Source: Geopsychrobacter sp.
Lineage (GTDB): Bacteria; Desulfobacterota; Desulfuromonadia; Desulfuromonadales; Geopsychrobacteraceae
Assembly (NCBI GenBank): GCA_012974425.1
Contig: JAAXQE010000315.1
Location: 1 to 32,358, forward strand
Length of the DNA: 32,358 bases
Direction: 5' to 3'
Shown here: piece after piece, positions 1 to 32,358 of the stretch
Numbering within the stretch: position 1 is the first letter of the stretch
Layout of the letters: every line of letters starts with the position of its first letter
Made by a program: the position numbers and the translations under genes
The notes under the pieces: generated by a model
Told to the model about the DNA's origin: nothing
Database searches by the model: none
The model's input: the letters and a program-made list of their open reading frames with translations, nothing else

Positions 1-168
1 CCCGTGCCAAACGACACAGCAACGTTTGCCATTGCAATGGGGGCAGAGACAACCCTTCGGCCAGCGAGCTTTTTCCAGGTGAGATCTGCATTGATCGTCG
101 GTTCCGTACTCCTTGAGGAACGCGTTCAAACTTAAACCTTGCTGGAACTGGATTCGATTGATGGGCAT
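1..168 (-). CDS. IS1595-type transposase, N-terminal part (runs off the left edge)
   Basis: Reading leftwards from an ATG at 168, 56 codons stay open to the window edge. The product starts MPINRIQFQQGLSLNAFLKE and carries a zinc-ribbon-like start, WPKGCLCPHCNGKRCC, followed by VWHG. This layout (MPxNxIQFQ opening, WPxGxxCPxC about residue 36-45) is the N-terminal zinc-ribbon of IS1595-family DDE transposases. A clean AGGAGG lies at 179-184, 10 nt before the start. The catalytic domain is outside the window, so completeness and activity cannot be judged. The family call rests on pattern recognition of the first 56 residues. Confidence 0.75.
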   Translation of the reverse strand, partial: MPINRIQFQQGLSLNAFLKEYGTDDQCRSHLEKARWPKGCLCPHCNGKRCCVVWHG

Positions 169-215
169 GGCAGCCAAACCTCCTGTCTTTAAGTTTGCTT
201 ACATGCCGCTAAACT

Positions 216-258
216 AACGAATCTGTGTGACAACATATGTCACGGCTGAAGATTCGTT
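216..258. repeat. nested inverted repeats in the transposase upstream region
   Basis: The inner dyad is GTGACA (227-232), five bases, then TGTCAC (238-243), both arms perfect. It is enclosed by a second perfect pair, AACGAATC (216-223) and GATTCGTT (251-258). It lies upstream of the transposase gene, inside the predicted IS end. It could be a cruciform or hairpin, a transcription barrier, or a repressor site controlling the transposase. Confidence 0.6.
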
Positions 259-282
259 CTAATCAGGATCTTTTTTGCACCC

Positions 283-450
283 TCAGCAGGAAGGGTCAAC
301 GACCTGGTCGATGTCTCACTCCGCAAAGACGCAGCCTACACCGAACTCCCCAAAGGATACGACTTCTTCCAGCTGCGCGATACTGAAGAAGCGGTCAATG
401 GGGACAGCCTCTGTGCCATCACCAAATGTGTCGCCGCAGTCAATCCCTAA
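283..450 (+). pseudogene. 3' remnant of an unidentified gene cut by the IS
   Basis: A frame open from about 250 to a TAA at 448-450 encodes a tail containing GRVNDLVDVSLRKDA, then LPKGYDFFQLRD, and ending in CAITKCVAAVNP. It has no start codon or ribosome site, and its composition looks protein-like. I read it as the last 55 or so residues of a host gene whose front part lies beyond the insertion sequence. I do not recognise the family. An overlapping frame starting at 275 gives a low-complexity Ser/Pro-rich product and is taken to be the shadow. Confidence 0.4.
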
Positions 451-637
451 TTGTATCGACTGCAACAACTTACCGGCGATCTCTGATCCTTTTTGCCTGC
501 CCTCCTGCTCCGTTTAAAAATGAGCCACTCGGGCTAGACTAAAAAATCTACCTTAATATATATTTTCTCAAACCTTTATTAAACAGATTCTAAACATTGT
601 GTTAAACTCTTTTCGTGAGCTCTAGTCAATGTTGTGG

Positions 638-660
638 GGAGGCAGCCTCCAAGCATGCTT
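638..660. repeat. two adjacent palindromes
   Basis: GGAGGC-A-GCCTCC (638-650) is directly followed by the perfect 10-bp palindrome AAGCATGCTT (651-660). The first could form a GC-rich hairpin, but no T-run follows it on either strand. It lies about 190 bp upstream of the response regulator start, so a regulator site is possible. Function is unknown. Confidence 0.45.
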
Positions 661-756
661 AACTAACCGAAACTAAATGGAATTGTGGCTCACAGCTGAA
701 GATTTTCATGCTCATGAGATAATTGAAGCATTGATCCAATTAATCATCTATGAAAT

Positions 757-765
757 TGATACAAT
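757..765 (+). promoter_or_regulatory. possible extended -10 promoter for the response regulator
   Basis: TGA-TACAAT fits an extended -10 element (TGN then a hexamer with one mismatch to TATAAT). No good -35 lies 16-18 bp upstream. It would give a leader of roughly 80 nt ahead of the ATG at 850. Confidence 0.3.
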
Positions 766-849
766 AACTAATCAAGACCCTCTCCCTTAAGTGTTAAAGG
801 CCTTGGCCTGCTACTTGACCCTGGGAATTATTTCGCAAGAAGGGATCCG

Positions 850-3048
850 ATGAGCGACAGTCCAATTCGCATACTGACCATCGACGATGAAGAAAACATT
901 CGGACCAGTTTTCGTCTCTATCTCGAAGATTTTGATTATGAGGTCATCGAGGCCGTTGATGGTCGTGAAGGTCTGGAACTTTTTGAATCCATGCAACCGG
1001 ATCTGGTTCTCTGCGACCTGCGTATGCCCGAAGTTGACGGGCTTGAAGTCCTCTCCAAGATTCGTGAACAATCCCCCGACACACCGATCATCGTAGCCTC
1101 GGGGACCGGGGTCATCGGCGATGCCATTGAAGCGGTGCGGCGTGGGGCCTGGAACTATCTGCTTAAGCCGATCCAAAATCTCTCCACCCTGCAGTACGCC
1201 ATTGAGCAGGCCCTTGAAAGGGCACGCCTGATCAAAGAAAACCGTGCCTATCAATTGCGCCTGGAGGATGAGGTCATCTCGCGCACCGAAGATCTGCAGC
1301 AGGCGATGAACGATCTGAACAAGACTCACCAGCAGATCAAACAGAGTGAGGCACGCTACCGCTCAATCTACGAAAACCTGCAGGACGTCTATTTCGAAAT
1401 ATTGACTGGTGGTAAAATTCGCGAAATCAGTCCATCAATCAGCCACATATCTAACTACAGCTGTGACGAACTAATCGGCAAGAGTGTCTGGAAATTCTAT
1501 CCCCGCCGTGAGGATCGTGAACAACTTCTCGATGAGCTTAATGCACATGGCTTCGCCACAGATTATGAACTTCATCTGCGCGACAAGGGGGGCAAGATCA
1601 TCCCCTGTTCGGTTAATGCCCGGCTACTCCCCGCAGATGGTGCGCAGCCAGCGGTTATCTGTGGCACCTTACGCGATATCAGTGAGAGGAAACTGGCAGA
1701 AACGCATATCGAACGCCTCGCATACTATGACGCACTGACGGACCTGCCTAACCGGCGTTTACTAACCGATCGCCTCGAACGTGATCTCGCCCGAGCCCGC
1801 CGCCATAATCATTTTGGCGCCATGCTTTTCCTTGATCTGGATCGCTTCAAAAACATCAATGATTCTCTCGGTCATCATGTCGGAGATGCGCTTCTTCAGG
1901 AAGTTGCTAAACGGTTAACGAGCGACCTACGACTTGAAGACACTGTTTCGAGGCTGGGCGGAGACGAATTCATCATGCTTCTGGCTGATATGGGTGATGA
2001 AGCGAGCACCGCTGCGTCACGAACCCAGGCCAAGGCAGAACAGGTTCAGGTAAATTTATCAAGACCCTACAAGGTTCTTGGTCACGACCTGCACATCACT
2101 CCGAGTATCGGTGCTGCCATCTTCCCCTCTGACGATGACCCCGATGAAGACAGTAACGACATCTTGCGTCACGCAGACACGGCCATGTACCGCGCTAAAG
2201 ATGATGGTCGCGATGCGATCCGTTTCTTCCTGCCCAGCATGCAAGCCGCAGCGGATCAACGCCTGGGGATTGAAAAGGACCTGCGTTTCGCTCTGGAACG
2301 TAACGAAATGACTCTTTTTTATCAGCCGCAGGTCAACAGTGAAGGCCGTATCATAGGTGCTGAAACCCTGTTGCGCTGGTGCCATCCGGAAAAAGGCTAT
2401 ATCTCCCCTGCCAAGTTTATCCCGGTTGCCGAGGCTACCGGACAGATCCTCCCCATCGGACTCTGGGTTCTCGAAATGTCTTGCCGACAGCTTAAGCAGT
2501 GGTGCGATCTGGGTCTATCGGTCGATCACCTGGCAGTCAATGTCAGTCCTCGTCAATTCCGCCAACCGAGCTTTATTAATCAGGTCCATGAGGTTCTCGA
2601 GCAGACCGGCGCCGACGCTCTGCAGCTCGGGCTTGAGCTGACAGAAGGGATGGTTATCGACAACATCAGTGATACCATCGATAAGATGCAGGCCCTCAAA
2701 CAGATCGGCATCAAACTGTCGATCGATGACTTTGGTACCGGTTATTCATCACTCGCCTACCTGAAGCGCTTACCACTCGATATCATAAAGATTGATCAAT
2801 CGTTCGTACGCGACATTCAAACCGATGAAAATGATGCGGCCATCGTTGAAACGATTATCTCCATGGCCCACCACCTCGATCTCAAGGTGATCGCTGAAGG
2901 TGTCGAAACGGAATTCGAATTTGATTTTCTCAACCAAAGAAAATGTGCTTGTTTCCAGGGATACTATTTCAGCCGCCCAATTTCGGCATCAGAATTCACC
3001 AGTATGCTGAAAGCCGACAGAAGCCTACCCCTGCCAAAACAGGAGTGA
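850..3048 (+). CDS. response regulator with PAS-GGDEF-EAL output (c-di-GMP turnover)
   Basis: The 732-aa cytoplasmic protein has four modules. The receiver (about 1-125) has acidic pocket DDE at 12-14, phospho-acceptor D56 in DLVLCDLRMP and K106. A helical linker is followed by PAS (about 166-280). The GGDEF domain (about 285-455) has an intact GGDEF at 370-374 and an RxxD inhibitory site (RLED) five residues before it. The EAL domain (about 470-720) has ETLLRW at 505-510 in place of EALLRW, with NVSPRQF, ELTEG, DDFGTGYSSL and EGVET all present. Synthesis and hydrolysis of c-di-GMP both look chemically possible, and the net activity cannot be read from sequence. The gene starts with AAGGGA spaced 4-5 nt before the ATG. 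The histidine kinase 98 bp downstream on the same strand is the likely partner. Confidence 0.93.
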   Translation: MSDSPIRILTIDDEENIRTSFRLYLEDFDYEVIEAVDGREGLELFESMQPDLVLCDLRMPEVDGLEVLSKIREQSPDTPIIVASGTGVIGDAIEAVRRGAWNYLLKPIQNLSTLQYAIEQALERARLIKENRAYQLRLEDEVISRTEDLQQAMNDLNKTHQQIKQSEARYRSIYENLQDVYFEILTGGKIREISPSISHISNYSCDELIGKSVWKFYPRREDREQLLDELNAHGFATDYELHLRDKGGKIIPCSVNARLLPADGAQPAVICGTLRDISERKLAETHIERLAYYDALTDLPNRRLLTDRLERDLARARRHNHFGAMLFLDLDRFKNINDSLGHHVGDALLQEVAKRLTSDLRLEDTVSRLGGDEFIMLLADMGDEASTAASRTQAKAEQVQVNLSRPYKVLGHDLHITPSIGAAIFPSDDDPDEDSNDILRHADTAMYRAKDDGRDAIRFFLPSMQAAADQRLGIEKDLRFALERNEMTLFYQPQVNSEGRIIGAETLLRWCHPEKGYISPAKFIPVAEATGQILPIGLWVLEMSCRQLKQWCDLGLSVDHLAVNVSPRQFRQPSFINQVHEVLEQTGADALQLGLELTEGMVIDNISDTIDKMQALKQIGIKLSIDDFGTGYSSLAYLKRLPLDIIKIDQSFVRDIQTDENDAAIVETIISMAHHLDLKVIAEGVETEFEFDFLNQRKCACFQGYYFSRPISASEFTSMLKADRSLPLPKQE

Positions 3049-3146
3049 ACTTCGCGCTGAATCCAAAGAGGAATAGCTCGACACCTTTTTTAGAATCAGG
3101 CCCCAGTAAATTCTCAGTTCATACAGGAACGGCGAGGTGCCTCTAG

Positions 3147-5561
3147 ATGAAATGGCCGCCCCCCTCGGAGGAACGAAAGAGGTTCAAAGGCTCGGGGTTC
3201 AATCCTCTGAAATCACTGCCATTTCCATTTATCATCTTCTGTTCCTTCGCCATTATATGTTCCAGCCTGGTCACCTACAGCGCTCATCGACTTAATCTGC
3301 AAGAGAGCCTCTTCTCCCAAGCAGAAAACCACGCCAAAGATAAGCGTGACATTCTACAGACTCATCTGGCCGTGCAGCTTGCCAGACTCCTGGCCTTGGC
3401 TAAAGACCTGACAGCCCAAGAGAATATCGCTCAAAAAACCAGACAATTACTGGCAGATCCAGCAAAAACCAGTGCGAGTATCAGCGATGCACTTAAAACT
3501 CAACTCAAGCCTGTCGGTAACGAATTCGGCGTTACCAACATTTCACTGCTGGATAGCAGTGGCCTATTGATTTTCAATCATGGTCATACGACCGACACCT
3601 TACCCATAAACTCGAGAATCAGCATAGCCACCAGGAAAACTGAATTCAGCGATCTCATCCAGATTGAAAATGTCTGGATGCTCAGTGCCGCATTCGCCAT
3701 TGAAAATAATAAAATCCCCCAGGGCAGCCTGCTTCTGACGTTGGAGCTCAATCAGATTTTGAATGAGTTTGCGAACAAAAACCGGTCCAAGCTTATTCTT
3801 GCCAGCGCAAATGAGGTCCTGGCCGGAGAGGAGGATTCAACCAGAATCCTCTTGCCAGACCTGGCGCAATCAGCTCAAGCCCTTGCTAAGAAATCGATAC
3901 TGACTATCCCCGACCTACCGAAAGAACAACTCACTCACTACATGCCGATTCAGATCGGCAGCAAGAGCTGCATTCTAATTAGTGAGACAGATCTGGGACC
4001 GATCCTGCAGATGCTACAAGAAAAAAATCAGAAAATTATCAAATCGATCCTGCTCCTGCTTGCCATATTTCTGCCTCTTTGTGCCTGGTTTGCCCATATC
4101 CTTATGCGACCTCTCATTGGTTTGCGCAAAAGGGCAGCAGGTGTTGCCGAAGAGCTGACGGGGGCTCCGCTCGCGGAATATCAGGGTAACGAGATAAACC
4201 GCTTGATTTTCACATTCGACAGTATGGCTTCAGCCCTTAAAGAGCATGAAAAAACTCGCCTAAAAAGCGCGTCGCTGTTGCAACAGGAGCATGCAAGTGT
4301 GGAGGCAAATGTCAAAGAGCGTGCCCTTGAACTGGAACGAACCAACGTCCTTCTTCTCCGGGAAATCACTGAGCGCACCCAGGCCCAACAAAATGCCGAA
4401 GAGTTGCAAAAATTCCTGGCCCATCTGATCGATGCAATTCCATCGCTACTCATCGGAATCGACCATAATGGCCGAATTACTCAATGGAATCAGGAGGCTC
4501 AAAGGTTCTGTAATCTCAGGCTCACAGACGTAAGCGGCTCCCCATACCATGAAGCACTCCCCTGGTTAAACTGCATAAAAGAGCAGATCGATCAGACGCT
4601 TCACAAAGGGATGCCAAACAAAATATCTCACCTCAACTGGACGACAACCCAGGGTGATAAACTGGTTGATATAGTGATCACCCCCCTCAGCTTCAAGCAA
4701 AATGGTGGTGCGGTTATCCGCATTGATGATGTGACGGAACGGATTCGGCTTGATGAACTGATAATGCAGACCGAAAAAATGATGTCAGTGGGAGGACTGG
4801 CTGCCGGGATGGCCCACGAGATCAACAATCCCCTCGCCAGCATCATCCAGAATGCCCAGGTCATCACCCAACGACTCTCTCCAGATATGAATAAAAATCG
4901 TGACTGCGCCGACAAACTGGGGGTGAGTCTAGAAATTTTAAACGGCTACCTGAATGAGCGCCAAATTCCCAAAATGTTGTCATCAATCCTTGATTCCGGA
5001 CAAAAGGCCGCTAAAATCGTCGACAACATGCTCAGCTTTAGCAGAGGGTCAGAATCGGTGCTCTCTGCCCAGCATATCGCCGAACTTATGGATCGAGCAA
5101 TAGGTTATGCCTGCAATAACTATGAGTTAAAGAAACAGCACAACATTTCCAAAATCAAATTCAAGCGCAATTACGCCGATAATCTTCCTCTCACGCTTTG
5201 CATACCGGACCAACTCGAACAGGTTTTTTTCAATCTGATCCAAAATTCTGCTCAGGCGATGTCGACCTGGCGCGAGATACCAAATGCGCCACAGATAGAC
5301 TTAACAATTCAACACGCGAACCAACTTCTCAGTGTTGACATTTGCGACAACGGCCCTGGTATCGACATAGAACATCAGAAAAGAATTTTTGAACCCTTCT
5401 ATACCACCAAGGATGTAGGCCTCGGCACTGGTCTCGGGTTGTCGGTATCCTACTTCATCATCACAAAAAACCATAAGGGCCAGCTCAGCGTTGATAGCAG
5501 GATCAACAAGGGAACCTGCTTCCACATATTATTGCCACTGCAGTCATTACCTGAAGAATAA
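3147..5561 (+). CDS. membrane sensor histidine kinase (HAMP-PAS-HisKA-HATPase)
   Basis: The protein has 804 aa. A membrane segment at about 26-46 and a second at about 298-318 enclose a periplasmic sensor of some 250 residues (Cache-like by size; the ligand cannot be told). HAMP (about 319-365), a coiled coil and a PAS domain (about 425-530) follow. The H-box MAHEINNPLAS places the phospho-histidine at H557. The HisKA helix carries an insertion of about 40 residues before KAAKIVDNMLSFSRG, a form seen often in Geobacter-type kinases. The ATPase has N-box FFNLIQNSAQAM, DNGPGID and FEPFYTTKDVGLGTGLGLS. All catalytic boxes are intact. Its likely target is the response regulator encoded just upstream. 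The ATG at 3147 has only a weak GAGGTG-like ribosome site. Confidence 0.92.
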   Translation: MKWPPPSEERKRFKGSGFNPLKSLPFPFIIFCSFAIICSSLVTYSAHRLNLQESLFSQAENHAKDKRDILQTHLAVQLARLLALAKDLTAQENIAQKTRQLLADPAKTSASISDALKTQLKPVGNEFGVTNISLLDSSGLLIFNHGHTTDTLPINSRISIATRKTEFSDLIQIENVWMLSAAFAIENNKIPQGSLLLTLELNQILNEFANKNRSKLILASANEVLAGEEDSTRILLPDLAQSAQALAKKSILTIPDLPKEQLTHYMPIQIGSKSCILISETDLGPILQMLQEKNQKIIKSILLLLAIFLPLCAWFAHILMRPLIGLRKRAAGVAEELTGAPLAEYQGNEINRLIFTFDSMASALKEHEKTRLKSASLLQQEHASVEANVKERALELERTNVLLLREITERTQAQQNAEELQKFLAHLIDAIPSLLIGIDHNGRITQWNQEAQRFCNLRLTDVSGSPYHEALPWLNCIKEQIDQTLHKGMPNKISHLNWTTTQGDKLVDIVITPLSFKQNGGAVIRIDDVTERIRLDELIMQTEKMMSVGGLAAGMAHEINNPLASIIQNAQVITQRLSPDMNKNRDCADKLGVSLEILNGYLNERQIPKMLSSILDSGQKAAKIVDNMLSFSRGSESVLSAQHIAELMDRAIGYACNNYELKKQHNISKIKFKRNYADNLPLTLCIPDQLEQVFFNLIQNSAQAMSTWREIPNAPQIDLTIQHANQLLSVDICDNGPGIDIEHQKRIFEPFYTTKDVGLGTGLGLSVSYFIITKNHKGQLSVDSRINKGTCFHILLPLQSLPEE

Positions 5562-5916
5562 CTTTAATGTGTGTGTCACCCTTAATCAGGTCCGCTGAAA
5601 TATGGCCAATTAGAGATCAGGACACCCAGCCGCGGCATGATCTCGGATAATATCCTGTTCAAACCTCTCTTCAAACATGATGAATCTGATCAATTTCCCG
5701 GGATAAAGGTTCGGCAAGACCTGATCATTTACACAACTATTGACAGACGGACTAGATTCGTTCATCTTTTGCCTCGAATCAGAACCTGCTTCGCATTAAC
5801 ATGCAAATATTACAATGACCCGATATCCTCGCAGGCAAAACGATCCATGACAGTCGTAACAGCCCTGACTGCCAGTTGCCTGTTTAACCTGATTATTCCA
5901 AACGGGAGTCTTTTAC
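5562..5916. other. intergenic region between the kinase and the PPIase gene
   Basis: There is no convincing gene here; a 115-codon frame that overlaps the PPIase start has no recognisable content. TTGACA (from about 5739) has no -10 partner. TACAAT at 5811-5816 is a reasonable -10 about 100 bp before the PPIase gene but lacks a good -35. I see no intrinsic terminator after the kinase gene. Confidence 0.4.
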
Positions 5917-6426
5917 ATGAGTCAAAACACCTCTGTTATCATGCAGACAAACATGGGCGAAATCACCATCGAACTGGATGGTGAAAATGCACCGATCAGC
6001 AGCGAAAACTTTCTGGCATATGTTAAGGATGGTTTTTTTGATGGCACCATCTTTCATCGGGTCATCCCCAACTTCATGGTTCAGTGTGGAGGCTTTACTG
6101 CGGACATGCAGCAGAAACAGACCCGTGAGCAAATTAAGAATGAGGCTTTCAATGGTCTGAAAAACTCCCGCGGGACTCTGGCTATGGCACGTACCCAGGT
6201 CGTAGACAGCGCATCCAGCCAATTCTTCATTAACCTGGTCGACAACGATTTCCTTGATCATAAGGGACAATCAGCAAACGCTTATGGCTATGCAGTATTT
6301 GGCAAAGTAACCGCAGGGATGGATACGATTGATGCCATCGCCAAGGTTTCAACCGGCAATAACGGACCACACCAGGATGTCCCAAATGAACCGGTTGTCA
6401 TTGAAACGGTCAGTGTCTGCAGCTGA
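5917..6426 (+). CDS. ppiB: cyclophilin-type peptidyl-prolyl cis-trans isomerase
   Basis: The 169-aa product catalyses cis-trans isomerisation of X-Pro bonds. The active-site segment is [14 protein letters not shown] (about 47-60), with the cyclophilin Arg and the Phe-Met-x-Gln motif, followed by [16 protein letters not shown] and [12 protein letters not shown]. No signal peptide is present, so it should be cytosolic, like PpiB of E. coli (164 aa). Cys replaces the usual Gly in the QGGG segment, which is a small variation. It appears to be transcribed alone: 355 bp lie upstream and a hairpin follows. Confidence 0.93.
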
Positions 6427-6454
6427 TATGACCCTTCAATATTGAGATCTATCG

Positions 6455-6478
6455 GGCCGTTTCCTGTAGGAAGCGGCC
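6455..6478 (+). terminator. hairpin after the PPIase gene
   Basis: A 10-bp stem (GGCCGTTTCC with GGAAGCGGCC, one G-U pair) closes on the loop TGTA and is followed by TGCTTTAG. The T-run is poor, so it may be a weak terminator or an mRNA 3'-end stabiliser. It sits only 20 nt before the mntP start. Confidence 0.5.
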
Positions 6479-6498
6479 TGCTTTAGTTGGATACAAAA

Positions 6499-7080
6499 AT
6501 GGACTTTTTGACCCTATTCGGCATTGCCGTGGCTTTAGCCATGGATGCCTTCGCGGTGGCGCTTGCTACCGGACTGATGCTACCCAAGCTAACCGGCCGC
6601 CACCTGTTTCGCTTCGGATTTCACTTTGGACTCTTCCAGGCCCTGATGCCGCTGATCGGCTGGTACGCAGGTCGAGGTTTGCGCACCAGCATAGAGGCCT
6701 ATGATCATTGGATTGCCTTTGTCTTACTGGCTGTTATCGGCATTCGTATGTGCCACGGCGCCCTTCAGGCGGCAGAAGATCAGGACGAACGGAAAGATCC
6801 GACGCGGGGCTGGTCACTGGTGATGCTCTCAGTCGCAACCAGTATCGATGCCTTAGCAGTCGGCTTGACTCTGGCAATGCTCGGCAGCGAAATCTTCATC
6901 CCCGCCCTGACCATCGGTCTGGTCTGCGCGGTCCTGACTCTGGTGGGCATGTATCTGGGACGTAAAATTGGCCGCAACTGGGGGCCGAAGGTTGAATTTG
7001 TGGGTGGCCTTATCCTGCTGGGAATTGGCATAAAAATTCTACTAGAGCACACCCTCCCCTTAAGGATGGTGATTAAGTGA
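6499..7080 (+). CDS. mntP: manganese efflux pump MntP
   Basis: The protein has 193 aa and six predicted membrane segments in two homologous halves. The family's paired Asp motifs are MDAFAVALATG near the N-terminus and SIDALAVGL in the second half. It exports Mn2+ from the cytoplasm. The ATG at 6499 is preferred over an in-frame TTG at 6487 because it places the first motif about 14 residues in, as in E. coli MntP; neither start has a strong ribosome site. No yybP-ykoY (Mn) riboswitch fits in the 72 bp upstream. Its stop overlaps the GTG start of aguA by 4 nt. Confidence 0.9.
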   Translation: MDFLTLFGIAVALAMDAFAVALATGLMLPKLTGRHLFRFGFHFGLFQALMPLIGWYAGRGLRTSIEAYDHWIAFVLLAVIGIRMCHGALQAAEDQDERKDPTRGWSLVMLSVATSIDALAVGLTLAMLGSEIFIPALTIGLVCAVLTLVGMYLGRKIGRNWGPKVEFVGGLILLGIGIKILLEHTLPLRMVIK

Positions 7081-8114
7081 CACATAACCAGACCCGACGC
7101 CTGCCCGCAGAGTGGGAAGCACAGGACGCTGTCTTATTGGCCTGGCCCCATGAACTAACCGACTGGGCCAATCAACTTGCAGAAGCACAAAAAACCTATT
7201 GCGACATTATCCACGCCATAAGCCGTTTTGAACAGGTTATCCTGATCGTTGCAGATAAAGCCCAGGTTCTCAAACAGCTTCAGAACAGGGGCCTCAACCT
7301 GGCTAGGGTCCACCTCTATGAGCTTCCCTGCAATGACACCTGGGCCCGGGATTTTGGCCCATTAACCGTTCAGACCAAACAGGGGCTGCTCCTGCTAGAT
7401 TTCGTTTTCAACGGCTGGGGTAATAAATTCAAGGCCGATCTCGACACCAAGCTCACAGTTGGGTTAGCTGCGGCAGGTGCATTTGGTCTAACCAGGTTCC
7501 TAGCGAGTGAGCTTGTCCTTGAAGGGGGGGCCCTTGAATCAGATGGAGCGGGAACCCTGCTCACAACCAGTCAATGCCTTCTCGAAAAGAATCGCAACCC
7601 ACATCTCTCACGCAGCCAGCTTGAGATTGAGCTGAAAGGGCTATTCGGTGCGGAACAGGTTCTCTGGTTGGATCAGGGTTCGCTGCAGGGGGATGACACC
7701 GACAGTCACATAGATACCCTGGCCCGCTTTGCACCCAATGGTACAATTGTTTTCCAGGGCTGCGATGATCCTAACGATGATCACTTTCAGGAGCTCTCTG
7801 CCATGCGTGACCAACTGGCCAGCTTCGCTACCTGCAACGGCAGTTGCTACCGTCTCCTAGAACTCCCCTGGCCCCAAGCCTGTTATGATTCCGAGGGGGA
7901 TCGGCTCCCCGCGACTTACGCCAATTTTCTCATCATCAATGGGGCGGTCCTGGTGCCGAGCTACAATGATCCAGCCGACCCGGCGGCACGCGCTGTCATC
8001 GCACAGGCCTTTTCAGATAGAGAAATTATCCCCATCGATTGTCGCGTTCTGATCGAGCAACATGGTTCTTTGCACTGTGTCACCATGCAACTACCCAAGG
8101 GAGTTTTGCCATGA
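7077..8114 (+). CDS. aguA: agmatine deiminase
   Basis: The 345-aa enzyme hydrolyses agmatine to N-carbamoylputrescine and ammonia. It shows the guanidine-modifying family layout: RLPAEWEAQDAVLLAWPH at the N-terminus, NDTWARDFGPL (about residue 85), a DDTDSHIDTLARF segment with the catalytic His, and GSLHC with the nucleophile C334 close to the C-terminus. The start is GTG at 7077, sharing GTGA with the mntP stop, and the stop overlaps the aguB ATG. The three genes are therefore translationally coupled. With aguB it forms the two-step, urea-free route from agmatine to putrescine. Confidence 0.95.
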   Translation: MTHNQTRRLPAEWEAQDAVLLAWPHELTDWANQLAEAQKTYCDIIHAISRFEQVILIVADKAQVLKQLQNRGLNLARVHLYELPCNDTWARDFGPLTVQTKQGLLLLDFVFNGWGNKFKADLDTKLTVGLAAAGAFGLTRFLASELVLEGGALESDGAGTLLTTSQCLLEKNRNPHLSRSQLEIELKGLFGAEQVLWLDQGSLQGDDTDSHIDTLARFAPNGTIVFQGCDDPNDDHFQELSAMRDQLASFATCNGSCYRLLELPWPQACYDSEGDRLPATYANFLIINGAVLVPSYNDPADPAARAVIAQAFSDREIIPIDCRVLIEQHGSLHCVTMQLPKGVLP

Positions 8115-8986
8115 ATATAAAGACGGCACTGATCCAGCAGAAACGCTCTGCCAATCTGCAGGCAAATATCGACCAAACCTGTGCTGAAATACGCGAGGCG
8201 GCGGCAGAGGGTGCACAGTTAATCCTCTTGCAGGAGCTTCACAACAGCCTCTATTTCTGCCAGATTGAGGCGACAGACTGCTTCGATCTGGCCGAGACCA
8301 TCCCCGGCCCATCAACCGAGCTTTTTTCGGCCTTGGCGTCTGAGCTGGGAATTGTTCTGGTTTTATCCCTCTTTGAAAAACGCAGCGCCGGTCTCTATCA
8401 CAACACAGCCGTAGTCATAGAAAACGACGGTCAAATTCTCGGACGCTATCGCAAGATGCATATCCCGGATGATCCCGGTTTCTATGAAAAATTCTACTTT
8501 ACCGAAGGTGACCTCGGCTTCGAACCGATTCAAACCTCCCTCGGCAAACTCGGGGTTCTTGTCTGTTGGGATCAGTGGTTTCCTGAAGCTGCTCGGCTTA
8601 TGGCGTTGGCTGGCGCTGAAATCCTGATCTATCCAACGGCCATCGGTTGGGATCCGGCAGATTCCGAAGCAGAAAAAAAACGCCAACTCGAAGCATGGAT
8701 AACCGTTCAGCGTGGGCACGCAATCGCAAATGGCATCCCATTAATTGCGGTCAATCGCAGTGGCAGTGAAACATCCTCAGACAAACGCAATCAGATCGAT
8801 TTCTGGGGCAACAGCTTTGCCTGTGGCCCACAGGGGGAATTCCTGGTTCAAACTGATGAAGAAGAAGCAACAGTGCTGGTCGATATCGACCTGGAACGGA
8901 GTGAACAAATCCGGAGGATCTGGCCATTTTTGCGCGACCGGCGCATCGGCGCTTACGCAGACCTGTGCAAAAGATTTCGTGACTGA
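8111..8986 (+). CDS. aguB: N-carbamoylputrescine amidase
   Basis: This 291-aa nitrilase-superfamily enzyme cleaves N-carbamoylputrescine to putrescine, CO2 and ammonia. The catalytic triad is visible: E42 in LLQELHNSLYF, K115 in YRKMHIPDDPGFYEKFYF and C152 in VCWDQWFPEAARLM. The HIPDDPGFYEKFYF and WDQWFPE signatures favour AguB over other nitrilases. The ATG at 8111 overlaps the aguA stop (ATGA) and has GGGAG 6 nt upstream; the frame extends to 8039, but that would bury the start inside aguA. A strong terminator follows within 8 nt. Confidence 0.95.
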   Translation: MNIKTALIQQKRSANLQANIDQTCAEIREAAAEGAQLILLQELHNSLYFCQIEATDCFDLAETIPGPSTELFSALASELGIVLVLSLFEKRSAGLYHNTAVVIENDGQILGRYRKMHIPDDPGFYEKFYFTEGDLGFEPIQTSLGKLGVLVCWDQWFPEAARLMALAGAEILIYPTAIGWDPADSEAEKKRQLEAWITVQRGHAIANGIPLIAVNRSGSETSSDKRNQIDFWGNSFACGPQGEFLVQTDEEEATVLVDIDLERSEQIRRIWPFLRDRRIGAYADLCKRFRD

Positions 8987-8993
8987 GTATAGG

Positions 8994-9023
8994 AAAAGGC
9001 GCTTCACAAGTGAAGCGCCTTTT
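8994..9023. terminator. bidirectional intrinsic terminator between aguB and metK
   Basis: AAAAGGCGCTTCAC and GTGAAGCGCCTTTT form a perfect 14-bp dyad with two bases between the arms. The flanking A and T runs make it a rho-independent terminator on both strands, and CTTTG continues the T-rich tail on the plus strand. It ends the mntP-aguA-aguB transcript and the convergent metK transcript. Confidence 0.92.
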
Positions 9024-9050
9024 CTTTGTACTAACTATAAAAAAAACGGA

Positions 9051-10220
9051 TCAGAGACCAGCGCGACTCCGCAGGGAATCAACCCGGTCTTTTCTCTCCC
9101 AATAAAAATCTGGGAGCTCTCGCCCAAAGTGCCCGTAAGCGGCCGTCTGGCGATAGATTGGGCGTAACAGATCGAGCTGCTCAACAATAGCTGCGGGACG
9201 CATATCAAACTCATCACGCACGATTCGCGCAATCAGATCGGAAGCGATCACGCCGGTACCATAGGTATTTATCATGACAGATACCGGTTCTGCGACCCCG
9301 ATTGCGTAAGCGAGTTGCACCTCACACTTGGTTGCAAGCCCTGCCGCGACGACGTTTTTGGCGACGTAGCGTGCCATATAGGAGGCGCTACGATCAACCT
9401 TGGAGGGGTCCTTGCCGCTAAATGCCCCGCCACCGTGAGATCCCTGCCCGCCATAGGTATCAACAATAATCTTGCGCCCAGTGAGCCCACAGTCCCCCAT
9501 CGGTCCACCGACAACAAAACGGCCGGTCGGATTGATCAGATAGCGGGTTTTGTCATTGATCAGATTAGCGGGCAGGGTCGGCTTGACGACCTCTTCAATA
9601 ATCGCCTCTTTCAAATCCTCATAGCTGACATCTGGAGTATGCTGCGAGGAGATAACCACCGTATCGATATGCACCGGCTTGTCATTGACATACTGAATCG
9701 ACACCTGGGATTTACAATCAGGGCGCAAAAACTTCAGCTGCTCCGCCTTACGCACATCGGCCAGTCTCTTGGTCAGTCTATGCGCCAGGATGATCGGCAT
9801 CGGCATCAGTTCCTGGGTCTCATCACAGGCGAAACCGAACATAATCCCCTGGTCACCGGCACCCTGTTCCTGAAAAAGCCCCTCTCCTTCGGAGACCCCT
9901 TGCGAGATATCGGGCGACTGCTGATCGATAGAGGTCAAGACCGCACAGGTTTCGTAATCGAAACCCATTGCCGAATCGTTGTAACCAATCTCTTTGATCG
10001 TTTGACGTACGATGGATGGGAAATCTGCATATGCCGTCGTGGTTATCTCTCCGGCGATAACCGCCATACCCGTAGTAACGAGAGTTTCACAAGCAACCCG
10101 CGCTTTTTTATCCTGTGCAAGAATCGCATCTAGAATGGCATCTGAAATCTGGTCCGCAACCTTATCAGGATGTCCTTCGCCAACAGATTCTGAACTAAAA
10201 AGAAAATCGGTCATAGCCAT
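9051..10220 (-). CDS. metK: S-adenosylmethionine synthetase
   Basis: The 389-aa enzyme makes S-adenosylmethionine from methionine and ATP. Signature blocks are [17 protein letters not shown] at the N-terminus, [16 protein letters not shown], and [19 protein letters not shown]. The ATG at 10220 is chosen because AGGAG lies at 10232-10236 and because a longer in-frame start (10280) would lie upstream of the promoter's -10. Length matches the family. It has its own promoter and is followed by the bidirectional terminator, so it is probably transcribed alone even though ptsI lies just upstream on the same strand. Confidence 0.97.
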
Positions 10221-10269
10221 AACTGGAGTATCTCCTATTAAATAGTTTTCTGGGCCTAAATAGCCGGCG

Positions 10270-10299
10270 ATTCTAAACAAAAAAAAGTCATTGTGTCAA
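10270..10299 (-). promoter_or_regulatory. sigma-70 promoter for metK
   Basis: On the minus strand TTGACA (10299-10294) and TAGAAT (10275-10270) are separated by 18 bp containing an eight-T tract. That is a consensus -35 and a one-mismatch -10. Transcription would start around 10263, leaving a leader of only about 43 nt, too short for a SAM riboswitch. Confidence 0.75.
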
Positions 10300-10331
10300 C
10301 GACCTGTAATATTTTCCTAATGTCAAACGGA

Positions 10332-12113
10332 CTAAATAACGAACTCCCCAAAGAGATCGGGCAAGCGCCGCCGCATTTCGCGATCCAGGTGCGCGGCGAC
10401 CTCCCTACCGGTCGAAAGCTGCAGCAGATCATCCAACAGCAGTTGGCTCTCGGTGCGCGTCAGATTGCGCAACACCCTCTTGACCCGTGGGATACAGGCA
10501 TGATTCATCGATAATTCACCGAGTCCCAACCCCAGCAGGACCGGAGCATAGATCGGTTCAGAGGCCATCTCGCCACAGATGCTGACATCAATTTCCGCGG
10601 CGTGAGCCGCATCACAAACCGACTTCAGCGCTCTCAAAATAGCGGGATGTAATGGCTCATAGAGATATGAAACATTCTCATTGCCGCGATCAACCGCGAG
10701 GCAGTACTGGATCAGGTCATTGGTGCCAATCGAGAAAAAATCGACCTCTTGGGCCAGCAGCGGCGCTATAAAAACTGCAGCCGGAGTTTCGATCATGATG
10801 CCGATTTTAATCTGAGAATCGAATAAAACCCCTTCCTGTTCAAGTTCGAGCTTAGCGGCACGCAAGATTCTTTTGCAAGCCAAAATCTCCGCGACACCAC
10901 TGATCATCGGAAACATAATCCGCACCTGACCGAGAGCAGAGGCCCTTAAGATTGCACGCAACTGGACCTTGAACAGATCAACCTCACGCAATGAAAAACG
11001 GATCGCCCTGAGTCCCATCGCCGGGTTATCTTCGCGCTCAAGATTCATACCCTGGACAAACTTGTCTCCACCCACATCCAGCGTTCGGATCGTAACCGGG
11101 TGGGGTGAAATACTTTCGACAATCCGACTGTAGGCCGCAAACTGCTCATCCTCGCCCGGAGGCTGGCGGCAATTCATATAGAGGAACTCTGTCCGATAGA
11201 GACCGATACCAACCGCTCCATCTTCAAGTGCCGCAGGGACCTCGGAAAGCAGCTCAAGATTAGCCCTTAAGGCCACCTTAAAATTATCGGCTGTCTCTGC
11301 TGGCAGATCGCGATAACGGGCGAGTTCCTTCTCCAGATACTCAAAGGCCAACTTACGCTTCAGATATTCCTTGAAGGTCTCCTCACTGGGGTTTAAAACC
11401 ACAACCCCGGTGGTCCCATCAATAATCGCCGGCATATCCCTATCGACCACAGCCGTCGCTGAGTCGAGACCAACAACAGCGGGAATCCCCAAAGATCGCG
11501 CCAAGATGGCGGTATGTGATGTTTTTCCACCTCGGTCGGTCATGAAACCGACAACCTTATTCCGGTCGAGTTGCATCGTATCGGCTGGCGAAAGATCATG
11601 CGCAGCAATCAAAGATTTTTCCTTGATCTGTTCCAGAGTCGTGTCGTTGGCTCCAGCCAAAATTCTGAGCAAACGCTGGCCGACAGCATCAAGATCCGAA
11701 CTGCGTTCACGCAGATAATCATCTTCGATGTTTTCAAACATGAGCCTGAGCTGCTTCAGGTTCTGATCGAGCGCTCTTTCCGCGTTGATCTTCTGCCGGA
11801 TCAAGACCTCGGTGCTGTCAACCAGCATCTCATCCTCAAGGATCAACATATGGGTATCAAGGATATAGATATGTTCTCGTAGGTGAGGCTGGCTGGCAAC
11901 CTTCTGCTTAACTTCACTCAGCTGAGTTTTTGCTTTATCCAAGGCATTCCGAAAGCGCAGAATTTCATCTTCAACTTCACCTTCGTCCAGCGCCCAATCA
12001 GCCACATGGTAAAGGCGATTCAGCAGACAAACCCGCCCGATACCGATACCCGGCGACACACCAAGACCAATCAGATAAGTATCTTTTCTAACCTCAGTCT
12101 TCCCCAAAGCCAT
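10332..12113 (-). CDS. ptsI: PTS enzyme I (phosphoenolpyruvate-protein phosphotransferase)
   Basis: The 593-aa cytosolic enzyme takes phosphate from PEP and passes it to HPr. The phospho-histidine is H200 in TDRGGKTSHTAILARSLGIPAVVG. The C-terminal PEP-binding TIM barrel shows ALYRTEFLYM-like (GLYRTEFLYM), FSIGTNDLIQY and the catalytic Cys in SICGEMASEP. It lacks an N-terminal GAF domain, so it is EI rather than EI-Ntr (PtsP). The start at 12113 overlaps the last 20 nt of ptsH, which suggests coupled translation; a GAGG directly touching the ATG is the only ribosome-site candidate. Confidence 0.95.
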   Translation of the reverse strand: MALGKTEVRKDTYLIGLGVSPGIGIGRVCLLNRLYHVADWALDEGEVEDEILRFRNALDKAKTQLSEVKQKVASQPHLREHIYILDTHMLILEDEMLVDSTEVLIRQKINAERALDQNLKQLRLMFENIEDDYLRERSSDLDAVGQRLLRILAGANDTTLEQIKEKSLIAAHDLSPADTMQLDRNKVVGFMTDRGGKTSHTAILARSLGIPAVVGLDSATAVVDRDMPAIIDGTTGVVVLNPSEETFKEYLKRKLAFEYLEKELARYRDLPAETADNFKVALRANLELLSEVPAALEDGAVGIGLYRTEFLYMNCRQPPGEDEQFAAYSRIVESISPHPVTIRTLDVGGDKFVQGMNLEREDNPAMGLRAIRFSLREVDLFKVQLRAILRASALGQVRIMFPMISGVAEILACKRILRAAKLELEQEGVLFDSQIKIGIMIETPAAVFIAPLLAQEVDFFSIGTNDLIQYCLAVDRGNENVSYLYEPLHPAILRALKSVCDAAHAAEIDVSICGEMASEPIYAPVLLGLGLGELSMNHACIPRVKRVLRNLTRTESQLLLDDLLQLSTGREVAAHLDREMRRRLPDLFGEFVI

Positions 12114-12363
12114 CCTCTATCAGCGCCGTTAAAGCATCCATAGCTGCGGTCTCATCATCACCTGAGACAGTCAATGCGATCACTGTCCCTTTGGGTGCAG
12201 CAAGCAACAAGATCCCCATGATACTTTTACCGTTGACCTCGATACCTTCTTTTTCAACCAGGACGTCACTATTAAAGCGATTGGCAGTCTGTACCAACTG
12301 AGCGGCAGCACGCGCGTGAAGTCCAAGACGATTAACGATAGTAAAACTTTTTTGCAAGGGCAT
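12094..12363 (-). CDS. ptsH: phosphocarrier protein HPr
   Basis: The 89-aa product has H16 in NRLGLHARAAAQL, phosphorylated by enzyme I, and S47 in VNGKSIMGILLL, the regulatory serine targeted by HPr kinase. Both sites are present, matching the hprK gene in the same block. The ATG at 12363 aligns with known HPr starts; an in-frame TTG at 12384 would overlap the EIID gene. AAGGGG sits only one base before the ATG, which is unusually close. The gene follows the EIID stop by 8 nt and overlaps ptsI. Confidence 0.95.
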   Translation of the reverse strand: MPLQKSFTIVNRLGLHARAAAQLVQTANRFNSDVLVEKEGIEVNGKSIMGILLLAAPKGTVIALTVSGDDETAAMDALTALIEDGFGED

Positions 12364-12371
12364 TCCCCTTA

Positions 12372-13142
12372 TTAAGGTAGCCAAACCGCAACATCTGCGG
12401 AGAAAAGGCTACAAAGCATAATTAATCCAGCGGACAGTAAAACCAACATAAGTGTCGAAATTCCACGTCCGGCCAAATAAGCACAGAGCAGAACGGCGGG
12501 TACAGCCAGAAAACCGAGCCATAATGGTTTTTTCTCTATATTGAGCAGTTGAAAAACCATAAATGCCGCGACGCCACCCAGCAGGACAACGGAGGTTTCT
12601 TTCGTTCTGATTGCCAGATCTGGCAGATTGCGATGCTGCAAAAACTCGACAGATTTAACTCCAAGTTCATAACCACTCAGGAAACCGACGATACGAAACC
12701 AGAGCGGCAAAGCATTAAACAGCAGTAAAAACACAATTGGTGCAATGGCCAGACCCTTTGAGGCGAGCAGCAGACTGATCCCGGCAGCCAATGGTCGTAA
12801 GCCTCCCCAGAAAAGGGCATCTCCGACAGCCGCGTAGGGTGCAGCGACCATCTCCTTGAACTCTGCAATACCGATTTCCGGTTCTCGGCCAGCGGCTCTT
12901 TCGAGTTCAATCCGAATAACCGCTCCGGCAACCGAAGGTGCCAGATAAGGGTGGGTATTAAAATATCCGACATGCTCTCGCGCAATACGGCGCAGCTCTT
13001 TTTCGCCATAGAGTGTGCGTAGTACCGGTACCATCGCATAGAACCAGCCTCCACCCTGCAGTCGTTCAAAATTCCAGCTCCCCTGCAACAACAGGAGGCG
13101 TAGCCAGACTTGGAGTAGCCTAAGTTTTCCGAGACTCTGCAT
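12372..13142 (-). CDS. PTS mannose-family permease component IID
   Basis: The 256-aa product matches EIID of the mannose family: QGSWNFERLQGGGWFYAMVPVLRTLYG close to the N-terminus (about 20-46) and several hydrophobic segments in the C-terminal half ending FSADVAVWLP. With EIIC it would form the membrane channel. The ATG at 13142 overlaps the EIIC stop by one base (TGATG); a GTG 12 nt further upstream is possible. It is slightly shorter than ManZ of E. coli (about 285 aa). The transported sugar cannot be told. Confidence 0.88.
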   Translation of the reverse strand: MQSLGKLRLLQVWLRLLLLQGSWNFERLQGGGWFYAMVPVLRTLYGEKELRRIAREHVGYFNTHPYLAPSVAGAVIRIELERAAGREPEIGIAEFKEMVAAPYAAVGDALFWGGLRPLAAGISLLLASKGLAIAPIVFLLLFNALPLWFRIVGFLSGYELGVKSVEFLQHRNLPDLAIRTKETSVVLLGGVAAFMVFQLLNIEKKPLWLGFLAVPAVLLCAYLAGRGISTLMLVLLSAGLIMLCSLFSADVAVWLP

Positions 13143-13834
13143 CACACCAACCACATCAATAAAAAGGCCATGCCGAAGGAAGCTCCGAACAATGTCAAGG
13201 ATCTACTAACATTGATCGTCCCCAGAATTACCGCGATACCGACCAGTGGCAGAGCAATCCTCAGCCATTGCGCTGTTGCTTCAAGGGAGGGAAGTAATAA
13301 CGGCGCCAAAAGGGGGATCATAAGCAGGCCGCCACAAATAATGACAAAGTAAGTGCCCAGGGATGCCAGGGCAAAACAGCAGATCCCCATACGATGCGCC
13401 TGCTCAATGGCACGGAACTGGCCAGCCTCCAGATAGCTGTCACTCAGAGCCAGATTACGGCCGTTATACTGGCGGGCAAAACGATCGAAGAACTGACCAA
13501 ACTTGCCCAGCGGAATAGTAATCAGCAAACAAAGCAACTGATATTCCAGGCCACTCTGTCCGAGCACCTGTCCCAGACTTACCGCCAGCACGGTTCCCGC
13601 AATTGCAACCTGAGTATCATCAGGCGGAATAGCCGCACCGACCGGCAGACGCGCCAGCCAGAGAAGCTCAACCATCAGACCTATCTCCAGACCAATGCCG
13701 ACATCACCGAGCAGCCAGCCTGCAAGTGGTGCCGCAACGATCGGGCGCGAAATCATGACCTGCAGGGCAGCAACCCTGTCTAAACCACAAACAAGGGCCA
13801 CTCCGGCGCCGATAGCAAGTTCCGTGACGATCAA
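13142..13834 (-). CDS. PTS mannose-family permease component IIC
   Basis: A very hydrophobic protein of about 230 aa with the EIIC pattern LDRVAALQVMISRPIVAAPLAGWLLGD and EIGLMVELLWLARLPVGAAIPPDD. It is the membrane partner of EIID. The start is uncertain: the TTG at 13834 overlaps the EIIB stop (TTGA), has AAGG about 8 nt upstream and gives a start like other family members. The in-frame ATG at 13870 would add 12 residues and overlap EIIB by 40 nt. Confidence 0.87.
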   Translation of the reverse strand: MIVTELAIGAGVALVCGLDRVAALQVMISRPIVAAPLAGWLLGDVGIGLEIGLMVELLWLARLPVGAAIPPDDTQVAIAGTVLAVSLGQVLGQSGLEYQLLCLLITIPLGKFGQFFDRFARQYNGRNLALSDSYLEAGQFRAIEQAHRMGICCFALASLGTYFVIICGGLLMIPLLAPLLLPSLEATAQWLRIALPLVGIAVILGTINVSRSLTLFGASFGMAFLLMWLV

Positions 13835-14325
13835 ATTCCAGCCTTCTTCGCAGGAAGCAAGCGCCGCCAATTCCGGGCGGTATCTGCGGGGATACAGCGC
13901 GCCGAGATATCAACTCCGCTACCATCTATCTGCTCAAGGTTTTCAACATCAACAGGATCGAGAAAAACGGTGCAGCTGCACTGGGTTTTCCCCAGCCCGG
14001 CGTGGAGATTACCAAGGTTCAAACGTTCAAACTTAAGCCCATGCCGCAAGGCTTCAAGGCTATCTGCTGTCGTAGCGAACAACAACAGTACCCGCAGCTC
14101 GTCGAGCTTACCGCTATTAAAGAGTTCGACTATCTCTGTGATACTGCCGATCTCAACCCGAATACGACTCGGCACTGAAGCCTCCATCATCATCCGCTTG
14201 AGAGGGGAAGAAGAAATATCCCCGTTGGCCACTACCAGGCAGTTGGCATGGACATAAGGAACCCAGGTCTCCAGAATTTGTCCATGTATAAGGCGGGTAT
14301 CAATACGGGCTAGAACAATACTCAT
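13831..14325 (-). CDS. PTS mannose-family component IIB
   Basis: The 164-aa cytoplasmic protein has the EIIB active site DTRLIHGQI, with phospho-histidine H14. It accepts phosphate from EIIA and hands it to the sugar at the EIIC/EIID channel. GGAG lies 6 nt before the ATG. It follows the EIIA gene by 15 nt and overlaps EIIC. Domain and length are typical of free-standing IIB proteins (about 160 aa). Confidence 0.92.
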   Translation of the reverse strand: MSIVLARIDTRLIHGQILETWVPYVHANCLVVANGDISSSPLKRMMMEASVPSRIRVEIGSITEIVELFNSGKLDELRVLLLFATTADSLEALRHGLKFERLNLGNLHAGLGKTQCSCTVFLDPVDVENLEQIDGSGVDISARCIPADTARNWRRLLPAKKAGI

Positions 14326-14340
14326 CCAAACTCCGGTTTT

Positions 14341-14748
14341 TCACTTCATGCATTTCAATAAATCGGCAGGACGCAGAATCGCCTGTTGTCCATACTCACG
14401 TAAAAATTCTGCGAGTCCAGTGAGATTTTTCTGGGTCCTTACACTGGCGGCTTTGATCAACATTGGCAAATTTATCCCAGTCAGGATATCGACCCGCCCT
14501 GAAGCAAGAAAATCCGCAGCAATATTGGTCGGTGTACCGCCGAACATGTCAGTCAGAATCAAGACTCCATCGTCATCACCACCAACCTCATCAAGCGCCT
14601 GTGCAAGGCAAGCGGTCGCCTCATCAACGGAACAGCTTCCATCGATACTGATCGCACGGCAAGCGGCAATCGGACCAATTATCATTTCAGCAGAGCGCAG
14701 ACATTCCGCCGCCATCTGCCCATGGGTAAGAACAACAAGACCTATCAT
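14341..14748 (-). CDS. PTS mannose-family component IIA
   Basis: The 135-aa cytoplasmic protein has H9 in VVLTHGQMA as phospho-acceptor from HPr and the conserved TDMFGGTPTNIA segment. EIIA and EIIB are separate genes here, unlike the fused ManX of E. coli. GGAAT sits before the ATG. It lies 51 bp after rapZ in the same direction. Confidence 0.93.
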   Translation of the reverse strand: MIGLVVLTHGQMAAECLRSAEMIIGPIAACRAISIDGSCSVDEATACLAQALDEVGGDDDGVLILTDMFGGTPTNIAADFLASGRVDILTGINLPMLIKAASVRTQKNLTGLAEFLREYGQQAILRPADLLKCMK

Positions 14749-14799
14749 TTCATTCCACTTACATGAATGAGGAACTATCGGTAATACAGTGAGACCCCC

Positions 14800-15663
14800 T
14801 TACCCCTTTTCGACATCACGATGGTACACGCGCAGTCGCATATCCTTGCCAGACAAGCGTCGCGCAAACTCTTCCACCAGAGAAACACTCCGATGACGAC
14901 CACCAGTGCAGCCTATCGCCAGGGTCAGATAACTCTTCCCTTCGCTATGATAGCACGGCAGCAGGAATTCAAGCATCCTGCCGAGATGTCCGATAAAGGT
15001 CTGGCAGGCGTCCTGTTCGAGCACATATTTTTGGATCCCTAGATCCAGGCCAGTGAGCGGCCGTAACTCGCTTATATAGTAGGGATTCGGCAGAAAACGG
15101 ACATCAAAAACCAAATCGGCATTTGGTGGCAGACCGTAGCGAAAGCCAAAGGATTCTATCTGCAACAGCAGTGGTGCAGACTCACTCTCCCCGAGACTGT
15201 CCAGCAGCAAACCCTTCAATTGATGGGGGTTGAGCCCACTGCTGTTGATGACCCGGGTCGCACTCCCCTTGACATTTTGCAGAAGTTCCCGTTCCATATT
15301 GATCGCAGCACTTAAGTTTTCAGCATCGGCCAGAGGGTGGATTCTGCGTGTTTCGGAATAACGACGCAGCAAAACTTCATCCGAAGCCTCAAAAAAAAGA
15401 ATCCGCAGAGGATGGCCCATCCCGGCAACCTGGGTGATAATAGACTCATACTGCGCCAGAAAGTCACGATTTCGGACATCGATAACCACGGCCAGATCAC
15501 GCTCAGCATCCAACGCGCCCTCGGTCAGCTCCAGACATTGCGGCAGAAGCGTCAACGGCAAATTATCAATTACAAAAAAACCCCGATCTTCGAGGACCCG
15601 GGCCGCAGTACTCTTGCCTGATCCGGACAGACCTGTGAGGACATAAACCGGCTTTTTACTCAT
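14800..15663 (-). CDS. rapZ: RNase adapter / nucleotide-binding protein RapZ
   Basis: The 287-aa product has the Walker A GLSGSGKS at 11-18 and the RapZ C-terminal signature AIGCTGGRHRSVSLVEEFARRL. In E. coli RapZ guides RNase E to the GlmZ small RNA and so controls GlmS (glucosamine-6-P synthesis), feeding cell-envelope precursors. Whether a GlmZ system exists in this organism is not known; in other bacteria the protein binds nucleotides with less clear roles. Its ATG overlaps the hprK stop by 4 nt. Confidence 0.93.
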   Translation of the reverse strand: MSKKPVYVLTGLSGSGKSTAARVLEDRGFFVIDNLPLTLLPQCLELTEGALDAERDLAVVIDVRNRDFLAQYESIITQVAGMGHPLRILFFEASDEVLLRRYSETRRIHPLADAENLSAAINMERELLQNVKGSATRVINSSGLNPHQLKGLLLDSLGESESAPLLLQIESFGFRYGLPPNADLVFDVRFLPNPYYISELRPLTGLDLGIQKYVLEQDACQTFIGHLGRMLEFLLPCYHSEGKSYLTLAIGCTGGRHRSVSLVEEFARRLSGKDMRLRVYHRDVEKG

Positions 15664-16634
15664 TCCAGATTATCTCCGATAATGGTATGAGCGTGCAAAC
15701 GCGCCGCTTCAGCCATCCGTTTTTCAAGCAGATACTGAAATTCCTGAGCACTGTGATAGCCCATCTCTTTCAGCAACTGATTGCGTGCGGCAACTTCAAC
15801 GATGGTACTGGTATTGCGCCCCTGACGGACTGGAATGCGCATCATCGGGATCTTAACGCCGTGGATGAGGTAGCTATCCTCTTCAAGGCCTAAGCGATCA
15901 TACTCTTCACCCTGCTCCCATTCGACAAGCTGCAAGACAAGATCGATCTTCTTCCGTTCGCGAATCGCAGCAACCCCAAAGAGATGCTTAATATTAATAA
16001 TACCGAGCCCACGAATCTCCATATGATAATGCAGCAGATCCATCCCTTCGCCAAAGATGACGGAAGGCAATTTAAGTCGCACCTTAATCACATCATCTGC
16101 AACCAGACGGTAACCACGCAGAATCAGGTCGAGAGCACACTCACTCTTGCCGACCCCGCTCTTGCCCTGTAAAAGAACTCCAACTCCCAGAACATCAATC
16201 AGGACTCCATGCAGTGTCGAAGAGGGCAGCAGGCGCTCTTCCAGAAATTTGGTAATCAGAGAGATGAAATCTGAACTCAGGTGACAGCTGCGGAGCAGCG
16301 GGGTGTGATGCTCGTCAGCGGCCCGCAACAGATAGTCCGGGACCTCCTGATTCTTTGTCACCACCAGACAGGAGAGTTGACGGGCGCAAAGATCTTTGGC
16401 GGCGGTGAGCGCTTTATCTTCGGGCAATTGGACGAGATAACTCAGCTCTGTTGAGCCGAGGACCTGAATCCGGTCAGGATGAAGGTTTGCGTAATAACCA
16501 GCTAGAGCAAGGCCAGGTTTCTGAATACGCGGGACAGAGATGGCGCGAGAAAGACCATCAGCGCCAGCCAGCAACTCAAGATCAAGCCCTGCTTCTCTCT
16601 CGTCTAGAATTTCCTGAATCGTCAATTCTGTCAT
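15660..16634 (-). CDS. hprK: HPr kinase/phosphorylase
   Basis: The 324-aa product has an N-terminal domain (about 1-130), the conserved LHGVLIDVLG segment, Walker A GKSGVGKS (157-164) and the HprK signature MEIRGLGIINI (205-215). It phosphorylates and dephosphorylates HPr on the regulatory serine, and S47 of the HPr encoded nearby is present. It is the full-length form with its N-terminal domain, not the truncated alphaproteobacterial type. No strong ribosome site precedes the ATG at 16634. It overlaps rapZ by 4 nt. Confidence 0.94.
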   Translation of the reverse strand: MTELTIQEILDEREAGLDLELLAGADGLSRAISVPRIQKPGLALAGYYANLHPDRIQVLGSTELSYLVQLPEDKALTAAKDLCARQLSCLVVTKNQEVPDYLLRAADEHHTPLLRSCHLSSDFISLITKFLEERLLPSSTLHGVLIDVLGVGVLLQGKSGVGKSECALDLILRGYRLVADDVIKVRLKLPSVIFGEGMDLLHYHMEIRGLGIINIKHLFGVAAIRERKKIDLVLQLVEWEQGEEYDRLGLEEDSYLIHGVKIPMMRIPVRQGRNTSTIVEVAARNQLLKEMGYHSAQEFQYLLEKRMAEAARLHAHTIIGDNLE

Positions 16635-16690
16635 GGCTGCAGAAGGTGGTCTCCATCCGGGTAAACAAGGGGATCGGTCGAAACTCTTTA

Positions 16691-17146
16691 TTAATCTTCC
16701 CGCTCACAAATGAGCCGATAAATCTGTTCTGAACTTGTTGCGTCCAGCATCTGTTGACGAACTCCGACATCTTTCAAAAGTTTTGAGATTCTCGCCAGAG
16801 CCTTCAGATGCACACCAACTGACTCTTCGGGAGCAAGCAGTAAAAAGAAGAGGTGGGCTGGCTGCCCATCCATCGATTCGAAATCGACACCTGCTGAACT
16901 GCGGCCAAAAGCCAGCATCAGCTCCGGCATCCCTTTGAGTTTGCCATGGGGAATCGCAACTCCATCTCCGATACCGGTACTCCCGAGACGCTCACGCTCC
17001 TGCAAAACCTGAAGCACTTCGTCCCGCCGCAGCGATGGTGCAACAGTCAGTAGGGCATCGGTCAGTTCGGAGAGGGCAGCATCCTTGCCAGTCGCCTTCA
17101 TATCAGCAACGATCGCTTGCGGGTTTAAAAGCTCACTGATTTTCAT
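16691..17146 (-). CDS. ptsN: PTS-Ntr EIIA (nitrogen regulatory IIA)
   Basis: The 151-aa product of the fructose/Ntr IIA family has the phospho-histidine H67 in GIGDGVAIPHGKLKGM. It acts as a regulator rather than a transporter part. The ATG at 17146 begins MKISELLNPQAI, as in other PtsN proteins; the frame extends to 17194, but that extension crosses part of the long hairpin at 17181-17216. The gene order rpoN-hpf-ptsN-rapZ is the classic proteobacterial one, here with hprK added. Without a PtsP or NPr in the window, its phosphate donor would be the HPr/enzyme I encoded downstream. Confidence 0.93.
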   Translation of the reverse strand: MKISELLNPQAIVADMKATGKDAALSELTDALLTVAPSLRRDEVLQVLQERERLGSTGIGDGVAIPHGKLKGMPELMLAFGRSSAGVDFESMDGQPAHLFFLLLAPEESVGVHLKALARISKLLKDVGVRQQMLDATSSEQIYRLICERED

Positions 17147-17180
17147 TGTTCGTTCGTCTCTTTTGCTTGATATTAAAACG

Positions 17181-17216
17181 GGCGACACCGGCACGAAATT
17201 TCGTGCCGGTGTCGCC
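17181..17216 (-). terminator. perfect 18-bp inverted repeat between hpf and ptsN (attenuator or terminator)
   Basis: The arms GGCGACACCGGCACGAAA and its exact complement abut with no spacer, a 36-bp palindrome. In the direction of transcription (minus strand) it is followed by CGTTTTAATA, a short T-run. It starts 12 nt after the hpf stop and ends 34 nt before the ptsN ATG. It should reduce read-through from hpf into ptsN and the PTS genes, or act as a processing and stability element. Confidence 0.8.
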
Positions 17217-17228
17217 TGGATGTTTAGA

Positions 17229-17777
17229 TTAACGGCCTTGAGGAACGATCAGACCATAGTTGCCATCGTCACGTCGATAAACAACGTTCATCTCCTCGGA
17301 GCGGTCATCGGTAAAAACCAGAAAATTTTTATCAAGCAGATCCATCTGCATTACCGCCTCTTCAACCGACATCGGCTTAACGAAGAATGAGTGGCTCTTG
17401 ACGATATCTGGCTCGCTGGCCCCTTCATCAACGCTCGTAGCGGTCATGACAGTTTTCTGCATCTGGCGGCTACCAGATTTTCCAGCCTTATGGTGTTTAA
17501 GCTTCTCTTTATATTTTTTGAGCTGACGCTCAATCTTATCGACCATCAGGTCGATTGCGGCATACATATCCCCCGTCTCTTCCGCACTCTTCATGGTCAG
17601 CCCTTTGGCAACCATGGTAACTTCGGCCCGATGATGAATCTTTTTCTGAACCGATAGAACGACTTGAGCATCAATCGGCTCACCAACGTATTTCTTAACA
17701 CGTGAGAGCTTCTCTTCAACATAGGTACGAACTGCTTCACTGCTTTCCATGTGACGGAAGTTTACGGCAATTTGCAT
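17229..17777 (-). CDS. hpf: ribosome hibernation promoting factor, long form
   Basis: The 182-aa product has an N-terminal S30AE domain (about 1-100: MQIAVNFRHMESSEAVRTYV, with KIHHRAEVTM) and a C-terminal dimerisation domain (about 125-182: SFFVKPMSVEEAVMQMDLLDKNFLVFTD). This is the long HPF, which pairs 70S ribosomes into inactive 100S dimers when growth slows. AAGGAG sits 9 nt before the ATG at 17777. A short out-of-frame ATG in the leader (about 17796) opens a 19-codon frame overlapping the start. It lies between rpoN and ptsN as in many proteobacteria. Confidence 0.95.
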   Translation of the reverse strand: MQIAVNFRHMESSEAVRTYVEEKLSRVKKYVGEPIDAQVVLSVQKKIHHRAEVTMVAKGLTMKSAEETGDMYAAIDLMVDKIERQLKKYKEKLKHHKAGKSGSRQMQKTVMTATSVDEGASEPDIVKSHSFFVKPMSVEEAVMQMDLLDKNFLVFTDDRSEEMNVVYRRDDGNYGLIVPQGR

Positions 17778-17801
17778 AGATTGATGTCTCCTTCATGGCA
17801 A

Positions 17802-17825
17802 GACCCTCATCGGGTCGTTTTTTTT
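17802..17825 (+). terminator. GC hairpin followed by eight Ts, plus strand; leader hairpin of hpf on the other strand
   Basis: GACCC-TCATC-GGGTC is followed by G and eight Ts on the plus strand, an intrinsic terminator pointing against the surrounding genes. On the minus strand the same DNA is the start of the hpf leader: an A8 tract and then the hairpin, just after the putative -10. It may stop antisense transcription or shape the hpf 5' end. Confidence 0.5.
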
Positions 17826-17827
17826 AG

Positions 17828-17833
17828 ATTATA
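17828..17833 (-). promoter_or_regulatory. consensus -10 upstream of hpf
   Basis: TATAAT on the minus strand lies in the 98-bp gap between rpoN and hpf. No convincing -35 is present 16-18 bp upstream, so an activator or a different sigma factor may be needed. Transcription would begin near 17821. Confidence 0.4.
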
Positions 17834-17875
17834 CCTTGAAACCCGTAAGATACACTGATCAATACAAACGGGAGT

Positions 17876-19309
17876 TCAAAACAACCTTTTCCGCTCAGTC
17901 GAAGAGCCGATTCCAAGCATTTCGCGGTACTTGGTTACGGTACGGCGCGCAATATGAATATCGCACTCCTTCAGCAATTGAACTATTTTTTGATCAGACA
18001 GAGGTTTTTTGGGATCCTCCTTGGAGACAATCTCCTTGATCCGAATTTTAACACTCTCCGATGCGACCGAATCTCCATCTGTGGTCGAAATCCCACTATT
18101 GAAGAAATATTTAAGTTCAAACAAACCCTGAGGAGTTTGAACATATTTATTCGTTGTCACGCGACTGACCGTCGATTCATGCATTTCGATATCTTCTGCT
18201 ACATCACGCAGGACCAGCGGCTTGAGATGCTCGATGCCATAATCGAAAAATTGGCGTTGGAATTTGACGATACTCTTAGTGACCTTATAGATGGTGCGCT
18301 GACGCTGATGAATACTCTTGATCAACCAGACAGCACTACGCATCTTGTCCTGGATGTACTCCCCGGCCTTCTTGTCAACAGACTCGCTGTTGGTCAGGGC
18401 AGACCGGTAGAAAGAGTTGATCCTCAGGTTAGGCAGACCTTCGTCATTCAGAGTAACAACATACTCATCGCCAACCTTGTGGACAAAGATATCGGGTGAA
18501 ATATAGTGGACATCTTCCTGGTTAAAGGCACGGCCCGGGCGCGGGTCAAGTTCTGAGACAATCTTGGCCGCCAGCAGTACTTCTTCCAGCGGGACCTTGA
18601 GTGCTCGGGCAATAATCGGGTATTTGCGCCCCTCGATATCATCGATGTGATCACGCAATATCGTAGCAGAGAGAGAATCCTCCTGTCCCAAGCGCTCAAG
18701 TTGAAGCAGCAGACATTCCTGCAGATTGCGGCCAGCCACACCTGGCGGGTCGAACTGCTGAATCCGCATAAGGGCCTTAGCAGCAGTCTCTTCATCGACC
18801 GCAGTGGCGGTACAGATATCTTCGAGATCGGCATGCAGATAACCGGCATCATCAATATTGCCAATAATTTCTGCGCCAGCCTGATGCTCAGCTTCGGGGA
18901 CGTTGGAGAGGTTGAGTTGCCACATCAAGTGGTCGAACAGGGTGCTTTTCTTGGTTAACAAACTTTCAAAGGAGGGGCGATCTTCATTGTCCTCATAGAC
19001 ATCACTGGTCGATGTGCTACTCAGGCTATAACCCTCGAGGTAGGTCTGCCAGTCGATATCATCAACCGCATCCGCCTCGTTCTTTACCTCTTCGGAGTTC
19101 TCTTCGTCTGCAGATTTCTCCTCAACCTGTGGCTCGGCCGCCGCCTGCTCTTCACTCTCCTCGAGCATCGGGTTTTCGGACAACTCCTCAGTCACAACAT
19201 CGAGCAATTCCATCCGCGATAACTGCAGCAGCTTGATGGCCTGCTGCAACTGCGGAGTCATCACCAGTTGTTGGCTGAGCTTAACCTGTAAACGTAGATC
19301 TAAAGCCAT
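17876..19309 (-). CDS. rpoN: RNA polymerase sigma-54 factor
   Basis: The 477-aa product has region I, rich in Gln and Leu (LRLQVKLSQQLVMTPQLQQA, the activator-responsive part), then an acidic region II (about 50-100), then the core-binding domain and the -12 binding helix-turn-helix segment. The RpoN box ARRTVTKYRE is at about 454-463, close to the C-terminus, which recognises the -24 element. All regions are present. It follows lptB with a 160-bp gap that contains a sigma-54-like element, suggesting its own regulation. Confidence 0.97.
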   Translation of the reverse strand: MALDLRLQVKLSQQLVMTPQLQQAIKLLQLSRMELLDVVTEELSENPMLEESEEQAAAEPQVEEKSADEENSEEVKNEADAVDDIDWQTYLEGYSLSSTSTSDVYEDNEDRPSFESLLTKKSTLFDHLMWQLNLSNVPEAEHQAGAEIIGNIDDAGYLHADLEDICTATAVDEETAAKALMRIQQFDPPGVAGRNLQECLLLQLERLGQEDSLSATILRDHIDDIEGRKYPIIARALKVPLEEVLLAAKIVSELDPRPGRAFNQEDVHYISPDIFVHKVGDEYVVTLNDEGLPNLRINSFYRSALTNSESVDKKAGEYIQDKMRSAVWLIKSIHQRQRTIYKVTKSIVKFQRQFFDYGIEHLKPLVLRDVAEDIEMHESTVSRVTTNKYVQTPQGLFELKYFFNSGISTTDGDSVASESVKIRIKEIVSKEDPKKPLSDQKIVQLLKECDIHIARRTVTKYREMLGIGSSTERKRLF

Positions 19310-19387
19310 AAAGACGTATTATCCGATTCTGCCCGCAGGCGCTATCTTTCAGCCGAACCCTCGTTTTCGAGTCTATCATTCTCAGCA

Positions 19388-19404
19388 GGAAAAGTCTGTG
19401 CCAA
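19388..19404 (-). promoter_or_regulatory. sigma-54-like -24/-12 element upstream of rpoN
   Basis: On the minus strand the sequence is TTGGCAC, AGACT, TTTCC. The -24 block TGGCAC is perfect and the spacing to the -12 block is right, but TTTC replaces TTGC, losing the key G of the -12 GC. It lies about 80 bp upstream of the rpoN ATG. It could be a weak promoter or a sigma-54 binding site used for autoregulation. Confidence 0.4.
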
Positions 19405-19469
19405 TTCGTCAGTCATCAGTAAAAAAGCCAGCCACTCTCGTGCGTCGAATCCAAACCCTGCATTTGCGA

Positions 19470-20192
19470 TTAAAGTTTAAACTTCTCGCCTAAATAGATG
19501 GTACGCGCCGTTTCACTGGCGGCAATCTGCTCAGGAGTCCCAAGCTCAAGCACCTCGCCCTGGTTCAGGATATAGGCCCGATCACAAACGCCCAGGGTCT
19601 CGCGCACATTATGATCCGAAATCAAAACACCTATGCCGCGCTCCTTCAACTGCACGATAACCGCCTGAATATCGTTAACTGCCAGGGGATCTATGCCAGC
19701 GAAAGGCTCATCGAGGAGCAAAAAAGATGGCTCAAGCACCAGAGATCTGGCTATCTCAACCCGCCGGCGCTCCCCCCCGGAAAGGGCGTAGCCCTTTGAG
19801 TTACGGATATGACCGATACGGAAATCTTCAAGTAATTCTTCGAGTCTTTCCTGCTGCCTGGCCTGACTCAAATCGAGGGTCTCGAGGATCGCCAGCAGGT
19901 TCTCGGCTACGCTCATTTTGCGAAAGACTGATGCCTCCTGCGGCAAGTAGGAAATCCCCAGCCGCGCGCGCTGATACATCGGCATTTCAGTCAGGTCGGT
20001 CGCATCGAGAAAGACCCGGCCGGCATCCGGACTGGCCAGGCCAACAACCATATAAAAACTGGTCGTCTTGCCTGCGCCATTCGGACCGAGCAGCCCCACG
20101 ACCTGGCCCGAGCTGACCTCGAGATCGACACCGCCGACCACCTTGCGCCCGGCATAACTCTTTTCAAGCCCCCGCGCCTGAAGTGTTTTCAC
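19470..20192 (-). CDS. lptB: LPS export ABC transporter ATP-binding protein
   Basis: The 240-aa ATPase drives LPS extraction from the inner membrane with LptF/LptG (not in this window). Walker A GPNGAGKT is at 36-43, signature LSGGERRR at 137-144, Walker [14 protein letters not shown] at 157-169, and switch His in SDHNVRET. The short length and [15 protein letters not shown] segment are typical of LptB. The ATG overlaps the lptA stop (ATGA). Confidence 0.96.
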
Positions 20193-20680
20193 GGTTTCTC
20201 CTGCGCTGGCAGAAAAACAGCCCTGACCCGACCATCTTTACCACTCTTGACCAAGGAACGATCCTCGCGAACAAAGAGCACGATTTCATCACCGGCGATC
20301 AGATTACCACCCTGGTGAACCTCGGCATCACCAAGCAAAACCAGCTTTTCTGTTGCTTGAAAATATTGCAGCTTTTGCGCCGTAGCAACCCGCTCGCCCT
20401 CGACAACGCGCACACTCCCTTCAGCCTCAAGCCGCTCAATCTTACGCACAGCATCGACTTCGACAAAAAAGAGACTCAACTTATCGGCGTAAATCGTCAT
20501 TTCGCCGCGCTTACCGACAACCTTACCCGTAAAATGAACGGTGCCGCTCTGCTGATCGGCTTCCATCTGTTGCGAGGTCACCTCAATCGGCCCCTCTGGC
20601 GCAGTCGGGGCCTTATCCTCGGCGGCCTGCACCGAGTTTGTCATCAATAAAAACAGCAATAGCAAGACGTAATGATTCAC
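20189..20680 (-). CDS. lptA: LPS transport periplasmic protein LptA
   Basis: The 163-aa product has a signal peptide of about 19 residues ending SVQA before AEDKAP, then an OstA-like domain: [23 protein letters not shown] and [12 protein letters not shown]. LptA forms the periplasmic bridge carrying LPS to the outer membrane. It is encoded between lptC and lptB, overlapping each by 4 nt, which supports the assignment although the family is weakly conserved. Confidence 0.92.
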
Positions 20681-21276
20681 TGCTGCTCTCCTTCAGTTTG
20701 GCGCTCATCAAGCAGCGCATGAACATTCTCACGAACCTTCAACGTTCCCTGCACCAGATCGAGGACCATCCCCTTGCCGGTTAATCTAAGCTGTGGGCCC
20801 TGCATGCTGATCTGGTCGTCGGTTGTCGCCAATCGCTTGGCATAGTCGTAGCGTAACGTTTCCGAGCGATACTGCTCACCCGTGCTCGTCACGATCAGGA
20901 CATTTCCTTGCAGATCGATCAGCTTTAGCTGTTGACGCATGACCCCACCAGCGGCGGTTAAGGTTACGTCACCGAAGCTTCCAGCATTAAAAAAAGTCAG
21001 TTCGACACCGGTCAAGGTCAGTTCTTCAGCCTTGCGCTGGTAAGCAGCGCGGTCGGCATCAAGCACCCAGCTCTCTATTCCGTTTTCGTTCTGACTGTAG
21101 TGAACCCGGTCCAGGCCGAGATCGACGTTTTCCGGAAGTTTTTCGATAATATCAGGCAGGGACGCATCATCAAAACCGTTGGACAAAAGCATACCTGCAA
21201 GAATAACCAGTAGCAGCAGGATAGAAATCCCAACCAACCGCTGCGCTCTGTGCCGGCCTCTTCCCTCTGCAGCCAA
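20677..21276 (-). CDS. lptC: LPS export protein LptC
   Basis: The 199-aa product has one N-terminal membrane anchor (about 14-33) and a periplasmic LptC/OstA-like domain (ADRAAYQRKAEELTLTGVELTFF, then GEQYRSETLRYDYAKRLATTDD). It takes LPS from LptBFG to LptA. The start is a TTG at 21276, supported by AAGGG 8 nt upstream and the 11-nt gap after kdsC. It was identified from position and domain pattern. Confidence 0.9.
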   Translation of the reverse strand: MAAEGRGRHRAQRLVGISILLLLVILAGMLLSNGFDDASLPDIIEKLPENVDLGLDRVHYSQNENGIESWVLDADRAAYQRKAEELTLTGVELTFFNAGSFGDVTLTAAGGVMRQQLKLIDLQGNVLIVTSTGEQYRSETLRYDYAKRLATTDDQISMQGPQLRLTGKGMVLDLVQGTLKVRENVHALLDERQTEGEQQ

Positions 21277-21287
21277 AGGCTCAACCC

Positions 21288-21815
21288 TTACTGATCTTCA
21301 CTAAAATAACGAGCGGTGACCTGCTCCCAATGTCCGCCAGCCTTCAGCAACAGATCGCAAATTTCGCGCACCGCACCATAGCCACCAGGCAGGCTGGCGA
21401 CATAATCGACTCGGCTGCGGACCGCGGCATCCGCGTCCGATACGGTCGCTGAAAAACCAACCCGTCGAAGCACCTGCAGGTCGATCAAATCATCTCCCAC
21501 GTAGGCGATCTGCTCTGCACTCAATCCCGTTTGACTCAAAATTTCCTGATAGGGTTCAAGTTTATTAAGGGCACCCTGATAGAGAATCTCAATCCCCAAC
21601 TCTGCGGCACGCCGCGACACAACCTCCGACTTTCGACCAGTGATAATGCCCACCCTGATCCCGGCACGCTGAACCAGCTTAAGCCCGTGTCCATCGCGCA
21701 CATTGAACATCTTCAGTTCATTGCCTGCCCCATCATAAATGATCTGACCATTGGTCAAGACGCCATCGACATCGAGGAGCAACAAACGGATCTTGGCCGC
21801 CTTCATATTTATCAA
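21288..21815 (-). CDS. kdsC: 3-deoxy-D-manno-octulosonate 8-phosphate phosphatase
   Basis: This 175-aa HAD-family enzyme removes phosphate from Kdo-8-P to give Kdo. Motif I is LLLLDVDGVLTNG, then NVRDGHGLKL, motif II GIITGRKSEV and motif III YVGDDLIDLQVL. It has no cap domain, as expected for the tetrameric C0-type phosphatase. The start TTG at 21815 overlaps the kdsD stop (TTGA) and has GAGGG 6 nt upstream; the ATG at 21806 is the alternative. Confidence 0.95.
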   Translation of the reverse strand: MINMKAAKIRLLLLDVDGVLTNGQIIYDGAGNELKMFNVRDGHGLKLVQRAGIRVGIITGRKSEVVSRRAAELGIEILYQGALNKLEPYQEILSQTGLSAEQIAYVGDDLIDLQVLRRVGFSATVSDADAAVRSRVDYVASLPGGYGAVREICDLLLKAGGHWEQVTARYFSEDQ

Positions 21816-22774
21816 ACTACGCCCTCCCTGAGAAGATCATGCAGATGAACAATACCCACCGGGACTTTTCCTGCATCGTCGGCAAACACAAAGAGGGAGG
21901 TAATGGAATGGCTCTCCATAATCTGTAATGCTTTGGCGGCCAGATTACGTTGTAAAATCCGCTTCGGTGAACGCGTCATGACCTCGTCAATCGGCAGTTG
22001 CAGGCTGTCGAGACCAGAGGCCATAACGCGGCGCAAGTCACCATCGGTAAAGACCCCGATCAGTTCTCCTGCCTCGTTGACAACACCTGTCACGCCAAGT
22101 TTCTTGTCGGTGATTTCAAAGAGGGCCTCACGCAACAGGGTGTCACTCGCTACCAGAGGAATGGCCGAAGCAGAGTGCATCATATCCTCAACCCGCAGCA
22201 GCAGTTTCTTACCCAGGGCGCCACCGGGGTGGAAGAGAGCAAAATCTTCGGCGCGAAAACCCCGCTCTTCCAACAGGACAACCGCCAGGGCGTCCCCCAT
22301 GGCGAGGGTTGCAGTCGTGCTTGCCGTTGGTGCCAGTCCCAGCGGGCAGGCCTCTTCGGCGACACTGATATCGAGGAAGATATCTGAAGCCTGGGCTAAG
22401 GCGCTGTTCGGATTACCGGCCATGCCGATCAGGGGCAGACCCATTCGCTTGATGACCGGCAGGATACGACAAATCTCTTCGGTTTCGCCCGAGTTGGAGA
22501 CCGCCAGCACCAGATCGTTCTTGGTCATCATCCCCAGGTCGCCGTGGATCCCCTCGGCGGGATGGAGAAAGAGCGTCGGCGTACCGGTTGAGGCCATGGT
22601 CGCGGCGATCTTCTGACAGATCAGCCCCGACTTGCCCATGCCGGTCACTACGACCCGTCCCTGGCAAGCCAGGATCGCCTTGACCGCCCGGCTGAAATCA
22701 CCATTCAGGCGCGGTATCAATGCCAATACCGCATCGGCCTCGATCTGCAGTACTTTTTTAGCGGATTCAATCAT
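21812..22774 (-). CDS. kdsD: D-arabinose 5-phosphate isomerase (KdsD/KpsF/GutQ family)
   Basis: The 320-aa product has an N-terminal SIS sugar-isomerase domain (VVVTGMGKSGLICQKIAATMASTGTP, LAVSNSGETEEI, CPLGLAPTASTTATLAMGDALA) and two C-terminal CBS repeats (about 205-320). It converts ribulose-5-P to arabinose-5-P, the first step of Kdo synthesis. Placement between kdsA and kdsC, with 4-nt overlaps on both sides, supports KdsD over a capsule or sorbitol role. Confidence 0.94.
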   Translation of the reverse strand: MIESAKKVLQIEADAVLALIPRLNGDFSRAVKAILACQGRVVVTGMGKSGLICQKIAATMASTGTPTLFLHPAEGIHGDLGMMTKNDLVLAVSNSGETEEICRILPVIKRMGLPLIGMAGNPNSALAQASDIFLDISVAEEACPLGLAPTASTTATLAMGDALAVVLLEERGFRAEDFALFHPGGALGKKLLLRVEDMMHSASAIPLVASDTLLREALFEITDKKLGVTGVVNEAGELIGVFTDGDLRRVMASGLDSLQLPIDEVMTRSPKRILQRNLAAKALQIMESHSITSLFVFADDAGKVPVGIVHLHDLLREGVV

Positions 22775-23610
22775 TTTTCTATCCCGGACTCTGGTGACTT
22801 GACTAAGGCATCGAGGGCCATCATCTGCTCCAGCATCGGCTTCAAATCAGCCAGAGGCAAAGAGTTCGGCCCATCGCATAGTGCGTTATCTGGATCTTCA
22901 TGGACTTCCCAGAAGAGCGCATCGACACCGGTTGCCACAGCAGCACGCGACAGGGCGCCAACAAACTGGCGCTGCCCGCCGGATGATCCGCCCGCACCAC
23001 CCGGCAACTGCACCGAATGGGTCGCATCGAAGACCACCGGGTAACCGGTCTCACGCATGATCACCAGCGAACGCATGTCGGTCACCAGATTGTTGTAACC
23101 GAAGCTGACCCCGCGCTCGGTCAGCAGGATCTGCTGATTACCGGTTGAGACGATCTTGCTGATGCCATGCTCAATATCCCAGGGCGCCAAGAACTGGCCC
23201 TTCTTCAGATTGACCGGCTTGCCGGCCTCTCCCACGGCCACCAGCAGATCGGTCTGACGACTCAAGAAAGCCGGGATCTGCAGCACGTCCAATACTTCGG
23301 CCGCAGGCTTGATCTGAGAGATCTCATGGATATCCGAAATCACCGGCAGTTCGAACTCCTGCTTGACCCGTTGCAGAATGCGTAGCCCCTCATCGAGACC
23401 GGGACCGCGAAAAGAGCTGACCGAAGTCCGGTTGGCCTTATCGAAACTGGCTTTAAACACCAGCGGCAGGCCGAGATCTTCACTCAGGACTTTTAAACGC
23501 TCGGCAATCCGCAGGCACATCCCTTCGTTCTCAATCGCACAGGGACCGGCGAACAGAACCAGCGGCAGATCAGCGCCGCAACGAACAGATCCTAGATCAA
23601 CAATCGCCAT
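22771..23610 (-). CDS. kdsA: 3-deoxy-8-phosphooctulonate synthase
   Basis: The 279-aa enzyme condenses arabinose-5-P with PEP to Kdo-8-P. Signatures are LFAGPCAIENEGMCLRIAE, FKASFDKANRTSVSSFRGPG, DIHEISQIKPAAEVLDVLQIPAFLSRQTDLL and FDATHSVQLPGG. The ATG directly follows the pyrG stop with no gap. The stop overlaps the kdsD start. Confidence 0.96.
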   Translation of the reverse strand: MAIVDLGSVRCGADLPLVLFAGPCAIENEGMCLRIAERLKVLSEDLGLPLVFKASFDKANRTSVSSFRGPGLDEGLRILQRVKQEFELPVISDIHEISQIKPAAEVLDVLQIPAFLSRQTDLLVAVGEAGKPVNLKKGQFLAPWDIEHGISKIVSTGNQQILLTERGVSFGYNNLVTDMRSLVIMRETGYPVVFDATHSVQLPGGAGGSSGGQRQFVGALSRAAVATGVDALFWEVHEDPDNALCDGPNSLPLADLKPMLEQMMALDALVKSPESGIEK

Positions 23611-25233
<1,623 letters not shown>

Positions 25234-25411
25234 TTAATTTGAGGTTTAGCCAGGACATTTTTAAAAAACAAAAAAAACTTCCAGCCAAGTTCAGGTCGAA
25301 AGAGGTGATGTTACACAAAAACGACAGCTGAGGAAAGCCCGATCCTGTGAAAATCTGGACTGACTTTATAAACCCTGAAAAGGATACAGAAAAATATCGT
25401 CCCAGCCCCGC

Positions 25412-26173
25412 TCACCTAAGCATTTCACGGCGCATTAAGGCCTCGACCCGCAGCAGATCATCGGGCGTATCAACCCCATGGCAATCAAATTCGGTCGTCG
25501 CCACATAAATTTTGATGCCATTCTCCATCGCGCGCAACTGCTCCAGGGATTCAAGCATCTCGAGTGGCGTCTGGGGCAGATGCGGATACTGCAGCAGAAA
25601 GTCACGCCGATAGACATAGAGGCCGATATGGCGCTTGGCATCCAGCTCAGCGAGCCTGGCGGGCAGTTCACTAGCCGGGATGTCGCGTGGATGTGGAATC
25701 GGCGCGCGCGAGAAATAGAGCGCATGGTTATGCCGATCAGCGACCAGCTTCACGACATTGGAACTCAAATAATCCGCGACAGTCTCGATGCAGCTGCACA
25801 GGGTGCCCATCTTAAGCGCAGCATCATTCAATAACGGGCTCACCGCCTCATCGATCATCTGTGGCGCAATCAAAGGTTCATCGCCCTGGACATTGACAAT
25901 CAGATCAGTCTCGATTGCCGCTGCCACTTCGGCCAGCCGGTCGGTCCCCGAGGGATGATCGTCCCGCGTCATCACCACCTCACCGCCGAAGGCCTGCACC
26001 GCTGCAAAAATCCGCTGATCGTCGGTTGCAACAATCACCCGATCGACGGTTTGCGCCGCAACAGTCCGGCGGTAGACATGCTCGATCATCGGCTTGCCCA
26101 GGATCTCGGCGAGGGGTTTTCCCGGGAAACGGGTCGAGGCGTAGCGGGCAGGGATAACGGCAGTAACTTTCAT
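25412..26173 (-). CDS. kdsB: CMP-Kdo synthetase (3-deoxy-manno-octulosonate cytidylyltransferase)
   Basis: The 253-aa enzyme activates Kdo with CTP. Motifs are IPARYASTRFPGKPLAEILGKP at the N-terminus, VNVQGDEPLI, and YFSRAPIPHPRD. The ATG at 26173 has GGAG 8 nt upstream and matches family starts; the open frame continues to 26326 without coding character. With kdsA, kdsC and kdsD downstream, the window encodes every step from ribulose-5-P to CMP-Kdo. Confidence 0.96.
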   Translation of the reverse strand: MKVTAVIPARYASTRFPGKPLAEILGKPMIEHVYRRTVAAQTVDRVIVATDDQRIFAAVQAFGGEVVMTRDDHPSGTDRLAEVAAAIETDLIVNVQGDEPLIAPQMIDEAVSPLLNDAALKMGTLCSCIETVADYLSSNVVKLVADRHNHALYFSRAPIPHPRDIPASELPARLAELDAKRHIGLYVYRRDFLLQYPHLPQTPLEMLESLEQLRAMENGIKIYVATTEFDCHGVDTPDDLLRVEALMRREMLR

Positions 26174-26498
26174 GACGGATTCTCCGTAACAGCAAAGATT
26201 ATGCAGGGGATACTGACCCGATTTAGCCAGGCTGTCAACGGGCCGCGAGTTGATTAGGATCTGGCCTAATCTATCGCCCCTGCGGCCCGACAGGTTCACT
26301 GGCGGCCCAATTGTCGGTCCAACCAACTAAGATAAGCAGATAAGCTCACAGAACATATATCACTGCCCATAACGCGAATATGCTAGGATCGGACCGCTGA
26401 ACTGGTCGTGAATACCGCCGGTTCTGTCAGGGAGGAGCCATAGCGCTGCCTGTTATGATTCATCGATTTCGGTACGAATACAATTCGAGGAAAAACCA
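26174..26498. other. divergent intergenic region kdsB / gspE-like gene
   Basis: The 325 bp hold no gene I can support. Control features: a dyad at 26252-26271, a consensus -35 (TTGACA, 26238-26233, minus strand) about 60 bp before kdsB but with only CAGTAT in the -10 position, and an extended -10 on the plus strand, TGC-TAGGAT, at 26381-26389. GGGAGGAG near 26430 resembles a ribosome site but no convincing reading frame follows it. Confidence 0.5.
26252..26271. promoter_or_regulatory. operator-like dyad upstream of kdsB
   Basis: GATTAGG, six bases, CCTAATC form a perfect 7-6-7 inverted repeat. It lies 14 bp upstream of the TTGACA hexamer facing kdsB and 79 bp from the kdsB start. The geometry suits a dimeric repressor or activator. 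The regulator is unknown. Confidence 0.45.
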
Positions 26499-28286
26499 AT
26501 GTCCAGCAAGCGCATACTCGATATCGACTCCGTCGCCAAGGTCCTGCTCCAGGCCGGTCTAATCAATGAGACCCAACTCGAGCTTATCCACGCCAACGGC
26601 GCGGCGCAGGCTGCCCGTTTGAACGGCCACCGGCGCTCCGGCGTGGAGCGCCGCACCCGACCGGGAGCAGATCAGGTCTCACCGGCCGAGGTGATCTGTT
26701 CCTTCAACCTGGAACAGACGGGCGATGGCAAACTGCTGAGTGAAGACCGGGTGACCGAGATCATCGCCCAGGCGGCCGGTCTCGACTACCTCAAACTCGA
26801 CCCGCTCAAGCTGAACATGGATATCATGACCGAGTTTGTCTCGCGCGGCTTTGCCCTGAAAAACATGATGGTGCCGGTCGCCAAGCAGGGCGACAGCGTC
26901 ACCATCGCCGTGGCTGACCCCTTTCAGACCCAGGCCATCGAAGGTCTGGAGCAGGCCCGCAAGATCCATATCAAACGGGTCCTCGCCTCACGCAGCGACA
27001 TCCTCAAGATTCTCAGCGAATTCTTCGGTTTCCGCGCCTCGGTCATGGCCGCAGAATCGGAACAACAGGCCGGCAGCGACCTCAACAACCTCGAGCAGTA
27101 TTTTCAGATGCGCGGTCAGCAGGAACTGGAAGGAAACGACAAACATATCATCTCAGCGGTCGACTACCTGCTGCAACACGCCTTCGATCAGCGCGCCAGT
27201 GACATCCATATCGAACCGAAACGGAATAATTCCTTGATCCGCTTTCGGGTCGACGGGGTGCTGCACAACATCCACTCGATCCCGAAAAACCTGCACCCCC
27301 CGATCATCTCACGCCTCAAGCTGCTGGCGCGGATGGATCTCGCCGAGAAGCGCCGCCCCCAGGATGGCCGGATCAAGACCGAGCACCAGCGTAAAGAGGT
27401 AGAACTGCGGGTCTCGACCCTGCCGGTAGCCTTCGGCGAGAAGATGGTCATCCGGATCTTCAACCCCGACATCCTGATGCAGGAGTTGGACAAGATTGGC
27501 TTCTTCCCGCGCGAATACCAACTCTACTCCGCCTTTATCCGAAGGCCCAACGGCATCATCCTGGTCACCGGCCCGACCGGGAGCGGCAAGACGACCACCC
27601 TCTACTCCTCGCTACGCACCCTGGCCTCACCGGAGACCAATATTGTCACCGTAGAGGATCCGATCGAGATGGTCATGGAGGAGTTCAATCAGGTCGGGGT
27701 GCAAAATGCCATCGACGTCACCTTCAGCACCGTCCTGCGTAACATCCTGCGTCAGGACCCGGACATCATCATGATCGGTGAGATCCGCGACAAGGATACC
27801 GCCGAGAGTGCGGTGCAGGCAGCGCTGACCGGTCACCTGGTCCTATCGACCCTGCACACCAACGATGCACCCTCCTCAATCACCCGCCTGCTCGACCTGG
27901 GGATCCCCGCCTTCCTGCTCGCCTCGACGCTGATCGGCGTCAACGCTCAGCGGTTGGTGCGCAGGATCTGCAGCAACTGCAAGATAGAAAGGCAACTCAG
28001 CGCCGAAGAGATCGCCTACCTGCAACTCGATCCTGAAAACTGCCAGGTCTGGGAGGGGGAAGGTTGCAGCGAATGCCGCGGTACCGGTTACAGAGGGCGC
28101 ACCGGCATCTTCGAGGTCATGGACTTCACCGAAAGCGTCAAAGACGCCCTCACCGAACAGACCGATCTGAGCAAGCTACAACAAGTCGCCGTAGCCGACG
28201 GCATGGTCACCCTGCGTCAGGCGGCAATCCGCAAACTGCTGGAGGGTGAGACAACCCTTGAGGAGGTGCTGGCGGTAACGGGGTAA
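26499..28286 (+). CDS. GspE/PilB-family secretion or pilus assembly ATPase
   Basis: The 595-aa product has an N-terminal helix SVAKVLLQAGLINETQLELI (11-30), like one half of an MshEN module, then an Arg-rich linker (44-56, with RRSGVERR), a GSPII_E_N domain (about 75-180) and the ATPase. Walker A GPTGSGKT is at 358-365, the Asp box in TVEDPIEM, Walker B IIMIGEIRD at 423-431, the His box STLHTNDAPSS, and a zinc-binding set C491, C494, C523, C526. It is a complete motor for type II secretion or type IV pili. No other secretion genes lie next to it, so its partners are elsewhere. GAGGA precedes the ATG. The gene is GC-richer than the left part of the window. Confidence 0.93.
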   Translation: MSSKRILDIDSVAKVLLQAGLINETQLELIHANGAAQAARLNGHRRSGVERRTRPGADQVSPAEVICSFNLEQTGDGKLLSEDRVTEIIAQAAGLDYLKLDPLKLNMDIMTEFVSRGFALKNMMVPVAKQGDSVTIAVADPFQTQAIEGLEQARKIHIKRVLASRSDILKILSEFFGFRASVMAAESEQQAGSDLNNLEQYFQMRGQQELEGNDKHIISAVDYLLQHAFDQRASDIHIEPKRNNSLIRFRVDGVLHNIHSIPKNLHPPIISRLKLLARMDLAEKRRPQDGRIKTEHQRKEVELRVSTLPVAFGEKMVIRIFNPDILMQELDKIGFFPREYQLYSAFIRRPNGIILVTGPTGSGKTTTLYSSLRTLASPETNIVTVEDPIEMVMEEFNQVGVQNAIDVTFSTVLRNILRQDPDIIMIGEIRDKDTAESAVQAALTGHLVLSTLHTNDAPSSITRLLDLGIPAFLLASTLIGVNAQRLVRRICSNCKIERQLSAEEIAYLQLDPENCQVWEGEGCSECRGTGYRGRTGIFEVMDFTESVKDALTEQTDLSKLQQVAVADGMVTLRQAAIRKLLEGETTLEEVLAVTG

Positions 28287-28495
28287 CTTTTCAGGAACAG
28301 TCCCAGTCAGGCGCTCTTTTCCGATCCGATCCGACTCTTCTGGTTTGGGACGACCTTGGCAGTGCACCTCTAGCTTCGAAACGGGCGTCACTTCTCATCT
28401 TTGCGACAGTCGTCGCTAACAGGGGTTGGCTGCTATTGCTAGCGATTAGTTGTTTTTAACTACTGTCGTGAACCGTATAAATATGGAGCAGCAAG

Positions 28496-29011
28496 ATGGG
28501 TAAACAGCAAGAACCCGGCAACGATGAGATCCAACGTGAAATGCGTGCGCAGCAGAAATTCAGCACGGCAGGGGCGATTGGCCGCGCTGGAAGTGGCCTG
28601 CTTAAGGGAGAATCACCCGTCTCCCGCCAAGACCAGGCGATCAGCGCGTTGACAGGCTGGATAGACCAACAGACCCCGGACCCTTCCGGGGCCTTGAAGT
28701 CGATATTGCGCCGCCAGGTTCGGAGTAACGAACTCTTGGTTGCCAGCCACCTGGAACAACCGTTCAATGTGCTGCGACAGAGGATCGATAGCATTCTGGC
28801 CAATGATTATGCGCTAGAGGAGTTCGTGCGTCAGGTCGATGTGCGCTGGGGAGAACTCTACCAGGAACGTCCCCTGTTTCAGCGGGCTGGCCAGGCACCC
28901 GACCCGGCAGATGAGTACACCCATGAGTCGGTGCGCCAGGTTCTGATTTTACTGCGCGCAAAGCTTCATGAGCCTATCGTAACTGACCCGGCTAACTGGC
29001 CCTTACCCTGA
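28496..29011 (+). CDS. hypothetical protein
   Basis: I do not recognise this 171-aa protein. It is soluble and charged, with no signal peptide or membrane segment, and looks helical: GALKSILRRQVRSNELLVASHLEQPFNVLRQRIDSIL and DYALEEFVRQVDVRWGELYQE. The N-terminal 45 residues look disordered. A good GGAG lies 7 nt before the ATG, and TATAAA (about 28475) could be a -10, so it looks like a real, separately transcribed gene. It stands alone between the GspE-like gene and the convergent TRAP operon; nothing in the context gives a function. Confidence 0.7.
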   Translation: MGKQQEPGNDEIQREMRAQQKFSTAGAIGRAGSGLLKGESPVSRQDQAISALTGWIDQQTPDPSGALKSILRRQVRSNELLVASHLEQPFNVLRQRIDSILANDYALEEFVRQVDVRWGELYQERPLFQRAGQAPDPADEYTHESVRQVLILLRAKLHEPIVTDPANWPLP

Positions 29012-29183
29012 AGTAAGCCTCGGTCCCGCAAACGTACTTCTGGTATTTTTCCCGCCAGCGGATGAATGCCCCAAGGCCCGTTAAAAAGCTCCCTGCGCAA
29101 CGCGGACAGGGAACAACGACAAAACAGATAACGGAGCAGTGGCGCCAAGCGCTGCGAACCCTTGCCAGTTCAGAATCTAACAT
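28992..29183 (-). CDS. possible small CxxC protein downstream of the TRAP permease
   Basis: A 63-codon frame starts with ATG at 29183, 23 bp after the permease stop, preceded by AAGGGG about 9 nt upstream. The product contains VPCPRCAGSFLTGLGAFIRW and KYVCGTEAYFRV. CPRC followed by a CG near the C-terminus resembles a small zinc ribbon, but the second CxxC is incomplete, so it may be decaying. It overlaps the convergent hypothetical gene by 20 nt. Another 60-codon frame overlaps it; the ribosome site favours this one. Confidence 0.4.
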   Translation of the reverse strand: MLDSELARVRSAWRHCSVICFVVVPCPRCAGSFLTGLGAFIRWREKYQKYVCGTEAYFRVRAS

Positions 29184-29206
29184 CTGGCGGTTCCCCTTCA
29201 GCTGTT

Positions 29207-30931
29207 TCAGGCCGACTGCTTTTTACCGAACAGGGGCTTGATCCAGATGCCGCTGAGAATCCAGGAATAGAGCCAGGTGCCGAACATAATAAAGATAAAG
29301 GCCTTGACGATATCCATTGTCGAGCCGTCGAGTGAAAAGCCGGGAACATAGCCGAAGAGCAAGGGGCCCAGATAGAGAAACTTGGCGAATTTGAAGGCCG
29401 AAAATGCGGTCTTCCACATGTTTGCCTCGGCAATGGTCGCCCCGGCAAAGGCGGCGATGCAGACCGGTGGGGTAATGTTGGAGTCCTGAGACAGCCAGTA
29501 GACGATCATGTGGGCGGCGAGCACATTGACGCCCAGGTGGGTCAATGCCGGCACGGCCACAACCGCCGTAATCAGGTAGGCGGCGGTCACCGGGACCCCC
29601 ATCCCCAGAACCAGTGAAGCCAGCGCAATCAGCACGATGGTCATGAGCAGCGAGCCGCCGGCGAGTTCTATGACGATATCGGCAAAGGTTAAAACCAGCC
29701 CGCTGTAGGTTAAAACGCCAATAATAATCCCGATCACCCCCACCGTCGCGCCGATCTTGAGGCTGTTCTCGGCACCACTGCGTGCCGCTTCTAAAAATTG
29801 CTTCGGCCCGATGCGGGTATCTTTGCGCACCCAGGAGATGGCAATGCAGGAGACCAGGCCGAGGATGGCGGCGTAACCAGGCGAGTAGCCGTAGAGCATG
29901 AAGATGGTGATCACGACCAAGGGAAGAGTGAAGTACCACTCTTTCTTGAAAATCTGCCAGGCGCTGCGTTCCGATTTCTCGCCGACGATATTCAATTTCT
30001 TGGCTTCGTAGTGAACCATGACAAAGACACTGAAAAAATACATCAGGGCAGGAAACAGGGCGACAAGCATGATCCTTGAGTAGGGCTCGCCGGTCAGTTC
30101 GGCCATGATGAAGCCACCGGCACCCATGATCGGTGGCATAAACATCCCGCCGATCGAAGCGGCGGGTTCTATGCCGCCAGCCGTATGCGGCTTGAAGCCA
30201 GCCTTCTTCATCATCGGAATCGTAAAGGACCCGGTCGAGACGACGTTAGCGATGGCGCTGCCCGAGATGGAACCGAACAAGCCGGAGGCGATGACTGCCA
30301 CCTTAGCCGGGCCGCCGATTTTGTGCCCCACGGCAGCCAGAGGGAAGTCGATAAAGAATTTCTGGGCGCCGCATTTTTCCAGAAATGCACCGAAGAGGAC
30401 AAAGAGCAGGATGTAGGTCGCCAGAACATTGGCCATAATGCCAAAGATGCCGTCACTCTTATAAAAAATCGAGACGCACAGCTCCGGGAAGGTCGCGCCG
30501 GCGTGCGAGATGAGGTCGGGCATATAGTCGCCGTAGACGCCGTAGGCGAGCATGGTGACGCCGATAATGACAAAGATATTTCCCACCACGCGTCGCGCCA
30601 GTTCAACGCTGATCACGACGCCGATAATAGCCATGACCATGTCGAGGGTGGTTTCGGCACCAGTGCGGTAGTTGATCGCTTCAAAGTTGAGAATCCAATA
30701 GCCAATGCTCACAACCGAGCCGATGAGCAATAGATAATCGACGGCCCGTAGCCAGGCTGACTTGGACTGGTACAGCAGGAACACCAGAGCATAGGTGACG
30801 ATGACGTAGAGACCCCGGTGGTACTGGGTTGCAGCTGGCGAGATCACCGCAGCATAGGAGTAGCACAGCAGCAGGGTGATGGCGCAGAGGTCAAACAGGA
30901 TCTGCTCAAAGCGTTTTAATTCGTTATACAC
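29207..30931 (-). CDS. TRAP transporter fused permease (4TM/12TM, TAXI type)
   Basis: The 574-aa product is very hydrophobic. The first part (about 10-160) corresponds to the small DctQ-like subunit and the rest to DctM. The TAXI-type signature LFGSISGSAIANVVSTGSFTIP is at about 218-239, followed by GGIEPAASIGGMFMPPIMGAGGF. It imports an organic anion with an ion gradient, delivered by the receptor encoded upstream. The C-terminus ends soon after the last membrane segment, so the extra DUF3394 domain of some relatives is missing. The start is GTG at 30931 with AAGG 6 nt upstream. Substrate unknown. Confidence 0.93.
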   Translation of the reverse strand: MYNELKRFEQILFDLCAITLLLCYSYAAVISPAATQYHRGLYVIVTYALVFLLYQSKSAWLRAVDYLLLIGSVVSIGYWILNFEAINYRTGAETTLDMVMAIIGVVISVELARRVVGNIFVIIGVTMLAYGVYGDYMPDLISHAGATFPELCVSIFYKSDGIFGIMANVLATYILLFVLFGAFLEKCGAQKFFIDFPLAAVGHKIGGPAKVAVIASGLFGSISGSAIANVVSTGSFTIPMMKKAGFKPHTAGGIEPAASIGGMFMPPIMGAGGFIMAELTGEPYSRIMLVALFPALMYFFSVFVMVHYEAKKLNIVGEKSERSAWQIFKKEWYFTLPLVVITIFMLYGYSPGYAAILGLVSCIAISWVRKDTRIGPKQFLEAARSGAENSLKIGATVGVIGIIIGVLTYSGLVLTFADIVIELAGGSLLMTIVLIALASLVLGMGVPVTAAYLITAVVAVPALTHLGVNVLAAHMIVYWLSQDSNITPPVCIAAFAGATIAEANMWKTAFSAFKFAKFLYLGPLLFGYVPGFSLDGSTMDIVKAFIFIMFGTWLYSWILSGIWIKPLFGKKQSA

Positions 30932-30989
30932 AGAAAACCTTAGTCAGCTGAAGAATGATATTGGAATTGCCGAGCAGGGGATAATGAAT

Positions 30990-31023
30990 CCCTGGGCAGA
31001 GAGGCCGAGCGCCCTGCCCAGGG
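30990..31023 (-). other. intercistronic hairpin between TAXI receptor and permease
   Basis: A perfect 10-bp stem, CCCTGGGCAG with CTGCCCAGGG, encloses a 14-nt loop in the 115-bp gap between the two genes. No T-run follows in the direction of transcription, so it is more likely an mRNA stabiliser or processing site than a full terminator. Such hairpins often raise the ratio of binding protein to permease. Confidence 0.65.
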
Positions 31024-31046
31024 AGGTTAAGTGACCAGAGTTCGGA

Positions 31047-32006
31047 TCAGAGGATCCCTTTTTCTTTCCAAAATTTAATTGCGCCCGGATGCAGCGGAGT
31101 GACGATGCCATCAGCACCCTTGGCGACCGACATGGCCATGAAGGTCTTCTTCTGCGCGACCATGTGTGCCAGGCCTTCATCGGCGAAGACCGCTGAAAGG
31201 AGCTTGTAGACGACATCATCCGCAACGTCCTTGTTGGCAACCCAGAGAGCCGAATCCTGGAAGGACGGTGTGTCGAGGTCGACACCCTTGTAGGTGCTGG
31301 CCGGAATCGCGAGTTTTCCGAAGTAGGGATATTTTTCGTAGAAGCCGGAGGCCTCGGCATCAGCACCCAGATCGATCATCTCGATATCGTTGGTCTGGGC
31401 CGCCATGATCACGGCCCCCGATGGGAAGGCGGTGAAGAGCCAGAAGGCATCCAGTTGGTTGTTGCCGAAAGCGGCTGCGGCATCGTTGTAGCCCATGGCG
31501 TTCCGCTCGATTTTGTCCCAGACGCCCATATGGGTGAAAAAGAGTTCACAGTTCGCGAAAGCACCAGAGCCGGCGTTGCCGACGCCGACCTTCTTACCGA
31601 CCAGGTCCTTAGTCGACTTGATGCCAGAGCCTTTGCGCACAACGAGTTGGCCGGGAGCACCATAGAGGAAGGAGAGCGCACGCACATTGGTGTACTTCTT
31701 GGTGTCATTTTTCATCAGGCCGTTGGCGCCGAGATAGACATGGCCGGAATAGACAACACTAAAATCCATTTTGCCAGAATCGGTTTTACGCAGGTTCTCC
31801 ACCGAACCCGCCGAGGATTGGGCCTTGACCGTAAATGCTTCCATCGCCTTGACCGGCTTGTAAACCTGAATGGCATTGGCAACGGTCTGGAAAGTACCGC
31901 CGGCCGGACCGCCGCCGAAAACGATACGTTCCTTGGCGAGAGACGGTGTCGCCAGGGCGACCGTCACCAGGGCGAATAACGACAAAATTTTACTGAACTG
32001 CTTCAT
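31047..32006 (-). CDS. TRAP transporter TAXI-family solute receptor
   Basis: The 319-aa periplasmic binding protein has a signal peptide of 24 residues (KQFSKILSLFALVTVALATPSLA before KERI). The mature part opens with IVFGGGPAGGTFQTVANAI, then KKVGVGNAGSGAF and a tail LHPGAIKFWKEKGIL, the standard TAXI layout. The ATG at 32006 has AAGGAG about 8 nt upstream; the frame extends to 32060 without a ribosome site. It captures the substrate and delivers it to the fused permease. TAXI receptors bind small carboxylates such as glutamate or dicarboxylates in characterised cases; the ligand here is not predictable. Confidence 0.95.
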   Translation of the reverse strand: MKQFSKILSLFALVTVALATPSLAKERIVFGGGPAGGTFQTVANAIQVYKPVKAMEAFTVKAQSSAGSVENLRKTDSGKMDFSVVYSGHVYLGANGLMKNDTKKYTNVRALSFLYGAPGQLVVRKGSGIKSTKDLVGKKVGVGNAGSGAFANCELFFTHMGVWDKIERNAMGYNDAAAAFGNNQLDAFWLFTAFPSGAVIMAAQTNDIEMIDLGADAEASGFYEKYPYFGKLAIPASTYKGVDLDTPSFQDSALWVANKDVADDVVYKLLSAVFADEGLAHMVAQKKTFMAMSVAKGADGIVTPLHPGAIKFWKEKGIL

Positions 32007-32066
32007 TTTCACTCTCCTTGTTGAAGGGTTTTTTTGTTGCAAGGCTTTAAATCCGTGCATTGATTC

Positions 32067-32078
32067 TCGCTTGTCAGT
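32067..32078. repeat. 12-bp direct repeat, copy 1 (leader of the TAXI operon)
   Basis: TCGCTTGTCAGT occurs here and again, exactly, at 32186-32197. This copy lies between the promoter and the receptor start. A related inverted copy, TGTCAAGCG, is at 32209-32217. Confidence 0.55.
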
Positions 32079-32136
32079 CCTATGGTCAATAATTGGTTCA
32101 ATAAAATCAGTCAGCTGGAAATTGATTTACCGGTGA

Positions 32137-32164
32137 ATCATAACAGTGTTTCTTAATGTGTCAA
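32137..32164 (-). promoter_or_regulatory. near-consensus promoter of the TAXI-TRAP operon
   Basis: On the minus strand TTGACA (32164-32159) and TATGAT (32142-32137) are 16 bp apart, and TGT precedes the -10, giving an extended -10. Transcription would start around 32130, so the leader to the receptor ATG is about 125 nt. Motif copies lie on both sides. Confidence 0.75.
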
Positions 32165-32185
32165 GGCGTAAGTACTGCAACCATG

Positions 32186-32197
32186 TCGCTTGTCAGT
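32186..32197. repeat. 12-bp direct repeat, copy 2 (upstream of the promoter)
   Basis: TCGCTTGTCAGT is identical to 32067-32078. Together with TGTCAAGCG at 32209-32217 it forms an inverted pair (CGCTTGTCA against CGCTTGACA, one mismatch) just upstream of the -35. Possible regulator site. Confidence 0.5.
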
Positions 32198-32207
32198 AGT
32201 TACAAAT

Positions 32208-32327
32208 ATGTCAAGCGGCAAGAGCGTGCAGCCGAGGCGCAGCCTGGTCAGGGCTATTGAGGACGAGGAGCGGGCTTCTGTCGAAGTCGATATTCGACAA
32301 CCTCCTCGTATCCCGGTTAAACGCTAA
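32208..32327 (+). CDS. possible 39-residue small ORF
   Basis: ATG at 32208 to TAA at 32325 gives a charged peptide beginning MSSGKSVQPRRSLVRAIEDE and ending PPRIPVKR. Composition is protein-like, but no ribosome site precedes it and it spans an inverted repeat. It runs opposite to the TRAP operon. Kept only as a candidate. Confidence 0.2.
   Translation: MSSGKSVQPRRSLVRAIEDEERASVEVDIRQPPRIPVKR
32263..32309. repeat. interrupted inverted repeat at the right edge
   Basis: Outer arms ACGAGGAG (32263-32270) and CTCCTCGT (32302-32309) enclose inner arms TGTCGAA (32279-32285) and TTCGACA (32293-32299) around a 7-nt loop. There is no T-run. All three minus-strand frames close at 32324-32334 just to the right, so it could lie after the end of a gene entering from outside the window. 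Confidence 0.5.
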
Positions 32328-32358
32328 TTATTCAGCGGCGCCCCTCCATAATCCGAGA

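Follow-up and report, generated by a model that had tools for sequence, protein, structure and literature searches.

An rpoN-linked cluster encoding EI-R, HPr, HprK, PtsN, and IIA-Man was described in Proteobacteria by Comas et al. 2008 (PMC2405797), who suggested that IIBCD was possibly ancestral and was lost later. The same paper reports that G. sulfurreducens has both EI-R and EI-Ntr and that D. vulgaris has a putative mannose-class transporter; a term search of its main text found neither "Pelobacter" nor "Desulfuromonas." In Brucella melitensis, both EIIAs receive phosphate from one phosphocarrier, whose Ser61 is phosphorylated by HprK (PMC2937029). In E. coli, PTS-Ntr consists of PtsP, NPr, and PtsN (PMC5024086). 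We searched the literature on the PTS of the order; "Desulfuromonas" occurred in none of the 12 matches listed out of 53, Comas et al. 2008 was the only paper judged relevant in another search, and a search for PTS and mannose in Pelobacter carbinolicus found nothing.

A block of nine minus-strand genes at 10332-17146 of the window (the whole 32,358-nucleotide stretch analyzed, from a Desulfuromonadales-type draft genome) encodes EI, HPr, IID, IIC, IIB, IIA-Man, RapZ, HprK, and PtsN, with hpf and rpoN adjoining (Table 1). A sequence-only reading of this DNA had placed EI, HPr, HprK, IIA-IIB-IIC-IID, and PtsN in one block, and we found that each has a minus-strand open frame and a Pfam match. 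RapZ, between IIA and HprK, was not named in that reading. All of the named parts exceeded the curated (gathering) cut-offs of Pfam. With NCBIfam, EI, HPr, RapZ, and HprK were above a curated cut-off, and IIA, IIB, IIC, IID, and PtsN matched the correct families at scores below those families' cut-offs (PtsN scored 109 bits against TIGR01419, cut-off 138.7, and was above the cut-off of PF00359). Start codons for HPr, IIC, and PtsN were chosen from the lengths of relatives and the upstream sequence. The motif by which rpoN was recognized, ARRTVTKYRE, is the RpoN box (PMC2725144).

Table 1. Genes of the PTS block and its upstream neighbors (positions in the window).
Gene product	Position	Strand	Size, start, and motifs	Family match
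EI (ptsI)	10332..12113	-	593 aa; GGKTSHTAI	PF05524, PF00391, PF02896
HPr (ptsH)	12094..12363	-	ATG at 12363; His16, Ser47	Pfam 6e-30
IID, mannose-class	12372..13154	-	260 aa; start 13154, 13145, or 13142	PF03613 7e-45
IIC, mannose-class	13142..13834	-	230 aa; TTG at 13834; longer frame from 13870	PF03609 4e-22
IIB, mannose-class	13831..14325	-	RLIHGQ	PF03830 2e-39
IIA, mannose-class	14341..14748	-	LTHGQM	PF03610 7e-22
RapZ	14800..15663	-		NCBIfam PRK05416 1e-99, above cut-off
HprK/P	15660..16634	-	full length including N domain; Walker A GKSGVGKS; signature MEIRGLGII	TIGR00679 2e-108, above cut-off; Pfam N domain 2e-33, C domain 2e-64
PtsN (EIIA-Ntr)	16691..17146	-	ATG at 17146; AIPHGK	PF00359 8e-32
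Hpf (ribosome hibernation factor)	17229..17777	-	upstream neighbor	Pfam and NCBIfam
RpoN (sigma-54)	17876..19309	-	upstream neighbor; frame with ARRTVTKYRE	

The block probably encodes a functional PTS of the proteobacterial, rpoN-linked type in which a mannose-class permease has been retained, with one HPr feeding both an EIIA-Man branch and PtsN. The phosphorylation sites are in place. The proposed His16 and Ser47 of HPr were confirmed, numbered from the start in Table 1, and both residues are invariant in all 82 aligned rows. The active His is likewise conserved in EI (79/79 aligned rows), IIA (90/90), PtsN (82/82), and the RLIHGQ motif of IIB (83/83); mannose-class IIB carries phosphate on His, not Cys. 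Two sequence features of control by HprK/P are present, namely an HprK with Walker A and signature motifs and the Ser of HPr.

HPr is the only phosphocarrier of its kind in the genome. A genome-wide domain search gave one HPr match, and hence there is no NPr in this genome. Among 60 genomes of the order (this one included), 57 had an HPr match and 53 had exactly one; in the other four, the extra matches lie within frames of 848-937 aa and are therefore likely to be fusions. The idea that a single HPr is available for both EIIAs thus held up, as this is the sole HPr domain genome-wide and the His is intact in EIIA-Man and EIIA-Ntr. Because two further EIIA-like domains are present in the genome on amino-acid-permease fusions, HPr could serve more than two EIIAs. 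One of these permease-EIIA fusions matched no family in a defense library, and a literature search on such fusions found none.

The permease genes look maintained, judging from sequence and from predicted structure. At the family level (Pfam), IIA, IIB, IIC, and IID together make up a mannose-class (Man/Sor) PTS permease set. The match of IIC is weak (79 bits with Pfam, and 36-54 bits against NCBIfam IIC models with cut-offs of 278-340). IID matches man-PTS Z chains, down to 4e-34, and has a conserved core (SWN, GD-FWG-RP). In Foldseek comparisons, the best matches of the IIC and IID models were man-PTS chains, with query TM-scores of 0.49-0.60 for IIC and 0.56-0.75 for IID (0.75 for the predicted fold of IID against 6k1h_C). 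In two pairs, dN/dS was 0.088 and 0.028 for IIC and 0.034 and 0.051 for IID, within the range of the other genes, and both genes are under strong purifying selection. Glucose/fructose-type IIC (PF02378) was not found in this genome. All 210 records of plasmid-borne IIC relatives had less than 60% identity (approximately 28-32% among the 15 listed), and there was no sign of recent IIC transfer among plasmids of the searched collection.

Mannose or glucose is unlikely to be the cargo. The block's IIC differs from ManY at Asp25, Glu26, and Asn65 in 82/82 rows; the Asp25 position is Asp in none of the rows and the Glu26 position is Gln in all of them. Asp25 of ManY is a pocket residue tied to mannose/glucose uptake, and in L. 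lactis the PtnC D25Y change accompanies loss of mannose/glucose uptake (PMC10783117; our statements on the pocket draw on parts of this paper and of PMC11403280). An Asp-Arg...Gln pattern is invariant in the same 82 rows, which suggests a binding site and not decay. The replacement of Asp25 and Glu26 together with this invariant pattern argues against mannose or glucose. The sequence-only reading had taken the presence of both IIC and IID to mean real transport. The pair does look maintained, given the conserved core of IID and the low dN/dS and fold of both proteins, but because of the replaced IIC positions it is doubtful that it transports sugar in the sense of mannose.

Within its order, the block is unremarkable. 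Of 80 named loci, 61 carry it whole and in the same gene order, 12 are truncated by sequence ends, and the remaining 7 are Geobacter-like loci without PtsN and IIBCD. PF03609 IIC was found in 58 of the 60 genomes of the order. The Geobacter-like loci retain HprK-RapZ-IIA-HPr with no permease: IIB, IIC, and IID were sought in these seven loci and not found, and PF03609 IIC was not found in those seven genomes. Two complete genomes lack HprK. Because of these relatives, neither IIBCD nor HprK is indispensable. Among 40 loci fetched from other parts of the phylum, 19 carry IIA-IIB-IIC with intact IIA and IIB His (14 of them with RapZ), and no IID, HPr, or EI was detected beside these 19 at the level of the locus. 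To our knowledge, the order is not known for using sugars.

A second Enzyme I is encoded outside the window. The absence of PtsP and NPr noted previously is correct for the window and, for NPr, for the entire genome; the search for ptsP/ptsO that had been named beforehand, with a PtsP/NPr pair as contrary evidence, found half of that pair, a 778-aa PtsP with GAF and EI domains on another contig (G000:C248; L038:1723-4059), and no second HPr or NPr. Since PtsP is encoded elsewhere in the genome, HPr may have EI and PtsP as twin donors. The phospho-His motifs differ (TNSHSVIMAK in PtsP, KTSHTAILAR in EI), which counts against shared use of HPr, and at least two EI N-domains are present in 46 of the 60 genomes. 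The latter count, and the presence of PtsP in this genome, would fit two insulated relays, one from PtsP through HPr to PtsN and the other from EI through HPr to the permease, between which timing or complex formation would keep cross-talk low. However, there is only one free HPr, and in genus g4 eight of nine sampled genomes have just one EI match, within a frame of 594-595 aa, and all nine have IIC. We consider insulation improbable.

We also considered whether the PTS is purely regulatory, with IIC and IID as a membrane sensor or anchor without transport and with IIA, IIB, and PtsN as phospho-acceptors in signaling. The ManY residues lost from every IIC row, set beside the PtnC D25Y result, are consistent with this, as are the IIA-IIB-IIC loci lacking adjoining IID, HPr, and EI and the permease-free Geobacter-like loci. 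However, AgaC and three plasmid-borne transporter-type IICs are also without the Asp25-Glu26 pair, and so absence of the pair does not mean that transport has been lost; we dropped the missing ManY Asp25 as proof of non-transport. In addition, the conserved core of IID, the selection on IIC and IID, and the putative binding site argue against a PTS with no transport, which we regard as rather unlikely. That the genes are what is left of an ancestral sugar PTS now in decay, as the lack of IIB, IIC, and IID from the Geobacter-like loci and of PF03609 from their genomes might imply, is very improbable: we rejected decay of the permease based on its open frames, invariant sites, and low dN/dS, and PF03609 is widespread in the order. 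AgaC is annotated as cryptic.

We favor a working relay that both transports and regulates. We infer its phosphotransfer steps, transport itself, and the regulatory outcome from the genes, phosphorylation sites, and fold described above. PEP would phosphorylate EI and, separately, the GAF-bearing PtsP, and either would pass phosphate to the single HPr at His16. From HPr, phosphate would go to EIIA-Man, then to IIB, and then to a small solute, presumably neither mannose nor glucose, carried by IIC/IID; it would also go to PtsN, acting as a regulator. Uptake of the solute would drain phosphate through IIA and IIB, leaving less on PtsN and IIA-Man, and HprK would slow the entire relay by phosphorylating Ser47 of HPr. 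It is possible, although we put this forward only tentatively, that this IIC is a member of a subfamily of Desulfobacterota proteins with a distinctive binding-site signature: Asp-Arg stands approximately nine residues ahead of a conserved Arg-Pro, and an invariant Gln lies between the two. Such an IIC would be accompanied by IID, HPr, EI, and, in most cases, HprK, and it would transport an unrecognized solute in bacteria that do not live on sugars. The amount of phosphate on PtsN and EIIA-Man would then follow the flux through this permease by way of the single HPr, and the permease would act as sensor for the sigma-54-linked regulatory PTS. The host anaerobes are not known to live on sugars, and the identity of the cargo would reveal the signal that feeds PtsN in them. 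The loci also offer a natural series for the contribution of the permease: the full block, the block without HprK (two genomes), the block without IIBCD and PtsN (Geobacter-like), and IIABC without an adjoining IID.

The arrangement is of a known kind, with an unfamiliar predicted binding site in IIC. The gene set of the Comas cluster is shared, and rpoN, ptsN, hprK, IIA-Man, HPr, and EI are collinear as in that cluster; here, however, IIBCD lies within the block, between IIA and HPr, and there is a separate PtsP and one HPr. Most of the sampled order retains the permease alongside the rpoN-linked regulatory PTS, an arrangement that may be ancestral according to the proposal of Comas et al. 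The B. melitensis relay (EI-Ntr, NPr, EIIA-Ntr, EIIA-Man-like, and HprK) has one carrier for two EIIAs and HprK acting on a Ser of the carrier, as proposed here, but as described in the cited portion of that study it has no permease, an HprK without approximately 130 N-terminal residues, and four PTS proteins only (PMC2937029). The Xanthomonas campestris cluster (PtsI, PtsH, EIIA-Man, HprK, and EIIA-Ntr) has the same core genes in one cluster, and the cited portion of its description reports no EIIB or EIIC (PMC6916182), both of which are present here. PtsN is common to the block and E. coli PTS-Ntr, and a PtsP with a GAF domain is found outside the window, but HPr is shared in place of a dedicated NPr. 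E. coli ManXYZ and the man-PTS of lactic acid bacteria and Listeria (6k1h, 7dyr, 8hfs, 7vlx) resemble the block in their IIA-IID classes, the His of IIA and IIB, and the fold of IIC/IID. In contrast to those systems, IIA and IIB are separate proteins here, HprK is present, Asp25, Glu26, and Asn65 of IIC are replaced, and IID has no counterpart of ManZ 213-223 and 230-237.

The nine genes from ptsN to ptsI form a compact block that is likely transcribed as a unit. In the order of transcription, on the minus strand, the run is hpf, ptsN, hprK, rapZ, IIA, IIB, IIC, IID, ptsH, and ptsI. Upstream are rpoN (identified by its RpoN box) and a gene for an ABC ATPase (lptB-like by sequence reading), both of which recur at the same place in the loci fetched from relatives. 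With the chosen starts, the junctions between adjacent genes of the ptsN-ptsI run vary from overlaps of at most 20 bases to gaps of at most 56 bases, a tight spacing that makes a single transcript likely. The sequence-only reading placed the block correctly, and the genes it named are present, but it omitted RapZ. Elsewhere in the window, near a metK-like gene, are genes that, as named from sequence, would make up a putrescine route.

Coordinates of the gene block, other genes of the window, and two fusion genes of the same genome
Feature	Position	Strand	Contig
ptsN to ptsI block	10332-17146	-	C200
Agmatine deiminase-like and N-carbamoylputrescine amidase-like genes	7077-8986		C200
Permease-EIIA fusion	L039:2394-4553	-	C102
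Permease-EIIA fusion	L040:2221-4341	+	C46

The best reading of the block is a PTS with a shared carrier, in which one HPr would supply a branch for transport as well as one ending in PtsN, and HprK would act as the brake on the relay; we infer the steps of phosphotransfer, uptake, and regulation. In alignments of the window with 93 loci, which left out E. coli and any protein shorter than 85% of its counterpart in the window, the residues that such a relay would use were invariant: HPr His and Ser (82/82 rows), EI active His (79/79), IIA His (90/90), IIB His (83/83), PtsN His (82/82), and HprK Walker Lys (92/92). The HprK in the window includes an N domain as well as Walker A and the signature MEIRGLGII.

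The single HPr proposed from the sequence holds for the whole genome, a 3.28 Mb draft in which the window spans all of one contig and only one HPr domain was found. The accompanying remark that PtsP and NPr are absent here is true of the window; genome-wide it holds for NPr but not for PtsP. A second EI N-domain, on contig C248, belongs to a frame of 778 aa that opens with TTG and encodes both GAF and EI domains, and is PtsP. Of the separate PtsP/NPr pair that the sequence-only reading named as counting against it, one half is thus present: a PtsP is encoded elsewhere with no second HPr domain to pair with it. Its phospho-His motif is TNSHSVIMAK, versus KTSHTAILAR in EI. In its locus (L038), PtsP has a sigma-54-activator-like frame on one side and on the other a DeoR-like regulator, both named from sequence. 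Among 60 genomes of the order, including this one, 57 had an HPr match and 53 had exactly one. Four (G017, G020, G035, and G053) had more than one, and the additional matches are within frames of 848-937 aa, a size indicating that they are likely fusions. There was no HPr match in G001, G010, and G028 (70, 88, and 98% complete, respectively); in G010 the sole EI frame is PtsP-sized and no IIC was found. At least two EI N-domains were present in 46 of the 60 genomes and one in 14, the latter pattern occurring in 8 of 9 sampled genomes of one genus (g4), in a frame of 594-595 aa, the size of the EI in the block.

PtsN may not be the only additional acceptor. The genome encodes one EIIA-Man, no PF02378 IIC, and three PTS_EIIA_2 domains: PtsN and two in fusion proteins (719 and 706 aa) that combine an amino-acid permease, EIIA_2, and a TrkA_C domain. 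Both fusions contain the string LPHFR, with His where PtsN has IPHGK (read directly, unaligned), and could be further acceptors for the single HPr. A search of open papers on permease-EIIA fusions returned nothing.

The IIC and IID genes look like those of a maintained permease. Both frames are open in the window. Estimates of dN/dS from two closely related pairs were 0.088 and 0.028 for IIC and 0.034 and 0.051 for IID, compared to 0.112 and 0.037 for EI, 0.067 and 0.023 for HprK, 0.031 and 0.050 for PtsN, and 0.070 and 0.175 for IIA (in the second pair, synonymous sites approach saturation). AlphaFold models built from 13-row alignments (pLDDT 84.8 for IIC and 80.3 for IID) matched man-PTS IIC chains (best E 3.6e-5, TM up to 0.60) and IID chains (best E 3.5e-8, TM up to 0.75), with the IIC model weak exactly at the pocket (pLDDT <50 at 35-37 and 77-79).

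The IIC has a pocket unlike that of E. coli ManY, whereas IID keeps motifs of its E. coli counterpart. IID shares SWN and GD-FWG-RP with E. coli ManZ, and the sites of ManZ Asn33 and Asp120 are Asn in 72/77 and Asp in 77/77 rows. A change to Lys of L. lactis N28, equated with Asn33 by motif, accompanies loss of mannose/glucose uptake, as does D25Y in the IIC PtnC, according to sections of one report (PMC10783117). In all 82 IIC rows (81 distinct sequences; L047 and L075 are identical), the site of E. coli ManY Asp25 is uncharged (Leu in 52), that of Glu26 is Gln, and that of Asn65 is Pro. In a control comparison, the Asp25-Glu26 pair was also missing from AgaC, annotated as cryptic and with Glu at the Asp25 site, and from three plasmid-borne IICs. 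The altered pocket therefore argues against mannose or glucose as the cargo and would not disfavor transport itself. All 82 rows have Asp and Arg at the sites of ManY Gly21-Ser22. This pair is absent from the five IICs used for comparison (ManY, AgaC, and those carried on plasmids), three of which have a single Asp nearby.

The block is widely conserved in the Desulfuromonadales. We recruited 80 named loci by similarity to HprK, a count that thus comprises loci with HprK, from entries titled Desulfuromonas, Desulfuromusa, Malonomonas, Geobacter and kin, or simply Desulfuromonadales, Deltaproteobacteria, or Thermodesulfobacteriota, and one Chloroflexi. All nine genes were in the same order and strand in 61, and another 12 are truncated by the end of the contig or locus. 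Seven (L128-L134; Geobacter-like, one titled Desulfuromonadaceae) are without PtsN, IIB, IIC, and IID in the block, two of them also without EI at the locus; their genomes had no PF03609 IIC, and six of the seven had an EIIA_2 domain somewhere. PF03609 IIC was in 58 of the 60 genomes of the order. Two single-contig genomes (G039 and G059; loci L042 and L043) retain IIABCD and the HPr Ser and have no HprK at the locus or genome-wide.

Of 297 genomes sampled across the Desulfobacterota, 86 had relatives of the IIC in a search with a 13-row alignment; the seven listed that share the class but not the order had none. We fetched the surroundings of 40 of the 86, hand-picked to span strong and weak matches. 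IIA and IIB His were intact in all 40. In 21, IID, HPr, and EI are beside IIC, with HprK in 20 of these. The other 19 (L186, L190, L193-L195, L197, L198, L201, L202, and L208-L217) have IIA-IIB-IIC, with RapZ in 14, PtsN in 6, and HprK in 1; IID, HPr, and EI were undetected in these locus surroundings with profiles built from the order, and in L198 just 878 bases follow IIC. Asp, Arg, and Gln were all present in 21/21 loci with IID, HPr, and EI versus 8/19 without, and the Asp-Arg pair was broken in 8 of the 19. This difference could be explained by relatedness, because the 19 include the remotest matches.

A shared carrier is already established in other systems. In Brucella, one phosphocarrier feeds both EIIA-Man and EIIA-Ntr (PMC2937029). 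In alpha-proteobacteria, ManX and PtsN are both terminal acceptors of PtsO, according to passages of a 2026 review (PMC13104625), and HprK there is truncated, as described in part of PMC2937029, whereas that of the window has its N domain. A 2008 paper (PMC2405797) had described the cluster and how it may have arisen, with most lineages losing IIBCD. To these accounts the present analysis adds the complete block, seen in nearly all of the members sampled from one order, a PtsP alongside a single HPr, and a distinct IIC signature.
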